Shown here piece by piece: positions 1-64,000 of a stretch of DNA of 64,000 nt (positions within the stretch are counted from its first letter, which is position 1; every line of letters starts with the position of its first letter). The position numbers and the translations under genes are program-made. Below the pieces are notes generated by a model. That model had not been told where the DNA came from and ran no database searches. It was given only the letters and a program-made list of their open reading frames with translations. The stretch spans positions 62,001-126,000 of the forward strand of contig VGMW01000001.1 of the NCBI GenBank assembly GCA_016866235.1. Reading direction: 5' to 3'. This stretch comes from Bacteroidota bacterium (GTDB taxonomy: Bacteria > Bacteroidota > Bacteroidia > Cytophagales > Cyclobacteriaceae).

Positions 1-1265
1 GGATTGAACGCATAGGAAGTGGGCTAGGCTCAACCCAAAATTTGCATACGGTTGATGCGGGCGGAAAATTTCTGCTTCCCGGCGCCATCGATGATCAGGT
101 TCATTTTCGCGAGCCTGGTTTAACCCATAAGGGAGATATCGCAACGGAATCGAGGGCAGCAGTGGCAGGTGGAGTGACCAGTTTCATGGAAATGCCCAAT
201 ACCGTGCCTCCGGTTTTTAATCACGACCTTCTAGAACAGAAGTACCAACTCGCAGAAAACCGGTCTGCAGCCAACTACTCCTTTTATATGGGTACTTCTC
301 CTGATAATTATGAGGAGATCATGAAAACAGACCTCACCAAAGTCTGTGGACTGAAAATTTTTATGGGGTCCTCAACCGGTAACCTGCTGGTCGATGATCC
401 GCTGGTATTGGAAAAAATCTTTGGAAATTTTACCGGTCTGATTGCTGTACACTGCGAACACGAGCCTACCGTTCGGGCAAGCACGGAACACTACAAGAGG
501 TTGTACGGCGAAACGGCCACTGCTGCTTTGCACCCCATCGTACGGGATGAAGATGCCTGTTACCGCTCTTCCTCCTTTGCAGTAGACCTGGCCAGTAAAA
601 AGGGCACAAGACTTCACGTTCTGCATATTAGTACCGAAAAGGAAACACATCTTTTTTCGAATCAACTTCCGCTGGCGAAGAAAAAAATCACTGCGGAAGC
701 CTGCATCCACCACTTATGGTTCAGCGATGCCGACTATGAACGGTTGGGCAATCGGATTAAATGGAATCCAGCTATAAAAAAATCCAGTGACCGGGAGGGT
801 ATTTTCAAAGCACTTCTTGAAAACCGTATTGACGTTATCGCGACCGACCATGCGCCCCATACCATAGAAGAAAAGGCAAAGCCATATTTTGACGCGCCAT
901 CCGGCGGACCATTGGTTCAGCACTCTTTGAATGCCATGATGGAGTTTCGTAAGCGTGGATTAATTACCATTGAGCGAATTGCAGAGAAGATGGCGCACGC
1001 ACCTGCAGTTTTGTTTGATGTTCAGGATCGCGGATTTATTCGTGAAGGATATTGGGCTGATCTTGTGCTGGTGGATGATCAGCAGTCATGGACTGTTGGC
1101 CCAAATAATATTTTGGCCAAATGCGGATGGTCACCTTTTGAAGGTTACACCTTCTCTTCATCGGTCACCCATACGTTTGTTTCCGGGCAGTTGGTTTACG
1201 AATCGGGTAAAATCAAAGAAGGATTGTTCGGTAAACGACTGAGCTTTACGCCAAGAAATCGTTGA
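1..1265 (+). CDS. pyrC: Dihydroorotase, 5' end cut by window edge
   Basis: De novo pyrimidine synthesis: ring closure of N-carbamoyl-aspartate to dihydroorotate, cytosolic. The frame is open from base 3 with no start codon, so the N-terminus lies upstream; stop TGA is at 1263-1265. Amidohydrolase landmarks are PGAIDDQVHFREPG near 81-120, the lysine of GLKIFMGSS (expected carboxylated metal bridge), HCEHE, LHVLHIST, the aspartate in DVIATDHAPH, and the closing strand ADLVLVD. The first histidine of the usual DxHxH pair is glutamine (codon 96-98). I recall this variant from other Bacteroidota dihydroorotases, so I still expect an active enzyme; a hydantoinase-like paralogue is the alternative. 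Confidence 0.93.
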   Translation, partial: IERIGSGLGSTQNLHTVDAGGKFLLPGAIDDQVHFREPGLTHKGDIATESRAAVAGGVTSFMEMPNTVPPVFNHDLLEQKYQLAENRSAANYSFYMGTSPDNYEEIMKTDLTKVCGLKIFMGSSTGNLLVDDPLVLEKIFGNFTGLIAVHCEHEPTVRASTEHYKRLYGETATAALHPIVRDEDACYRSSSFAVDLASKKGTRLHVLHISTEKETHLFSNQLPLAKKKITAEACIHHLWFSDADYERLGNRIKWNPAIKKSSDREGIFKALLENRIDVIATDHAPHTIEEKAKPYFDAPSGGPLVQHSLNAMMEFRKRGLITIERIAEKMAHAPAVLFDVQDRGFIREGYWADLVLVDDQQSWTVGPNNILAKCGWSPFEGYTFSSSVTHTFVSGQLVYESGKIKEGLFGKRLSFTPRNR

Positions 1266-1341
1266 CATTTAATTGTTAAATCATTTTTGGATCAATAGCC
1301 TTGATGGTCTTCTATAGGTTGAAAGCGTAAAGTTGGACAAT

Positions 1342-1385
1342 AAAAAACCCTTGTTATCCGCCTGGATCGCAAGGGTTTTGTTTTG
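1342..1385. terminator. Bidirectional intrinsic terminator between pyrC and tRNA-His
   Basis: A 10-base-pair stem, AAAACCCTTG (1344-1353) against CAAGGGTTTT (1370-1379), closes a 16-base loop. Read on the minus strand it is followed by a run of six T and ends the tRNA-His transcript; on the plus strand it is followed by TTTTGTTTTG and could also end pyrC. Confidence 0.8.
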
Positions 1386-1393
1386 AAGAGGTT

Positions 1394-1471
1394 TGGGGTG
1401 AAAGACGGGACTCGAACCCGCGACCCTCAGAATCACAATCTGATGCTCTAACCTACTGAGCTACATTCACC
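1394..1471 (-). tRNA. tRNA-His (anticodon GTG), CCA encoded
   Basis: The reverse strand folds into a full cloverleaf: the extra G(-1) typical of tRNA-His opposite C73, acceptor stem GTGAATG/CTTTCAC, D stem GCTC/GAGC, anticodon stem TCAGA/TCTGA around loop TTGTGAT (anticodon GTG), and T arm GCGGG-TTCGAGT-CCCGT. A CCA end is encoded at 1396-1394. The acceptor stem has a U6:U67 mismatch. It has its own promoter at 1483-1512 and terminator at 1342-1385. Confidence 0.97.
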
Positions 1472-1482
1472 GTTTGGGGGTA

Positions 1483-1512
1483 CAAAGGTAGACGACGAAA
1501 AGTAAAATCCAA
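1483..1512 (-). promoter_or_regulatory. Promoter of tRNA-His (TTG-N19-TACCTTTG)
   Basis: On the minus strand TTG (1512-1510) is followed by exactly 19 bases and then TACCTTTG (1490-1483), a perfect match to the Bacteroidota housekeeping promoter TAnnTTTG with its upstream TTG. The box ends 11 bases before the mature tRNA 5' end. The rest of the gap up to 1575 shows nothing else. Confidence 0.8.
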
Positions 1513-1575
1513 GTTGAAAACCTTCAGCTTTTTATCGGAATTCTGTTTCTAAATTGAGAAGAAATTAAGCGTTCT

Positions 1576-2433
1576 ATGGATCAACGAATTATTAATCTTT
1601 ACGACGAGTACACCCACAAGCCTTTATCAAGGGAGGAGTTTTTAAAACGTCTGTCGGTCTTAACGGGTTCCATGACCGCTGCCTTGGCATTGTTGCCATC
1701 GATCGAAGTCAACCAGGCCAAGGCCGGAACGATTGTACAAGATGATCCCAGGTTGCGCACCGAGCGCATCACCTATGAAGGGGATGGCACAACTATGAAG
1801 GGATATCTCGCCATACCTGCGGAAGGAAAAAAATTTGCTGCGGTGATGGTGGTTCATGAGAACCGTGGACTGAATGCTCACATCGAAGACGTTACAAGGA
1901 GAATTGCGCTCGCCGGATTTATCGGATTTGCGCCTGATGCGTTGTCTCCTTTTGGAGGAGCACCTGAAGATGCTGATAAGGCAAGAGATTTGTTCACCAA
2001 ACTGGATGCTGTCAAAAATCTGAATAGTTTTCTTAAAGGTTTTGAATACCTGAAGGAGCGAAAAGAATGCAACAAACGCTTTGGCGCGATTGGATTTTGC
2101 TGGGGTGGTGCCCTGGTAAATCAACTTGCAGTTCATTTTCAGGATTTGAAAGCTGCGGTTCCATTTTATGGTCGTCAGCCGGAAATGGAAGACGTCACGA
2201 AGATTAAGGCTTCCTTAATGATTCATTACGCTGAAAATGATGAACGGATCAACGCTGGAATTTCAGCCTATGAAACCGAATTGAAACGAAGCGGAAAAGA
2301 TTTTGTTCAGTATGTTTACCCCGGAACACAACATGCATTTCATAACGATACGGCGCCTACCCGGTACAATGAAGCTGCAGCCAAACTAGCCTGGACGAGG
2401 TCGATGGACTTTTTTAAAGAGAAACTAGGATGA
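1576..2433 (+). CDS. Dienelactone hydrolase family protein, exported
   Basis: Alpha/beta-hydrolase of the dienelactone hydrolase (carboxymethylenebutenolidase) family, 285 aa. The catalytic triad is visible: Cys175 in GFCWGG, Asp222 in ENDERIN and His253 in GTQHAFHN, plus Glu95 in HENRGL that primes the cysteine in this family. Residues 1-50 precede the hydrolase domain and include a hydrophobic stretch (about 26-41), so it is probably exported or membrane-anchored, as are many Bacteroidota members. The real substrate is unknown; the family name need not mean aromatic degradation. Its stop overlaps the next start by ATGA, implying co-translation. Confidence 0.88.
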   Translation: MDQRIINLYDEYTHKPLSREEFLKRLSVLTGSMTAALALLPSIEVNQAKAGTIVQDDPRLRTERITYEGDGTTMKGYLAIPAEGKKFAAVMVVHENRGLNAHIEDVTRRIALAGFIGFAPDALSPFGGAPEDADKARDLFTKLDAVKNLNSFLKGFEYLKERKECNKRFGAIGFCWGGALVNQLAVHFQDLKAAVPFYGRQPEMEDVTKIKASLMIHYAENDERINAGISAYETELKRSGKDFVQYVYPGTQHAFHNDTAPTRYNEAAAKLAWTRSMDFFKEKLG

Positions 2434-2681
2434 ACCTGCTGCCCTTTCCTGAACAAAATGCCGGCCCAATCCATCATCAGGTAAGGGAGTTGTACGAATT
2501 TGGATCTTTTGTAACCTCCATTCGTTATTACCGGTACAAAATCAATTTGTATTTATTGAGAGGAAAATACCTCGAAGTCTTCGTCAACCATAAAAAAGGG
2601 ATCATTGAAAAAATCCTGCCCCTCGATACGGCCAACTCCAGAATGAAATTTTATTGCGATCAGATCCGTATTCAGCTTTAG
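2430..2681 (+). CDS. Small conserved-looking hypothetical protein
   Basis: 83 aa, unrecognised function. The start overlaps the stop of the upstream dienelactone-hydrolase-like gene (ATGA at 2430-2433), a strong sign of a real translationally coupled gene. Composition is that of a soluble basic protein rich in Tyr, Lys and Ile, with a central beta-like section (about 28-60: RYYRYKINLYLLRGKYLEV). There is no signal peptide and no cysteine pair. I believe similar short proteins occur in other Cytophagales, but I cannot search for them here. Confidence 0.7.
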   Translation: MNLLPFPEQNAGPIHHQVRELYEFGSFVTSIRYYRYKINLYLLRGKYLEVFVNHKKGIIEKILPLDTANSRMKFYCDQIRIQL

Positions 2682-2745
2682 GTATTTAATGTTTTGAATC
2701 CTTAAACCTTTTACTATTGCGTAGGTCTAAGTACTGAATTAAGCC

Positions 2746-3924
2746 ATGAAAAATTATTTTACTTCAATTGTGTTGGCCATGACGCTTTTCGGGTGTCAAA
2801 ACGACGCTTCCGAAAAAGAAGTGGATCCTTATTTGGCCATAAAAGAAAAATTTGGTGTCACCATTGATCCTGAAAATCTTCTGAATTATGAGAAACAGAC
2901 CAAGCCCGCGTACATAACTCGCGACAACACCGGCACCAACCCAATCAAGGATGAAGCTGCTACCCTGGGGAGGGTGCTTTTTTACGACGTTCAATTGAGC
3001 GTAGACAATACCGTTGCCTGTGCGAATTGTCATGCACAGGAACATGCTTTCAGTGTTCTGGCACAGTCGAGCAAAGGTGTCTTAGGTGGCAGTACCCAGC
3101 GACATTCCATGAGACTGGTCAATTCCAGGTTTGGAGCTGAGACTAAATTTTTCTGGAACGAAAGAGCTGCGACGCTGGAAGATCAGGTTACCAAACCCAT
3201 CAGGGACCATGCTGAAATGGGTTATAGTGGTCAGGATGGGCGCCCTAATTTTGATGTATTGCTGGATAAACTCAAGAACATCGGGTACTACCGTGAGTTG
3301 TTTAAGTTGGCATTCGGTGATGAGGAAATAACCGAAGCAAGAATGCAGCAGTCGCTGGCTCAATTCGTTCGAAGCATACAATCTTTTGATTCCAAATATG
3401 ATGCGGGCAGATCACAGGTTAATGCCGACAATCAACCCTTTCCGAATTTCTCCATAAAGGAGAATCAGGGAAAAAATCTTTTTTTGTTACCACCTCAATT
3501 TGATGCATCGGGAATCCGAATTGCGGGTGGGGCAGGTTGTGGCGGTTGTCATGCCCCTCCCGAATTTGATATTGCCCCAAACACCAGAAACAATGGCGTT
3601 ATTGGTACTATCAATTCATCGGAGGTTGATCTGACCAATACCCGATCGCCATCGCTGAGGAATCTTACCGATAATGCAGGCATTCCCAATGGTCCGATGA
3701 TGCACAATGGGATTTTTAATTCCTTGGAGGAAGTGGTTGGGCATTACAACGCCATTCCTGATCAGCCGAATAACACTAACCTGGACCCCAGACTCAGGCC
3801 CAATGGCTTTACCCAAAAATTGAATCTTTCAGTTGACGAAAAAGATGCGCTTGTTGCTTTTCTGAAAACACTTTCGGGATCAGCGGTTTACACCGACGAG
3901 CGTTGGAGTAGCCCTTTTAAATGA
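2746..3924 (+). CDS. Di-haem cytochrome c peroxidase (MauG/CcpA family), lipoprotein
   Basis: Periplasmic or outer-membrane-anchored peroxidase that reduces H2O2 with electrons from cytochrome c or quinol pools. It begins with a lipoprotein signal (TLFGC, Cys17). Two c-type haem sites are visible: CANCH at 92-96 and CGGCH at 265-269; the second lies in the context AGCGGCHAPPEF, and the distal MMHNGIFNSLEEVVGHYN segment (about 318-335) is typical of the family. At 392 aa it has normal length. It could instead be a MauG-like maturation or methylamine-type enzyme. It converges on acs with only 4 bases between stops. Confidence 0.93.
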   Translation: MKNYFTSIVLAMTLFGCQNDASEKEVDPYLAIKEKFGVTIDPENLLNYEKQTKPAYITRDNTGTNPIKDEAATLGRVLFYDVQLSVDNTVACANCHAQEHAFSVLAQSSKGVLGGSTQRHSMRLVNSRFGAETKFFWNERAATLEDQVTKPIRDHAEMGYSGQDGRPNFDVLLDKLKNIGYYRELFKLAFGDEEITEARMQQSLAQFVRSIQSFDSKYDAGRSQVNADNQPFPNFSIKENQGKNLFLLPPQFDASGIRIAGGAGCGGCHAPPEFDIAPNTRNNGVIGTINSSEVDLTNTRSPSLRNLTDNAGIPNGPMMHNGIFNSLEEVVGHYNAIPDQPNNTNLDPRLRPNGFTQKLNLSVDEKDALVAFLKTLSGSAVYTDERWSSPFK

Positions 3925-3928
3925 AATC

Positions 3929-5842
3929 TTACTGAGCGCCGCGCTTAATTTCTTCTACCACCGAGGGATCGAGCAGGGTAGTGGTATCACCAAGATTGCT
4001 GGTATCACCCTCTGCAACTTTTCGCAGTATGCGTCGCATGATTTTACCTGATCGTGTTTTAGGCAGCCCACCAACAAACTGAATTTTGTCTGGCTTGGCG
4101 ATTGGCCCGATAATCTTAGAAACTGTTTCCCGGATTTCCTTTCGTAAGGCTTCTTCGTCGGTTGGTCGCTGATAACAAATTACAAAGGCATAAATACCCT
4201 GGCCTTTGATGTCATGCGGGAAACCCACCACCGCAGTTTCACAGACGGCAGGATGTTCGTCGATGGCACTTTCTACTTCCGCAGTTCCCATGTTGTGGCC
4301 TGAAACAATGATGATGTCATCCACCCTTCCGGTGATGCGGAAATTTCCTTCTTCATCCCTTTTACATCCGTCGCCAGTGAAATAATAACCCTCGAAAGTA
4401 GAGAAATAGGTATCCCTGAACCGCTGATGATTTCCGTAAATGGTTCTTGCAATGCTTGGCCAGGGAAAACGCATCGCGAGTCTTCCTTCAATTGGTCCGG
4501 TTTCAGATGCCGGACGATCTGAAATGATGTTTCCCTTTTCATCCATGATGACCGGCTGTACGCCAGGCAATGGAAGTGTGGCATGTGCCGGCTTTAATTT
4601 GGTGACTCCGGCTATAGGCGAAATAAGAATACCTCCGGTTTCAGTTTGCCACCAGGTGTCAACAATTGGACAATTTTTCTTACCAATGTTTTCATGATAC
4701 CAGTGCCAGGCCTCTTCATTGATGGGCTCTCCGACGGATCCAAGAATTTTCAGGGAACTTAAATCATGGCGCTCCACGAAACTCAATGGCGCTTGCTGCA
4801 GTGAACGAATGGCTGTAGGCGCTGTATAAAAGGTATTGATGCGATTTCTTTCAATCATTGCCCAGAACCTTCCCCAATCTGGCCAGGATGGGATTCCTTC
4901 AAACATCACTGTGGTGGCTCCTGCAGACAATGGTCCATAGATTATGTAACTGTGCCCGGTGATCCAACCCACATCAGCTGTGCAACAAAAAATATCATTT
5001 TCCTGATTCTGGAATACGGTCTTGAAAGTGTAGTTGGTATACACCATGTAACCTCCGCAGGTATGGACCATACCTTTAGGTTTTCCCGTGGAACCGGATG
5101 TATAGAGGATAAAAAGAAGATCTTCAGAATCCATTGTTTCCGGAATGCACACCGAGGCCTGTTTTGCGGTCTCCTCATGCCACCTAAAATCTCTTCCAGG
5201 TATTAACGTGGCACCGGAGTTGGTATGCTCCACAACAAAAACTTTTGATACCGTTGGGCAGCTCTCCAATGCCTCGTCAACAATTTTTTTCAAGTCTATT
5301 TTTTTATCACCGCGAAACGCGCCGTCGGCGGTGAGCACCGTGGTGCATCCAGAATCGTTGATCCTGTCCACCAATGAACCAGATGAAAACCCGGCAAATA
5401 CAACCGAATGTACAGCCCCAATTCTTGCACACGCCAAAATCGCAAATGCGGCCTCAGGGATCATTGGCAGGTATATACATACCCTGTCTCCCTTTTTAAC
5501 GCCGTGACTGCGCAACATGTTTGCGGCGCGACAGACCTCGTCGTGTAATTGCTGATAGGAAATGTGTCTGGGGGTATCCTTCGGATCGTTGGGTTCCCAC
5601 AGGATTGCCGTCTGCCCTGCGCGATGCTTCAAGTGCCGATCAATGACGTTTTCAGTGATGTTCAGCTTCCCTCCGATAAACCATTTTACCTCAGGCTTGG
5701 TAAAATCCCACTCCAAAACCTTATCCCACTTTTTTGTCCAGATAAAATCTTCGGCCACACCAGACCAAAATTTTTCAGGATCTTGAACACTTTCGTGGTA
5801 TGCCTTGGCATACGTCTCTTGTGAGTAGATGGAATGATTCAT
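3929..5842 (-). CDS. acs: Acetyl-CoA synthetase (AMP-forming)
   Basis: Activates acetate with ATP and CoA to acetyl-CoA through acetyl-AMP; cytosolic. 637 aa, the full length of the family. The ATP-binding P-loop YTSGSTGKPKG is at 247-257, the WWQTETGG motif lies in the middle, YFTGDG follows, and the C-terminal lysine of KTRSGKIMRR (Lys600) is the residue acetylated to switch these enzymes off. A TATCTTTC box at 5872-5865, one base off the Bacteroidota -7 element, lies just upstream of the ATG. Monocistronic by layout. Confidence 0.97.
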   Translation of the reverse strand: MNHSIYSQETYAKAYHESVQDPEKFWSGVAEDFIWTKKWDKVLEWDFTKPEVKWFIGGKLNITENVIDRHLKHRAGQTAILWEPNDPKDTPRHISYQQLHDEVCRAANMLRSHGVKKGDRVCIYLPMIPEAAFAILACARIGAVHSVVFAGFSSGSLVDRINDSGCTTVLTADGAFRGDKKIDLKKIVDEALESCPTVSKVFVVEHTNSGATLIPGRDFRWHEETAKQASVCIPETMDSEDLLFILYTSGSTGKPKGMVHTCGGYMVYTNYTFKTVFQNQENDIFCCTADVGWITGHSYIIYGPLSAGATTVMFEGIPSWPDWGRFWAMIERNRINTFYTAPTAIRSLQQAPLSFVERHDLSSLKILGSVGEPINEEAWHWYHENIGKKNCPIVDTWWQTETGGILISPIAGVTKLKPAHATLPLPGVQPVIMDEKGNIISDRPASETGPIEGRLAMRFPWPSIARTIYGNHQRFRDTYFSTFEGYYFTGDGCKRDEEGNFRITGRVDDIIIVSGHNMGTAEVESAIDEHPAVCETAVVGFPHDIKGQGIYAFVICYQRPTDEEALRKEIRETVSKIIGPIAKPDKIQFVGGLPKTRSGKIMRRILRKVAEGDTSNLGDTTTLLDPSVVEEIKRGAQ

Positions 5843-5913
5843 GCTTGTAAATAAGAAACCTTCAGAAAGATAGTTTCATTCTTTCAAAAAGTAAACCGGA
5901 AGTCCCTCGATGG

Positions 5914-6648
5914 TTAGAACAGAAAATCAGCAAGAAGCGCTGTAGCAAATCCAGCCGACGCCACCAGTGACTTTTTGGCATTAAAGCTATGGCCGGAGCT
6001 GCTTTCAAAAACAATGGTGGTGGATATGTGCAAAAAGCTTCCACAAACTACTGCAAAAAGTCCTTGAATGACGGTGGGCGTCAGGAGTCCACGGAAATAC
6101 ATGGAACTGCTTAACCACAAACCTATCGGCGAGGCCAGTGCAAACAGAAAAAGAATTCTAATCGCCTTGCGTCTGGATAACTCACAAATCAAAACGCTCA
6201 TCAAAGCAAAAGCCTCAAGTATTTTATGCATCAGAATACCCCAAAACATTGGTCCGGTGGCATTTTCTTTATCCTCTGAAATACTGGTGAGCATTGTCCC
6301 TTCCAATAAGGCGTGAATACTGAGTGCGCCCAGGACCACAAAGGCTGCTGAGGCATGGTGCTCTTTGCCTGCTTTATGAACGTGCACATGTCCGTGTTCA
6401 ACACCCTGGCTGACGAACTCTAAAATTTGTTGCAGCACAAACCCGCCCAACACCAGCAAACCGGTTAATCCGGAGGCTGACGGATTGGAATATAAATCCG
6501 GAAGGATGTGTGTTACGGTAATTGCAAATAAGTAGGCTCCGGAAAAAACCAGGGCTAATTTATAATTAAGCCCTTCCTTTCCGGGTAAGTAAACTGCGGA
6601 AAGTCCACCAATCAGGGCTGCCGTAAAAAGAAGTATAAGTACCAACAA
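5914..6648 (-). CDS. ZIP family metal (zinc/iron) transporter
   Basis: Inner-membrane divalent cation importer of the ZIP family, 244 aa with about seven or eight hydrophobic segments. Family hallmarks are HILPDLY (47-53), HALLEG (112-117) and HKILEA (141-146), the helix-4/5 histidine-glutamate sites that form the binuclear metal centre. Between helices 3 and 4 is a His-rich loop (His85, 87, 89, 91, 97, 98) typical of metal-sensing cytosolic loops. It begins 6 bases after the ApbE gene on the same strand, so the two are probably one operon. Metal preference cannot be read from sequence. Confidence 0.9.
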   Translation of the reverse strand: MLVLILLFTAALIGGLSAVYLPGKEGLNYKLALVFSGAYLFAITVTHILPDLYSNPSASGLTGLLVLGGFVLQQILEFVSQGVEHGHVHVHKAGKEHHASAAFVVLGALSIHALLEGTMLTSISEDKENATGPMFWGILMHKILEAFALMSVLICELSRRKAIRILFLFALASPIGLWLSSSMYFRGLLTPTVIQGLFAVVCGSFLHISTTIVFESSSGHSFNAKKSLVASAGFATALLADFLF

Positions 6649-6654
6649 CTTGTT

Positions 6655-7677
6655 TTATTGCTTTTCGAAGGTGATAAATTTTTCTGCACCTGGCGTAAGA
6701 TATTTTTCAACGCCACCTTTCACTGACCATATCAAGCAGGCGTCCAGCTCTGGATGATCTTTCAATAGGACAATCGCTTTTTCATGTCCCATAGACATGA
6801 AAGCCGTTGCCCATGCATCGGCCAGGGCACAATTTTCTGCGAATACACTTGCACTCATAATGGCATGCTCCGCAGGAAACCCTGTTTTGGGATCTATGGT
6901 GTGGGCATAACGAATGCCGTCCACCTCGCGGTAGTTGAAATAATTACCTGAAGTTGAAAAACTGCGGTTGCCTAATTCAATGAATCCGAAAAACGACTCA
7001 GGTGATGCAGGATTGACGAGACCTAGTTTCCAGGGTTTGCCGGATTGCTCATTCATTCCAAGGGCCATTCCTTCTCCTCCGACTTCCACCAACATATTTT
7101 TGATCCCTTTGGAGATCAGGAATTCGGTTAATACATCAGCGCCGTAGCCCTGCCCAATTGCACTGAAGTCCAACTGCACGCCAATGACCGACTTTATGAT
7201 GCTGTCTCCGGTTTGCCTGACTTTATCCAAGCCAATAACGCCAAGTACTTTTGTTACTTCCGCAGTATCTGGACGTCCGACCTTTGCGGGACCAAAGCCC
7301 CATAAATTCACCAGAGGCATCACGGTTGGATCATAGGCACCACCGGACTCACGGAAAACTTTTTCTGAAATGGTGAGTGGAGGATTGAAATAGGGAAGAC
7401 TTGGAGCAATCCCTTTTTCGGATCGATTAAAAATTGAAATCTCTGATGATGAATCGTATGTGCTGATGGAGCGATTGACCAAAACCAACAGCGAATCAAG
7501 GGAATATTGAAAATTTCTTTTTTGCGGATCAAAAATGGTGACGTGCCAGCTGGTGCCCATGGTTTTACCCTCAAACTTCATAGGCTCTGGTGATTTCCAC
7601 TGACGGTATTTCATGACCGCCATGATGGCAAGCAAAAGGATCGCGGTATAAAGGATATTTTTATTGCGGTTGCTCAC
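6655..7677 (-). CDS. apbE: FAD:protein FMN transferase (ApbE/Ftp family)
   Basis: Transfers FMN from FAD onto a threonine of target flavoproteins such as Na+-NQR/RNF subunits or extracytosolic reductases. 340 aa. An N-terminal membrane anchor (about 8-24) is followed by the ApbE domain: TMGTSW (39-44), DFSAIGQGYGADVL, GGEGMALG, HTIDPKTG and ADAWATAF, which bind FAD and Mg2+. The signal anchor places it on the periplasmic face. First gene of a two-gene operon with the ZIP transporter; the 105-base gap to ruvB is a divergent promoter region without a clear box for this gene. Confidence 0.93.
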   Translation of the reverse strand: MSNRNKNILYTAILLLAIMAVMKYRQWKSPEPMKFEGKTMGTSWHVTIFDPQKRNFQYSLDSLLVLVNRSISTYDSSSEISIFNRSEKGIAPSLPYFNPPLTISEKVFRESGGAYDPTVMPLVNLWGFGPAKVGRPDTAEVTKVLGVIGLDKVRQTGDSIIKSVIGVQLDFSAIGQGYGADVLTEFLISKGIKNMLVEVGGEGMALGMNEQSGKPWKLGLVNPASPESFFGFIELGNRSFSTSGNYFNYREVDGIRYAHTIDPKTGFPAEHAIMSASVFAENCALADAWATAFMSMGHEKAIVLLKDHPELDACLIWSVKGGVEKYLTPGAEKFITFEKQ

Positions 7678-7761
7678 GTTCAGTGAAATTTGAACCGCAA
7701 GTTAGTGGTTTGAAAGATAGGGTTCCTGTCAAATCCTTAGCGGGTGGTGGTGGTTTTTATC

Positions 7762-7769
7762 TAACTTTC
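7762..7769 (+). promoter_or_regulatory. Possible -7 box of ruvB (TAACTTTC)
   Basis: TAACTTTC differs from the Bacteroidota -7 element TAnnTTTG at the last base and lies 13 bases before the ruvB ATG. No TTG is seen 19 bases upstream, so support is weak. Confidence 0.3.
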
Positions 7770-7782
7770 CGTCTGTTAAAAC

Positions 7783-8817
7783 ATGAGAGAAGATTATCTG
7801 AAAGGCGATCGTTCCGAAAATTCAGAAGACCGTGAAGTTGATCGGGCCTTGCGCCCGTTATCATTTTCTGACTTCTCTGGTCAAAAGAAGGTGATTGATA
7901 ATCTGAAGGTATTTGTTGAAGCTGCCAAAATCAGGAAGGAGCCGCTGGATCATGTGTTGCTTCATGGCCCTCCTGGTCTTGGGAAAACCACGCTGTCTCA
8001 CATCCTTGCGAATGAGCTGGGGGCTTCGATCAAAATCAGTTCTGGGCCTGTATTGGATAAGCCCGGTGATTTGGCAGGTTTACTGACCAATCTTGAAACG
8101 AATGACATTCTTTTCATTGATGAAATCCATCGACTGAATCCCGTGGTGGAAGAGTACCTGTATTCTGCTATGGAGGACTTCCGAATTGATATTATGCTCG
8201 ACTCTGGTCCCAATGCCAGGTCGGTGCAAATCGGACTTAATCCGTTCACCTTAATAGGCGCCACTACACGCGCGGGACTGCTGACATCTCCACTTCGCGC
8301 GAGATTTGGAATCAATGCCAGATTGGAATATTATGATGCTGAATTGCTTTCCGGAATTGTAAAGCGCTCGGCCGGTATTTTAGAGTCGCCCATCGATAAT
8401 GATGCTGCACATGAAATTGCGCGTCGTAGCAGAGGAACCCCAAGAATTTCTAATAATTTATTAAAGCGTACGCGGGATTTTGCACAGGTCAAAGGCAATG
8501 GCAAAATCACCCGGGAGATTGCACAGATGGCACTTCGGGCTTTGGATGTTGACGAGGATGGCTTGGATGAGATGGACAACCGTATTCTCACCACCATCAT
8601 TGAGAAATTCAAAGGTGGTCCTGTTGGCTTGTCCACCATAGCAACTGCAGTTTCTGAAGAGGCTGAGACCATAGAAGAGGTTTATGAGCCATTTCTGATT
8701 CAGGAAGGATACTTAAAGAGGACATCGCGCGGACGGGAAGTCACTGAAAGAGCTTTCCGGCACCTTGGTTTGCCCCTTCCAAAAAATCCAACGTCAGGCG
8801 GAACACTTTTTGACTGA
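7783..8817 (+). CDS. ruvB: Holliday junction branch-migration ATPase RuvB
   Basis: Hexameric AAA+ motor that drives branch migration of Holliday junctions bound by RuvA, feeding RuvC. 344 aa, normal length. The Walker A GPPGLGKT is at 62-69, Walker B/DEIH at 113-116, sensor ATTRAG at 160-165 and the arginine finger in LRARFG about 171-176, followed by the winged-helix C-terminus ([17 protein letters not shown]). ruvC lies about 52 kb away in this window and ruvA is not present. queG follows within 8 bases of the stop. Confidence 0.98.
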
Positions 8818-8825
8818 GGGTGATT

Positions 8826-9824
8826 ATGTCATCGGGATCTTTACTCTCCCATCGTTCAGAAGAGGTTAAGGGACTTTCCAAAATTTTTGGTTTTCAATTT
8901 TGTGGAATATCCAGGGCGGGATTTCTCGAGGAGGAAGCTCCTCGCCTTGAAGCCTGGCTTCAAAATGGCCATCAGGGAAAAATGCATTACCTGGAAAATC
9001 ATTTCGATAAAAGGCTTGATCCATCCAAACTGGTGCCCGGGGCCAGGAGTGTGGTCTCTTTGATTTTTAATTATTACCCCAAAGACGCTTCGCCATCCGG
9101 CAAAAAATTTAAGGTAGCCCGTTATGCTTATGGCGAGGATTATCATCGTGTGGTAAAGGACAAACTATTTGAATTTCTCAATGCCATCAGAGAAAAATTC
9201 GGTTCAGTCGATGGCCGGGCATTTGTAGATTCTGGCCCTGTCATGGAAAGGCAATGGGCACAGAAATCTGGGTTAGGTTGGCTAGGCAAAAATGGATTGT
9301 TGCTCAACCAGTCGATGGGTAGCTATTTTTTTCTAGCTGAGTTGATTATTGATCTTGAGCTTGAGCCGGATCATCCGGTTAAAGATCATTGCGGAACCTG
9401 TACAGCCTGCATCGACGCTTGTCCAACGGATGCCATTATTGCACCTGGTGTTTTAAATGCATCACGTTGTATTTCCTATCTGAACATCGAATTGAAGGAC
9501 TCAATTCCGAATGAATTTTCGGAACGAATGGATGGTTGGATTTTTGGATGCGATGTTTGTCAGGAGGTATGTCCATGGAACAGATTTTCCAAGCCAACCG
9601 ATGAGCCAGCTTTTCAACCTACTGGAAGGTGGTCGGATTTCACCGACCGTGAATGGCAAGAGATTACTGCAGAGGTTTTCAAAGAAAATTTTGGTAGGTC
9701 GGCTGTATTGCGAACCGGATATGGTGGATTGAAGCGAAACATCCGATTTGTTACCGGGCAGTCTGAAGAATCGGGGGATTCGGGAAAAAACAACGCTGAA
9801 GAATATCCGGATATAAGCCTATGA
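8826..9824 (+). CDS. queG: Epoxyqueuosine reductase QueG
   Basis: Last step of queuosine tRNA modification: cobalamin-dependent reduction of epoxyqueuosine at position 34. Two 4Fe-4S clusters are ligated by CGTCTACIDAC (Cys189, 192, 195, 199) and CDVCQEVC (Cys242, 245, 249) together with Cys215. DSGPVMER carries the catalytic aspartate (Asp135). I chose ATG 8826 over GTG 8820 because GAGGG (8816-8820) is spaced like a Shine-Dalgarno, rare in this window, and the upstream GTG would add only two residues. Operon with ruvB. The 3' end overlaps a small gene on the opposite strand. Confidence 0.96.
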   Translation: MSSGSLLSHRSEEVKGLSKIFGFQFCGISRAGFLEEEAPRLEAWLQNGHQGKMHYLENHFDKRLDPSKLVPGARSVVSLIFNYYPKDASPSGKKFKVARYAYGEDYHRVVKDKLFEFLNAIREKFGSVDGRAFVDSGPVMERQWAQKSGLGWLGKNGLLLNQSMGSYFFLAELIIDLELEPDHPVKDHCGTCTACIDACPTDAIIAPGVLNASRCISYLNIELKDSIPNEFSERMDGWIFGCDVCQEVCPWNRFSKPTDEPAFQPTGRWSDFTDREWQEITAEVFKENFGRSAVLRTGYGGLKRNIRFVTGQSEESGDSGKNNAEEYPDISL

Positions 9825-9960
9825 ATTGGGCGTAACACCATGATCTCAACTCTTCAATTTCCGAAGCCAGAAGGGCTTTTAGTGCTTTTTTAAGTTCCTT
9901 TTCAAACAATTTGGAATCGAAGCTCACCTTAGAAAGGATCTTTTTGAAATACTCCAGCAT
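9751..9960 (-). CDS. Small conserved-looking hypothetical protein
   Basis: 69 aa from ATG 9960 to TAA 9751; an upstream in-frame start would add only eight residues. The protein is helical, lysine- and leucine-rich (FDSKLFEKELKKALKALL, then EIEELRSWCY), with no signal peptide. From memory of Cytophagales genomes this FEKELKKA...WCY pattern recurs as a short unnamed protein, which is why I call it real. Its last 25 codons lie antisense to the end of queG (9751-9824). Function unknown; a role as an adaptor or regulator would be pure guesswork. Confidence 0.6.
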   Translation of the reverse strand: MLEYFKKILSKVSFDSKLFEKELKKALKALLASEIEELRSWCYAQFIGLYPDILQRCFFPNPPILQTAR

Positions 9961-10038
9961 TTTATTTTGCCCCTCCTTCCTCATACCGCCTGAATTGCGA
10001 CAATATTGCAGACAGAGAAACTTTTGTCAATAAGATTT

Positions 10039-10046
10039 TAACTTTG
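10039..10046 (+). promoter_or_regulatory. Likely -7 promoter box of batD-aroC (TAACTTTG)
   Basis: Perfect TAnnTTTG match 23 bases before the batD ATG, giving a leader of about 20 bases. No TTG stands at the 19-base spacing; a TTTTG is 12 bases upstream instead. Confidence 0.5.
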
Positions 10047-10069
10047 CCGCCCACTGACTTGTGTCATTC

Positions 10070-11512
10070 ATGTTGCGCATTTTTTCTCTTCTGATTTTTC
10101 TTCTGTCCTATACAGTCAATGCCCAGAAAATTGATATTGTTTTAGGGCCTTCGGATGTTGCTGAAAATCAGTTCTGGACCATAACAGTTTCGGTGAGCAA
10201 CGACAACTTTAAAAATTATGATGCTTTTCCGGATGTTGAAGGCTTTCGCAAGCGAGGGACCAGCACCCAATCGCAAACAAGCATTGTGAATGGCCAGATG
10301 AGTACGGTGCAATCGGTGATCATGACCTATCAACCGGTAAAGCAAGGCACGTTTGTTCTTCCGCCTTTCAAAATGAAAATCAATGGTCAGGTTGTCTCTT
10401 CGCCAGGTAAGACCATTCGGGTCGGGCAGGCGGTCCAATCTCAGGCACGTGACCCTTTCAATAGCCTTCTCGACAGAGATCCTTTTGCGGATATGTTTTC
10501 AAAAAGAGAAACAGAGTTTGTTGAAGTCAAAGAGGATGCGTTCCTCGCCGTTACCACCGATAAAGATGAGGTTTATACAGGGGAAGGATTTACGGCAACT
10601 CTTTCATTTTACATTTCAGAAACCAACCGCGCAACCATGCAGTTCTTTGAGCTGGGTGAGCAGCTGACCGGTATTCTTAAACAATTGCGGCCCGACGCGT
10701 GTTGGGAGGAAAATTTCAACATAGAAAATATAGAAGGTGAGCGTATTGAAATTGGCGGCAAAGGATATACCCAGTACAAAATCTATCAGGCAGCGTTCTA
10801 TCCGCTGAATGCTAAAAACATAACCTTTCCATCGGTAGGATTGAAAATGATCAAGTTTAAGGTCGCAAAAAATCCATCCTTCTTTGGTCAGAATCGGCAG
10901 GAGGATTTCAAAACCTTTTACACGAAAGCCAAAACAGTTCGGGTGAAGGAATTGCCACCGCATCCATTGCGGGAGTCGGTTGCCGTTGGTGCTTATCGGG
11001 TGGAAGAAAAAATCAGTGAGCCCGAAACCACCACAGGAAAAAGTGTTGGATTTGATTTTACCATACTGGGAGAAGGAAACATATCAGGTATTCAGAAGCC
11101 GCTGGTATCGGCAAATCCAGGATTGGAGTTTTTTGATCCCAATATCCGTCAGAGCATCTCAAGGAATTACGGCCGCGTGGCTGGCTCTAAGACATTCAGT
11201 TATTTTATTATTCCCAATGAAGCCGGTGAATATGATCTTGGCCAGCATATTCAGTTGATCTATTTTGATCCAGCCCGGAAGCAGTATGATACCTTAAAAC
11301 CCCGAACTGTTCTGCGGGCAACGGGTGAAAACCGTCAAAACATTGCCATTGAAAGTAAGGACGCTACCTCATTTTACGATCGGATTTCCTCCGCAGACAA
11401 TACGTTGAAAAATCAGAATGCCTTTGATTTTGCCCGACTCGGAGCTAACTTGTTCGTCGCTGCCGCATTGGGTGCAGCATTTTTTCTGATCATCAGAAAG
11501 CAAAAACAGTAG
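10070..11512 (+). CDS. BatD family protein
   Basis: 480 aa exported protein of the BatD (Bacteroides aerotolerance) family, linked to oxygen and stress tolerance and normally encoded with MoxR, BatA, BatB and BatC/E. ATG 10070 gives a clean signal peptide ([19 protein letters not shown]); the GTG at 10061 is less likely. BatD repeats of Ig-like beta domains follow ([34 protein letters not shown]-type strands), and a single C-terminal membrane helix (about 455-475) ends in IIRKQKQ. Unusually the other bat genes are absent; the neighbours are queG and aroC, with aroC starting 2 bases after the stop. Confidence 0.88.
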
Positions 11513-11514
11513 AA

Positions 11515-12585
11515 ATGAATTCTTACGGACATCATTTTAGAATCACAACCTTTGGTGAGTCACATGGACCAGCCATCGGTGTGATTATTGATGGGTGTCC
11601 TGCAGGTCTGGACATCGAAGAAAAATTTATTCAAACTGAATTGGAACGAAGACGACCCGGTCAGTCCAGAATTACTACACAGCGCCAGGAGGAGGATCAG
11701 GTTCGAATTCTTTCAGGTGTATTCGAGGGTAAATCCACCGGTACACCCATCGCTTTGGTTATTGAAAATACCGATCAGCGCAGTAAGGACTATAGCCATA
11801 TAAAAGATGCTTACCGGCCGTCTCACGCCGACTTCACCTACGATGCCAAATATGGTGTTCGGGATTACCGTGGTGGCGGAAGAAGTTCGGCGCGTGAAAC
11901 AGCGGCCCGCGTTGCTGCCGGTGCCGTTGCAAAGCTCTTATTAAAGAAATCAGGCATTACCGTGCGGGCATATGTCTCACAAGTGGGTGATATTTCGGCC
12001 CCTCACTATGCTCAATTGGATCTATCCGCAACCGAAGAAAATATTGTTCGGTGTCCACATACTGCAACCGCTGAAAAAATGATTGCCTTGATTGATCAGG
12101 TCAGGCTTGACCGTGATACTGTGGGCGGCATGGTAACCGGCGTTATTCAGCATTGTCCTGCCGGGTTGGGGGAGCCTGTTTTCGACAAGCTTCATGCTGA
12201 ATTGGGTAAAGCGATGCTCAGCATCAATGCTGTAAAAGGCTTTGAGTATGGCAGTGGTTTTGAAGGCATCAAACTTCGTGGCTCGGCCCACAATGATAAT
12301 TTCGTCAATGATGGAAACCGGATTCGAACCACAACCAATCATTCCGGCGGTGTACAAGGGGGTATTTCGAATGGTGAGGATATTTATTTCAACGTTGCTT
12401 TTAAGCCGGTTGCCACAATCATGATGGATCAGGAGAGTGTTGATAAGGAGGGCAATCAGACAACGGTAAGCGGAAAAGGCAGACATGATCCATGCGTTGT
12501 TCCTCGCGCGGTTCCGATTGTTGAAGCTATGGCCGCACTTGTGGTCGCTGATTTTTTGCTGCGTGCACGCTTGTCAAAAATCTGA
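11515..12585 (+). CDS. aroC: Chorismate synthase
   Basis: Final shikimate step: anti-elimination of phosphate from 5-enolpyruvylshikimate-3-phosphate to chorismate, needing reduced FMN. 356 aa, full length. Signatures: [10 protein letters not shown] at 13-22 (catalytic His17), [14 protein letters not shown] and [17 protein letters not shown] in the middle, and GGISNGEDI with the C-terminal GRHDPC(V)VPRAVPI segment. Transcribed with batD (2-base gap). It converges on the ComM-like gene with 7 bases between them. Confidence 0.98.
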
Positions 12586-12592
12586 TCTGGTA

Positions 12593-14134
12593 TTATTGTC
12601 CTGCCCAACCTTCGCGATCCAGGCTTCTGAAGTGGATCGCTTCTGAAAGGTGCTCAATGGCAATTCCTTCGCTTCTCTCAAGGTCCGCAATGGTCCTCGA
12701 TACTTTTAGGATTCTATCATAAGCGCGAGCCGACAGCCCCAATTTTTCCATCGCATTTTTTAAGAGGATACGACCGGTTTCATCGATAACACAAATATCT
12801 TTTACCATTTGTGAAGGCATCATGGCATTGCAAAAAACAGTATCAGATTTTTTAAATCTTTCAGTTTGTATACTTCTTGCAGACACCACACGTTTTCGAA
12901 TTTCTTCAGAGCTTTCATTTTTTCGGAATGCAATCATCTCATCAAATCCGACAGGTGTAACCTCAACATGAAGGTCAATCCGGTCCAGCAATGGACCGCT
13001 CACCCTTGAAAGATAACGTTGAACCACCACCGAGCCACAGACACACTCTTTTTCCGGATGATTGTAATAGCCACAAGGGCAAGGATTCATACTTGCCACC
13101 AGCATAAAATTGGCCGGAAAATCAATTGAAACCTTTGCTCTGCTGATGGTCACCTTTCGGTCTTCCATCGGCTGGCGCATGACTTCCAGCACTGATCTTT
13201 TGAATTCAGGCAATTCATCTAAAAACAAAACGCCATTGTGTGCTAACGAGATTTCACCAGGTTGCGGATTTCCTCCACCGCCAACCAGCGCTACATCTGA
13301 AATGGTGTGGTGGGGAGAGCGGAAGGGCCGCGTAGTCATCAGCGACGAGCCCCTGATTAACCGACCGGCAACAGAATGTATTTTGGTTGTTTCCAGTGCT
13401 TCCTGCAGCGACAACGGTGGAAGGATTGTGCCCAGACGTTTCGCCAGCATAGTTTTACCTGCACCAGGCGGACCAATCATAATCACATTGTGCCCACCTG
13501 CAGCTGCAATCTCTAATGCCCGCTTGATATTTTCCTGGCCCTGAACATCACCAAAGTCGGCCTCGTAATCCAGCATTTGTCTGCTGAAGATTTCTTCAAT
13601 ATCGATTTGAAGTGGCTCAATTTTGATTTCGCCTGCAAAAAAGGAAATCGCCTGATCAAGGGTTTCAACAGGAATGACATCGAGTCCGGTAACAATCGCC
13701 GCTTCGTTGGCGTTTGCTTTTGGAACCACTATTCCTTTGAAACCTTCTCGTCGTGCCTGCATTGCGATAGGGAGCACACCTTTAATCGGACGAAGGATTC
13801 CATCGAGCGACAATTCACCCATGATCACATACTCCTCCAACTGATTGAAAGCGGTTTGTCCACTGGCTTGTAGAATGGTTAGCGCGATTGGTAAATCATA
13901 AGCTGAACCCTCCTTTCTGATGTCTGCCGGTGCAAGGTTTACCACGATCTTATTTCGTGGCATGAAATAGCCGGTGGTTTTCAGCGAAGACTCTACGCGA
14001 TGTTGGCTTTCCTTAACGGCGCTGTCGGGCAGCCCGCTCAAATGAAAGTCCAGCCCCTGTGCTGCATTTACCTCAACCGTAATTGTTCTGGCATCTACCC
14101 CGTGGACTGCACTACCATACGTTTTTGCTACCAT
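12593..14134 (-). CDS. comM: ComM/YifB family Mg-chelatase-like AAA+ ATPase
   Basis: 513 aa; AAA+ protein of the YifB/ComM family, a hexameric helicase that in Vibrio promotes branch migration during integration of transformed DNA. The N-terminal Lon/S5-like domain (1-170) is followed by Walker A GPPGAGKT at 221-228, Walker [10 protein letters not shown], a zinc-ribbon-like [16 protein letters not shown] and the C-terminal Mg-chelatase helical domain ([19 protein letters not shown]). Length and order match the family. Its exact role in Bacteroidota is not established. Monocistronic. Confidence 0.94.
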
Positions 14135-14231
14135 AGCCGTTCGTTCGGCGATGTTACGAGCTTGACGTTTTTAATTAAAGCGTTGCGGTGTTAAGACAGT
14201 TATTTACCGTGAAAACACTTTTGGTCCACGG

Positions 14232-14879
14232 TTATTTTCTGATGAGTCCTTTCCTGCCAATCTCTGTGGCGATTAATTCACCGTACTCATGTGCCATGGT
14301 TTCGGTACTGGAAGGATCAAATGATCTGGTTTGAACAGAATAAACCAGTTGTTGGGTATTCATCTCATATAAATTACTCTCCCAGAAATAGCGTGTACTG
14401 GTTACATAATATCCAGGCTGATAAATTCGATTCATCATCATGGCGTGATAGCCCCAAAAATTATTGTAGTAATAGATGAATGGAGAAAAATAAAAAGTGC
14501 CAGGATAATAGCTTCGCTCCCGGTCTTTATCCAGTAAAACGATGGTAAGCACAGCATCGTAACCTTTTTCACGAATAGACTCCAATGCTTGTTGTTCGGT
14601 AAGATGTTCGAAAGCTTTTGGGCCATAGACGTCCCAGGACGAAACGGCATCATATCCTAAGTCCTGAAGATCTTCTGTAAGATGCCGCTCCATGGTTTGT
14701 CTGATGCTTCGGTCAGAGGATCTGACAACCCCCAATACCAGGATTTTTTTGACTGCAGCAGGCTCGAATGCCATAGGTTTCCAACTGGAGGTAATTTTGG
14801 TGGCCGTACATCCTAAAAGAAGCAGGCAGAACAGCCAAATAGGAGAAAAAGATTTAAGCGACTTTAAATTTGCAAGCAT
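14232..14879 (-). CDS. Lipoprotein of unknown function (DUF4136-like)
   Basis: 215 aa. A lipoprotein signal ends in LLLLGC (about Cys24), so it is probably anchored in the inner or outer membrane. The mature part begins SSWKP, runs through VKKILVLGVV and DLGYDAVSSWDVYGP, and resembles the DUF4136/TolB-N-like fold of many Bacteroidota lipoproteins. A Tyr/Phe-rich middle (YYPGTFYFSPFIYYYNNFWGY-type) follows. It is followed 72 bases upstream in coordinates by the ABC exporter gene end; no shared promoter is visible. Function unknown. Confidence 0.8.
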   Translation of the reverse strand: MLANLKSLKSFSPIWLFCLLLLGCTATKITSSWKPMAFEPAAVKKILVLGVVRSSDRSIRQTMERHLTEDLQDLGYDAVSSWDVYGPKAFEHLTEQQALESIREKGYDAVLTIVLLDKDRERSYYPGTFYFSPFIYYYNNFWGYHAMMMNRIYQPGYYVTSTRYFWESNLYEMNTQQLVYSVQTRSFDPSSTETMAHEYGELIATEIGRKGLIRK

Positions 14880-14951
14880 CCCCCAAGATGCCGGGAGATC
14901 AGCTCATTGGACAATGAGCAATTTCAGTTTCAGGTAAGATGCTTTGTTGGA

Positions 14952-16775
14952 CTACGCTTGCTGGATTTCTGTCAGTCGGCGATAGATGCCATTTTTATCC
15001 ATCAACTCGCGGTGGTTTCCACGTTCGGCAATAACACCATTTTGGATCACAACGATTTCATCGGCATGTTGTATGGTGCTGAGCCGGTGCGCTATTATCA
15101 GGCTGGTGCGGTTTTCCATCAGGTGTCCAATGGCCTCCTGCACGAGCTTTTCGCTTTCGGTGTCCAGTGCGGAGGTTGCTTCATCCAAAATCAAAATGGG
15201 CGGATTCTTTAGTACTGCACGCGCAATACTCAACCTTTGCCTTTGTCCACCCGACAGTCTCGAACCTCTTTCTCCAATTACAGTTTGGTAACCGAGCTCT
15301 GTTTGCATGATGAAATCATGCGCGTTGGCAATTTTCGCGGCTCTTACCACCGCCTCTTCTGTTGCATCGGGCATACCAAAAGCAATGTTGTTGAAAATGG
15401 TATCGTGAAAAAGAATTGATTCCTGAGTGACCACACCGATCAGGCCTCTTAGGGAGTGAAGCGTCAAATCCTTTATCGGAATACCATCCAGTAGAACTTC
15501 ACCTTTAATAGGGTCGTAAAATCTTGGTACTAGGTCAGCAAGGGTAGACTTGCCGCCTCCGGAAGGACCAACCAGGGCAACGGTCTTGCCCTTAGGAATG
15601 ATAAGACTCACGTCCTGTAATACAAATTCCGATTGGTAGGAGAACCAGACATTTTTGAATTCTATTTTATCATGAAAGGATTCAATCTTTTTTGCATTTG
15701 GCTTTTCGGTAATTTCTGATTCCAAATCCATCAGGGTAAAAATTCTTTTTCCGGAAGCAATACCCTTTTGCAGCTGCGTGATGCCATTCGAAAAACTTTT
15801 TGCCGGCTGAATGATCATGGTGAACAAGGCCAGAAAACCCATGAATTCCGAGGGCTTGAAGTCGGAATTTTCGGAAAGTACAAGGCTGCCACCAAAATAG
15901 ATGATGATGGCCACGATCGCCACACCAAGAATTTCAGAAACAGGAGCAGCCATTTCATTTTTATAGGCCATTGATTTGTTTACCTTCCTATAGTGGTCTG
16001 CTTCGTGCTGTAATTTTTGAAGGACAAATCCCCGCGCATTAAAGGCCTTGACGACCCTCATTCCGCTAAAAGTCTCATCAAGAATATTGACCAGCCTGCC
16101 CAGAGACTCCTGACTTAATTTTGCCTGGCGCTTGAGCGCGTTAACAATTTTAGCCAGCACCGTACCGGTTACCGGCAGTACAATAAGCGTGAATAAGGTA
16201 AGTTTTGGTGACAACAGGAACAACATCACAAAATAGACTGTGATGGTAATCGGATCTTTTACGACTGCCTTGAGCAGGTTTAATACAGCGCCCTCTACCT
16301 CCATAACATCGCCAGTGAATCTGGAAATCAGATCTCCTTTTCTTCTGGTGTTGAAAAATCCTAAGTGCAGCAGCGTTACTTTTTCAAATATGTGTACCCG
16401 AAGTTTTCGAACCAGATCCACCCGGATTTTGGTTGCAATCATTCGTTCCAGGTAGCGGAAGGTATTTGCCAGTAAAACACAAACGACAATCAGAGAACAC
16501 ACGAAAAGAAGGGCTTCCTTTCGACCGAAAGATTTGATGATGTAAAAAAAGTAGTGATTGAAAACCTGCAGAACGTAATCACTGGTAAAACTGAATTCGG
16601 GAAGAACAGGAATTGTTTCAGGCAGCTTTGCTGTAAAAAGAACTTCCAGCATCGGGATGATCAGAACCAGGTTAAAGGCACCAAACACAATCCCGAGCAC
16701 CATGAACAGGAAAAACAATACCAAACGGGAGTTTAATTTCCTGGAGTACGATAGCAGGCGTATCAATGTGTTCAT
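14952..16775 (-). CDS. MsbA-like ABC exporter (fused membrane and ATPase domains)
   Basis: 607 aa half-transporter that probably flips lipid A, lipid-linked sugars or lipopeptides across the inner membrane. The N-terminal six-helix domain (about 15-320) is followed by the ATPase with Walker A GPSGGGKST, signature [14 protein letters not shown] and Walker B ILILDEATSALD. ATG 16775 (MNTLIRLLSYSRK) is chosen because the upstream start at 16811 would run into the preceding gene and adds a non-typical leader. It starts just after the RemB/Wzi-like gene ends (16786), so they share an operon, fitting a surface-glycan export role; drug export is the alternative. Confidence 0.92.
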   Translation of the reverse strand: MNTLIRLLSYSRKLNSRLVLFFLFMVLGIVFGAFNLVLIIPMLEVLFTAKLPETIPVLPEFSFTSDYVLQVFNHYFFYIIKSFGRKEALLFVCSLIVVCVLLANTFRYLERMIATKIRVDLVRKLRVHIFEKVTLLHLGFFNTRRKGDLISRFTGDVMEVEGAVLNLLKAVVKDPITITVYFVMLFLLSPKLTLFTLIVLPVTGTVLAKIVNALKRQAKLSQESLGRLVNILDETFSGMRVVKAFNARGFVLQKLQHEADHYRKVNKSMAYKNEMAAPVSEILGVAIVAIIIYFGGSLVLSENSDFKPSEFMGFLALFTMIIQPAKSFSNGITQLQKGIASGKRIFTLMDLESEITEKPNAKKIESFHDKIEFKNVWFSYQSEFVLQDVSLIIPKGKTVALVGPSGGGKSTLADLVPRFYDPIKGEVLLDGIPIKDLTLHSLRGLIGVVTQESILFHDTIFNNIAFGMPDATEEAVVRAAKIANAHDFIMQTELGYQTVIGERGSRLSGGQRQRLSIARAVLKNPPILILDEATSALDTESEKLVQEAIGHLMENRTSLIIAHRLSTIQHADEIVVIQNGVIAERGNHRELMDKNGIYRRLTEIQQA

Positions 16776-16785
16776 CCTAAACTGG

Positions 16786-18516
16786 TCAAAAATCGTATGA
16801 CCGTCGGGCAATATTAAGCCGTAAAGCTAATGAAGTCAGATTCGTTTTTCGGGTAAATTCAGGTAGTTCACTCTCGCTGTTCCTGCGGATGTGCTGTACA
16901 TCGACAAACAAATTATGCCGGATCATCCATGAAGCCGTTAGTTGAACATTCATGACGCTGGTTTCCTGGCCCTGACCGATGGTATTTCCCCTTGTCCCGG
17001 CTCTGTTAATGTTGTTCGGTTTCAGAATGTCGCCGCCCCAATTCTCATTGATGCCATCTTTTCCCGTTCGATAAAAAAATGATCCGATGGTCAGGTTGAG
17101 CCTTGAGGCAGGTTGATACCGAAGTATGCCTACCCATTCCCTGAAATTGGCACCAGCTGGATGCGCAAGAGGTTGCCGGTAGTGTGTGTAACTCAGAAAT
17201 CTTGAGCTTTGTGAAAAGGTATAGGGTCTGGCCACATTATACTCACCCTGCACATCCAGATTTTTGATGCCAAAGACATCCGTCATCCTGAATCCTCCCT
17301 GATAAGCATATTTATTTCCCCACCAACCATCGCCCGCTTTTATGTTACTAAGAACAAATTCATCTAAAATAATTTGTCCATACAATGTGAGGCCAGGTGC
17401 TACCATCCACTTTCCATCCATACCAATAATGACATTATCCGGACTACCGAATTGTTGCTCAACAGCTCGGTAAAAAATGACCGGATTAAGATACCCGACG
17501 TCAAAATAGTCAGTACGTAAAGTATCTTTTGGACTAAATATGACGGACTCAAATACAGAGAGATTAACCTTTTTTCCCAGATTGATGCTGGCCTGGTGAA
17601 AGGCCATGAATTTTTGAGGATAACGCCCGCGGATCAAGGTACCTGCACCGCTGGTAAGGATGTCGGCATTCAATCGACTTAGTTGCCATTGGTAGTTTAC
17701 CTTCCAGACTTTGAGGTTGGTTTTCAAAAAGAAATATGGCGCGCTGTAATCGGACAGCACCAAGGATCTGAATCCATTGCCAATAAAATTTCTATCGTGC
17801 CCGAACTGAATGTGAAGATTTTTCGTGGCCCTGAAACTGATGTGTGCTCTTGCATGAAGGAAATCGATTGCGCCATTTTTGTATTTTTTATAAAGTGCTT
17901 CGTGTGGAACAACTCTATAGGGATTGAGCGTTTGCTGGACAAAACCCGGAAGCCTTGTTTGATTCTCTGAAACAAAAGTGTAGAGACCAATTTTTTTGTC
18001 GATGGTACTGCGAAGTTCAAAACCTCGGGTGTTCGTATAGGTCGGTCGGTCTTCGCCGCGGTCCATTCCAGAACTCAGATGCAACACCGGACTTAAATGA
18101 AGATTGAGATCCTCGCGGTCCAGCTCAAGCATATCACTTTTGCTTTTGTATAAACCTGCCGGAAGTTTTTTGTTGCTTAGACGACCCTCGGAACCACTGA
18201 GTTCCCAGCTGTCAATCAAAAAATAATCGCGGTTGAAACGGTCTTGTTTTGATTGATACAGGTTTGAGGAATCTGAGGTTTTAACAAACTGAATAATATC
18301 TGCCCGTCGGTATGGTTTTATGCCTGTGAATAAGTCCGGGCTGATCCTTCCGGATTTCGTTTCATAGCGCTCAATCCGGTAATAAATGTCCTCGTTTAGG
18401 GGTAAATAACTGCTTTGGGCGTGCGAGGCGAGCGTACTTCCAAGAATGAGCAATACAGAGATTACCCCCATCGAAGCGGAACCTTTGAAAATGCCCTGAA
18501 AGGGGGAAAAATGCAT
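16786..18516 (-). CDS. RemB/Wzi-like outer-membrane beta-barrel protein
   Basis: 576 aa from ATG 18516, with a signal peptide ending ASHAQ and no other membrane helices. The rest reads as a beta barrel of alternating hydrophobic strands with a C-terminal aromatic residue (RRSYDF). The segments FGHDRNFIGNGFRSLVLSDYSA and FFLKTNLKVWKVNYQWQL are typical of the capsule-assembly Wzi family and of the Flavobacterium gliding protein RemB. The promoter at 18524-18553 lies downstream of two earlier in-frame ATGs and excludes them; ATG 18471 is the other candidate. Followed by the MsbA-like exporter. Role in capsule retention or motility is inferred. Confidence 0.85.
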   Translation of the reverse strand: MHFSPFQGIFKGSASMGVISVLLILGSTLASHAQSSYLPLNEDIYYRIERYETKSGRISPDLFTGIKPYRRADIIQFVKTSDSSNLYQSKQDRFNRDYFLIDSWELSGSEGRLSNKKLPAGLYKSKSDMLELDREDLNLHLSPVLHLSSGMDRGEDRPTYTNTRGFELRSTIDKKIGLYTFVSENQTRLPGFVQQTLNPYRVVPHEALYKKYKNGAIDFLHARAHISFRATKNLHIQFGHDRNFIGNGFRSLVLSDYSAPYFFLKTNLKVWKVNYQWQLSRLNADILTSGAGTLIRGRYPQKFMAFHQASINLGKKVNLSVFESVIFSPKDTLRTDYFDVGYLNPVIFYRAVEQQFGSPDNVIIGMDGKWMVAPGLTLYGQIILDEFVLSNIKAGDGWWGNKYAYQGGFRMTDVFGIKNLDVQGEYNVARPYTFSQSSRFLSYTHYRQPLAHPAGANFREWVGILRYQPASRLNLTIGSFFYRTGKDGINENWGGDILKPNNINRAGTRGNTIGQGQETSVMNVQLTASWMIRHNLFVDVQHIRRNSESELPEFTRKTNLTSLALRLNIARRSYDF

Positions 18517-18523
18517 TATTGCC

Positions 18524-18553
18524 CAAAAATACATGCCTTTCGGGTTGCCCCAA
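18524..18553 (-). promoter_or_regulatory. Promoter of the RemB/Wzi-like gene (TTG-N19-TATTTTTG)
   Basis: On the minus strand TTG (18553-18551), 19 bases, TATTTTTG (18531-18524): a full Bacteroidota promoter. The box ends 7 bases before ATG 18516, so the transcript would be nearly leaderless for that start, or have a leader of about 48 bases if ATG 18471 is used. Confidence 0.75.
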
Positions 18554-18573
18554 ATTTTATGGAAATCAAGTAC

Positions 18574-18603
18574 TTGCAAATCGGGCCTGAAATCTTAGTT
18601 TTG
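18574..18603 (+). promoter_or_regulatory. Promoter of rpmE2 (TTG-N19-TAGTTTTG)
   Basis: TTG (18574-18576), 19 bases, TAGTTTTG (18596-18603): a full consensus promoter with a leader of about 25 bases to the L31 start. It stands back to back with the divergent minus-strand promoter at 18524-18553, only 20 bases apart. Confidence 0.8.
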
Positions 18604-18633
18604 CAGTCCTTTTAAAAGGAAAACGTTTAGAAA

Positions 18634-18882
18634 ATGAAAAAGGAAATTCATCCCCAATACAACGAGGTCATTTTTTGGGATACCACCAGCGACTTCAAAT
18701 TCATGACGCGCTCTACCCTTCAGTCTAAGGAGAAAATCATCTGGACCGATGGTAAAGAGTATCCTGTAATCAAGGTCGAAGTGAGCTCTGCCTCACATCC
18801 CTTCTTCACCGGCAAGAAAATGTTTGTGGATTCTGCAGGCCGTTTGGAGAAATTCAAGAAGAAATACGAAAAGAAGGCATAA
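18634..18882 (+). CDS. rpmE2: 50S ribosomal protein L31, type B
   Basis: 82 aa ribosomal protein L31 of the zinc-free (type B) class: [18 protein letters not shown] at the start, [16 protein letters not shown] at the end of the fold and a lysine-rich tail. It lacks the CxxC pair of type A L31, as expected for type B. Own promoter (18574-18603) and own terminator (18904-18934), so it is a single-gene unit. It sits at the centre of the large 50S subunit bridge to 30S. Confidence 0.97.
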
Positions 18883-18903
18883 GCTTTTTTAACAAGTCTA
18901 TTT

Positions 18904-18935
18904 AAAGGCTTTCCGAAAGGGAAGCCTTTCTTTTT
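18904..18935 (+). terminator. Intrinsic terminator of rpmE2
   Basis: Perfect 11-base-pair hairpin (one G-U pair), AAAGGCTTTCC (18904-18914) with a GAAA tetraloop and GGGAAGCCTTT (18919-18929), followed by CTTTTTG. Confidence 0.9.
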
Positions 18936-18948
18936 GTCAGGAACCTAT

Positions 18949-18981
18949 TTGCGGTAACCTCTTTTCAAAATTGTACTTTTA
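18949..18981 (+). promoter_or_regulatory. Possible promoter of the GlmU-like gene
   Basis: TTG (18949-18951), 22 bases, then TACTTTTA (18974-18981), one base off TAnnTTTG, directly before the ATG at 18986. Consistent with the terminator just upstream, which makes a new promoter necessary here. Confidence 0.4.
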
Positions 18982-18985
18982 GATC

Positions 18986-20161
18986 ATGAACATTGTTTTG
19001 TGCGATGATCCTGTAATCAAGCGACGGTTGTTGCCGTTGACCTACACAAGACCGGTGGGGCACATCACATGTGGTATTTTTTCTTTGGCGGAAAAGTGGG
19101 AAAGGCTAGGCTTCAATAATTTATCTTTTTTAACCGACCCCTATCTGTCGGTCAAGTTTCCTACCGTTCTAAAACAGGATAATTTTTTTGTAAACGGATG
19201 TGTGGTGCCTGATCGGAACCTAGTACTAGCGCTTGAGTCCTTACAGCCTGATGAATGTTTTGTTTCTGGTGAACATTGGATTGCTTGCCGAAGCGATGGC
19301 TGGACACCCGATCGTTGGAAAAAATTAAAGCATCGGCAAATGGAAAGACCAGTGATGCTTGATTCATTGACCAATATTTTCAGGCTCAATGGTGAAATGA
19401 TTCGTCGAGATTTTGAAAGCCTCAACCATAGTGCATCAAAAGTCATTCAGGATCCTTTCACCAAAATTTATCAGCCGGAAAATATTTTTGTTGCCGATGG
19501 TGTAAGGGTTGAAGCTGCCGTGCTGAATGCATCCACAGGGCCAATCTATCTTGGTAAAAATTCATGGATCCAGGAGGGAAGTGTGGTGCGTGGACCCTTT
19601 GCGCTTGGAGAGGATGCTGTATTAAACATGGGCACTAAAGTCAGGGGCGACACAACCATTGGAAGGGGCAGCAAGGTGGGTGGAGAGATCAGCAACAGCG
19701 TTGTGTTTGAATACTCCAATAAGGCACACGATGGGTACCTCGGTAATGCCGTAGTGGGCAGTTGGTGTAACCTGGGCGCAGGCACCACGGCGTCCAACCT
19801 GAAAAACAATTTTCAGGAAGCCAGGCTGTGGGATTATAATAAGGAGAAATTTGTAAATACCGGATCACCCTTCTGTGGATTAATCATGGGCGATCACTGT
19901 CGCACCGCCATTCAAACCACATTCAATTCTGCGACCTCGGTTGGAATTGGATCCAATATTTTTGGTGCTGGATTTCCTAGAACATTTATTCCTTCTTTCA
20001 CCTATGGAGGGCCCGCCGGTTTTAAGACGTATGAACTGGATGAATTTTTTGCATCAGCCAACGCGATGATGGCTCGTAGAAGCATGAAACTTACCGATGC
20101 TGATCAAAAAATATTTTATGAAGTTTTTGAGCTGACTTCCCAATTAAGACATTGGAAATAA
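18986..20161 (+). CDS. GlmU-like putative sugar nucleotidyltransferase / beta-helix protein
   Basis: 391 aa. The C-terminal half (about 170-330) is a left-handed beta-helix with hexapeptide-like repeats (IYLGKNSWIQEGSVVRGPF, VLNMGTKVRGDTTIGRGS, VVGSWCNLGAGTTASNLKNN), as in the GlmU acetyltransferase domain. The N-terminal part starts MNIVLCDDPVIKRRLLPLTYTRP and lacks the GxGxRMxP loop of pyrophosphorylases, though annotations of this Bacteroidota family say GlmU. It may be a pyrophosphorylase-like regulator or an unusual nucleotidyltransferase. It ends 10 bases before holB, probably an operon. Confidence 0.8.
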   Translation: MNIVLCDDPVIKRRLLPLTYTRPVGHITCGIFSLAEKWERLGFNNLSFLTDPYLSVKFPTVLKQDNFFVNGCVVPDRNLVLALESLQPDECFVSGEHWIACRSDGWTPDRWKKLKHRQMERPVMLDSLTNIFRLNGEMIRRDFESLNHSASKVIQDPFTKIYQPENIFVADGVRVEAAVLNASTGPIYLGKNSWIQEGSVVRGPFALGEDAVLNMGTKVRGDTTIGRGSKVGGEISNSVVFEYSNKAHDGYLGNAVVGSWCNLGAGTTASNLKNNFQEARLWDYNKEKFVNTGSPFCGLIMGDHCRTAIQTTFNSATSVGIGSNIFGAGFPRTFIPSFTYGGPAGFKTYELDEFFASANAMMARRSMKLTDADQKIFYEVFELTSQLRHWK

Positions 20162-20171
20162 CTTTGTTGAA

Positions 20172-21305
20172 ATGAGGTTCGCAGATATACCTGGATTGGA
20201 TGAACTTAAAAGGAAACTGATTGCCTCGGTACGGGACAATAAGGTTCCTCATGCCTCACTATTCCAGGGTAAGGAAGGCGCCCTAAGCCTTCCAATGGCT
20301 GTTGCCTTTGCATCCTATCTGCACTGTGAAAACCGAACAGAGGAAGATTCCTGCGGATCCTGTGCCGGATGTAGTCTGAGTAAAAAGTTGATTCATCCGG
20401 ATACCCACTTCGCTTTTCCGGTGGGAAATATGAAAACGGAGCTAAAGGAAAAAGATGATGAGAAGTTAAGAAATGAATTGCTGAAGCAGTGGCGGTCTTT
20501 TTTGTTGGAGCAACCCTTTGGATCCCCTGACGACTGGATAAGTTTTTATGGAGGAGACGATAAGCAACCCATTATCTCAAGAGAGGATGGTCGTGAAATT
20601 ATTCGTTCGCTATCTCTTAGGCCTTTCCAGAGCAAAGTTAAGGTGATGATCATCTGGCAACCTGAAATGATGCACCCCTCAGCAGCCAATGGTCTTTTGA
20701 AAATTTTGGAGGAACCTCCGGCCTACACCTACTTTATGTTGGCCACCGCGCAAGCCAACCAATTGCTCCCCACCATTCTCTCCAGAACACAGAAAATTTC
20801 AGTTCCTGTGCTTTCTGAAGAGGAGATGAAAAAGGCACTAAGCGCACGGGTTAAAGCCGATCCTGTTCAGCTTGATCGCGCTATTGGATTCGCTCAAGGG
20901 GATGTTCAGGAGGCGATTAGATTGTTGTCATCAGAAGAAAATGACCACCAGGAATTTTTTCAGGAATGGATGCGATCATGTTTTAAACCCGATCCGCTGA
21001 ACCTTATTCAGCTTTCAGAAAAATTTCACGGCGACGATCGCCTACAGCAAAGAGGGCTAATGCTCTATGGACTTCACATCATGCGCGAATCATTGCTTAT
21101 GTCTGCGAAGGCCTCTGATCTCTGGCGTTCACGTGGAAAAGAACAGGAGTTTGTACAAAAATTTTCTTCGGTTTTATCAGTCAATAAAATTGATAGGATC
21201 GTAACGGTATTCAACGACTCCCTCTACCAGTTGGAGCGGAACGGAAGTGCCAAAATGATCTTTATGGATTTGTCCCTTAAGATCAACGCCACCCTAAAAG
21301 CCTGA
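20172..21305 (+). CDS. holB: DNA polymerase III subunit delta'
   Basis: 377 aa clamp-loader subunit of the replicative polymerase. AAA+-like fold with a zinc site (Cys52, Cys61, Cys64, Cys67; CGSCAGC) and a degenerate P-loop (FQGKEGALSL) typical of delta', which does not bind ATP. The SRC motif reads SRT (ILSRTQKI), one difference from the usual Cys. Neighbours are the GlmU-like gene upstream and a lipoprotein cyclophilin downstream. Confidence 0.88.
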   Translation: MRFADIPGLDELKRKLIASVRDNKVPHASLFQGKEGALSLPMAVAFASYLHCENRTEEDSCGSCAGCSLSKKLIHPDTHFAFPVGNMKTELKEKDDEKLRNELLKQWRSFLLEQPFGSPDDWISFYGGDDKQPIISREDGREIIRSLSLRPFQSKVKVMIIWQPEMMHPSAANGLLKILEEPPAYTYFMLATAQANQLLPTILSRTQKISVPVLSEEEMKKALSARVKADPVQLDRAIGFAQGDVQEAIRLLSSEENDHQEFFQEWMRSCFKPDPLNLIQLSEKFHGDDRLQQRGLMLYGLHIMRESLLMSAKASDLWRSRGKEQEFVQKFSSVLSVNKIDRIVTVFNDSLYQLERNGSAKMIFMDLSLKINATLKA

Positions 21306-21337
21306 TTAGAGAGGCATTTTTATTCACGTCTTAAGAT

Positions 21338-21345
21338 TATTTTTG
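21338..21345 (+). promoter_or_regulatory. Likely -7 box of the cyclophilin gene (TATTTTTG)
   Basis: Perfect TAnnTTTG match 16 bases before the ATG at 21362, in a 56-base gap after holB. No TTG at the 19-base spacing. Confidence 0.45.
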
Positions 21346-21361
21346 CCCCGAAATTTTAATT

Positions 21362-22231
21362 ATGAGGTATATACTTCTTGCTGTTTTACTGGTTGCAGGA
21401 TCCTGCGCCGGAGATGAGGGTCCGAAAGATTTTTTGGTGACCATTTCAACCCCGATGGGAGAGATGTATGCCATTCTTTATGATGAAACACCCCGCCACA
21501 AAGAAAATTTTATCAAGCTCGCGAAAGAGGGTTTCTTTAACGAGACGCTTTTTCATCGCGTAATCCAGGAATTTATGATTCAGGGCGGCGACCCCGATTC
21601 GCGTGATGCTGCACCCGACAAACAACTGGGTAACGGAGGCCCGGGATATACTGTGCCTGCGGAGTTTAGGCCTGGCCTGATTCACGAGCGCGGCGCTCTT
21701 TCGGCTGCGCGACTCGGTGATCAGGTAAACCCTGAAAAAGCTTCCAGCGGTAGCCAGTTTTACATTGTGCAGGGTAAGGTGTGGAAGGAATTTGAGCTGG
21801 ACCAATTCCGCTACGATCAGGAAAAAATGATGAGTGGCATGCGCCGGATGTTCGAGCTTCCTCAATATCGGCCGCTCCTGGACACGCTCAATGAATTGTA
21901 TGCCTCCGGTAACATTCAGGCATACACTGGAAAAATATTCAGCCAGGTAGGGGAGGTGGAAAAATTCACCGGTGAAAAAATTCAGAAGGAATTCACACCC
22001 GAACAAGTAAAAACTTACACGACTATTGGCGGATCACCACACCTGGATGGTGGATATACCGTATTTGGAAAAGTCATCGGAGGGCTGGAGGTGATTGACA
22101 ACATCGCGGCAGTTTCTAAAAATGAACTCGATCGCCCACTGGAGAACATTCCTATGGAGGTTTCCGTAGAGGAAGTTTCCAGGAAAAAAATTGAAGCCAG
22201 GTTTGGTTACGTCTATCCCACCAAACCGTAG
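21362..22231 (+). CDS. Cyclophilin-type peptidyl-prolyl isomerase, lipoprotein with an insertion
   Basis: 289 aa periplasmic or outer-membrane-anchored isomerase (lipobox AGSC, Cys15). Cyclophilin signatures are FHRVI (His65-Arg66), QGGD (74-77), GSQFYI (130-135) and GYTVFGKV. The active-site loop is interrupted by an insert of about 80 residues (141-221) between GSQFYIVQGKVWKEF and GGSPHLDGGYTVFG, rich in Glu, Lys and Met and predicted mostly helical. Bacteroidota cyclophilins often carry such inserts. Probably assists folding of exported proteins. Confidence 0.9.
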   Translation: MRYILLAVLLVAGSCAGDEGPKDFLVTISTPMGEMYAILYDETPRHKENFIKLAKEGFFNETLFHRVIQEFMIQGGDPDSRDAAPDKQLGNGGPGYTVPAEFRPGLIHERGALSAARLGDQVNPEKASSGSQFYIVQGKVWKEFELDQFRYDQEKMMSGMRRMFELPQYRPLLDTLNELYASGNIQAYTGKIFSQVGEVEKFTGEKIQKEFTPEQVKTYTTIGGSPHLDGGYTVFGKVIGGLEVIDNIAAVSKNELDRPLENIPMEVSVEEVSRKKIEARFGYVYPTKP

Positions 22232-22234
22232 TCG

Positions 22235-23134
22235 ATGAAAATTTTGGTCACTGGAAGCAATGGATTGCTTGGGCAAAAACTTACAGCATTAATCTCTTCT
22301 CGCCAGGAGCATCAGCTTATTGCAACCGGCAGATCCTCAGAACCACCGAAGGGATTTCTTGGGACTTATCGTATGCTGGACATTACCGATAAAAACTCAG
22401 TCGACCGGGTGCTCTCAGAGACCCAACCTGATGTTATTGTTCATGGCGCAGCCATGACCCAGGTTGATGATTGCGAAATCAAAAAGGAGGAGTGTTGGAA
22501 GTCCAACGTTGAAGCCACCGGCTTTTTACTGGAATGCGCCAGCAGGATTAATGCACACTTTATTTTTGTGTCTACTGATTTTATTTTTGATGGTAAGCAG
22601 GGATTGCTGGATGAAGAAGCGGTTCCTGGACCGGTTAATTACTACGGCGAATCGAAGCTTGCCGCCGAAAAACTGGTAATGAACTACACCGGTCGTTGGG
22701 CAATTCTCCGTACCGTTTTGGTGTATGGGGTCACTCAAGATAAATCAAGATCCAACATTGTCCTTTGGGTCAAAAATAGTTTGGAGGCAGAAAAGCCGAT
22801 TAGGGTGGTCAATGATCAGTGGAGAACACCCACCCTCGCAGAAGATCTTGCGATGGGTTGTTTACTGGCTGCTGAGCATAAGGCAGAAGGAGTGTTCAAC
22901 GTATCCGGTGCCGAGATGATGACACCCTACGACATCGCAGTTCGGACAGCGCTGTTTTTCAATCTCAAGGATGAGTTAATCACTGAAACCGATTCTTCGG
23001 CATTTAAGCAAACTGCTGCCAGGCCTTTAAAGACCGGATTTAAAATTGATAAAGCACGAAAGGCTTGGGGATATAAACCCCATACTTTTGAAGAATCCCT
23101 CAGGCTGCTTGCTAGGCAGCTGACCTCCATTTAA
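22235..23134 (+). CDS. RmlD-like NAD(P)-dependent sugar reductase/epimerase
   Basis: 299 aa short-chain (extended) dehydrogenase. The nucleotide-binding loop VTGSNGLLGQ is at 5-14, catalytic Y137xxxK141 (YYGESKLAAE) and the substrate segment DQWRTPTLAEDL fit dTDP-4-dehydrorhamnose reductase (RmlD). RmlA, B and C partners are not in this window, so the exact sugar is open. It follows the cyclophilin by 3 bases and converges on pruA with a 5-base gap. Confidence 0.85.
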   Translation: MKILVTGSNGLLGQKLTALISSRQEHQLIATGRSSEPPKGFLGTYRMLDITDKNSVDRVLSETQPDVIVHGAAMTQVDDCEIKKEECWKSNVEATGFLLECASRINAHFIFVSTDFIFDGKQGLLDEEAVPGPVNYYGESKLAAEKLVMNYTGRWAILRTVLVYGVTQDKSRSNIVLWVKNSLEAEKPIRVVNDQWRTPTLAEDLAMGCLLAAEHKAEGVFNVSGAEMMTPYDIAVRTALFFNLKDELITETDSSAFKQTAARPLKTGFKIDKARKAWGYKPHTFEESLRLLARQLTSI

Positions 23135-23139
23135 TACAA

Positions 23140-24771
23140 TTAATCGGCAGATAAAAATGGGTAGCGGTAGTCCGTTGGGGGTACCAATGTTTCCTTAATG
23201 GTGCGCATGGAAACCCAGCGCATCAGGTTGGCTCTAGCTCCAGCCTTATCATTGGTGCCGGAACCTCTTGCGCCACCAAAAGGTTGTTGACCGACCACTG
23301 CACCGGTTGGCTTATCGTTGATGTAAAAATTACCGGCTGAATGTCTTAGTTTTTGAGTGGCTAACTCAACAGCATAACGGTCACCAGAGAAAATAGAGCC
23401 GGTAAGTGCATAGGGAGAGGTGCTGTCGACCAATTCAAGAATTTCTTCGAAGTGGTCAGGATGATACACGTAGATGGTGAGCACTGGTCCAAAAATTTCC
23501 TCACACATGGTAAGCGAGCTTGGATCCTTAGTTACGATGATGGTGGGCTCAATAAAATAACCTTTCGATTTATCATACTTACCGCCAGCAATAATCTCAT
23601 TGAGCGGATTGCTCTTGGCCTTTTCAATGTACCCGGCAATAGAATCGAAGGCCTTCTCATCGATTACGGCATTGATGAAGTTTGAAAAATCTTCTACGCC
23701 GCCCATTTTGATGGAAGCAAGGTCTTTTAATACAATGGCCTTCACATCATCCCAGAGATTGGAAGGGATGTAACAACGCGAAGCCGCTGAGCATTTTTGT
23801 CCCTGGAATTCGAACGCGCCCCGAACGATGGCTGTTGCCAAAGAAGCAATGTCTGCGCTGTGGTGCGCCACGATAAAATCTTTTCCTCCCGTTTCTCCTA
23901 CAATTCGGGGATAGGTTTTGTATTTGGCAATCTGACTTCCGATGGTTGCCCACATCTTTTGGAAAACGCCGGTACTACCCGTAAAGTGAAGCCCCGCAAA
24001 ATCGGGATGACTGAAAATTACATCTCCGGCATCAGGACCATCCACAAAAATCAGGTTGATGACGCCATCGGGTAACCCAGCTTCTTTCAGAATTTTCATG
24101 AAGACATAAGCCGAATAAACCTGTGTGTTGGCAGCTTTCCAAACCACGGTATTGCCCATCAAGGCCATGCTCGTCGGTAGATTTCCACCAATCGCCGTGA
24201 AGTTGAATGGGGTCAATGCGAACGTAAATCCTTCCAGTGCCCGGTACTCCATACGGTTCCAAATGCCTGGCGCAGAATCCGGTTGATCCCGATAAATCTC
24301 ACCCATAAAATGCACGTTGAACCTGAGAAAATCGATCAGCTCACAGGCTGAATCAATCTCTGCCTGAAAGGGATTTTTTGATTGCCCCAACATGGTTGCT
24401 GCATTCATGATGTAGCGGTATGGACCAGCCAATAAGTCGGCGGCCTTAAGAAATATGCTCGCGCGGTTCTCCCAACTAAGATTTTCCCACATGGGTTTGG
24501 CGGCCAGTGAAGCCCTGATGGCTTGCTCAACATGTGTCTTATCGCCAAAATGAAAATAACCCAGTGTGTGCTTATGATCGTGTGGAGGCGCTATGCGACG
24601 CTTATGTTCTGTTCGGACTTCTTCTCCACCTATGAACATCGGTATGTCTACTTCTTTTGACCGTGCTTCTGCGATAGCCTTCTGAAGTGATTTTCGTTCA
24701 ACACTGCCAGGCGCATAAGCCAATACAGGTTCATTTTTGGGCTGGGGAATTTTGAAAAATCCGTTTGACAT
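23140..24771 (-). CDS. pruA: 1-pyrroline-5-carboxylate dehydrogenase
   Basis: Oxidises glutamate-gamma-semialdehyde (from proline or ornithine) to glutamate with NAD+. 543 aa, normal length. Aldehyde dehydrogenase landmarks: LTPFNFTAIGGN (186-197), Glu293 in VGETGGKDF, catalytic Cys327 in FQGQKCSAASR, and the C-terminal FGGARGSGTNDKAG specific to PruA. Single-gene unit; no proline dehydrogenase in the window. Confidence 0.97.
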   Translation of the reverse strand: MSNGFFKIPQPKNEPVLAYAPGSVERKSLQKAIAEARSKEVDIPMFIGGEEVRTEHKRRIAPPHDHKHTLGYFHFGDKTHVEQAIRASLAAKPMWENLSWENRASIFLKAADLLAGPYRYIMNAATMLGQSKNPFQAEIDSACELIDFLRFNVHFMGEIYRDQPDSAPGIWNRMEYRALEGFTFALTPFNFTAIGGNLPTSMALMGNTVVWKAANTQVYSAYVFMKILKEAGLPDGVINLIFVDGPDAGDVIFSHPDFAGLHFTGSTGVFQKMWATIGSQIAKYKTYPRIVGETGGKDFIVAHHSADIASLATAIVRGAFEFQGQKCSAASRCYIPSNLWDDVKAIVLKDLASIKMGGVEDFSNFINAVIDEKAFDSIAGYIEKAKSNPLNEIIAGGKYDKSKGYFIEPTIIVTKDPSSLTMCEEIFGPVLTIYVYHPDHFEEILELVDSTSPYALTGSIFSGDRYAVELATQKLRHSAGNFYINDKPTGAVVGQQPFGGARGSGTNDKAGARANLMRWVSMRTIKETLVPPTDYRYPFLSAD

Positions 24772-24824
24772 AATGATTGAAACTTTAAGCAGGGTTTTAG
24801 GCCCGAAATTTAGAACAAATAAGA

Positions 24825-25526
24825 TTATCCGAGGATGTTGCGAAGCTCCAGCAGATGACCAATTTCATAGGTCATGGTACTGTCGTGTGAATTTTTTTCA
24901 GGATTAAAAAACACGCTGTCAATACCTGCATTGGTTGCGCCTGCAATATCGGTGAGGAGATTATCGCCGATCATGATGGATTCTTGGTGCATAAGGCCAT
25001 GCTTACGCATGATGTGGTCAAAAATTTCACGCGAAGGTTTTTTATGACCGACCTTTTCCGAAATCACCACTTCTCTGAAGAAACCTTCAAGTCCGGAGCT
25101 TCGGACTTTCTGGTACTGCACTTCCTCAAATCCATTGGTAACAATAAAAATTGGAAACTTCTCACTAAGCTCCTGGAGAAGCTCCTTTGCGCCTTCGATG
25201 AGGTGACCCTTCTGTGGAGACCGCGATACATAAGCATCGGAAAGCAGTTCAGATAGTCTTGGATCGCCCGCATCAAAATTTTCAAGGATCGACTGAAATC
25301 TGTTCTTCCGTATGACATCTCTGTCGATTAGGCCTTTATCGTATTGATTCCAAAGTTCAGTGTTGATGCGTTGGAAGGTGTTGTGAAAAGATTCAAAATC
25401 TGTCCCGGTTTTTTCCTTGAGCAGGAAGTCGGTAAACATTTCCTCCAGTGTCTCTTTGGAATTGCGATTGTAATCCCATAGGGTATGGTCGAGATCAAAA
25501 AGAACCGATTTATAATTCCTTCTCAC
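24825..25526 (-). CDS. HAD phosphatase, YjjG-like (pyrimidine 5'-nucleotidase type)
   Basis: 233 aa haloacid-dehalogenase-fold hydrolase: motif I DLDHT (Asp11, Asp13), motif II IVTNG, lysine of GHKKP and motif IV IGDNLLTD. Length and cap placement match the YjjG/YfnB subfamily that dephosphorylates non-canonical pyrimidine nucleotides; substrate is inferred. Its start overlaps the ArsR-family gene by 17 bases, so the two are co-translated. Confidence 0.85.
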   Translation of the reverse strand: MRRNYKSVLFDLDHTLWDYNRNSKETLEEMFTDFLLKEKTGTDFESFHNTFQRINTELWNQYDKGLIDRDVIRKNRFQSILENFDAGDPRLSELLSDAYVSRSPQKGHLIEGAKELLQELSEKFPIFIVTNGFEEVQYQKVRSSGLEGFFREVVISEKVGHKKPSREIFDHIMRKHGLMHQESIMIGDNLLTDIAGATNAGIDSVFFNPEKNSHDSTMTYEIGHLLELRNILG

Positions 25527-25908
25527 GTGGGGTAGGATAAAGGGATTTCAATCGAAGCCCAGCCAGTTCCCGGTTCGATTCCATTGTTTTATACGTATCC
25601 TGATCTTTTAATAATTCGGGATCCTTAACTACAAACTGAACGATTTGACGGATCAGATCAAGCACCTCATCCTTGATCTGATAAAATGACCACTGGTTGA
25701 TTTTTCTGGTATTCAGAATGCCGGAGTTTTTCAGATACAGAATATGCCTTGATGTTTTGCTTTGGGTGAAATCAAGGATGCGTTCCAAATCGGTGATGCA
25801 CATTTCGCCGTTTTGGAGAATCAAGTGTAGCACCCTAAGCCTGGACCGGTCTGAACAAGCCAGAAATATCTGTGCACCAATGTCCAATCTGAAATGTTTT
25901 AACCGCAT
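25510..25908 (-). CDS. ArsR-family helix-turn-helix regulator
   Basis: 132 aa winged-helix repressor of the SmtB/ArsR fold: DIGAQIFLACSDRSRLRVLHLILQ, the recognition helix around QSKTSRHILYLKNSGIL, and the wing INQWSFYQIKDE. The metal-binding pair of the classic ELCVCDL motif is reduced to one Cys (GEMCITDLE), so metal sensing is doubtful. It sits 4 bases after the EnvC-like gene and overlaps the HAD phosphatase; the target is unknown. It probably autoregulates the operon (inference). Confidence 0.85.
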   Translation of the reverse strand: MRLKHFRLDIGAQIFLACSDRSRLRVLHLILQNGEMCITDLERILDFTQSKTSRHILYLKNSGILNTRKINQWSFYQIKDEVLDLIRQIVQFVVKDPELLKDQDTYKTMESNRELAGLRLKSLYPTPREKEL

Positions 25909-25912
25909 AGCT

Positions 25913-27106
25913 TTAGTTGATCAGCCAATCTTCCGGGTTGAGGGCAACAATATTTTTTCGGATTTGAAACCTCAATTCCGATTTTCCTTCACCGTTCATC
26001 AGCACCTCACCAATCTCCTGATTGGTATTTACTTTTTGTCCGGACTTTACATACACGTCTTTCAATCCGGCATAAACGGTGTAGTAGTCGCCGTGGTTTA
26101 TGATGACCGATGTGCCAATGGCTGGTATAAACGCAACCCTTCTTACTTCACCATTGAAAATCGATTTAACTTTTTCGCCTTCTTTGGTTTGAATGTTTAT
26201 CCCGTCGTTCCACGTTTCAACCCTTGGCAGAACAGGATGTTTTTGTCTTCCAAACCGTTGTGAAATAAATCCACTTACCGGCCAGGCAAACCGTTTTCTG
26301 TTCCCCTCAAATGAAGCACTCGTAAGCGCAACTGCAGCCTTGGATTCAGATGCCTTTGCTTTTTTGGCCGCCAGCGCCAATTCTTCTTTTACAATCTCAG
26401 CTATTATCCTTTCCAATCGGGCAATCGCCTTTTTGGTTTCATCGAGGTCTTTTCGAAGTTGTTTCTCCTGTTTTTCAAGATTTTTTACCAACACCCGCTG
26501 CTTGTTTTTAAGGGAGTTGAGCTGATTGTTTTCCCTTAATTCCTCATCCAGTAAATCTTTTTTTTCAGTGCGGATAGAATCAATTTGCTTCACCTGAGCC
26601 GACAATTGCTGTTGTATCTGGCCGATGGCTCTGGCTTGCTCCTTTCGTGCTTTTCCGTATTGCTCCATGTACTTCATCCTGCTCATGAACTGATCGAAAG
26701 AAGTAGACGAAAACAAAAAAGTAAGCTTGTTCACCGATTGACTTGCCCGCTGAGTTGCAAAAATCATTTTAGCATACTCTTCCTTCATTTCCTCCAGATC
26801 TGAGGAAAGCGCACTCATAATACCGTAATTTTCAAGTAGGTCCTGATCCAGTGTAGACACCTCATTTCGAATGGATCGGATCAGGTTCTCCTGATCACGA
26901 ATACGCTGATTCAATGCCGATAATTCCCCTAATGTATTTTTTTTCTTTTTGGAAGTCTCACCAAGAATCTTTTCAGTCTCCTTGATCTTTGCCAGATTGT
27001 TTTGCTTCTCCTTTTGTAGCTGGGCTTTATTTTTTTGGGCAAAAAGATTTACCGAAAGAACCAATAAAATTGAAAGTAGAATGTACCAGCGTTTACTTCC
27101 GGACAT
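25913..27106 (-). CDS. EnvC-like coiled-coil protein with degenerate LytM (M23) domain
   Basis: 397 aa from ATG 27106. A signal peptide (MSGSKRWYILLSILLVLSVNLFAQ) is followed by a long coiled coil (about 25-250, heptad-rich KQEKQNNLAKIKE type) and a C-terminal M23 domain. In that domain the zinc ligands are missing: the HxxxD position reads NDGIN and HxH reads ELR, so it should be an activator of peptidoglycan amidases like EnvC rather than a peptidase itself. The upstream start at 27172 is rejected because it lies in the DUF4292 gene. Overlaps that gene by 14 bases. Confidence 0.9.
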   Translation of the reverse strand: MSGSKRWYILLSILLVLSVNLFAQKNKAQLQKEKQNNLAKIKETEKILGETSKKKKNTLGELSALNQRIRDQENLIRSIRNEVSTLDQDLLENYGIMSALSSDLEEMKEEYAKMIFATQRASQSVNKLTFLFSSTSFDQFMSRMKYMEQYGKARKEQARAIGQIQQQLSAQVKQIDSIRTEKKDLLDEELRENNQLNSLKNKQRVLVKNLEKQEKQLRKDLDETKKAIARLERIIAEIVKEELALAAKKAKASESKAAVALTSASFEGNRKRFAWPVSGFISQRFGRQKHPVLPRVETWNDGINIQTKEGEKVKSIFNGEVRRVAFIPAIGTSVIINHGDYYTVYAGLKDVYVKSGQKVNTNQEIGEVLMNGEGKSELRFQIRKNIVALNPEDWLIN

Positions 27107-27857
27107 ACTTTCGAGGAATGTTAAATGGAAAATTGAGCTCACGATCTCCGATTTCCGCTTTAACGTATTCAAATCGGATGGTTGTATTGGTGGGCATCAG
27201 GCCTGAAAAGGCTTTGTAAAGAACACGGATGGTGCCAGTATATGGAAATTGTTTATCCCCCAATGGTTGAAAATTGGAATAGGAGATGTCCAGTGCATTT
27301 TCAGAATTATCTTCTTTCATCTGAACCTTCTCAATTTTGCCTGTGTTCCGGTTGATCGAGTTAATGATGGTCATTTTTCCCTGACGCTGGCGGAGCAAAC
27401 GAAAGGCATCATCTTCTTCCACCCTATCTGAAACGCTTTTAGGATTGATAAGATTACCCAGCATAGCAGCCTGGATGATGTTGTAATTCACCGTCGTCTG
27501 AAATCTTTTTGATAGCTCTTCGTAGGTGAAAACGTAGTATTCCTTTTTTACGGTACTGACGATCGTAATCGAGTCGTTGTTGATCAATGCCTTTCCTCCC
27601 TGAACCCCCAAAACCGAAAAGGTCATCCAAATGACGCTGTCTTTACGTAGCCTGATGTGTGCTTTTACTTCTACGTCTTTACTATCGTCTTTCAGGTTCA
27701 TTTGTGCCCTGCCATGGAGGTAGCCAAAATCAATCTCCTCAATGGATATATCAGGAACTTTTGGGGAAGTGGTAACGGAAAGTGTTTTTCTGGCGCAGGA
27801 AGCCAAAAGGCAGCAGGCTGCCAGAAGTAGAACATGGGATTTGTTTTGCAGACGCAT
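27093..27857 (-). CDS. DUF4292 lipoprotein (LolA/LolB-like)
   Basis: 254 aa from ATG 27857. A lipoprotein signal ends LLASC (about Cys21). The mature part is a run of beta strands (IDFGYLHGRAQM, VKAHIRLRKDSVIWMTFSVLGVQGGKALI, EYYVFTYEELSKRF) and belongs to DUF4292, a Bacteroidota family I would compare with the LolA/LolB lipoprotein-carrier fold (inference from strand pattern). It overlaps the EnvC-like gene downstream and follows a TPR gene, a block that recurs in the phylum. Confidence 0.82.
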   Translation of the reverse strand: MRLQNKSHVLLLAACCLLASCARKTLSVTTSPKVPDISIEEIDFGYLHGRAQMNLKDDSKDVEVKAHIRLRKDSVIWMTFSVLGVQGGKALINNDSITIVSTVKKEYYVFTYEELSKRFQTTVNYNIIQAAMLGNLINPKSVSDRVEEDDAFRLLRQRQGKMTIINSINRNTGKIEKVQMKEDNSENALDISYSNFQPLGDKQFPYTGTIRVLYKAFSGLMPTNTTIRFEYVKAEIGDRELNFPFNIPRKYVRK

Positions 27858-27878
27858 CAGAGCTGAAAAGTCCGAGCG

Positions 27879-27886
27879 CAAAAATA
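27879..27886 (-). promoter_or_regulatory. Possible internal promoter before the DUF4292 gene (TATTTTTG)
   Basis: Perfect TAnnTTTG on the minus strand, ending 21 bases before ATG 27857 and overlapping the last base of the start-side gap. It could give separate expression of the DUF4292-EnvC-ArsR-HAD part. Confidence 0.45.
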
Positions 27887-27887
27887 G

Positions 27888-29645
27888 TTAATTCAACCGC
27901 CGATTAAGGATTTTTTTCCTGAGCGAATCGTTCTGGCTATTCATGGAAAGTGACTTTTCCCAAAATTTGACGGCCTCTTCGGCACGACCGAGCATGAATA
28001 AAATATCACCATAGTGCTCCAGGTGTGTTGCGTTGGCTACCCCGGCATTAATCACCTCCTTCAGGACATTTTCTGCCTCCTTGTATTTGCCTCTGGCAAA
28101 CAATACCCAGGCATAGGTATCCGTGAAAGAAGGATTTGATGGTTGTGATTTGTAAAGCCTCAATGCCAAGGCTTCAGCCCTTTCCAATTTGTTCTTACGC
28201 AAGGCCAGGTAATAGGTGTAGTTGTTGATAACGGAGAATTGATTGGGATCCAGCCTCAGGACAGCTTCAAAACACTCATCGGCTCTTTCGTATTGCTTTT
28301 CGGCCTGGTAAGACTCCGCCAGCAGATTGTTTAATTCAATGCCAATCTCTTTTTCTGGAAGCAGTTTCTTTGCTTGCTCCAAACTATTGATGGCTTGCTT
28401 GAATTTCTTTTTCTGAAACTGACCGAGTCCATTGAAGTACCATACAATTCCCTGATTGGGGAAAAATTCCAATGCTTCTTCCGAGTGAACCATCAGGCTG
28501 TCGATCAGATTTTCCCGCAGATCAAGAAGCAGGATATTGTTCCAGACCTGAAAATCTCTGGCGCCTCTGCGAATGGCATGTCGATAATATTTTAATGCTT
28601 CAAAATTTTCTCCGGAGGTAATGAAGTAATCCCCTCCGGTAAGCAATACATTGGCATTGTCCGGAAATCGTTCCTGAATTTTTCTCAGAATATTTTTTAA
28701 AGCCTCTGACTCCGACGCGCTTTGCTGGGCCGAGGAATTACCCTCCTCGGCTGCACGAATCAATGCTTTGAATAAGACAATTAGATTTTCAACATCCACC
28801 TCCGCACGACCAACTGTTTTTTCAGCAAGTTCCAACGCCTTCGACCTACTCCCCGATTGCAAGTAATATTCAGTAAGCATCAAGCTACCGTATCCCACGT
28901 CTTCTCCTGAGGCAATCAGTGATTCTAACAACCGAACCCCTTCATCATTTTTCCCTGAAGTAAAACACCTGGAAGCGTAACCAAGAATATACCTGGGCTC
29001 ATCCGGAAAATTATCCATCAATCGTTTGGATTCAGAAAGTGCTTCCTGATTCCGGCCAAGTGCATTGAGCAACTCAATTTTTTTCAATGAAATTTCTTCC
29101 CGCGTTCCGAATTTTTTCTCGAAGCGCTCCAGAGTTTTATAGGCTTCCGGGAGATTTCCATCCAATTCGTAATAAGTTGCCATGTCTGACCAAACAGATT
29201 CACCAGCCTGAATACCACCAACCATCTGTTCCAGGACTTTTGCCGCTTCTCCGTGCTTGCCTCTAGCGGAATAAATCCGTGCAGCCAGTTCATAGTAGTA
29301 TCGATTTGTCTTTTCCAGGCTCAGCGCCTTGGTGATCAATACTGCTGCTTCATCCAGGTCGGCGGTCTCCTCGCTGCTGCTTAAGATTTCAGCAAGTTTA
29401 TAGGCAGCCGCGTGGGCGTTTGGATCACCCTCCAGCGCTCTGGCAAAAAACTGTTTTGCTTTCCCGAAATCCTCCAGCAAATAAAATTTTACCCCTTCTG
29501 TAAAATAAAATTCAGTCTCTTCTTTTGAAATGGGTTTGCTACTTGCTTCTGACTTTACGGTCCTGGTATTTTTTTGACCAAGAGCGTTTACCGACGCCCC
29601 AAGCAGCAGGACGATTAAAAAAATTTTATGGATGAGAAATTTCAA
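27888..29645 (-). CDS. Tetratricopeptide-repeat protein, exported
   Basis: 585 aa. A signal peptide (MKFLIHKIFLIVLLLGASVNALGQ) is followed by about a dozen TPR units (for example EEAVKFWEKSLSMNSQND and FGKAKQFFARALEGDPNAHA). TPR solenoids hold protein complexes together; periplasmic location follows from the signal. Its start overlaps the nucleotidyltransferase stop by 4 bases (29642-29645), so they form one operon with DUF4292 and EnvC. Exact partner unknown. Confidence 0.87.
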   Translation of the reverse strand: MKFLIHKIFLIVLLLGASVNALGQKNTRTVKSEASSKPISKEETEFYFTEGVKFYLLEDFGKAKQFFARALEGDPNAHAAAYKLAEILSSSEETADLDEAAVLITKALSLEKTNRYYYELAARIYSARGKHGEAAKVLEQMVGGIQAGESVWSDMATYYELDGNLPEAYKTLERFEKKFGTREEISLKKIELLNALGRNQEALSESKRLMDNFPDEPRYILGYASRCFTSGKNDEGVRLLESLIASGEDVGYGSLMLTEYYLQSGSRSKALELAEKTVGRAEVDVENLIVLFKALIRAAEEGNSSAQQSASESEALKNILRKIQERFPDNANVLLTGGDYFITSGENFEALKYYRHAIRRGARDFQVWNNILLLDLRENLIDSLMVHSEEALEFFPNQGIVWYFNGLGQFQKKKFKQAINSLEQAKKLLPEKEIGIELNNLLAESYQAEKQYERADECFEAVLRLDPNQFSVINNYTYYLALRKNKLERAEALALRLYKSQPSNPSFTDTYAWVLFARGKYKEAENVLKEVINAGVANATHLEHYGDILFMLGRAEEAVKFWEKSLSMNSQNDSLRKKILNRRLN

Positions 29646-30646
29646 TTGGTTGTACTGAAATCACCAATACTGAGATCCTGTGCCTGTCCACTCATTTGAA
29701 CGTTGTTGCCGAACATAGAATTGTTCGCTATAATTTTTTCAAGCTGACAATTTTTCTGAATGATGGAACTGGTGATGCGGCTATCTCGAATCACCGAATG
29801 CTCACCAATGGAAACGTGTGGGCCAACAACAGAGTTTTCAATTACGGCTCCATCACCAATAAAGCATGGTGGAATGATTTGCGATTGAATGATTTTAGCG
29901 CCTGTCGAAACCAAAGGTTTGTCTTTTAGGAATTCCAGATATCGAGCATTGGTTTGTACGGTTGCGTTTTTATTTCCACAATCCAGCCATTCTTCGACTT
30001 CTCCGGTAATAAATTTTGCACCGTTTTTACGCATCCCTTCCAGCGCAGAAGTAAACTGGTACTCACCTTTCTCTTTAATGTCGTGGTCAATGAGGTGTTG
30101 CATTTCTTTTCTTAACACCTCACCTTGTTTAAAAAAGTAAATTCCGATTATCGCCAGATCCGAAACAAAAGTGGATGGCTTTTCTACCAGGGCCGATATA
30201 TAACCCTGTGGATCCAGCTGAACTACACCAAATTGTGAAGGATCTGCCACCCGTTGCACCCAAATGGTTCCGTCCTTAGAAGTATCTAGTTTAAAATTTG
30301 CCCGGAATAACGTGTCGGCAAAAGCTACGATCACCTTACCTGTGAAAAGTTCGGCAGCAAAAAGCAGTGCATGGGAAATCCCCATCGCTTTATCCTGGTA
30401 ATAGATTTTTCCATTGGCACCTACTTCCGAGGCTACACGGCAGAGGTCTTCCTCAACTTGTTTTCCAAAGGATGGGTGAATGATAAAACCAATATTTTCT
30501 ACTTTCTCAGGAGCAAGCTTTGCGATGTCTTCCACCAGTCGGTGCACCATTGGCTTTCCGACAATGGGCAGTAAAGGTTTGGCGGTGGTGAGGGTGTGTG
30601 GCCTCATTCTTTTTCCAAGGCCCGCCATGGGAATAATGATGTTCAT
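29642..30646 (-). CDS. Sugar-1-phosphate nucleotidyltransferase
   Basis: 334 aa. MNIIIPMAGLGKRMRPHT holds the pyrophosphorylase GxGxRMxP loop and the KPLLPI segment, followed by the acceptor loop FADTLF, EKP and the C-terminal hexapeptide beta-helix (IENSVVGPHVSIGEHSVIRDS). It most resembles glucose-1-phosphate thymidylyl/uridylyltransferase-like proteins. It makes NDP-sugars for glycans; the next gene upstream is a flippase. A TACCTTTG box at 30673-30680 stands 27 bases before its ATG. Confidence 0.88.
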   Translation of the reverse strand: MNIIIPMAGLGKRMRPHTLTTAKPLLPIVGKPMVHRLVEDIAKLAPEKVENIGFIIHPSFGKQVEEDLCRVASEVGANGKIYYQDKAMGISHALLFAAELFTGKVIVAFADTLFRANFKLDTSKDGTIWVQRVADPSQFGVVQLDPQGYISALVEKPSTFVSDLAIIGIYFFKQGEVLRKEMQHLIDHDIKEKGEYQFTSALEGMRKNGAKFITGEVEEWLDCGNKNATVQTNARYLEFLKDKPLVSTGAKIIQSQIIPPCFIGDGAVIENSVVGPHVSIGEHSVIRDSRITSSIIQKNCQLEKIIANNSMFGNNVQMSGQAQDLSIGDFSTTN

Positions 30647-30672
30647 AGGGAAGTTGTTTTAACCAGACTTCC

Positions 30673-30680
30673 CAAAGGTA
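30673..30680 (-). promoter_or_regulatory. Likely -7 box of the nucleotidyltransferase-TPR operon (TACCTTTG)
   Basis: Perfect TAnnTTTG on the minus strand, 26 bases before ATG 30646, in the 47-base gap after the flippase gene. No TTG at 19 bases. Confidence 0.5.
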
Positions 30681-30693
30681 AATCCGTGTTGGC

Positions 30694-32118
30694 CTAAAAC
30701 TTTCTGGCCAACTTATTTTTTTCTATCAGCCACAATGCGATTGCTGTGACCAGGGTAAGCGTAAAACCCAACACCAATACCTGAAGGTCCTCCTTTGGGC
30801 CCCATATCAGAAACGACTCTGCGATGGCAAATCCTGCAAAAACAGTGAAAAAGTCGCGGATCAGTGTGTAGGGTACAGGGTAAAAACGTTGCCCGGCAAA
30901 ATAGCAGAACAAGGTCATGGAGAAATAGCAGAGAAAGGTGACGATGGCACTGCCCAGAATTCCCAGCTGTGGGATCAGTAAAAAGTTGAGACCAATGGTT
31001 ATGGCCGCCCCAAAAAACGTAATCACCGTTCCCCAGCCGGTCCGGTCTGTAACCTTGAACCAAACGCTCATATTAAAGTAGATGCCCAGGAAAAGATACC
31101 CCAGCAATAAAAAGGGTACGATGTTAAGTCCACTCCAATAAGCCTCATCGACAAAATATTTTAACCAGTTAAGGTTAAAACAAACGGCCACCATAAAAAA
31201 TGCTGCCACGGTGGTGAAAACATGGTTAACATGTGCAAATAGGGCAGGAGAATTTTTTTCACCCGCATTTTTAAAAAAGAAAGGTTCTGCTGCCATTCGG
31301 AAGGCTTGTACCAGTAAACTCATCAGAATGGCAAACTTATAGCAGGCACCAAACACGCCCTGAACATAATCCGCACTCTGACCAGCATAAAAATTTTTTG
31401 GAAGCCAGTTGTCAATGCTGATACGAGAAAACATTTCGTTTGTCATCCCTGCCAATCCAGTAAGCATGATGGGCCAGGCATAACCCAACATTTTTGGGGA
31501 TAAATCCGGAGACCATTTTGGTCGCCACTTGATGAGCAGTGGAAGGAAATAAATAAGATAAATGGCATTTGCTGCTACATTGGCAAGGAAAACCAACTCT
31601 GGTGTAGCAGTTTTCGAGGTCAGGAAGTACAGATTAAGGACGACCAAAATTACCACATTGGTAATTTTTAAAAATGAAAACATACGGCTTCGATTCTTAA
31701 TACGAAGTCTAACGAATGGAAGTGCACAAGTTGCATCGATGAATAACGTGAGCACGACATACAACAGTAAATTTCTATTTCCAAAATCGATGGTGATCGC
31801 TCCGTTCAGGTAAAGCGCCGTCAGCATAAGTAAGACCGAAATGGTTATTCCGAAAACGATGGTCTGAGCAGCATGGAAAATATTTTCATTTTTTCCTTCC
31901 TCTTTTGAGGCATATCGGAGGTAGGCAGTCTCCATACCAAACATCAAGACAACATTCAATATGGCCATCCAGCCATAGGCATCCGTTATGTTGCCATAGG
32001 CTTCCGGACCAAAGACCCGCGTATGCAAAGGCACCAGAAAAAAATTGAATACCCTCGGCACAATACTGCCAAGGCCATAAATCGCTGTATCGGCAAAAAG
32101 CTTTTTTAGAACACCCAT
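30694..32118 (-). CDS. Oligosaccharide flippase (Wzx/MATE-like)
   Basis: 474 aa inner-membrane protein with about 12-14 hydrophobic helices, starting MGVLKKLFADTAIYGLGSIVPRVFNFFLVPLHTRVF, a typical N-terminus of the polysaccharide-transport (MOP) superfamily. It should flip lipid-linked glycan units. It lies 49 bases after tdh and upstream of the nucleotidyltransferase on the same strand. A drug-exporting MATE is unlikely given the family-typical first helix and neighbours. Confidence 0.9.
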   Translation of the reverse strand: MGVLKKLFADTAIYGLGSIVPRVFNFFLVPLHTRVFGPEAYGNITDAYGWMAILNVVLMFGMETAYLRYASKEEGKNENIFHAAQTIVFGITISVLLMLTALYLNGAITIDFGNRNLLLYVVLTLFIDATCALPFVRLRIKNRSRMFSFLKITNVVILVVLNLYFLTSKTATPELVFLANVAANAIYLIYFLPLLIKWRPKWSPDLSPKMLGYAWPIMLTGLAGMTNEMFSRISIDNWLPKNFYAGQSADYVQGVFGACYKFAILMSLLVQAFRMAAEPFFFKNAGEKNSPALFAHVNHVFTTVAAFFMVAVCFNLNWLKYFVDEAYWSGLNIVPFLLLGYLFLGIYFNMSVWFKVTDRTGWGTVITFFGAAITIGLNFLLIPQLGILGSAIVTFLCYFSMTLFCYFAGQRFYPVPYTLIRDFFTVFAGFAIAESFLIWGPKEDLQVLVLGFTLTLVTAIALWLIEKNKLARKF

Positions 32119-32167
32119 GAGCGCACTTAAAGTTGGAAAAAATAAGTGAGTGAGAAGGGGCTTACCC

Positions 32168-33118
32168 TTAATTTTTACCTTTCTGCAGATGGTAAAGGAT
32201 GTCTTTGGTCATCTCATCCAAACCAAATTGATGCTGCCAACCCCAGTCTCTTCGTGCATCCGAATCATCGATCGACCTTGGCCAGGAATCGGCAATGGAT
32301 TGCCGGAAATCAGGTTCGTAGGAAATGGTGAATTCAGGAATGTATTTTTTTATGGTTGCCGCCAGCTGAGCCGGACAAAACGACATTGACGAAATATTGT
32401 AACTGGTGCGTACACGAACTTTTTCAGCAGGCGCCTCCATAAGGTCCAGGGTAGCTTTCACAGCATCATCCATGTACATCATGGGTAAATAGGTATCTGC
32501 TGAAAGGAAACAGGTGAATCTTTTTTCAGCAACTGCTTTAAAATAAATATCAACTGCATAATCGGTGGTTCCGCCACCGGGTGGTGTTTTCCAACCAATC
32601 AGACCTGGGTAGCGCAAACTCCTGACATCTACCCCATACCGCCTGAAATAATAGGAGCACCAAAGTTCACCCGCCAGCTTGGTCATGCCATAGACTGTCG
32701 AGGGATCCATGATCGTTTGCTGCGGCGTCATGGCCTTGGGGGTCTCTGGACCAAACGCTGCAATTGAACTTGGCCAGTAAACTTTATCGAGCTTTAACTC
32801 ATGAGCTGCCTCCAGCACGTACAAAAGGCTCTCCATATTCAGTTTCCAGGCCCACCTTGGATCCTTTTCTCCTGTTGCCGATAGTAAGGCAGCGAGATGG
32901 TAAACCTGGGTGATCTGGTATTTTTTTATCAGCTCAAAGAGTTTGTCGCGCTGAAGAACATCGAATTTTTCATGAGGTCCTTCCAGCAATACACCCTGCG
33001 GATCCTTGATGTCTGCCGTCACAACCTCAGAGGTGCCATAAATTTTCCTTAGTGCTATGGCCAATTCTGCTCCCAGCTGCCCGCCTGCGCCAATAATTAG
33101 AACCTTCGTTTTCTTCAT
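32168..33118 (-). CDS. tdh: L-threonine 3-dehydrogenase, short-chain (SDR) type
   Basis: Oxidises threonine to 2-amino-3-ketobutyrate with NAD+, the substrate of Kbl. 316 aa extended SDR: NAD loop GAGGQLGAEL (10-19), WPSSIAAFG and the catalytic YGMTK (Tyr143, Lys147), and GWKTPPGGGTTDYAVD (175-190), a signature of SDR-type threonine dehydrogenases. The partner kbl is next door on the other strand, with one small gene between. UDP-sugar epimerase is the older automatic name but fits worse. Confidence 0.92.
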   Translation of the reverse strand: MKKTKVLIIGAGGQLGAELAIALRKIYGTSEVVTADIKDPQGVLLEGPHEKFDVLQRDKLFELIKKYQITQVYHLAALLSATGEKDPRWAWKLNMESLLYVLEAAHELKLDKVYWPSSIAAFGPETPKAMTPQQTIMDPSTVYGMTKLAGELWCSYYFRRYGVDVRSLRYPGLIGWKTPPGGGTTDYAVDIYFKAVAEKRFTCFLSADTYLPMMYMDDAVKATLDLMEAPAEKVRVRTSYNISSMSFCPAQLAATIKKYIPEFTISYEPDFRQSIADSWPRSIDDSDARRDWGWQHQFGLDEMTKDILYHLQKGKN

Positions 33119-33218
33119 GAAAAAGTCTGCTAAACTAAAATATTTTCTCCATCAGACTTCTCCGAATTATTCAATCCACAGCCAATAGGTTTTTAAGCGC
33201 TGTCAAACTGCATTTATA

Positions 33219-33226
33219 TAGTTTTG
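33219..33226 (+). promoter_or_regulatory. Likely -7 box of the small gene-kbl operon (TAGTTTTG)
   Basis: Perfect TAnnTTTG, ending 4 bases before the GTG start at 33231, which would make the transcript nearly leaderless. The 112-base tdh/kbl divergent gap holds nothing else recognisable. Confidence 0.5.
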
Positions 33227-33230
33227 TGGC

Positions 33231-33473
33231 GTGAACTTTCAGGAATATCTGGAATCAAAAAAAATTGATGCAGTGGCTTTTAGCCGTGAAGCATCTGATT
33301 TGTTTGCTTCATGGAAAAGTGAGTTTGAGCAGGTGCACCCTTCTTCTTTCACTTCGAGGCATCTTTACCAGATCAATTCCATAAGAAGAAAATTTAAGCT
33401 TACGGCGCCTGTAACCCCGGCAACCCATCTCGCTGCCCGTCCTAAGCCAATCATGAAACCTAAAATGAACTAA
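33231..33473 (+). CDS. Small conserved-looking hypothetical protein before kbl
   Basis: 80 aa from a GTG start (no ATG is available before codon 70). Helical N-terminal half (NFQEYLESKKIDAVAFSREA, SDLFASWKSEFEQVHP) then a basic tail (NSIRRKFKL, ATHLAARPKPIMKPKMN). No signal peptide. I recall similar FxEYLKSKKI...FEQVHPxSF proteins beside kbl in other Bacteroidota, so it is likely real. The stop is 6 bases before kbl. Function unknown. Confidence 0.65.
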   Translation: MNFQEYLESKKIDAVAFSREASDLFASWKSEFEQVHPSSFTSRHLYQINSIRRKFKLTAPVTPATHLAARPKPIMKPKMN

Positions 33474-33479
33474 CTACCT

Positions 33480-34676
33480 ATGTTCAGCAAATTGCAACCT
33501 GTACTCCAGAAAGAACTCCAGTCCATAAAAGAAGCAGGGCTCTATAAAAAGGAACGTGTTATCGTCACACCACAAGGTGCCGACATTAGGGTAGAAGATG
33601 GTGAGCCTGTTCTTAATTTCTGCGCCAACAATTACCTGGGACTAAGCGCGCATCCAAGGGTAATTCAGGCAGCGAAAGATGCCATCGATTCTCATGGTTT
33701 TGGTTTGTCCTCTGTTCGCTTCATCTGCGGAACCCAGGACATTCATAAGGAGCTTGAAAAAAGCATCTCAACTTTTCTCGGCACTGAAGACACCATTCTC
33801 TATGCTGCTGCGTTCGATGCCAATGGTGGTGTATTTGAACCTTTATTTTCAGCTGACGATGCCATCATTTCCGATGAACTGAATCATGCCTCCATTATTG
33901 ATGGTGTGCGCCTTTGTAAGGCCATGCGCTACCGCTATCGACACAATGATATGGCAGACCTGAAAATTCAGCTGGATGCTGCTGTGGCTGCGGGAGCAAA
34001 GCAAATTATTATAGTCACCGATGGTGTTTTTTCAATGGATGGAACCATCGCCAAGCTTGATCAAATTTGTGACCTGGCCGATGGCTATGGTGCATTGGTG
34101 ATGACCGATGAATGTCACTCTACGGGTTTTGTTGGCAAAACAGGTCGTGGTGTTCCTGAATTCAGAAATGTTCTGGGAAGGGTAGACATCATTACCGGAA
34201 CTTTGGGAAAAGCTTTGGGAGGTGCTTTGGGTGGATTTACCAGTGGTCGAAAAGAGATTATTGAAATGCTTCGTCAGCGCTCAAGACCCTATCTGTTTTC
34301 GAACACACTTGCTCCTTCCATTGTAGGAGCAGCAATAGAAGTTTTTAAAATGTTGTCAGAGACAACAAGCCTACGCGATAAACTGGAAGCCAATACAAAA
34401 TACTTCCGGGAGAAGATGACGGCGGCCGGATTCGACATCAAGCCGGGAGAACACCCCATTGTGCCGATCATGTTGTACGAAGCTCCGCTTGCACAGCAGT
34501 TTGCCGAGAAACTCCTTGCAAAGGGAATTTATGTGATTGGATTTTTTTACCCAGTGGTTGCAAAAGGTCAGGCCAGGATTCGGGTTCAAATTAGTGCCGC
34601 CCATGAACCGTACCACTTAGATAAAGCGATACAGGCATTCACAGAAATTGGGCGCGAATTGGGTGTAGTTCGTTAA
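33480..34676 (+). CDS. kbl: Glycine C-acetyltransferase (2-amino-3-ketobutyrate CoA ligase)
   Basis: PLP enzyme that cleaves 2-amino-3-ketobutyrate with CoA into glycine and acetyl-CoA, completing threonine breakdown with Tdh. 398 aa. [13 protein letters not shown] (48-60), DECHSTG (210-216) and the PLP lysine in [13 protein letters not shown] (Lys244) are those of the alpha-oxoamine synthase family. Context with tdh decides between this and 8-amino-7-oxononanoate synthase (BioF). Converges on cdaA with 5 bases between stops. Confidence 0.96.
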
Positions 34677-34681
34677 GGCCG

Positions 34682-35536
34682 CTATTCGGTTGACTCATTG
34701 GTCTGTGCTTCAACTGGAAGCACTTCCCAATTTTCCGGCTCCTCGTTGTTGAGGTATTCGTTGATCTTTTGTTCAACAATTTTCAATTTCAGTCCACGGA
34801 GAATCTTACCGTTACGCGCCAGGATCAACCTTCCGGTTTCCTCGGAGATGGCCATTACCAGAGTTTCAGTTACCTCACTCATGCCGACTGCAGATCGGTG
34901 ACGTAATCCGAATTTCGAAGGAAGATTGTCGTTTTCACTAACGGGTAAAACGCACCGTGCTGCCTTAATGCGCCCATTGTAGAGGATAACAGCGCCATCA
35001 TGTAATGGTGAATTTTTATTGAAGATGGAGAGCAACAGGTTTTTGGTAATCTCGGCGTTTAGGGCCTCCCCGGTCTCTGCATAGAATTTAAGCTCCACGT
35101 CTCTTGAAAAAACAATAAGAGCACCTGTTTTGGTTGCCTTGAGTGTCTTAACAGCCTCCATCAACTCCTGTAGGTCATAGACATGCTCCTCACTACTTTT
35201 CCATCGTGTAAAAGATTTTAAAAGATTCTCCCGGTTCAGCTCAGTGCTTCGGCCAATGACCAAAAGAAACTTTCGAATTTCCGGTTGGAATAAAATGATC
35301 ATCGCCAATACACCCACCCCCATAAACTGGCCCAGCAAAGTGGCCAGTAATTCCATTTGGGCCGCTCTTACCATTAGGTAAGTGAGGTAGAGGGCGAGGA
35401 TTCCTAAAAAAATATTTACCGCAATACTACCCCTGATGAGTTTATACACCTGGTAAAGAAGTATCGCCACCAGGCTAATGTCTACCAGATCAGCCCAGCC
35501 AACGGTGAGAAATCCTATTTTGAAAAGAAAAATCAA
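34682..35536 (-). CDS. cdaA: Diadenylate cyclase CdaA
   Basis: Makes cyclic di-AMP from two ATP; inner membrane. 284 aa with three N-terminal helices (about 16-85), then the DAC domain with DGA (180-182) and RHR (212-214) motifs that bind ATP and metal. The start is TTG at 35536 (no ATG precedes the first helix), consistent with other Bacteroidota CdaA N-termini. A TATATTTG box lies 22 bases upstream. The folP-S9 peptidase-cdaA block is on one strand; c-di-AMP regulates potassium and osmotic balance in other bacteria. Confidence 0.93.
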   Translation of the reverse strand: MIFLFKIGFLTVGWADLVDISLVAILLYQVYKLIRGSIAVNIFLGILALYLTYLMVRAAQMELLATLLGQFMGVGVLAMIILFQPEIRKFLLVIGRSTELNRENLLKSFTRWKSSEEHVYDLQELMEAVKTLKATKTGALIVFSRDVELKFYAETGEALNAEITKNLLLSIFNKNSPLHDGAVILYNGRIKAARCVLPVSENDNLPSKFGLRHRSAVGMSEVTETLVMAISEETGRLILARNGKILRGLKLKIVEQKINEYLNNEEPENWEVLPVEAQTNESTE

Positions 35537-35557
35537 CGTTCAAAAAAGTTAAACAGT

Positions 35558-35565
35558 CAAATATA
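35558..35565 (-). promoter_or_regulatory. Likely -7 box of cdaA (TATATTTG)
   Basis: Perfect TAnnTTTG on the minus strand in the 39-base gap between the S9 peptidase and cdaA, 21 bases before the TTG start. No TTG at the 19-base spacing. Confidence 0.45.
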
Positions 35566-35575
35566 GAGACTTGAC

Positions 35576-37576
35576 TTATCTTGATTGGTTCAGTTGAACC
35601 GATCCGACCTGATCCAGGTATTTCCCAAACCAATCTATGTACCTGCGGTAACGGTCTGCCTGGTAACTGGGTACCGTGAGGCCGTGAAACTGTCCAGGAT
35701 AAACAACCAGCTGGGTAGGGGTTCCTAAAACTTTCAAGGCTTGGTACATCTGCTCACTACCAACTGCAGGCACATTAAAATCTTTTTCGCCGGTCATGAA
35801 CATCGTTGGCGTCTTGATTTGGTCTGCTTTCAGGAACGGGTAGGAGAGTTTCAGATATTTGTTCAAATTTTTCCACGGATAACCAAGTTCGTTTTCATAC
35901 TGAACGATGTACTGGTCAACGCCAAAAAGGGAAAGCTGCAAACTGCTTCCTGCGCCACTTACCGCTGAGCGAAAACGCATCGGATCAGAAGCGATACAAT
36001 AGTTCGTTAAAATTCCTCCATAGCTCCAACCGCCTATAGCCAATCGCTTTGGATCTGAAATACCTTCCTTAACCAAATGATCACTTGCTCCAAGTATATC
36101 CAACACTTCTTTATTGCCCCAGTCAGACCAGATGGCCTGTGTAAAAGCGAGTCCCCGGCCGTTGCTACCCCGGTAATTTACCGCTGCAACAGCATAGCCA
36201 GACGCAGCAAGTATTTGCCTGGTCAGGTCAAATCCAAAATCATCTTGTGAAACAGGCCCACCATGGATATAAAAAATGGTAGGAAGGTTTTTTTCATTTT
36301 CCCGTCCTGGTGGTGGATACAATATGCCTGAAACCATTGCGCCATCCTTACTCTTTGAGGTGAAGCCCCTGGGAACCGATAAACGAACAGACTTTAAGAG
36401 CTCATCCTGCAGATGGGTCAACTGCCGGAACCTACCATTTTCAAGGGCATAAATTTCTTCGGGTCGGTTTGGAAAACTCGCAGTTACAACCCAGGCTCCG
36501 GAGGATTGAGGCTGGAGATCCTCAATGCGGTACTCACCCGGCGCGACGGCCTCAGTTTTTTTCAGTTCAACCAACTCGCCAAGATAATTTTTGCGGTCAT
36601 CGGTTATCAGGTAACCGATCTTTTTTCCGTCAATTGACCATTCCGGTGCGTCGGCGTCTCTGTCCAGTAATCTTGTGTGCTCTACCGGTTCGCCTCCTGT
36701 TGATGAAATTGTGCACAACACGGTTTGCTCGTACATCAGAAAATTTCCTGCACCGGTAGAGCGGACGTAGGCTATGGTTTTTCCATCTGGACTCCAGGTT
36801 GGTTTTTCATCGCTCCCCGGCCAACTGGTGAGTCGTTTAACCGTAGCCCCTGGTCTGGCGTCCACCATCCAAAGATCAGTATTGTCGTTTCGGTCCGGTT
36901 CCGAAGTTCGGTTGCTGACAAATACGATCTGCTTGTTGTCCGGACTCCATTCAGGTGAAAATTCATCGTAAGCTCCACGGGTAAGGGTGTCTAGTTTTTC
37001 TGTTGCCAAATCAAAAAGGTATAGGTGTCTGCGGAGCGGAAGGACATAACCTTCTACATCTTGCTTGATTTTATATTGATTCAGCACCAATGGATTTCGT
37101 GGCTTATTTTTTAAAGAGTCGTTGCGCTCAAGATCTTTAATTGACAGCACGAGCTTTTTACCATCCGGAGACCAACGGTACTCCTGAATTTCACCGGCAA
37201 TTTTGGTTGCTACTTTTGCCTCACCACCCCTTCGGTCCATTAACAAAACCTGAGCATGATTGGAATTGTTTTTGGATGCAAGAAAGGAAAGATATTTTCC
37301 GTCTGGACTAAACCTTGGTTGACTTTCTCCTTCTGGTGTATAGGTAAGTCGAACGTGCTCTTTTCCATCCCAGGAGGTCATCCATAAATCCGTTTCTCTT
37401 TTATCCTTAACAGAGTCCACACTCGAAACCCCGTATACAATCCAATTGCCCTCAGGGGAAACTGCAGGTGTTGAGATGGATTTGATTTTGAAAATGTCGT
37501 TTGGACGAAGTGGTCTTTGTGCCACTCCAAGTCCAAATACCAGCATCAGACAGAAGAGAATTGTTTTTTGCATCAT
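35576..37576 (-). CDS. S9 family prolyl-oligopeptidase-like peptidase, exported
   Basis: 666 aa. A signal peptide ends near GVAQ, followed by a WD40/TolB-like beta-propeller (repeats such as WSPDGKKLVLS, FSPDGKYLSFL) and an alpha/beta-hydrolase with Ser518 (GGWSYGG), Asp599 (TGEKDFNVP) and His631 (GQFHGL). Matches acylaminoacyl-peptidase/dipeptidyl-peptidase-like proteins of the S9 family and probably trims peptides in the periplasm. Its start overlaps folP by ATGA. The neighbours (folP, cdaA) give no clue to its substrate. Confidence 0.92.
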   Translation of the reverse strand: MMQKTILFCLMLVFGLGVAQRPLRPNDIFKIKSISTPAVSPEGNWIVYGVSSVDSVKDKRETDLWMTSWDGKEHVRLTYTPEGESQPRFSPDGKYLSFLASKNNSNHAQVLLMDRRGGEAKVATKIAGEIQEYRWSPDGKKLVLSIKDLERNDSLKNKPRNPLVLNQYKIKQDVEGYVLPLRRHLYLFDLATEKLDTLTRGAYDEFSPEWSPDNKQIVFVSNRTSEPDRNDNTDLWMVDARPGATVKRLTSWPGSDEKPTWSPDGKTIAYVRSTGAGNFLMYEQTVLCTISSTGGEPVEHTRLLDRDADAPEWSIDGKKIGYLITDDRKNYLGELVELKKTEAVAPGEYRIEDLQPQSSGAWVVTASFPNRPEEIYALENGRFRQLTHLQDELLKSVRLSVPRGFTSKSKDGAMVSGILYPPPGRENEKNLPTIFYIHGGPVSQDDFGFDLTRQILAASGYAVAAVNYRGSNGRGLAFTQAIWSDWGNKEVLDILGASDHLVKEGISDPKRLAIGGWSYGGILTNYCIASDPMRFRSAVSGAGSSLQLSLFGVDQYIVQYENELGYPWKNLNKYLKLSYPFLKADQIKTPTMFMTGEKDFNVPAVGSEQMYQALKVLGTPTQLVVYPGQFHGLTVPSYQADRYRRYIDWFGKYLDQVGSVQLNQSR

Positions 37577-38445
37577 GGGATTTGAATAGAGGGTTTTCCT
37601 TTCAATTCATTAAATAATATCACGGTTTCCATTGCTTCCTTAACATCATGCACCCTTAGAATGGACGCTCCGCCAATCAGGGCCGCCATATTTAATGCAG
37701 TGGTGCCGTTTAAGGCATTGGCGGGTTCAGTTTTCAGAGTCCGCCAGATCATTGATTTTCTGGAGAGACCTGCCAACAATGGAAATCCTGTTTTTGTGAA
37801 ATGATGGAAGTTCCGAAGCATCGTAAAATTTTGTTCTGCTGTTTTAGCAAAACCAAAACCGGGATCAAGAATAATCTCCGTAACACCGGCTGTTAAAGCC
37901 TCTTTTGATCTCTCATTTAAGTAAGATGCCACCTCGGTGACTACATTTTTATACTCAGTAAGTTCTCCCATGGTAGAAGGTGTACCCCTCATGTGCATTA
38001 AGATACAGGTGGCTTTGTTTTGCGCCACCACAGATAACATATTTCCATCGTATGTCCCTGCCGTGACGTCATTAATGATTGCCGCGCCTGACGCTAACGC
38101 CTGAGCAGCAACTGTTGACCGAAAGGTGTCAACTGAAATGACCACACCGGGAAATCGTTTAACGATGGCTGTAACAACAGGCATCACTCTTTTTAACTCC
38201 TCCTCTTCATCAACTTCAGCTGCGCCTGGTCTGGTGGAGTAACCGCCAACATCCAGAATACTGGCTCCTTCCGAAATCATTTCCTCAGCGGACTTCAAAG
38301 CTGCTTCAAGGTCTTTAGCCCTGGAACCATCAAAAAAACTATCTGGCGTTACATTAATAATTCCCGCAACCAGGGGCACCTCAAGACTCAATAGGCGGTT
38401 CCCTGCCCTGAGTGTTTTGTTGGTTGAAATTGGCTTATTTTGCAC
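37573..38445 (-). CDS. folP: Dihydropteroate synthase
   Basis: Folate synthesis: joins 6-hydroxymethyl-dihydropterin pyrophosphate to p-aminobenzoate; the sulfonamide target. 290 aa from GTG 38445. GIINVTPDSFFDGS (28-41) is the pterin-binding segment, DVGGYSTRPGA a second, and DVKEAMET closes the fold. Head of the folP-S9-cdaA block; a BT_3928-like gene diverges 46 bases upstream. The folP-cdaA association is seen in many Bacteroidota; here a peptidase is inserted. Confidence 0.95.
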   Translation of the reverse strand: MQNKPISTNKTLRAGNRLLSLEVPLVAGIINVTPDSFFDGSRAKDLEAALKSAEEMISEGASILDVGGYSTRPGAAEVDEEEELKRVMPVVTAIVKRFPGVVISVDTFRSTVAAQALASGAAIINDVTAGTYDGNMLSVVAQNKATCILMHMRGTPSTMGELTEYKNVVTEVASYLNERSKEALTAGVTEIILDPGFGFAKTAEQNFTMLRNFHHFTKTGFPLLAGLSRKSMIWRTLKTEPANALNGTTALNMAALIGGASILRVHDVKEAMETVILFNELKGKPSIQIP

Positions 38446-38491
38446 GCGCTGGAAATCTTCAGCGAAGATAACTCCTTATTGAGTTCAACCC

Positions 38492-39613
38492 ATGGCAACG
38501 ATTAGAAAGTTCATTGACCAGTTCTCCAGAATATTTGTTGGAGGACTTTTCATTTTCTCGGGACTCATTAAACTCAATGATCCTGTAGGAACGGAAATAA
38601 AGATGCAGGAGTATTTTGAGGTTTTTGCGAACGACTTTGGTGATTTCTTTCACGCCTTCATTCCCTGGTCCCTGGAGATCAGCATTCTGCTCATTGTGCT
38701 CGAATTGGTGATTGGGGTTGCAGTATTGCTTTTCTTTAGAATGAAGACGACCGCATCCGTTTTGCTCTTGCTGTTGACTTTCTTCACCTTTCTTACCTTC
38801 TATTCAGCGTATTTCAATAAGGTTACAGACTGCGGGTGTTTTGGAGATGCCATCAAACTTACCCCATGGGAATCTTTTACAAAAGATATTATCCTGATGG
38901 TATTTACACTTCATCTGTTTTGGTATCGGAGAAGTTACACCCCTTCGGTTCGATCCCGCTCCGGCTACGCCTGGGTTTCCGCCACCGCTGTGCTTTCCCT
39001 TGTAGGTTGTATTTATGCGGTAGAAAATCTCCCTTACATCGATTTCCGCGCCTACAAAATCGGAAATGTGATCCCTGAGCAGATGATTCCTGCTGAATCA
39101 CCTAAAATTGAATACACCTTTACTCATCAGGGTGAGACGGTGACTTCTGAAAAATTTTTGACAGAAGATCAGGGCTATCAATATGTTTCCTCAAGGGTAT
39201 TGAATGAGGAAGAAGCCAAGGCTAAAATCACTGACTATTCTGTTATGTCGCCTTCCGGAGAGGATCTGACGCCATTCACGTTTGAAGGACCTGTCTTACT
39301 TTTTATCGTGTATAGTGCTGAGAAGGCTTCTGCCGAGCATGCATCACAACTCCGCACGCTGGCGGAGCGTCTGGACGGAAAGGTGAAAATGCTTATTCTC
39401 ACCGCTTCTTCAGAAGAGGCCATTGAAAAGTTTAGACATGACAATCAGCTGCCCGTTTCTTTTGCCTTTGCTGATGCTACCGTTTTGAAAACAATCATCC
39501 GCGCCAACCCTGGTATTGCATTTTGGATGAACGGAAAGGTTTTGGGCAACTGGCACCATAACAATACGCCCTCACCTGAGGAAATCCTTTTGCTGCTGGC
39601 CGACGCAAAATAA
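38492..39613 (+). CDS. BT_3928-like DoxX-family membrane protein
   Basis: 373 aa. Four N-terminal transmembrane helices (about 12-155) match DoxX/MauE-like proteins; the start ATIRKFIDQFSRIFVGGLFIFSGLIKL is typical of the family. The C-terminal part (about 215-370) is soluble and thioredoxin-like in outline (PVLLFIVYSAEKA, KVLGNWHHN). No CxxC active site is seen except DCGCF in the membrane part. Bacteroidota annotation is BT_3928 family. It sits between folP and aroK and overlaps neither; role unproven, perhaps redox handling. Confidence 0.83.
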   Translation: MATIRKFIDQFSRIFVGGLFIFSGLIKLNDPVGTEIKMQEYFEVFANDFGDFFHAFIPWSLEISILLIVLELVIGVAVLLFFRMKTTASVLLLLLTFFTFLTFYSAYFNKVTDCGCFGDAIKLTPWESFTKDIILMVFTLHLFWYRRSYTPSVRSRSGYAWVSATAVLSLVGCIYAVENLPYIDFRAYKIGNVIPEQMIPAESPKIEYTFTHQGETVTSEKFLTEDQGYQYVSSRVLNEEEAKAKITDYSVMSPSGEDLTPFTFEGPVLLFIVYSAEKASAEHASQLRTLAERLDGKVKMLILTASSEEAIEKFRHDNQLPVSFAFADATVLKTIIRANPGIAFWMNGKVLGNWHHNNTPSPEEILLLLADAK

Positions 39614-39616
39614 CCG

Positions 39617-40126
39617 ATGAATCGGGACCGAATATTTCTAATTGGACTCCCAGGGTCAGGAAAATCAAGTCTTGGCAAAAAGATCTCAGGCAATCTCCAC
39701 TTGCCTTTTTTTGATCTTGATCAATGTATTGAGAAAAGTGAGTCGAAGTCGATACCCGAAATCTTTTCCCAATCAGGAGAAAACTATTTTAGGCAAGCTG
39801 AAACCCGCGAACTTGAACGTGTGGTAAGCGCCAATAAAACGCTGGTGCTTTCTACAGGTGGGGGCACACCTTGCTTCAATAGGAATATGGACTTTATGAA
39901 TAATTCAGGCACAACCATTTATTTGGATGTCCCTCTCGAAGTCCTGGTTGATCGGCTTTTTATTTCAGCCAACCAACGGCCCATGTTCAAGGGTCTTAAC
40001 CGAGCATCGGCACTCGAGAAAATTTCTGAATTAAAACGGTTACGACTAAATTTTTATCAGCAAGCGACGCACACTATTTCCGGAGCCTCCATTACACCGG
40101 AAGAAATTTTAAAGTCGCTGATTTGA
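39617..40126 (+). CDS. aroK: Shikimate kinase
   Basis: Phosphorylates shikimate at C3 with ATP. 169 aa with the Walker A GLPGSGKSS (10-18), the shikimate-binding DLDQCIE, STGGGTPC and the LID arginines RPMFKG. 3 bases after the BT_3928-like stop, so operonic. Converges on the FadL-like gene with a 4-base gap. Confidence 0.95.
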   Translation: MNRDRIFLIGLPGSGKSSLGKKISGNLHLPFFDLDQCIEKSESKSIPEIFSQSGENYFRQAETRELERVVSANKTLVLSTGGGTPCFNRNMDFMNNSGTTIYLDVPLEVLVDRLFISANQRPMFKGLNRASALEKISELKRLRLNFYQQATHTISGASITPEEILKSLI

Positions 40127-40130
40127 AATT

Positions 40131-41651
40131 TTAACGGAACGGAAATCCCGCCGTTACCTGAATGAACAGGTTCTTATCTTCAGATATGACCAAAGGACTC
40201 TCAGCAGATGGAATTCTATAAGGTCGATAGCTTTGATTGCTCCAGGCATAGCCAACGGTTACGTCCACATTAAAGGATTTTTCCTTGACTCCGAATCCAC
40301 CGGTAACCTGTGTCCGTTCGCGCGATACGCTGTTTTGAATTTCAATAAATGGGTCATAGCGATGCGAGCCACCTGCCCTGAACCGATACTTACCAAAGCG
40401 CAGTTCACTGCCTAAACGATACGTGGTTGTTTTGCGGTATAGATTTCGAATGGAGGCATTGTCGCCATCAAAGGAAACGCCCTCAGTTCTTGAGGTATAC
40501 TTGGCGTTGCTGTAATCGGTTGTTTCAATTTCACCAGTAACGAATCCTGTTTTCCCAAAGAAAAATGAAGCGCCAGCCGTAATTCTTCCTGGCGTTCTGA
40601 GTCTGTAATCGGTGATCAGACTTTCATCCAGCTGGGCCCGCAGCTCGTTAATTTTTTTACCATTTCCGTAATAATCATAATTGTTCCAATTGGCGGTAAC
40701 AGTAGCTGAATACACATCGTTGACCACCAAACCTGAGGGCGATTCATAAGAAGCCCCTAATTGTAATCCTTCCACAGGTCTGCCAATGATGCCCAGCAGC
40801 ACATTGTAGCCGGAACCACTAATGCTCAGTGTTTCCTCTAATGAAAAATTATTGATTGGCTTGAAAGCTGGATTTCCAAATAAAAATGCTGACTCTGTAA
40901 AGGTTTTACGGTTGATGTAATCAAAGCTCCTCAATCCCAAGCCTGCACCAACAAAAACCCGGTCAGCTATGTTAAGACCGTATGAAAATGTCCATTGATT
41001 TCCAGAGCCACTGGTCTGAATTTTTTCAGTCTGGTTCGATGCGGTAAAATCTAAAACCGATCCGTATTCCTTGAACCCACCGAAAGTCACCGTATCAATT
41101 AAATAAGTTTCAAATGCGAGGCTGGTGGGGGGATACAAATCCCGAGGATCGATGACGTTACCATTTTTATCATAGCCATCGTTGATAAAAAAATCAAGAA
41201 TTGAATTGGATTCATTCCGGCCTTGGTACAACATCGTCCGGTTGAAATTATTATTGCGGGAATAGGATATCCCAAAAGTTCCACTGATGATTTTATCGCG
41301 GTCAATTTCATTATGAAAGGAAACTCCTAAAAAAGGAATGGAGAGATTGGGTTTGTTGCTGTTGGTGGTGGTTCCCAAAAAACTTGCGTCGGTTTGAAGG
41401 TTAGTATACCCTAAACTGAAAGCCACCTCCCCTTTGTTAAACATCCCAAGTCCGGCAGGGTTGATTTGAGATGCGCTCAAATCGCCTCCCAGGCTTACGC
41501 CGGCTCCACCAAGGGCTGAAAATCTGCTGCTTTGAACTGGATTGATTTGTGAAAAAATCAAAGCGGTTTCAGAATAGGATTGTGCGTTTACCCGAACCCA
41601 ACTGCACACACTTAGCGCAGTCAGGAGAAATACTCCCCTAAATTTTTTCAT
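40131..41651 (-). CDS. FadL/OmpP1-like outer-membrane beta-barrel transporter
   Basis: 506 aa. Signal peptide (MKKFRGVFLLTALSVCSWVRVNAQ), then the N-terminal plug RFSALGGAGVSLGGDLSASQINPAGLGMF typical of OmpP1/FadL proteins, then many alternating strands ending in FPFR. Imports hydrophobic compounds such as long-chain fatty acids or aromatics. Followed 18 bases upstream in coordinates by the Gly/Asn-rich gene on the same strand, so possibly one operon. Confidence 0.88.
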   Translation of the reverse strand: MKKFRGVFLLTALSVCSWVRVNAQSYSETALIFSQINPVQSSRFSALGGAGVSLGGDLSASQINPAGLGMFNKGEVAFSLGYTNLQTDASFLGTTTNSNKPNLSIPFLGVSFHNEIDRDKIISGTFGISYSRNNNFNRTMLYQGRNESNSILDFFINDGYDKNGNVIDPRDLYPPTSLAFETYLIDTVTFGGFKEYGSVLDFTASNQTEKIQTSGSGNQWTFSYGLNIADRVFVGAGLGLRSFDYINRKTFTESAFLFGNPAFKPINNFSLEETLSISGSGYNVLLGIIGRPVEGLQLGASYESPSGLVVNDVYSATVTANWNNYDYYGNGKKINELRAQLDESLITDYRLRTPGRITAGASFFFGKTGFVTGEIETTDYSNAKYTSRTEGVSFDGDNASIRNLYRKTTTYRLGSELRFGKYRFRAGGSHRYDPFIEIQNSVSRERTQVTGGFGVKEKSFNVDVTVGYAWSNQSYRPYRIPSAESPLVISEDKNLFIQVTAGFPFR

Positions 41652-41669
41652 GATTACTGGAGTTGAGCT

Positions 41670-42716
41670 TTAATCCCTGCCTCTGCGTCCGCCTGAAGAA
41701 GAACTGCCACTTGAAAATCCGGAACCAAATCCACTGCCTGACCTGCCTGAATGATCAGAGGGTGATTGAAAGGATCTGGAGCGACTATCTCTCCACTCTG
41801 GTCCTGATCCATTTAAATTATTCCAGCTGTTGCCTCTGTTATAGGAACCTGCGGGAGGTGTAGTGGATTGTGAGGGCCTTGGATTGATGGAAGGATCTTG
41901 TCTCCAGCCTCTTTGATAATAAGAACTGGTTTCAGTAGCTGAGCTCCTTCCGTTTGGAGAACTGGTTCTCGCATTGTTACCGTTAACAATTACGTTGTTA
42001 CGACGAATAGGATTTTGAGCATCGTTGTTGAAGCTACTGCTTCGGTTTGGTCTTCTGCCGTAGGAGAACTTAGGTCTGTAGTCGTTGTTGATTATAACCA
42101 CTGAGCTAGGGTAAAATCCGTAAGGATTGTTCCATCCCCCATAGCCGTAAAAATTGTTGACGACTCCGAAGGAATTCATACCATACCAGTTGTTGCCCCA
42201 GCCGAAGGAACTTCCCCAGGACCAGCAGGACATACAGCCAGAACGGTAAAATGAACGATAGCCTGCAGAACCCCAACCGAATCCACTGTTCCATCCGAAC
42301 GGATCATACGGATCATAAAATCCCCATGGATTGCTGAAAGAATTAAATCTAAAAGGATCGTAATAAGGATTGTAAAAATTGTTTCCGAAGCTATTGAATC
42401 GGTTGTTGTACAAACCACCATTCACGGCCATCGGGGCGTAGGAGGCCTGGAAGTAATCATAGTTTTCAATCTCGGCGCTGGACATGGCTGGATTGAAATC
42501 AGGATTTTCATTGCGGCCGGCATACTGACCATTGAATTCTTTACGCTCAGAAAAAGTTTCATTTTCTTCTTCAACGAGGTGTCGAACTGTTTTTGGTTTT
42601 ACGGCCAAATCAGCTTTTCTATCCCTGAAGGAGTAATAGAGATCGTCCGTTTCGGACTGTGCGACTGTCACCAGAGCGATTCCGGAGAGCAATATGGTAA
42701 CCAATGGCTTTTTCAT
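41670..42716 (-). CDS. Exported Gly/Asn/Tyr-rich protein of unknown function
   Basis: 348 aa with a signal peptide (MKKPLVTILLSGIALVTVAQ) and a very biased mature part: residues about 100-240 are nearly all Gly, Asn, Tyr, Phe, Ser, Trp and Pro (NPYYDPFRFNSFSNPWG, YDPFGWNSGFGWGS), then a Ser/Arg/Gly-rich tail ending GSSSSGGRRGRD. One CxxC (CMSCW) is present. Such composition fits a flexible surface or matrix protein; no enzyme motif. Same strand as the FadL-like gene. Confidence 0.75.
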   Translation of the reverse strand: MKKPLVTILLSGIALVTVAQSETDDLYYSFRDRKADLAVKPKTVRHLVEEENETFSERKEFNGQYAGRNENPDFNPAMSSAEIENYDYFQASYAPMAVNGGLYNNRFNSFGNNFYNPYYDPFRFNSFSNPWGFYDPYDPFGWNSGFGWGSAGYRSFYRSGCMSCWSWGSSFGWGNNWYGMNSFGVVNNFYGYGGWNNPYGFYPSSVVIINNDYRPKFSYGRRPNRSSSFNNDAQNPIRRNNVIVNGNNARTSSPNGRSSATETSSYYQRGWRQDPSINPRPSQSTTPPAGSYNRGNSWNNLNGSGPEWRDSRSRSFQSPSDHSGRSGSGFGSGFSSGSSSSGGRRGRD

Positions 42717-42822
42717 GATGTTCGTCGATTATGCTCCTGCTTTAACGAAAAAAGATAATGACTGTTGTGGTTCAAAAATCCTGCCAAAGAAGTCGTGCTT
42801 TCGGAGGCACATGCCAACCTTC

Positions 42823-42830
42823 TATATTTG
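42823..42830 (+). promoter_or_regulatory. Likely -7 box of proS (TATATTTG)
   Basis: Perfect TAnnTTTG 37 bases before the proS ATG in the 151-base gap after the divergent Gly/Asn-rich gene; only TTTCG stands near the -33 position. Nothing else recognisable in the gap. Confidence 0.5.
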
Positions 42831-42867
42831 CACGGTTTCACAGTAAAATTATCAAAATAACCCCAAG

Positions 42868-44346
42868 ATGGGAAAGGAGATTACCCCCCGTTTGCAGGAC
42901 TATTCCCAATGGTACCTGGACATTGTAAAGAAGGCAGATATGGCAGAAAACTCCGATGTGAGGGGTTGTATGGTCATCAAGCCCTATGGATACAGCATTT
43001 GGGAGAAAATGCAGGCCGGGCTGGATAAAATGTTCAAAGACACAGGCCATACCAATGCCTACTTTCCGGTTTTTGTGCCCAAAAGCATGTTTGAAGCGGA
43101 GGAGAAAAATGCTGAAGGCTTTGCGAAAGAGTGTGCCATCGTTACCCACTATCGTTTAAAGAACGATCCTCAAAACAAAGGAAAGTTAATGGTGGATCCG
43201 GATGCAAAACTGGAAGAAGAGTTGGTGGTTCGGCCTACAAGTGAAGCCATCATCTGGAACACGTATAAAAAATGGATTCAGTCCTACAGGGATCTTCCGA
43301 TTCTGATCAACCAATGGGCTAACGTGGTTCGTTGGGAAATGCGCACCAGGTTGTTTTTGCGTACCGCTGAATTTTTGTGGCAGGAAGGTCATACCGCACA
43401 CGCCACAGCAAAAGAGGCGGAAGAAGAGACGGTAAGAATGCTGAATGTATATGCTGACTTCGCTGAAAATTTCATGGCTTTGCCCGTGATCAGAGGTCGC
43501 AAGTCGGAAGGAGAAAGGTTTCCTGGCGCCATCGAAACCTATTGTATCGAGGCACTCATGCAGGATGGTAAAGCACTTCAGGCAGGAACTTCCCATTTTC
43601 TAGGTCAAAATTTTGCAAAAGCTTTTGATGTTCAGTTTTCTGGAAAAGATGGAAAACTTGATCATGTATGGGGTACCTCATGGGGAGTCAGCACCCGACT
43701 CATTGGCGGATTAATCATGGCGCATTCTGATGATGATGGTCTGATTTTGCCACCCAGACTTGCGCCGATTCACGTGGTGATCGTGCCCATCTTTAAGACT
43801 GAAGCAGAACTTGCTTCCATCGCAGCGGTTGCTGAAAAAATTGCCGGCGATCTTAGGAAGCTGGGCTATGCTGTGAAGTTTGATAACCGTGACAATCAAA
43901 AGCCTGGATATAAGTTCGCTGAATACGAACTTAAAGGGGTGCCTGTTCGAATCGCTATTGGCCCAAGAGATCTTGAAAATGGAACAGTAGAACTTGCCCG
44001 TAGGGATACCAAGGAAAAATCAGTTAAACAAGTTTCTGAGGTTGCTGCTTTAATTCCTTCGCTTCTGGAAGAAATTCAACAGAATATTTATCAACGTGCG
44101 TTGAACTTTAGGAATTCAATGACAACACACGTGGATACCTACGAAGATTTCAAAAAAGTATTGGATGAAAAGGGAGGATTTGTCCTTGCACATTGGGATG
44201 GGTCCAAGGAATCGGAAGCAGCCATTAAAGAAGAAACCAAGGCCACCATTCGTTGCATTCCCCTGGATGCTGCATCAGAATCCGGAAAGTGCATTTATTC
44301 CGGGAAACCTTCGGTGCAGCGGGTGGTTTTCGCCCGTGCGTATTGA
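42868..44346 (+). CDS. proS: Prolyl-tRNA synthetase, eukaryote/archaeal-like
   Basis: Charges tRNA-Pro. 492 aa class II enzyme: [16 protein letters not shown] at the start, the motif-1 [13 protein letters not shown], motif 2 [26 protein letters not shown] and motif 3 near [19 protein letters not shown], with a C-terminal domain ending RVVFARAY. This shorter type without the editing insert is found in Bacteroidota, archaea and eukaryotes. Confidence 0.97.
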
Positions 44347-44386
44347 GTTTCGAAAGGCGTTCCGATCTGATTAGCTTTACAGACTT

Positions 44387-44854
44387 ATGGAATGGACCAT
44401 TGTCGTTTCCTTGATTGTTTTGGGCCTGGCTTTGCTGGTGGTTGAGATTTTGTTTGTGCCTGGCACGACACTGGTTGGACTCTTGGGCTTTATTCTGCTA
44501 ATAACCGGAGCAGGCTTGAGCTTTCGTTATTTTGGTCAGCAAACAGGCTGGTCAACGGTTGCTGTAACAGGGGTTTTGGCCTTTGTAGCGCTCTATTTAT
44601 CCTTTAAAAGTAATCTTTGGATGAGGTTCTCCTTAAAATCAGTCAGTGAAGGAGTGGCAACCCCTGAGGTAGAAGGAAAGGTTGCGGTGGGACAGGAAGG
44701 AAAGGCGATCTCAGCCTTGAGACCGATTGGTAAGGCAGAGTTGCAGGGTGAAGTTTATGAGGTAAAAACAAATGGAACTTACGCCGATGCTGGCGCAGCT
44801 GTTAGGGTTGTACAGGTGTTGGGCAGTCAGATAATAGTTGAAGTAAAATCTTAA
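44387..44854 (+). CDS. NfeD-like membrane protein
   Basis: 155 aa. Three N-terminal transmembrane helices (about 5-25, 28-48, 55-75) then a C-terminal OB-fold beta domain (PEVEGKVAVGQEGKA, GEVYEVKTNGTYADAGAAVRVVQV). NfeD proteins partner flotillins, and the floA gene follows within 14 bases. Membrane organisation or quality control is the inferred role. Some 40 bases after proS, possibly co-transcribed. Confidence 0.92.
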   Translation: MEWTIVVSLIVLGLALLVVEILFVPGTTLVGLLGFILLITGAGLSFRYFGQQTGWSTVAVTGVLAFVALYLSFKSNLWMRFSLKSVSEGVATPEVEGKVAVGQEGKAISALRPIGKAELQGEVYEVKTNGTYADAGAAVRVVQVLGSQIIVEVKS

Positions 44855-44868
44855 ATTAAATTGTGTTT

Positions 44869-45852
44869 ATGGAAAGTGGATTAATGTTTCTATTCCTGGT
44901 GTTCCTTGGGATCGTCGGGTTTTTTATGTTCCTGTATTTTGTTCCGGTAGGATTATGGATCACTGCAATTTTTGCCGGGGTCCGGGTAACCATTGGTGAA
45001 CTGATTGGAATGCGAATCAGAAAAGTGCCGCCCGGAATTATTGTCAACTCTTTAATCACCGCCATTAAAGCCGGTTTGAATGTTACAACCCGAGAGTTGG
45101 AAACCCACTTTCTTGCCGGTGGAAATGTTCCTAATGTTATCCGTGCGCTGATTTCAGCGCAAAAGGCAAACATCAACTTAAGTTTTCAACAGGCTACTGC
45201 AATTGATTTGGCTGGACGTGATGTTTTTGAGGCCGTTCAAATTTCTGTTAACCCTAAGGTGATTAATACGCCAAAGGTTGCAGCGGTCGCCGCAGACGGT
45301 ATTCAGCTTATCGCCATTGCGCGTGTCACGGTGCGTGCAAGCATTCAACAATTGGTTGGTGGTGCGGGAGAAGAAACCATTCTCGCGCGGGTAGGGGAGG
45401 GAATTGTTACCTCCATCGGATCGGCTAAATCTCATAAAGAGGTGCTGGAGAATCCTGATAAAATTTCAAAGCTTGTACTTTCAAGAGGTCTGGATGCAGG
45501 CACTGCATTTGAAATTCTTTCTATCGACATAGCAGACGTAGACGTTGGCGCCAACATTGGTGCAAAACTTCAAATTGATCAGGCTACGGCTGACTTAAAA
45601 GTCGCAGAGGCAAAGGCTGAGGAACGTCGTGCCATGGCGGTAGCACATGAGCAGGAAATGAAGGCAAAGGCTCAGGAAGCAAGGGCTAAGGTGATTGAGG
45701 CTGAAGCTGAAATTCCAAAGGCCATTGCCGGAGCGTTTACCAGCGGCAACCTGGGCGTTATGGATTATTATAAAATGCAAAATGTTCAGGCCGACACTGA
45801 TATGCGCAATGCCATTAGTGGATCTGGAAAGAGCAATGCGCCAAAATCCTGA
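44869..45852 (+). CDS. floA: Flotillin-like protein FloA
   Basis: 327 aa SPFH-family membrane scaffold: N-terminal membrane helix ([19 protein letters not shown]-type), PHB core ([22 protein letters not shown]-like strands), then the Glu/Ala/Lys coiled coil ([20 protein letters not shown]). I chose ATG 44869 over GTG 44863, which adds two residues. Works with NfeD in membrane microdomain organisation. A strong terminator follows. Confidence 0.93.
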
Positions 45853-45868
45853 TTGAAATTCTCTTCAT

Positions 45869-45896
45869 AAAAAAGCCGCCAAGTGCGGCTTTTTTA
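45869..45896. terminator. Bidirectional terminator between floA and the alpha/beta hydrolase
   Basis: AAAAAAGCCGC (45869-45879), loop CAAGT, GCGGCTTTTTT (45885-45895): an 11-base-pair stem with T or A tracts on both sides, so it works in both directions. The minus-strand gene's stop codon (45894-45896) overlaps it. Confidence 0.9.
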
Positions 45897-46757
45897 TTGT
45901 TCACCGTTTTTCAAGAAGTGAAGTGCGTTTTGGATCGTCGATTCGTCCTTAAGGATGCGGTTATGACCTAGGCCCTCTGTTGTTACAAGCTTTGCTGAAG
46001 GATAAAGCTTTATCGCTTCCATGGCGTGTTCAATGGGGACTTCCCTGTCATTCTTATCATGAATGATCATTAAGGCCAGGGGTTGTTGAATTCTTGGCAG
46101 GAACCATTCAAGGGAGAATTCCTTAAAGTTTTTGCCATGGTCCTTGATGAGTTTCTTTTGAAAGGCTTCTCCGGTTTTAGCCGTTGCGCCAATAGCTTTT
46201 AAAAAAGAGCCAAGTAGTTTATCAGCGATCACCGGAGTTCCAATGGTCACAATTTTATTTAATGGAATGCCGGTTAAATTGGCGTACACCGCTACGGTTC
46301 CTCCAAAGGAATGTCCGATGGTCCCGGCTGGAACACCGAATTTTCTGATAAGCACATTCAAAACCTCTCTGAATTGTAGAATATTGGTTTGCTTCCCTTG
46401 AGATTTTCCATGCGCCGGTCCATCAAAAGCAACGATTCTGTATCCAAGATTAAGCGCCGGTGTAATAAATTTTCTGAATTGTGTTCCCCTTCCTGCCCAG
46501 CCGTGAATCAATAGCAGGTAAGGATTTTTAGAGTCACCCCATTCATAAATCTGGATATTTCTTCCATCTATTGTTAAAACGGAAGAATTGGCTTTCATAA
46601 TCCATTCCCTTTCTTTTTCCGGAAAACCGTAATGAAAAGGTGTGAAAAATAATTGTGAAAATACTCGTGTGGCCAGTCCGGGTGACAAGCTCTCCATCAC
46701 TGGAAAAACTTTTCTGATCAAACGAATCAATACAGGCTCCTTAAATTTTTTAGGCAT
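45894..46757 (-). CDS. Alpha/beta-fold hydrolase
   Basis: 287 aa serine hydrolase with triad Ser150 (GHSFGG), Asp237 (HDKNDREVP) and His265 (GLGHNR), oxyanion HGWAGRG (86-91) and GPAHG. No signal peptide, so cytosolic. Esterase, thioesterase or lipase-like; substrate unknown. Operon rnhB-NRDE-this gene by gaps of 8 bases and an overlap. Confidence 0.85.
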   Translation of the reverse strand: MPKKFKEPVLIRLIRKVFPVMESLSPGLATRVFSQLFFTPFHYGFPEKEREWIMKANSSVLTIDGRNIQIYEWGDSKNPYLLLIHGWAGRGTQFRKFITPALNLGYRIVAFDGPAHGKSQGKQTNILQFREVLNVLIRKFGVPAGTIGHSFGGTVAVYANLTGIPLNKIVTIGTPVIADKLLGSFLKAIGATAKTGEAFQKKLIKDHGKNFKEFSLEWFLPRIQQPLALMIIHDKNDREVPIEHAMEAIKLYPSAKLVTTEGLGHNRILKDESTIQNALHFLKNGEQ

Positions 46758-46765
46758 GAAAGTTT

Positions 46766-47557
46766 CTATTTCGAAGTATTGAAACGGATGGTTTTGGTTT
46801 GGGGTGGTTGATTCGGCAAAAAAGTTCTTTCAGTAAAGGTAACCTCACCCGAGGCTTTTACACTTAGAATGGCCGACGATCTGGTACCATAATCATGAGT
46901 AGAGATAAATGATGCACTTAAGGCTTTTTCCCGCTCAGGTGAAAGTCCGGTTCTTGGCAAATCTTCCAAAGCTGCTGTTCTGCGATCGGATAACATTTCA
47001 AACAGATCCTCCTCTGACAAACCATTTTTCGCACTCCTGTGTAGAATGTTGTCGAACCGCTCTTTTCCAATCTTGACTTTTGGCCATGGGTCATTTAATA
47101 ATCCATTGCTCAGGCCATAAGATCCCGAATTAAGAATTTCTGTGTCCGGTCTTTGATTTGAGTAGTAGAAAAGTTCCCTGGTATTGCCGAACACCAAATT
47201 AAATCCGTTGTACTTAGAGCTCTCTAATTTTAATTGATTCGTATATAATTTGGCTTCAATGGATTGACCCAGAAAGCCGCTGACCAGTTTTCCTCTGCTT
47301 GGAGCGTTGGGCTTAAATTTTGATACGTCCCTGTAGTTGGTGATTAGTGCCACTCTTCCATCTAAGGTCACTCCAAACCAAGTTCCTGGAATTTCACCAA
47401 CTGAGTATTGTTCTACATCAAAGCCGCCAATAATCTGCGGATGGTCTGGCCAATGTTGTAAGGGCGCAGTTTTTCTTAAGTAATATTCATCACGGTTGGC
47501 AGCGATAATCAGTGGATAATCACTGTATTGGTTGAAAGAGAAAAATACCAGGCACAT
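46766..47557 (-). CDS. NRDE/TANGO2-family protein
   Basis: 263 aa from ATG 47557, which gives the family's usual MCL start and exposes Cys2 as the likely N-terminal nucleophile. The NRDE motif (AANRDEYY) near residue 21, GGFDVEQYSVGEIPGTWFGVT and the ITNYRDV segment match TANGO2-like proteins of the NTN-hydrolase fold. In animals TANGO2 affects acyl-CoA and haem handling; the bacterial role is not established. Overlaps rnhB on the same strand in a different frame only by its upstream leader. Confidence 0.87.
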   Translation of the reverse strand: MCLVFFSFNQYSDYPLIIAANRDEYYLRKTAPLQHWPDHPQIIGGFDVEQYSVGEIPGTWFGVTLDGRVALITNYRDVSKFKPNAPSRGKLVSGFLGQSIEAKLYTNQLKLESSKYNGFNLVFGNTRELFYYSNQRPDTEILNSGSYGLSNGLLNDPWPKVKIGKERFDNILHRSAKNGLSEEDLFEMLSDRRTAALEDLPRTGLSPEREKALSASFISTHDYGTRSSAILSVKASGEVTFTERTFLPNQPPQTKTIRFNTSK

Positions 47558-47567
47558 GTTTGGATGG

Positions 47568-48170
47568 TTACTCTTCAAACAAATGCATTTGACCAGGAAG
47601 TTGTTGAAACGACCTTCGGTGAAGGGGTGTTAGCCCAAGTGCCCTGATGCCATCGCGGTGTTCCTGGGTAGGATAGCCCATATTGGTTTCCCATTTATAC
47701 CCCGGATACTGTGCTGAAAATTTTGTCATCAAATCATCTCTATGCGTTTTGGCAAGAATAGACGCAGCGGCAATGGATAAAAAAATAGAATCCCCCTTTA
47801 CAATACACTGGTGTGGAATGCTTTGGTAAGCTTTAAATCTGTTTCCGTCTACCAATACCATTTGAGGTATTACTTCAAGTTTCTCTAAAGCCCGATGCAT
47901 GGCCAAAAACGAGGCGTTGAGAATATTAATTTCGTCAATCTCCAGGTTGGAGACCTCACCAATGGCCCAGGAAACGGCGCTTTGTAAAATTTCTCCTTTC
48001 AGTTCGTTCCGCTGGTCTGCAGTCAAAACCTTGGAATCGTTCAGCCATCGGTGTTTAAATTTTTTTGGAAGCACGACCGCGGCCGCCACCACCGGTCCGG
48101 CGAGACATCCTCTTCCCGCTTCGTCGCATCCTGCCTCGATAAGATCTTTGGTGTAGGATGATTTCAGCAT
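47568..48170 (-). CDS. rnhB: Ribonuclease HII
   Basis: Removes single ribonucleotides and RNA primers from DNA. 200 aa from ATG 48170: MLKSSYTKDLIEAGCDEAGRG carries the catalytic Asp16 and Glu17, followed by GPVVAAAVVLP and SIAAASILAKTHRD. The start at 48212 is rejected because the promoter box TATACTTG (48193-48186) lies between it and this ATG. First gene of the rnhB-NRDE-hydrolase operon. Confidence 0.93.
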   Translation of the reverse strand: MLKSSYTKDLIEAGCDEAGRGCLAGPVVAAAVVLPKKFKHRWLNDSKVLTADQRNELKGEILQSAVSWAIGEVSNLEIDEINILNASFLAMHRALEKLEVIPQMVLVDGNRFKAYQSIPHQCIVKGDSIFLSIAAASILAKTHRDDLMTKFSAQYPGYKWETNMGYPTQEHRDGIRALGLTPLHRRSFQQLPGQMHLFEE

Positions 48171-48185
48171 TTCATCAATAGACCA

Positions 48186-48193
48186 CAAGTATA
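48186..48193 (-). promoter_or_regulatory. Likely -7 box of the rnhB operon (TATACTTG)
   Basis: One base off TAnnTTTG on the minus strand, 15 bases before the rnhB ATG; it supports starting the gene at 48170 rather than 48212. Confidence 0.45.
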
Positions 48194-48240
48194 ATGATTT
48201 CCTGTCCCGCATGTGGTTTACAGGTATGCCCTTAAAAGAC

Positions 48241-48248
48241 TATACTTG
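48241..48248 (+). promoter_or_regulatory. Likely -7 box of the Nudix gene (TATACTTG)
   Basis: The same 8 bases as the divergent rnhB box, 15 bases before the Nudix ATG at 48264, which argues that the longer 48213 start is not used. Confidence 0.45.
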
Positions 48249-48263
48249 TATAAAACCGATGCG

Positions 48264-48824
48264 ATGGAAAATAATCCTTGGAAGATCCTTAGTTCGAAGC
48301 AGCAATACGATAATCCTTGGATTCAAGTCACCGAATTTCAGGTTTTAAATCCTGCGGGTAAACCTGGTATTTATGGGAAGGTTCATTTCAAAAACAAGGC
48401 CATCGGAATTGTTCCTATTGATGACGAAGGAAATGTGTGGCTGGTTGGCCAGTGGCGTTTTCCATTAGACAAATGGAGTTGGGAAATCCCTGAAGGCGGT
48501 GGACCACTTTCTGAAGATCCACTAGAGGCTGCCAAACGTGAGTTGTTGGAGGAAACCGGATTGGCGGCTGAAAAGTGGGAATTGCTTGTTCGCGCAGATC
48601 TATCCAATTCGGTCTCAGATGAAGAGGCCATTTTATTTTTGGCCACATCGATTTCTGAATCTTTGGATAAGTTAGACCGTGAGGACACCGAGGCCGACAT
48701 GCGTGTAAAAAAGGTTTCTATGGAAGAAGCGCTTCAGATGGTGGAACAGGGAGAAATTACCGATAGCCTCACGGTCATGGGATTGCTTATGGTAGCGAGA
48801 AAATATCCAAAGCTGTTGCTTTAA
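48264..48824 (+). CDS. Nudix hydrolase (ADP-sugar/nucleoside-diphosphate type)
   Basis: 186 aa from ATG 48264. The Nudix box GGPLSEDPLEAAKRELLEETGL carries REL(L)EE and the metal-binding glutamates. The MENNPWKILSSKQQYDNPWIQV N-terminus and WSWEIPEGGG segment fit the ADP-ribose/ADP-sugar pyrophosphatase group. Cleans up nucleotide derivatives. Five bases before the MATE gene. Confidence 0.9.
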   Translation: MENNPWKILSSKQQYDNPWIQVTEFQVLNPAGKPGIYGKVHFKNKAIGIVPIDDEGNVWLVGQWRFPLDKWSWEIPEGGGPLSEDPLEAAKRELLEETGLAAEKWELLVRADLSNSVSDEEAILFLATSISESLDKLDREDTEADMRVKKVSMEEALQMVEQGEITDSLTVMGLLMVARKYPKLLL

Positions 48825-48828
48825 GAAG

Positions 48829-50163
48829 ATGTTCGATCGAGGCCACGTTCGCCCCAATATTCTACTGGCTTATCCTGTGATGTTGAGCATGCTTGGTCAG
48901 GTTATGACCGGTGTAGCAGACAGCATCATGGTTGGATGGATTGGGGCAACTCCATTGGCTGCATCCTCTTTTTCCAATACATTTTTTTCGATCACCCTGC
49001 TTTTCGGAATAGGGATTTCATATGCCATAACACCATTGGTGGCACATGCCTCGGGATCAGGAAACAGGGTAGAGGTAAGCCATGTGTTGCGACACGGCAT
49101 GTTGATCAACCTGATTACGGCGGCCCTTCTTACCGGCTTCCTCTTCTTGATGATGCCATGGATGTATGAAATGGGTCAACCTTCGGAAGTAGTAGAACTT
49201 GCTATTCCTTATCTGGTGGTTGTAGCGCCCTCCATAATTCCTACCATGATTTTCCAAACCTACCGGCAGTTTGGTGAAGGATTACAACATACTCGGATGG
49301 CCATGGTGATTGTTATTCTTTCGAACCTGCTCAACATTATTCTGAACTACCTCCTCATCTATGGAAAATTTGGTCTACCCGAAATGGGTTTGCTGGGTGC
49401 CGGTTGGGCAACACTGATCTCGAGGTGTTGTATGGGTTTAGCTATGGCGCTTTATATTTTTTATGGCCGCTCGTTTAAATTATACCGTCACGGATTTAAA
49501 ACGGGTAATTACGCTTTAGCACGAATAAAGTCAATGCTTCATATTGGGGTTCCGGCAGGAGCCCAATTCATTTTTGAGGCTGGTGCTTTTGGATTTTCTT
49601 CCATCATGATGGGTTGGCTGGGCACTGTGCCACTGGCGGCGCATCAAATTGCACTCAATCTTGCCACCATCAGTTATATGATAACTTCTGGTATGGGCGC
49701 AGCGGCCACCATTCGAATTGGGCATTTTTTCGGTAAGGGTGATGTTCAAAATCTTCGTTCGTCTGGATTTACCATGTTCTGGATGGCGGCAGCATTAATG
49801 TTGTTTTGGGCGATCATTTTCATTGCGGGACAAAATCTTTTTCCCACCATTTATATCAGTGATCCGGCAGTGATAAACGTTTCAGCGGGGTTATTGGTGG
49901 TCGGTGCATTTTTTCAACTCTCCGATGGAATTCAGGTAGTTGCTACAGGTGCGCTTCGTGGATTGCAGGATGTAAAAATTCCAGGACTGTTGATTTTTGT
50001 TGCGTATTGGATCCTCGCCTTACCGGTTGGTTACTGGCTCACTTTTCACAGAGGCTGGGGTCCGCAGGGCATTTGGATGGGCTTGCTGATAGGCCTGACC
50101 TTATCTGCATTGGCTACTATTTGGCGTTTCAATCGGCTCTCTTCAGAACTGAACCGCCGCTAA
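48829..50163 (+). CDS. MATE family efflux transporter
   Basis: 444 aa inner-membrane Na+ or H+ antiporter of the MATE/NorM type with about 12 helices: LAYPVMLSMLGQVMTGVADSIMVGWIG at the start and the matching second half (GAQFIFEAGAFGFSSIMMGWLGT). Exports cationic drugs or metabolites. Cotranscribed with the Nudix gene (4-base gap). Confidence 0.92.
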   Translation: MFDRGHVRPNILLAYPVMLSMLGQVMTGVADSIMVGWIGATPLAASSFSNTFFSITLLFGIGISYAITPLVAHASGSGNRVEVSHVLRHGMLINLITAALLTGFLFLMMPWMYEMGQPSEVVELAIPYLVVVAPSIIPTMIFQTYRQFGEGLQHTRMAMVIVILSNLLNIILNYLLIYGKFGLPEMGLLGAGWATLISRCCMGLAMALYIFYGRSFKLYRHGFKTGNYALARIKSMLHIGVPAGAQFIFEAGAFGFSSIMMGWLGTVPLAAHQIALNLATISYMITSGMGAAATIRIGHFFGKGDVQNLRSSGFTMFWMAAALMLFWAIIFIAGQNLFPTIYISDPAVINVSAGLLVVGAFFQLSDGIQVVATGALRGLQDVKIPGLLIFVAYWILALPVGYWLTFHRGWGPQGIWMGLLIGLTLSALATIWRFNRLSSELNRR

Positions 50164-50181
50164 ACCAAAGAGCCTTTCCAT

Positions 50182-50189
50182 TAACTTTG
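50182..50189 (+). promoter_or_regulatory. -7-like box before the thioesterase (TAACTTTG)
   Basis: Perfect TAnnTTTG ending 5 bases before ATG 50195; if used, transcription would start at or within 2 bases of the start codon. Confidence 0.45.
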
Positions 50190-50194
50190 TTTTG

Positions 50195-50761
50195 ATGGCG
50201 CAAATACCCTCCAGGCCGGTTCGTGAATCCAGAACGGTAATCACCGAATTAATGATTCCGTCTTATGCCAACTTTGGAGGAAAAATCCATGGTGGGATTT
50301 TACTTTCCCTCATGGACAAAGTCGCTTATGCGTGTGCCAGCAGACATGCCGGAAGTTATTGTGTAACCGTTTCGGTGGATCGTGTTGAATTTCTTCAACC
50401 TGTAGAAGTGGGTGAGCTTGTATCGTTGATGGCCTCCGTTAATTATGTCGGCAATTCTTCGATGATTGTTGGCATTCGTGTTGAATCTCAAAATGTAAAG
50501 ACAGGTGAGATCAAACACACCAATTCCTGTTTCTTTACCATGGTGGCAAAGGGTGAGGACAACCGACCGTTGACTGTACCAAAGCTCGTTTTGGAAAACA
50601 GCGAGGATGTCAAGAGGTTTATAGAGGGCATGCGTCTAAAAGATCTAAGGAAACAGGTTCGAGATCAAATGGACGATATACACACAGTTAAGGATTTCTC
50701 AGGCGCATCCGAACTTTTACGAAATGAACGATGCATTCTGCCTGCCAATTGGAACAATTGA
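50195..50761 (+). CDS. Acyl-CoA thioesterase (hotdog fold)
   Basis: 188 aa from ATG 50195 (the TTG three bases earlier is less likely). PSYANFGGKIHGGILLSLMDKVAYACA is the acyl-CoA hydrolase active-site signature, and VSVDRVEFLQPVEVGELVSLMASV the beta sheet. The C-terminal 50 residues are extra and Arg/Asp-rich. Hydrolyses fatty acyl-CoA. Runs into the M24 gene start region. Confidence 0.9.
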   Translation: MAQIPSRPVRESRTVITELMIPSYANFGGKIHGGILLSLMDKVAYACASRHAGSYCVTVSVDRVEFLQPVEVGELVSLMASVNYVGNSSMIVGIRVESQNVKTGEIKHTNSCFFTMVAKGEDNRPLTVPKLVLENSEDVKRFIEGMRLKDLRKQVRDQMDDIHTVKDFSGASELLRNERCILPANWNN

Positions 50762-50772
50762 TCAAATCAAAT

Positions 50773-52098
50773 ATGAGAAACGTAATTTTTATTCTTTCAT
50801 TGGCCTTGGTTCTTCACCTGCAGGCGCAGCCCCTGGTGCTTAGTCAGCGCGCTCAGGCGACTGTTGTGGATGAACTATTAGAAGATCGTTTGAAAAATCT
50901 TCTGCCTGGTTTGATGCGTAGAGAGGGCTTTGATATGTGGGTCGTCATTTCCAGGGAGTACAATGAAGATCCTGTTATCCGAACCCTGTTGCCGGCCACC
51001 TGGTTCGCAGCCAGACGTACCACCATGCTTTTGGTCTTCGATAAGGGCTCCGCGCAACCAATGGAATACCTGGCGGTTGCACGTTATGATGTTGGAAAGG
51101 TTTTCAAGCGCGCATGGGACCCGGAGGCGCAACCAGACCAGTGGGCCCAGCTCGGAAAACTCATTTCAGAACGGAATCCAAAAAAAATCGGAATCAATAA
51201 AGCACCGGGTTATGGTCATGCCGACGGACTTACCTCCAATGATTACGACCGTTTGATGGAAGTGTTGCCTAAAAAACTTCAGTCATCCTTGGTAAGCGCC
51301 GAGAAACTAGCGGTAAGCTGGCTGGAAGCAAGAACTGAAAAGGAGATGGTTATTTACCCACAAATCTGCCGGGTTGCCCATGAAATTATTGCGGAGGGCT
51401 TTTCCGATAAAGTCATTCAGCCAGGTGTTACCACAACCGATGATGTGGTCTGGTGGTACAGGGAGCGCATCAGAGAACTTAAGCTAGATACTTGGTTTCA
51501 GCCATCTGTTTCAATTCAACGTGAGGAAGAGGAAGCGATTTTTTCTAAGCGAGCGCAACCATTGGTCATTATGCCGGGTGATTTGCTCCATGTGGATTTT
51601 GGCATCACATATTTAAGGCTAAACACCGACACGCAACAGCATGCCTATGTATTAAAACCTGATGAGAAATCGGTTCCCCAGTTTCTTAAGGATGCTTTTG
51701 CCAAAGGCAACAGGCTTCAGGATATTCTAACGGGTAATTACAAAGAGGGTAAAACAGGAAATCAGATTTTGCAAGAGTCGAGACAACAAGCGCTACAGGA
51801 AGGACTGCGTCCATCCATTTATACGCATCCCATCGGGTTCCATGGCCATGCTGCAGGAACTACGGTTGGCATGTGGGACATGCAGGGTGGTGTTCCTTAT
51901 ACCGGCGATTATCCCCTTCATTCCGGTACTGCCTATTCCATTGAATTGAATGTCACGGTAGCTGTTACCGAATGGAAAAAGGACATCAAGATCCAGCTGG
52001 AAGAGGACGGATATTTCGATAAGACCGGCTTCCGATATATTGATGGCCGACAAGTGGAAATCATACCCATCCCACGTCCTTCGACCATTAACCGATGA
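50773..52098 (+). CDS. M24 family metallopeptidase (Xaa-Pro aminopeptidase-like), exported
   Basis: 441 aa from ATG 50773, with a signal peptide ending LQAQ. An N-terminal creatinase-like domain (to about 180) precedes the pita-bread domain with metal ligands in HVDFG and NTDTQ (two Asp), HPIGFHGHAAG (His), YSIELN (Glu) and QLEED (Glu). Should remove N-terminal residues before proline in the periplasm. Starts 12 bases after the thioesterase. Confidence 0.9.
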   Translation: MRNVIFILSLALVLHLQAQPLVLSQRAQATVVDELLEDRLKNLLPGLMRREGFDMWVVISREYNEDPVIRTLLPATWFAARRTTMLLVFDKGSAQPMEYLAVARYDVGKVFKRAWDPEAQPDQWAQLGKLISERNPKKIGINKAPGYGHADGLTSNDYDRLMEVLPKKLQSSLVSAEKLAVSWLEARTEKEMVIYPQICRVAHEIIAEGFSDKVIQPGVTTTDDVVWWYRERIRELKLDTWFQPSVSIQREEEEAIFSKRAQPLVIMPGDLLHVDFGITYLRLNTDTQQHAYVLKPDEKSVPQFLKDAFAKGNRLQDILTGNYKEGKTGNQILQESRQQALQEGLRPSIYTHPIGFHGHAAGTTVGMWDMQGGVPYTGDYPLHSGTAYSIELNVTVAVTEWKKDIKIQLEEDGYFDKTGFRYIDGRQVEIIPIPRPSTINR

Positions 52099-52173
52099 AG
52101 TTTTGGGGTAATTTCGCAACCATTTTACCTCAAATCAGTTATTAAGCATTCTTCATTCAACAACCAGGCGCCC

Positions 52174-52890
52174 ATGTCCAGAATCATTGAGACTAAAAAT
52201 ATTTCGAGGCAGTATGTCATGGGCGATAACATAGTTCGTGCCCTTCAGGATATATCCATCACTATTGAAAAGGGGGAATATGTCGCTTTCATGGGCCCCT
52301 CAGGTTCTGGAAAATCAACCCTTATGAACATTGTAGGATGTCTTGACACACCATCCTCTGGCACTTATATCCTAAACGGACAAGTGGTGAGTGAGATGAC
52401 TGAAAATGAATTGGCTCAGGTCCGCAACCGTGAAATCGGTTTTGTATTCCAGACGTTTAATTTATTGCCCCGCGCCTCAGCGCTTGAGAATGTTGCCTTG
52501 CCACTGATATACGCCGGCTATGGCAAATCTGAACGTGAGGAAATTGCCATGGAGTCTTTGAAAAGTGTGAATCTTGAAGATCGTTGGCACCATAAACCAA
52601 ATGAGCTTTCGGGTGGACAAAGACAGCGTGTAGCGATTGCTCGTGCACTTGTCAATAAGCCCTCCATAATTTTGGCCGATGAACCAACCGGTAACCTCGA
52701 CACCAAAACATCCTATGGAATCATGGCCCTGTTTCAGGAGCTTCACGATAAAGGCAACACCATAATTATGGTGACCCATGAAGACGACATTGCGCATTAT
52801 GCACACCGAATCATACGCCTGCGTGATGGTCTGGTGGAATGGGACAAAATAAATGACAGGGTTACCCGTCAGGCCGAAGCAACTGCCTAA
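52174..52890 (+). CDS. ABC transporter ATP-binding protein (MacB/LolD-like)
   Basis: 238 aa ATPase without membrane domain: Walker [10 protein letters not shown] (41-49), Q-loop, signature [19 protein letters not shown] and Walker [13 protein letters not shown], all typical of the MacB/LolD/FtsE group ([20 protein letters not shown]). No permease gene adjoins it, so the partner must be elsewhere. A TAATTTCG near 52109 might be the promoter. Confidence 0.92.
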
Positions 52891-52973
52891 GCAACAAAAG
52901 TAATATTGCATTCAAGCCATTTTTGGTTTGATCGACTTCCTGCAATTGCGGTTCTTTGTATTGAAAGATTCGA

Positions 52974-54359
52974 ATGCGAAGACGAAATTTTCTGGCTCTT
53001 ACCGGAACCTCTCTGTTGGGAGGGCTGCCCACGTTGGCTAAAGTGCTTCCGCCTACTTTAGAAACGGTTGTAACCGGTGGCAATGTATTGATCGATGGTG
53101 CCTGGAAGACTGCCCACCTGGGTATACGTACCGATGGCAGCATGGAAGTTTTGCAAAATGTACCTACCGGAATTCCGGTTACAGATATAAAGGGAAAATA
53201 TGTTTCCCCTGGATTTATTGATATCCTCGCCGACAATGCGGCCAACCCGGAAAGAACCTATCGGATTTTTGAAAAGTATAAGGTAACCGACGGTGTCACC
53301 ACAGCCCTTCAAATGCACGGAGGAAGTGCTAAGGTGGCTGAGTACTATAAACACTTTGGCTCATTGCCCCACCGGATCAATTTTGGTGTTTCCGTTTTTG
53401 TGATGCGAATTCGCTACGCCAAGCCAACTTTGGGAGAAAGATTGAAAGCCGTTGAGCAAAATCTGGAAGCTGGAGCATTGGGTGTCTCTCATAGTATTGA
53501 GTACCAACCGACGCCGTATGAAGAGGTGCTTCAATATGCCCGATTGGCTAAAAAATATGATCGTCCTTTTTTTCTTCACCTTCGGTACTCATCCGAGTCG
53601 AAAGAACTTGAAGGAGTTGATGAGGCTATTGCAATTGCTAAAAATTCTGGTGCAAGGGTTCACATCGATCACCTTCACTCTACCGGCGGAACTTTTCATA
53701 TGGCTGCCGCTCTCGCAAAAATAAGATTGGCCAATCAATCAGGACTTCGAATCACATGTTGTGTGTATCCTTATTCATTTTGGGCCACCTATCTTCATTC
53801 AAAAAGATTTGATGAGGGGTGGAGGGAGAGATATGGGCTGGATTACAAAGATCTTCGACTTGTCGGTACCGGAGAGCGGCTTACAGCTGAAAGTTTTTTA
53901 CGATACAAGAAGGATATGAAATTGGTTGCTGTTCCGGAAGGAACAATGCCAATGGATCAAACCATAGATCTGGCGCTAAAGGAAGAATTTTGCATGATCG
54001 GTTCTGATGGTGGTATTGAATATGAACCAGGAGCAAATTCTCACCCACGAGGTGCCGGATGCTTTGCTACGGCTGTTCGACATGGTCTGGATATTGGTAT
54101 GTCCCTTGAACAAATCATTGGAAAAATAACTTCGCTTCCCCGGGGTCTAATTCTACCGGCCATGAAAGACCGGGGCCTGATCCAAAATGGCAGCAAAGCG
54201 GATCTGGTAGTTTTTGATCCAAAAAAAATAAATGGCAGGGCTTCCGTAGAAAACCCAAATCAATTTTCAGAAGGCATCAGTATGGTTTTTGTAAACGGAA
54301 AAGTTGCTTACAAAGAAGGGGTACTGGGCACTGAAGCCGGTGTTCCGATTAAGTACTAA
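52974..54359 (+). CDS. D-aminoacylase-like amidohydrolase, Tat-exported, atypical metal site
   Basis: 461 aa. The N-terminus RRRNFLALTGTSLL carries a twin-arginine signal. The amidohydrolase core is recognisable (KYVSPGFID, LHLRYSSES, HIDHLHSTGG, FCMIGSDGG, final ADLVVFDP), closest to N-acyl-D-amino-acid deacylases. But after GFID the usual HxH reads LADN (Leu85, Asp87) and the family's Cys site reads TTALQMHGG, so two metal ligands are absent while His202, His230/233/235 and Asp345 remain. It may have changed chemistry. Followed 2 bases later by a glycosyltransferase. Confidence 0.85.
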   Translation: MRRRNFLALTGTSLLGGLPTLAKVLPPTLETVVTGGNVLIDGAWKTAHLGIRTDGSMEVLQNVPTGIPVTDIKGKYVSPGFIDILADNAANPERTYRIFEKYKVTDGVTTALQMHGGSAKVAEYYKHFGSLPHRINFGVSVFVMRIRYAKPTLGERLKAVEQNLEAGALGVSHSIEYQPTPYEEVLQYARLAKKYDRPFFLHLRYSSESKELEGVDEAIAIAKNSGARVHIDHLHSTGGTFHMAAALAKIRLANQSGLRITCCVYPYSFWATYLHSKRFDEGWRERYGLDYKDLRLVGTGERLTAESFLRYKKDMKLVAVPEGTMPMDQTIDLALKEEFCMIGSDGGIEYEPGANSHPRGAGCFATAVRHGLDIGMSLEQIIGKITSLPRGLILPAMKDRGLIQNGSKADLVVFDPKKINGRASVENPNQFSEGISMVFVNGKVAYKEGVLGTEAGVPIKY

Positions 54360-54361
54360 AC

Positions 54362-55669
54362 ATGGCTGAAGCGCCTAAAAAAATTCAGGTTTTGATTGTG
54401 GCGTATTACTGGCCGCCTTCCGCTGGAAGTGGTGTTCAGCGATGGTTAAAATTTGTTAAGTATTTACCTGAATATGGTATCGCCCCTGTTGTGCTTACAC
54501 CGGAAAATCCAGATGCTGAGTGGACAGACGCCTCACTGGAGGCTGAAATTCCAAAAGACATAGAAGTTCTCAAGCTCCCGGTGTGGGAACCTTACCGTTT
54601 TTGGCGCCGAATCAAATCAGCATTCAAAGGTGGTCGTAAGGTGGCCTCCAATACGCCCTCGCATGAATCTGGTTTAGCCAGGTGGATTCGTGGAAATTTT
54701 TTTCTTCCGGATCCGCGAATATTTTGGGTGAAGCCTGCCGCCGCATTTCTTGAAGATTTTGTCCGGTCGAGGAACATCAAAATTTTAATTACTACAGGAC
54801 CGCCTCATAGCATGCATTTGATCGGTTTAAGGGTGAAGAAAAATTTTCCAGATGTTAAATGGGTTGCTGATTTCCGTGATCCGTGGTCGACCTGGGGTGC
54901 TCTCAAAAAATTTAAACCCTCCTCAATTGCAATGGGCATTCATCGGCGACTGGAGCGATCAGTCCTGGATCATGCCGATGAAATTCTGACCATCTCACCC
55001 TTTTATGTTCGCCAGCTGAGTGCGCTGTCAGGAAAATCTGTCCATCTTTTTACCAATGGTTTTGATGAAGAAGATATGGGACGGATCCACAAAACGCCTA
55101 CCGACCGATTTACCATCCGACATGTTGGAATTCTTCATCCAGAATGTGATCCTTGGCCCTTCCTGACTATTTTCAAGACCTGGTACTTGATCCATGGGTT
55201 GACTCATAAGATCAGGCTTGTATTTACCGGGACAGTGACCGGTGCGTTTCTTTCAGCCCTACAAAGTGACGATTTACTTAGGGAGGTTGTTGAAATCGAG
55301 ACTCCGGTTTCTCATAAAAACCTTCTTGATCTTTATGGTAAAACCGATGCATTGCTACTGGTTCTTACCGGCTATCGTGATGCGGAGGGGTTTTTACCCG
55401 GGAAACTGTATGAATATTTGGGTACAGGGTTACCTATTGTCGCGGTTGGACCTGCTGCAGGTGACGCATCTTTAATTTTAGAAAGTTCTGGTGCCGGCAA
55501 AATGTTTTCAGAGGATGATGAAGCAGGGGTTCAGGGTATTCTTACTTCATGCTATGAAGAATGGTTGAATAAAATAAACCGCCCCAGTTTACCGCCTGCT
55601 TCATTGAAATGGTCCAGAAAACATATTACTGCCGACTTAGCAACATTTTTGAAGTCCCTTCATTCCTAA
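54362..55669 (+). CDS. Glycosyltransferase (GT4-like)
   Basis: 435 aa, two Rossmann-like halves. LIVAYYWPPSAGSGVQRWLKF is a GT4 N-terminal segment, WVADFRDPWS and the second-half EGFLPGKLYEYLGTGLPIVAVGPA with a nucleotide-binding glutamate match GT-B enzymes. Transfers a sugar in surface-glycan assembly; acceptor unknown. First gene of the sugar region. Confidence 0.87.
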   Translation: MAEAPKKIQVLIVAYYWPPSAGSGVQRWLKFVKYLPEYGIAPVVLTPENPDAEWTDASLEAEIPKDIEVLKLPVWEPYRFWRRIKSAFKGGRKVASNTPSHESGLARWIRGNFFLPDPRIFWVKPAAAFLEDFVRSRNIKILITTGPPHSMHLIGLRVKKNFPDVKWVADFRDPWSTWGALKKFKPSSIAMGIHRRLERSVLDHADEILTISPFYVRQLSALSGKSVHLFTNGFDEEDMGRIHKTPTDRFTIRHVGILHPECDPWPFLTIFKTWYLIHGLTHKIRLVFTGTVTGAFLSALQSDDLLREVVEIETPVSHKNLLDLYGKTDALLLVLTGYRDAEGFLPGKLYEYLGTGLPIVAVGPAAGDASLILESSGAGKMFSEDDEAGVQGILTSCYEEWLNKINRPSLPPASLKWSRKHITADLATFLKSLHS

Positions 55670-55677
55670 AGGGATTT
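55652..55677 (+). terminator. Weak hairpin at the end of the glycosyltransferase gene
   Basis: AAGTCCCTT (55652-55660) pairs with AAGGGATTT (55669-55677) around an 8-base loop that contains the stop codon; only a short T run follows, so terminator activity is uncertain. Confidence 0.3.
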
Positions 55678-55691
55678 ACTAAATTCGATCT

Positions 55692-56117
55692 ATGAAAAAT
55701 TCAATTCTTCTATTTTCCATTCTTATTTCAATATCTGTGTTTGCACAGGATAAAGATGAGGCTCAGATTTTGGCTTTATCTAAGCGAAAATTTGAATGGA
55801 TGAAATCCGCCAAACTTGACTCACTTAATGCACTGGTTGATGATCGGTTATCCTACATTCATTCCAATGGCTGGGTTCAGACCAAAAGGGAATTTCTGGA
55901 CGACTTTACCAATGGCAAATTGGTGTACCATGATGTAGTCGTTTCTGAAGCCAACGCAAGGGTCTATAAAGGATCTGCGGTGGTTACCGGAAAAGGTCAG
56001 TTCACCACCACGATGAACAACAACCGCACAAGTGTTTCCTTGATGTTCACTGAAGTATATATTAAAGAGAAGGGCAACTGGAAGTTGGTATCTCGACACG
56101 CCAACCGATTGCCTTAG
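55692..56117 (+). CDS. NTF2-like (DUF4440) protein, exported
   Basis: 141 aa. Signal peptide (MKNSILLFSILISISVFAQ) then a SnoaL/NTF2-like cone-shaped domain (RKFEWMKSAKLDSLNALVDDRLSYIHSNGW, NWKLVSRHANR). Family members bind small ligands or act as isomerases; no catalytic residue can be assigned. Converges on the flippase with a 2-base gap. Confidence 0.84.
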   Translation: MKNSILLFSILISISVFAQDKDEAQILALSKRKFEWMKSAKLDSLNALVDDRLSYIHSNGWVQTKREFLDDFTNGKLVYHDVVVSEANARVYKGSAVVTGKGQFTTTMNNNRTSVSLMFTEVYIKEKGNWKLVSRHANRLP

Positions 56118-56119
56118 AA

Positions 56120-57616
56120 TTATTTTCTCCGCCTGAAATCAAGGCCCAGTCTTTTTAGGCCATCGTAAAATAATTGGTTTGCTTCATCAGAACAGTTTAG
56201 GCCTATGGCCGCAAAACAGTAGACTGCTGTTAGTAATGTAGAACGTACTATAGCATCGGAGAGTGACGATCCTACTTTTGGAATTAGCTGATTGATAAAA
56301 ACAGTCACCATAATTACGATGGCAACACGTGTAGTGCGCCCATCGAATGGATGCATTTTTATTCGAACTGAAATAAAAATTGCTTTTGCCAGGTTGTAGA
56401 GGAATAGAGCAGCCAAAGTTCCAATCGCAGCACCATTCATCCCGTAAACAGGTATCAGGAGAATGTTTGCTGCCACGGTAAAAGTTGCCAGCAGCGCAAT
56501 AACCACCAGGTTAAACCAATAATGTTTGGAAAGGCCGATGACCTCGCTGCTGGGACCGAAGGACATGTCCATCAGTTTGGCGCAGCCAATAACCATGACA
56601 ACCCACGCGCCGGCTTCATAAATATCGCCTTTGGGCATGATGTCAAAGATATTTTCAAGGTTGGCCCATATGCCGGTGAGTAAAAGTCCGCCGATAAGCA
56701 TCTGATGAAGGGCGGTTTTACGATAGATTGAAGAGGCTGATTTGAGGTCGCCTTTTTCGAATGCATGTGCAAGCAGTGCAGATGCAGATTGGGTTAGTGC
56801 GCGTTTGGGTACCTCAATGACGGAAGCCATGTAGTAGGTGGTGGTGTAAATCGCTGCTGCTTCCAGTCCAAGAAACCCAGTAACCATAAGGCTATCCACT
56901 TTGGCAACGACTATAACGGAGCTGAGACCAATAAAAGTGATCAATCCAAAAACTATGATTTCTTTTATTTCACTTTTCTCAGGCAGTTGAAGTTGAAAGG
57001 TGTTACGCCTCAATATTCCAAGATAGTACAGAAGGGTGATTAGCGTGAGCGTGTAAATACCCACCGAACCGAATAAAAATTGATCAAAATCAATTGTGCC
57101 TTGTAGGTAAAACAGGACGAGCACAGCTTGAAAGGCGCGTATGACAACATCTTTGAGCAGTGCTGGCAGTGCAATCATCATTTTAGATCTGGCCATCTGT
57201 TCAAAAATTCCTGAAATGGTGAGGGTAAGGGTTAGCCAAAGGATCAAACCAGGGTAGTTCAAAAGTTCAGGTGCTTCCTCAGCGAAAAAATTTGAAATAG
57301 GATCCTGGAAAAATTTAAGCAGTAAGGTCATCACCAAAAACCCAACCATTGAAATCAGCAAGGTTAGGGTGATAAAGGAGGACAAACGGTTTTCATCTGA
57401 GTGAAATCTTGGATAAAATCTAGCCACAGCCTGTGGTACGCCGAGTGAAGCAAATGGGGTGAGCACCATAGCGCTGTCTAAAATTGCTCGTAATAATCCA
57501 ACCTGGTTGGTCTCAAGATATTTTGGGTATAAAAAAACCAGGTTGATGTAGCCAATCACTACCCCTGCGTAGGAGATGATGGTGGTGATTAGACTTTGCC
57601 TGACAACGATACCCAT
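56120..57616 (-). CDS. Oligosaccharide flippase / polysaccharide biosynthesis protein
   Basis: 498 aa with about 14 hydrophobic helices and the N-terminal MGIVVRQSLITTIISYAGVVIGYINLVFLYPKYL of MOP-superfamily Wzx proteins. It should flip lipid-linked glycan units of the surface polysaccharide made by the neighbouring glycosyltransferases. Follows a GT4 gene by 3 bases on the same strand. Confidence 0.9.
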   Translation of the reverse strand: MGIVVRQSLITTIISYAGVVIGYINLVFLYPKYLETNQVGLLRAILDSAMVLTPFASLGVPQAVARFYPRFHSDENRLSSFITLTLLISMVGFLVMTLLLKFFQDPISNFFAEEAPELLNYPGLILWLTLTLTISGIFEQMARSKMMIALPALLKDVVIRAFQAVLVLFYLQGTIDFDQFLFGSVGIYTLTLITLLYYLGILRRNTFQLQLPEKSEIKEIIVFGLITFIGLSSVIVVAKVDSLMVTGFLGLEAAAIYTTTYYMASVIEVPKRALTQSASALLAHAFEKGDLKSASSIYRKTALHQMLIGGLLLTGIWANLENIFDIMPKGDIYEAGAWVVMVIGCAKLMDMSFGPSSEVIGLSKHYWFNLVVIALLATFTVAANILLIPVYGMNGAAIGTLAALFLYNLAKAIFISVRIKMHPFDGRTTRVAIVIMVTVFINQLIPKVGSSLSDAIVRSTLLTAVYCFAAIGLNCSDEANQLFYDGLKRLGLDFRRRK

Positions 57617-57619
57617 GGT

Positions 57620-58774
57620 TTAAAAGAGTGCTGAGATGGTCTGATTGAAAATTACTGCATTTTTTTCAGCACAGAGGTCAGCGGCTGCCTTTTCTGAACC
57701 TTGTTTGAAATTCAAAAGAGTTTCGGTGGTAAGTTGATTGAGTTGAGAGGCCAAGGCACGTGGACTAAAATCGGCGGAAACAATACCATTTTGATATTGA
57801 TGTACGTAACGGGCCATTTCGGGTGAAGGACCAATAGCAACGGCGAGCCTAGCTTGAATAAAATCGAAAAATTTATTGGGCAGCGCATTGGCGTAATTGA
57901 AGTTGGAAGGCGGGAGTAAAAAAATTCCGATGTCAAATTGTTTAATGGTTTGGACAATCATGTTGCTCTCCACCGGTTCATGAAGTGTTATCCGTGGATC
58001 TGACCTGAATTTTTCTTTTAATGCATGGATGTAATCTTTTGTGCTACCCGATGCAAAGTCACTGGTTAATAAGTAGAGGTCCAGCGTGAACCGTTGGTCA
58101 AGCAATTGCATGACGTCAAACATCAATTCTAATTTTCTGGAAGGGTTGGCAATACCATGGTGGACCAACCGAATTTGGTTGGGTTGAACTTTTGAGGGTT
58201 CAACTTTTTGAAAACCTGGGGCATTGGTGATGACCACAGGTTGTCGGCCGAAATGAGTGGCATATTCATCCGCCAGGCCTTTCCCAACCGTAAACATGGC
58301 GTCAAGACGGGGAATAAATTCGGTACAACACCAGATGTTCATGGGCTGAAAAATGAGTCGCCACCACCAACGGTCTTCAAAGTGACGTGGCGCGTACTCG
58401 TGGGCATCCAGAATGATCCTTGCAGCTGGTCGTTTTTTTTTGATCTGGAAGGCTAGGGGCAAAGTTTCAACATCATTGGAAATGATGATATCCCACAGGT
58501 GGTTGTTATGATTTTTCAGTCTTCCAGAATAGGGGTGAAACGTATTCCAGGCTCTTCTATACTGCCCGAGCAGGGACCATACCGCAATCATAATTTTCCT
58601 TAACAATCCGAGGCTGCCGGGTTTAAGGTCAATGAAATGGTGGTTTGCATGGGAGACGTCTCCAAAGGCAGCGACGGTGACTTCAAAATTTTCAGACAGA
58701 AAGCCAATCTGACGTTTTACCCTGGCATCATGTCTGAGCTTGCTATAAACAAGGACCAGGGCTTTTTTCATCAA
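57620..58774 (-). CDS. Glycosyltransferase (GT4-like)
   Basis: 384 aa GT-B enzyme: LVYSKLRHDARVKRQIGFLSENF at the start, LDAHEYAPRHFEDR, and a C-terminal RXXXE-type donor site around PPSNFNYANALPNKFFDFIQARLAVAIGPS. Operon with the flippase (3 bases) and a methyltransferase (12 bases). Sugar and linkage unknown. Confidence 0.86.
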   Translation of the reverse strand: MMKKALVLVYSKLRHDARVKRQIGFLSENFEVTVAAFGDVSHANHHFIDLKPGSLGLLRKIMIAVWSLLGQYRRAWNTFHPYSGRLKNHNNHLWDIIISNDVETLPLAFQIKKKRPAARIILDAHEYAPRHFEDRWWWRLIFQPMNIWCCTEFIPRLDAMFTVGKGLADEYATHFGRQPVVITNAPGFQKVEPSKVQPNQIRLVHHGIANPSRKLELMFDVMQLLDQRFTLDLYLLTSDFASGSTKDYIHALKEKFRSDPRITLHEPVESNMIVQTIKQFDIGIFLLPPSNFNYANALPNKFFDFIQARLAVAIGPSPEMARYVHQYQNGIVSADFSPRALASQLNQLTTETLLNFKQGSEKAAADLCAEKNAVIFNQTISALF

Positions 58775-58786
58775 AAACTTCTCAAA

Positions 58787-59521
58787 TTAAAATTTAGCGA
58801 TTCCTACTATAGAGGATGCGTATGTGAAAGGATAGGATTGCTCTGTACCGATTATGGATGAAATTTTTTTCCGTATCAACTCAAAAGTTCCCAATGGAAC
58901 TCTGTTTGTGAAATGGATCGAGTCAAGTTCAAAGCCAGATCTTAGAATGACTTTGGCCAGGGTATAGGGTGTAAACCAATAACGGTGGTCGGAGTTTATG
59001 ATTTCCTCTGACCTGTTGGCATAATGCATGGTGGTCTTGGTCCAGGCATTGGGAACGGTAATGACCAGGTACTTTGTGTTCTTTTCAAAATTTTTTCTGA
59101 TCGCTTGCAGAAATTGGACCGGATTGTCGACATGCTCAAGTAATTCGCCTAGGACGGCATAGTCCCATTGTTCATTCGATCCAGAAAATTCAACACCACT
59201 GGTGAAGTCATGGAGTATAATGTTGTCGTATCCTAATTTGGCTTTAACAAATTCAGCGGTTTGCTTATCCACATCTATTCCCAAACAACGGCTGGCGCTT
59301 GCTGACAACTCGGCGTGCAGCCACTGTTTTCTCTTAAATTTCTCCTCAATTAAATTTTGGTGGTCAAGACATCCCAGGTGCAGTACACTTTTGCCACTCA
59401 TCAGCTCACAAAGAAATTTTATCCGATCAGGAATCGGTCCAAGAAAATCATATCGGGTAACATGATTGTTGGAGAATTTCTCTCCTTTTAAATAGGGAAG
59501 CGACGCTGGGTCAAACCGCAT
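58787..59521 (-). CDS. SAM-dependent methyltransferase (class I)
   Basis: 244 aa. Motif I SVLHLGCLDH and acidic D-containing beta2 (CLGIDVDKQT), then WDYAVLGELLEHVDNP as the catalytic-side loop. Likely methylates a sugar or lipid-linked glycan given its place among glycosyltransferases. Overlaps the downstream GT by 11 bases. Confidence 0.87.
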   Translation of the reverse strand: MRFDPASLPYLKGEKFSNNHVTRYDFLGPIPDRIKFLCELMSGKSVLHLGCLDHQNLIEEKFKRKQWLHAELSASASRCLGIDVDKQTAEFVKAKLGYDNIILHDFTSGVEFSGSNEQWDYAVLGELLEHVDNPVQFLQAIRKNFEKNTKYLVITVPNAWTKTTMHYANRSEEIINSDHRYWFTPYTLAKVILRSGFELDSIHFTNRVPLGTFELIRKKISSIIGTEQSYPFTYASSIVGIAKF

Positions 59522-60773
59522 GAGAGAGATTCAAAACTCTTTGGGCAAAGTTAGGAAAATTAACAGCGGCGTTAAATTTTGTCTCCCATACCTTCCTGGC
59601 ACCTTCCCTTAATTTTAGGTATTCATGCTCAGGCATTGTTCGAATGGTTGTTATGGCATTCGCAAAGTCTTCTTCTGTCGGATTGGGTGAAAGCAGCAAA
59701 CCTGATTCCCAGGTCACCAATTCATGAATGGCACCAACATCAGGAGCAATCACTGGTATTCCATACGACATGGCTTCCATCATGGTAACCGGAATACCTT
59801 CGTTTTTGCTGGCATTGATAAAAATGGAAGGCATCTCATTTAAATAAACATCTCCTATAGCTGTTTGAGGAATGTTTCCAGTGAAATAAAAAGTAGAATT
59901 TGGATTTGAATGAGACAAAGTTTGCGCAAGCTTGTTTATTTCTCCCTCCTGGCTACCCCCACCAATGTGAACATGCCGAATTTCATTCTTTGAAGCCAGC
60001 GCAACAGCCCTAAGTATTTTATCAACCTGCTTAACCGGTAACAAGTATGAGCAACTGGCCACGCAAAATTTTTGTCTTGTATCCGTAGTTATTTCAAAAG
60101 ATTTGGGATTTGCGGTACCCAATCGGCTAACAGAAATTTTTTCTGAATAATTATCTCCCACCGTTGAAAGAAGGTAACGCTTCCCATCCTCTGAAATACT
60201 GAGCACCTGATCAAGGCCTATCAAAAGTGTTCTTCTAAAAGACAAGTAATTACTTTGGTGTCTGTATTCATAAAGGTCTCCACTGTGTGCCCTTGAAATT
60301 CTGGTAATTCCTTTTGATCCTCTAAAAGTTATCATGGTCGCAAGAGCTGAGTTGTTCAGCCAGTAGGAATATAGAATGACGGGTTGTTTTCCAATCTCTT
60401 TGTTAATGATGGTTTCCATTTTTTTGGAAAGTAATAATGCCTTTGAGGCATCATGCAGCATCTTTTGAATTGATGAGAACTTAAGTCCTCCGTGATTGGC
60501 TATAAATCCGACTTCATCAAAAAGAATTTTAGCGAGAAACAAAAAATGACGAAACATCAGGAGCGGTAGAATAACGTAATCACTCCACGGACTAACAAGG
60601 TTTATTCTATAGATGGAAGCATCAACTTCGGAAGTTTTTGCATCTACCTGATTCTTGGAAAGAATAATTACTTTACTAAAGAATTGTTTTATTTCGGTAA
60701 GCTCTGGATGCAGAAAAGATTCTCCACGACCAAAAGGAAAATTATTGGTGATCAAAAAAAGTGCCGGCTTCAT
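59511..60773 (-). CDS. Glycosyltransferase (GT4)
   Basis: 420 aa from ATG 60773, which overlaps the ruvC stop as ATGA. GT-B enzyme with [13 protein letters not shown], the donor-binding [33 protein letters not shown] and EDFANAI. The longer start at 60815 is less likely because it lies inside ruvC. Part of the surface-glycan operon. Confidence 0.9.
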
Positions 60774-61333
60774 TTTTTTATCCTGCCCGGATTTTTTTTC
60801 AGAAAAGATTTCCAATCATTTCCGCCTAAGGTGGTGATGGCTTTCCCCTGGTAATGATGACAAACAGCAACCGCCAATGCATCCGTGGCGTCTAAAAATT
60901 GAGGCGCCTCTTTCAAACTGAACATGGCGCTGAGCATGGCGGCAACCTGTTCTTTGCTTGAATTTCCATTGCCGGTTACTGCTTGTTTTATTTTGCGGGG
61001 CGCGTATTCTGTGATCGGAATTTGTCGGTAAAGCGCCGCCGCCATGGCTACGCCCTGCGCCCTGCCAAGTTTAAGCATCGATTGTACGTTCTTCCCGAAA
61101 AAAGGTGCCTCCAGGGCTACCTCATCAGGATGGTACTCATCAACCAAAGACAAAATCCTTTCAAATATTTTTTTCAGCCTCAAGGCATGGGAATCCATCT
61201 TTGCCAGTTTGATTACACCAAACTGCATCAACGTCATTTTCTGTCCATGCGCCCTCAACACACCATAGCCCATTACCGTCGTGCCCGGATCAAGGCCTAG
61301 AATGATTTTCTCTTTGAGATTTTTTTTATCCAT
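60770..61333 (-). CDS. ruvC: Crossover junction endodeoxyribonuclease RuvC
   Basis: Holliday-junction resolvase. 187 aa from ATG 61333 (an upstream ATG 61357 only adds eight residues). Acidic active-site residues Asp15 (LGLDPGT), Glu75 (ALEAPFFG), Asp148 and Asp151 ([13 protein letters not shown]). The rest of the fold is typical. It sits between glycosyltransferase genes, apart from ruvB and ruvA. Divergent to a GT2 gene with 38 bases between. Confidence 0.96.
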
Positions 61334-61371
61334 TTTGGGAGCATACAAAGTAAACAAAACAGTCTGAAGTC

Positions 61372-62511
61372 ATGACGGCGCTGGCCATCATCCTCACCTT
61401 TTTTTATGTTCTGGGTCTGGTCTGGATCGGTCTGTCATTCACTAAGCGTTTTAAAACATCAAAGGCTGACAACCCTCCAGAAAATCAAAGGCTTTGGTTT
61501 CCTACGCCTGGGGTATCCATCATTATTCCATTTCGTAATGAATCCCAAAATCTGCCGGATTTGATGAAGTCCCTCGATGCGCAGGTTTACCCTGAAGGAA
61601 AAGTTGAATTCATTCTTGTTGATGACCACTCCGAAGACCTGAGCGGCCTGCTTCAGGAACGATACGCTGACAAAAAATTTCGATGGTTGACATCTGAGTC
61701 AGGTTCGAACGGAAAAAAGTCAGCATTGGAACATGGAATTAATCACGCAACGTTCGATATTATTATTACTACCGATGCTGATTGTCGCCACCAAAGTCAT
61801 TGGATCGAAAGTATGGTGCAGCCATTTCTATCTTCATCTACTCAATTGGTGATCGGGCCAGTGAAGATTGATTCAGGTAACTTCTTCACCCGTTTACAAC
61901 AATTGGAATTTTCAGCGGTGGTTGCTACCGGGATGCTTCTTGCCGGCCAGGGTAAGCCTATGTATTGTAATGGTGCAAATCTTGCCTTTCGGAAAAGTGC
62001 TTTCTCGGAGGTTAATGGGTATTCCGGCAACCATCACCTTGCTTCAGGTGACGATGTATTCCTTCTCGAAAAAATTAGAAAAGTGTATTCTAATGGGATT
62101 GAGGTTGCCTGGATGAATGGAGCGGTGGTGATCACCAAGCCTGTAGTTGATTTTAAAGCTTTCTATCATCAACGGGTCCGGTGGGCAGGGAAAACGAGGA
62201 ATACAAACTTTCAGTCGGGCTTATGGCTTGGTTTAGGTATTTTGATTTTTCAATTGTTCTCGGTTTATGGATGGATGTTTATTTTTTCAGGACATGCGTG
62301 GAATGGATTATTGATTCTTTTGCCCCGTTGGTTGGCCGAAGTTTGGTTGCTTAAGCAGCTCTCAAATGTATTTTCACTTCAAAATAATCTGCTGGAACGA
62401 TTTTATTTATCCGTAGCATACCCGGTTTATGTGGTAATGGTGGCAGTTTCATCATGGCTTTACGCACCTGCATGGAAGGGTAGGCCAATCCGTAACCAAA
62501 GCCATTCATAA
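61372..62511 (+). CDS. Glycosyltransferase family 2, membrane-bound
   Basis: 379 aa. GT-A fold: SIIIPFRNESQNLPDLMKSLDAQ, LVDDHSED, DxD-like TTDADCR and the acceptor QXXRW-type QRVRWAGK; three C-terminal membrane helices (about 280-370). Synthesises or extends a cell-surface glycan. Alone on the plus strand in this region, 38 bases from ruvC. Confidence 0.9.
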   Translation: MTALAIILTFFYVLGLVWIGLSFTKRFKTSKADNPPENQRLWFPTPGVSIIIPFRNESQNLPDLMKSLDAQVYPEGKVEFILVDDHSEDLSGLLQERYADKKFRWLTSESGSNGKKSALEHGINHATFDIIITTDADCRHQSHWIESMVQPFLSSSTQLVIGPVKIDSGNFFTRLQQLEFSAVVATGMLLAGQGKPMYCNGANLAFRKSAFSEVNGYSGNHHLASGDDVFLLEKIRKVYSNGIEVAWMNGAVVITKPVVDFKAFYHQRVRWAGKTRNTNFQSGLWLGLGILIFQLFSVYGWMFIFSGHAWNGLLILLPRWLAEVWLLKQLSNVFSLQNNLLERFYLSVAYPVYVVMVAVSSWLYAPAWKGRPIRNQSHS

Positions 62512-62540
62512 AAATGAAATCCAAAACAATTTGGGCTAGT

Positions 62541-62548
62541 TATCTTTG
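62541..62548 (+). promoter_or_regulatory. -7-like box before the phosphatase (TATCTTTG)
   Basis: Perfect TAnnTTTG ending 3 bases before ATG 62552, again implying a nearly leaderless transcript if functional. Confidence 0.45.
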
Positions 62549-62551
62549 AGT

Positions 62552-63781
62552 ATGGCTGATGTAAATCTTAAAAACCTGATTGAAAAAAAAGAGCTGGAGT
62601 TAAAATCCCTGCTTGAGATCACACAGGCCATTAACAGCAATCTGGATGAAGGCGCTCTCTACAAAATTTTCAAGTTCACTGTACTCTCCAACCTTAAAAT
62701 AGAACGTTTGTGCCTTTTTGTTTTCTATGGAGAATGGAGCGTAAAAGTTCACTATGGAACGCAAAACAATTTGGACAACCTTTCCATTGATAAGCGTTTT
62801 TCAGGTGTTAAATCCGTAACCAGGCGGAGTGCAGACTGGGGAACTGAGTTTGCTGAGTTTGATTTGCTGATCCCTGTATCCCATCAGGGTTCTAACCTGG
62901 CATTGTTGTTCGTAGGTGGTTTAGGACTGGTGGAGGTTCTCAACGAACGTGAAGAAGTGGTGGAATTTCTGCAGGCAATCTCCAACATTTTGGTGGTTGC
63001 AGTTCAAAACAAGAGACTGATGCGACGCGAGTTGGAGCAAGAAGCCTTTAGAAAGGAGTTGGAAATCGCCGGTGATGTTCAGCAGTTGCTTTTTCCTGAA
63101 CGTCTGCCATCATCAGGCAACATCCAGTTGGAAGCAAGTTATTTACCCCACGATCTGGTTGGTGGCGATTACTACGACTACATTCCTCTTGCGGAGGATC
63201 GATTCATAATATGTATAGCAGATGTCAGTGGCAAAGGTGTGGGTGCAGCACTGATGATGTCCAATTTCCAGGCCTCACTTCGTACGCTGGTCACACAAAC
63301 AACGGATCTTCATGAAATTGTTGTTGCGCTGAACAAGCTCTTGACCCAAAGCACCAAATCGGAAAAATTTATTACCGCTTTCATTGCTCTTTACGATTAT
63401 AAAATGGGTGAGATGGTCTACATCAACGCAGGACATAATCCGCCGATCTTGAAAACAAAAGAAGACATCAAATTGCTGGATGAAGGATGTACTGTGCTTG
63501 GCGCTATCAGTACACTGCCAGCCATCAAAACCGGCAAGCTTTCAGGTCTTAAGGAGTTTCTGCTTTTTTGCTACACCGATGGGCTAATAGAAACCTTAGA
63601 TGAGGCTGGTCATGAATTTGGATTAGCAAGGCTTTTGGATTACCTGGAAAAGTCGAACCCTAAGCCACTTAAATTGATGCATCAGGATGTAATAATTCTT
63701 TTGGATGGCCATAAGGGTTCAAACGCTTACCGAGATGATATTACCATGTTGTCCTGCAGGGTTGGTAATCCTAATTTTTAA
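62552..63781 (+). CDS. PP2C-like (SpoIIE/RsbU) serine/threonine phosphatase with N-terminal sensor
   Basis: 409 aa. A GAF-like N-terminal domain (about 1-160) and a linking coiled coil (RRELEQEAFRKELEIAGDVQQ) precede the SpoIIE phosphatase: metal ligands in DLVGGDYYDY, CIADVSGKGVGAALMMS, YINAGHNPP, CYTDGLIE and YRDDITML. RsbU-like phosphatases usually dephosphorylate an anti-anti-sigma factor, but no partner kinase or STAS protein is here. Stop overlaps the next start by one base. Confidence 0.93.
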   Translation: MADVNLKNLIEKKELELKSLLEITQAINSNLDEGALYKIFKFTVLSNLKIERLCLFVFYGEWSVKVHYGTQNNLDNLSIDKRFSGVKSVTRRSADWGTEFAEFDLLIPVSHQGSNLALLFVGGLGLVEVLNEREEVVEFLQAISNILVVAVQNKRLMRRELEQEAFRKELEIAGDVQQLLFPERLPSSGNIQLEASYLPHDLVGGDYYDYIPLAEDRFIICIADVSGKGVGAALMMSNFQASLRTLVTQTTDLHEIVVALNKLLTQSTKSEKFITAFIALYDYKMGEMVYINAGHNPPILKTKEDIKLLDEGCTVLGAISTLPAIKTGKLSGLKEFLLFCYTDGLIETLDEAGHEFGLARLLDYLEKSNPKPLKLMHQDVIILLDGHKGSNAYRDDITMLSCRVGNPNF

Positions 63782-64000
63782 TGCTGAGATTCTACCGTAC
63801 CCCAACGCTTTTAAAAAAAATTTTCCCTGGATTGCTATGGGATTTGCCGGTAAAGGATCGTCAACTATTTCTTACGTTCGATGATGGGCCAGTACCCGGT
63901 CCAACAGACTTTGTCTTGGATCAATTGGACAGAGTCGAGGCAAAAGCAACATTCTTTTGTATTGGCGACAACATCCGTAAACATCCTGAAACATTTAACA
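63781..64000 (+). CDS. Polysaccharide deacetylase (NodB-type), 3' end cut by window edge
   Basis: First 73 codons only; ATG 63781 shares its A with the phosphatase stop TAA. Residues about 27-34 read LFLTFDDGPVPGP, the metal-binding TFDDG motif of the carbohydrate esterase 4 family, followed by FFCIGDNIRKHPE. It removes N-acetyl groups from peptidoglycan or a surface glycan. Translationally coupled to the phosphatase gene. Confidence 0.88.
   Translation, partial: MLRFYRTPTLLKKIFPGLLWDLPVKDRQLFLTFDDGPVPGPTDFVLDQLDRVEAKATFFCIGDNIRKHPETFN

Follow-up and report, generated by a model that had tools for sequence, protein, structure and literature searches.

Lineage-wide absence of the HxH pair in D-aminoacylase-like amidohydrolases that carry a candidate histidine ligand on strand beta-2

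We analyzed a gene in a 64,000-nucleotide stretch of bacterial DNA (here, the window) whose product is a member of the amidohydrolase superfamily of the D-aminoacylase kind but lacks HxH, the pair of histidines that is a usual recognition signature of amidohydrolases. Loss of HxH is a property of a whole lineage rather than of one odd gene. Judged from the alignments, the clade to which the query belongs has lost the HxH pair, the metal-binding Cys, and the carboxylate-binding Lys of its relatives and has gained two residues, His115 and Cys263. We consider the chances somewhat better than even that the protein is a Tat-exported, active hydrolase of N-acyl-amino-acid-like substrates that uses one metal at the beta site, held by His115, His202, and His233. 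The sequence, its conservation throughout the lineage, and a confident fold prediction form the direct basis of this reading, from which we infer the metal, the ligand role of His115, the activity, the substrate, and the export route. The coordinates of the gene and of the residues discussed below are listed in Table 1.

TABLE 1 Features of the HxH-less amidohydrolase gene in the window
Feature	Position	Strand	Basis
HxH-less amidohydrolase gene	52974..54359	+	Complete ORF from ATG to stop, 461 aa
Probable Tat signal peptide, residues 1-22 (extent guessed)	52974..53039	+	Sequence; RR/RK N-termini of orthologues
Leu85-Ala86-Asp87, where the HxH pair is expected	53226..53234	+	L85 and D87 each in 19/19 group A; L85 and Y87 in 6/6 readable group B
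His115, candidate third metal ligand, strand beta-2	53316..53318	+	19/19 group A; 6/6 readable group B
Tyr177, counterpart of OngB Tyr194 (amide oxygen)	53502..53504	+	105/105 aligned sequences
His202, beta-site metal ligand by alignment (OngB His222)	53577..53579	+	105/105
His233, beta-site metal ligand by alignment (OngB His252)	53670..53672	+	105/105
His235, replaces the carboxylate-binding Lys (OngB Lys254)	53676..53678	+	Column counts over the aligned groups
Cys263, clade-specific	53760..53762	+	C in 26/26 (group A 19, group B 7)
Tyr265, counterpart of OngB Tyr285 (substrate carboxylate)	53766..53768	+	105/105
Asp345, catalytic Asp by alignment (OngB Asp368)	54006..54008	+	104/105, remaining row gapped
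Arg359, counterpart of OngB Arg379 (substrate carboxylate)	54048..54050	+	104/105, remaining row gapped

The protein passes the Pfam gathering cutoffs for Amidohydro_3 (PF07969, 36.8 versus 29.7 bits) and Amidohydro_1 (PF01979, 34.6 versus 25 bits). Its best NCBIfam match is NF006560 (PRK09061.1), with a score of 237.4 bits (191.3 bits in a six-frame search) that is under the 340-bit cutoff of that family. The NagA profile was absent among the 22 NCBIfam families matched at E ≤ 0.001, and a solved NagA structure (3egj) gave only a weak C-terminal profile match (E = 9.2e-5). The nearest PDB sequences were an N-acyl-D-glutamate deacylase, a D-aminoacylase, a D-acylase, and the carbohydrate deacetylase OngB. 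Structure prediction, one of the checks proposed in a first-pass annotation of this DNA, likewise returned a D-aminoacylase-type fold. The AF2 model of the 461-aa protein had a mean pLDDT of 87.8 and a pTM of 0.88, and the model together with its Foldseek and VIA matches predicts a TIM barrel with a flanking beta domain. The model matched 9g5m, 9gv8, 3gip, 1m7j and relatives, and OngB with VIA Z scores of 47.9 to 49.0 (rmsd 2.2 to 2.6 Å over 407 to 410 residues); the next structural family, the allantoinases, followed at a Z score of 37.

Aligned to D-aminoacylases, the query reads ILADN after GFID, which places Leu85 and Asp87 in the HxH columns, as the first-pass annotation had described. 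The annotation had also stated that the family Cys is absent and that later His and Asp residues are kept, and the alignment bears out both statements. The Cys column of the GNCG motif is occupied by Gly116, with His115 immediately before it, and the columns of the beta-site pair and of the catalytic Asp hold His202, His233, and Asp345. His115 lies one residue ahead of the Cys if the alignment is left ungapped; the profile alignment inserts a one-residue gap. Across 105 relatives with and without HxH, the columns of Y177, H202, R204, H233, Y265, Y267, D345, H357, P358, and R359 are invariant over residues 28 to 461, as are those of G80, G107, G167, D410, G434, G442, and G456, with gaps and truncated rows set aside in the counts. 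The OngB residue numbers given here were counted by hand on the alignment.

Comparison with close homologues, which the first-pass annotation had also proposed, showed the substitutions to be lineage-wide. Among 19 orthologues that are 56 to 67% identical to the query (group A, from which we omitted L008, a near copy of L007, and the truncated L009 and L076), Leu85, Asp87, Asn88, and His115 are each present in 19 of 19. A sister group (group B), which comprises an Acidimicrobiales metagenome-assembled genome (MAG), Paenibacillus cellulosilyticus, and members of one family of the phylum (f33), has L-x-Y in place of HxH and the same His115 in all six readable members. Groups A and B form one branch with support of 97/96, adjoining PRK09061-like proteins, in a 47-row tree built without the ligand columns, and a quick 99-row tree agreed on this branch (SH-aLRT 97). 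Both trees draw on a set of 105 rows (117 rows minus 12 duplicates) that was hand-picked from the match lists and is not all matches; the 47 rows, also used for the AU test described below, were themselves hand-picked. The label PRK09061-like (12 rows) was assigned by motif and tree position, not by a cutoff. A sequencing error, a frameshift, and an oddity of a single genus were ruled out, since the change is common to orthologues that are full length and without internal stops.

We searched 58 genomes and found a match of ≥56% identity in the window's own genome and in 8 of the 57 others, one of the 8 being a fragment. A contig scan recovered 17 loci at 56 to 71% identity (14 labeled as Bacteroidota lineages and 3 as Acidobacteriota) and two distant ones. 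Among 395 genomes from across the phylum, six had a match at E ≤ 1e-30, including the window's own, and the five others were 33 to 43% identical to the query, so the close group was not met among these genomes outside the window's own. Such few matches of low identity indicate that members of the close group are scarce beyond near relatives, within samples weighted toward Cytophagales and the window's phylum.

The groups differ at three columns. The column of His115 holds Glu in all 12 PRK09061-like rows. Column 235, where most relatives have the carboxylate-binding Lys (65 of the 67 rows outside the clade and the PRK09061-like group), holds His in 16 and Asn in 3 members of group A; Thr in 3, Asn in 3, and Ala in 1 member of group B; and Asn in 10, Gln in 1, and Pro in 1 of the PRK09061-like rows. 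At column 263, where the clade has Cys, the PRK09061-like rows have Glu (11) or Gly (1) and the remaining 67 have Asp (61), Asn (5), or Glu (1). A motif STGGT (residues 236 to 240) is found clade-wide.

We surveyed the third-ligand slot on strand beta-2 by counting from the TT of GVTT, with TT+5 and TT+6 denoting the fifth and sixth residues after it. In 103 of 103 readable rows, two of the 105 being unreadable at these two sites, either Cys/Asp stood at TT+6 or Glu/His at TT+5, never both and never neither. Cys or Asp occupied TT+6 in 44 rows, all 44 of which have HxH; Glu or His occupied TT+5 in 59 rows, 12 with HxH and 47 without. The query clade has His at TT+5 in 25 of 25. A second sample took genomes evenly from across the phylum (28 loci, of which 27 gave 29 ORFs and L164 gave none; three repeat earlier rows), and the rule held in 29 of 29: the 18 ORFs with Cys or Asp all have HxH, and the 11 with Glu or His divide into 4 with HxH and 7 without. 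Across these alignments, the third-ligand slot seems always to be filled, and HxH seems to be missing only where the slot has moved to Glu or His. Because the rows are related and the independent changes are few, this pattern is strong as a description and weak as statistics; on the trees, the HxH state changes three times, and one of these changes rests on a single long-branched row (L085).

A single clade of all HxH-less proteins was rejected by the AU test (p = 2.7e-39), a value that comes from 26 rows grouped by the trait itself and from trees with long branches, and the count of changes cannot separate loss from gain. A second HxH-less group is marked by GFINMLSW or GFINMLSH together with GEG at strand beta-2, with the core residues and the carboxylate Lys retained. 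Its members include L102 and L103 (window's own genome), L016, L025, L040, L134, L151, and L161, and it is frequent in the window's genus and also found more widely in the phylum. L127, L132, and L133 carry an HxH-less variant, GFIDMMGQ with GEG, and join the GFINMLSW proteins on a long branch. A megablast search of one HxH-less paralogue locus against plasmids gave no match. The protein at L085 (G274:C211:14979-15890) is PRK09061-like, with N-T-Y for HxH and Gln-Leu-Glu at strand beta-2, and perhaps represents a third loss of HxH. Other proteins, among them L055, L104, L116, and L150, have Asp (mostly as GQDG) for the subtype V Cys and retain HxH. We also observed tandem NF006560 matches, two or three in a row, in the window's own family (G132:C1:1267242-1270492 and 937296-940496; G167:C7:383325-388188). 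The first-pass annotation had overlooked the lineage-wide loss, the His beside the lost Cys, the fixed Cys263, and the other HxH-less lineages of the family.

OngB, the solved reference enzyme, offers a guide to how such a site might work, and the following details are those given in the part of the source available to us. It binds one zinc through Cys97, His222, and His252 while the HxH site is empty, and its activity is greatest at about one zinc per protein (PMC12017989). Tyr194 serves the amide oxygen, His222 and His252 the metal, and Tyr285 and Arg379 the substrate carboxylate; Asp368 acts as both base and acid in catalysis (PMC12017989). In the D-aminoacylase AfDam, a second metal can occupy the HxH site at high concentration and lowers activity (PMC12017989). 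Because the zinc of OngB is not bound by HxH, loss of HxH would not itself alter the number of catalytic metals. The mononuclear site suggested in the first-pass annotation is therefore plausible, but the absence of HxH, which it gave as the reason, fails as an argument, with the one zinc of OngB sitting elsewhere (PMC12017989).

Transferred to the query, this scheme would have one divalent metal held by His202, His233, and, as a substitute for the family Cys, His115, which is put forward as the third ligand because of the slot pattern. Asp345 would take a proton from a metal-bound water, and the resulting hydroxide would attack an amide carbonyl that the metal and Tyr177 hold; the proton would then pass from Asp345 to the leaving nitrogen, with Tyr265 and Arg359 holding the substrate carboxylate. 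The alpha site is gone, with Leu85 and Asp87 replacing the His pair that neighbors the catalytic Asp in OngB. In that enzyme, His68 and His70 of HxH are close to Asp368, and an Ala substitution at either one abolishes activity (PMC12017989, from the part available). By analogy, loss of HxH would bear more on the setting of the catalytic Asp than on the count of catalytic metals, and Asp87, His115, or Cys263 would have to compensate for the lost pair. Asp87, fixed in 19 of 19 close orthologues, and several clade-specific polar residues could be read as parts of a site for two metals made up of other side chains (e.g., Asp87, His115, Asp345, or Cys263), in which case loss of HxH would not mean one metal. 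Such a site is very improbable in our view, as the sister group has Tyr at position 87 in six of six readable rows and OngB functions with one metal (PMC12017989).

An active one-metal enzyme is favored because a natural amidohydrolase can be active in the absence of HxH: E. coli NagA has QxN for HxH and one beta-site metal, according to the parts of two papers that we consulted (PMC3880350, PMC6016474). A mycobacterial NagA changed to QxN likewise retains activity, with a 7-fold higher Km (PMC6016474). The fold match, the kept catalytic machinery, the slot pattern, and the clade support of 97/96 also count in favor of this reading. On the other side stand the inactivity of OngB with either HxH His changed to Ala (PMC12017989) and that of an AxA double mutant of the mycobacterial NagA (PMC6016474). 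The loss of the carboxylate Lys, the register of His115 one residue before the Cys in the ungapped alignment, the lack of a characterized member in the literature search described below, the derivation of the slot pattern from related sequences with few independent changes, and a gene neighborhood that names no substrate also count against it.

The joint loss of HxH, Cys, and carboxylate Lys, together with the finding that either HxH mutation kills OngB (PMC12017989, as far as the part consulted describes), would fit a pseudoenzyme or binding protein that has given up catalysis and now binds a ligand in the periplasm. This is an unlikely outcome for the query: neither the lineage nor the wider set of relatives varies at the metal His pair, the catalytic Asp, Tyr177, Tyr265, or Arg359, and this speaks against a pseudoenzyme because relaxed selection is not expected to keep such residues. 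One His and one Cys are, moreover, newly fixed. The CRMPs of the dihydropyrimidinase group provide a parallel for lost catalysis and are among the structural matches, though many active relatives are too.

The two newly fixed residues could also point to another chemistry, such as that of a lactonase, an isomerase, or an acyl transfer enzyme, in which His115 or Cys263 would act as an acid/base or a nucleophile and His115 would not be a metal ligand. All 26 clade members have Cys263, at a position that is mostly Asp or Glu elsewhere, STGGT is clade-wide, and in an ungapped alignment His115 replaces the Asn of GNCG and not its Cys. The slot pattern, however, better fits a ligand role, and Tyr177, Tyr265, and Arg359, whose counterparts hold the amide and the carboxylate in OngB, are kept. 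We rate a change of chemistry as rather unlikely.

The N-terminus of the query, MRRRNFLALTG, is twin-arginine, and by eye the N-termini of the orthologues have RR in 18 of 19 and RK in 1 of 19. The twin-arginine motif in 18 of 19 orthologues makes export in folded form likely, and from the sequences we consider a Tat route to the periplasm the likely one. The Tat signal read by the first-pass annotation thus stands on the motif, but the Pfam TAT_signal profile misses the query; it matches 3 of 20 A1 members at E ≤ 1, in a set in which several rows are without an N-terminus. With respect to substrate, the query keeps Tyr265 and Arg359 of the Lys/Tyr/Arg carboxylate set of subtype V and has His235 for the Lys. 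Tyr265 and Arg359 argue for a carboxylate, so that the probable substrates are N-acyl amino acids or short peptides, acylated or with D-residues, in the periplasm.

We examined gene neighborhoods at 21 loci, the window and 20 others (19 in group A and 2 in group B), several of which end too soon; neighbor families were named from the window copies. Upstream in the window lie an M24 metallopeptidase (50731-52098; 39.9 bits in Pfam) and a solitary ABC ATPase (52174-52890), and downstream (54362-60815) lie glycosyltransferases and a flippase-like gene (56120-57616, minus strand). A glycosyltransferase family (F1) occurs immediately downstream or one gene downstream at 7 of the 21 loci, the flippase-like family (F2) occurs further downstream in 6 of 21, and a family that by eye reads as MiaA (F4) occurs upstream in 5 of 21; every other family neighbors the gene in at most 5 of 21. 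A gene for a Tat-type M24 peptidase (10392-11657) follows one relative (L086). The Paenibacillus cellulosilyticus relative (L080:5704-7746) has, by eye, an N-terminal membrane anchor and about 130 extra C-terminal residues; 3' of it are a solute-binding protein (by eye), two unidentified ORFs, and a further pair that clusters with the window ABC ATPase. Gene context was set aside as a clue to substrate, as there is no conserved operon over the 21 loci and the hints at peptides are weak.

The glycosyltransferase link could nevertheless be taken to indicate a periplasmic de-N-acetylase of a surface glycan. In the window, the first glycosyltransferase begins 2 bases past the amidohydrolase stop, the Thermonema locus L069 has a glycosyltransferase gene two ORFs upstream, and the OngB fold can accept an amino sugar acid, as stated in the part of the source consulted (PMC12017989). 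However, all seven loci with the downstream glycosyltransferase are labeled Cytophagales-type or unresolved Bacteroidetes, and the Raineya, Acidobacteriota, Acidimicrobiales, and Paenibacillus loci lack both the glycosyltransferase and the flippase-like families. Five of the seven also carry the upstream miaA-like (by eye) gene, which is a housekeeping gene, so the link is accounted for by simple conservation of gene order between close relatives, and a role in glycan deacetylation is improbable.

The amidohydrolase superfamily has nine metal-site subtypes, and our comparison of ligand sets covers subtype V. Tentatively, and with somewhat less than even confidence, we propose that the clade is an uncharacterized metal-site subtype with one beta-site metal, three His (115, 202, and 233), no HxH, no Cys, Glu, or carboxylated Lys, and a catalytic Asp that works although its solved relative OngB cannot do so without the His pair. 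At least two, and probably three, separate HxH-less lineages would then exist in this family, this clade among them, each observed only where the beta-2 ligand has moved one residue to Glu or His. Several lineages are without HxH while the rest of the site is invariant. If these proteins are active, a class of probably exported amide hydrolases is misfiled with the D-aminoacylases as regards metal chemistry, and the role of HxH in one-metal enzymes could be tested with natural HxH-plus and HxH-less sisters. A literature search, with the subtype-defining papers (Seibert and Raushel 2005; Hall 2007; Khurana 2009) outside its scope, found no description of an HxH-less D-aminoacylase-like protein, no characterized member of the clade, and no deacylase of proven activity with the same substitutions, the counterexample named in the first-pass annotation.

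Among known systems, the query resembles the D-aminoacylases and N-acyl-D-amino-acid deacylases of subtype V (1m7j, 3gip, 9g5m) in its predicted fold, beta-site His pair, catalytic Asp, and substrate-site Tyr and Arg, whereas it is without the HxH described as the usual signature in the consulted part of one source (PMC4407906), without the metal Cys, and without the carboxylate Lys, and carries His115 and Cys263. The carbohydrate (GlcNAc1A) deacetylase OngB (9kb1, 9kb3) has the fold and core residues in common with the query but requires both the HxH His residues and the Cys for activity (PMC12017989, part available). NF006560 (PRK09061.1) is the nearest group in the tree as well as the best NCBIfam match; most of its rows have, like the query, HIxH and no Lys, but HxH is kept in 11 of 12 rows and Glu stands where the query has His115. 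The GFINMLSW...GEG amidohydrolases of Cytophagales and the wider phylum share with the query the absence of HxH and a kept core, but they form a separate lineage with Glu rather than His at TT+5 and with the Lys retained. E. coli NagA, a CE9 deacetylase, belongs to a distant family and differs in its Glu ligand (PMC12017989, part available), but it is naturally active without HxH and with one beta-site metal, as proposed here for the query (PMC3880350, PMC6016474, parts available).
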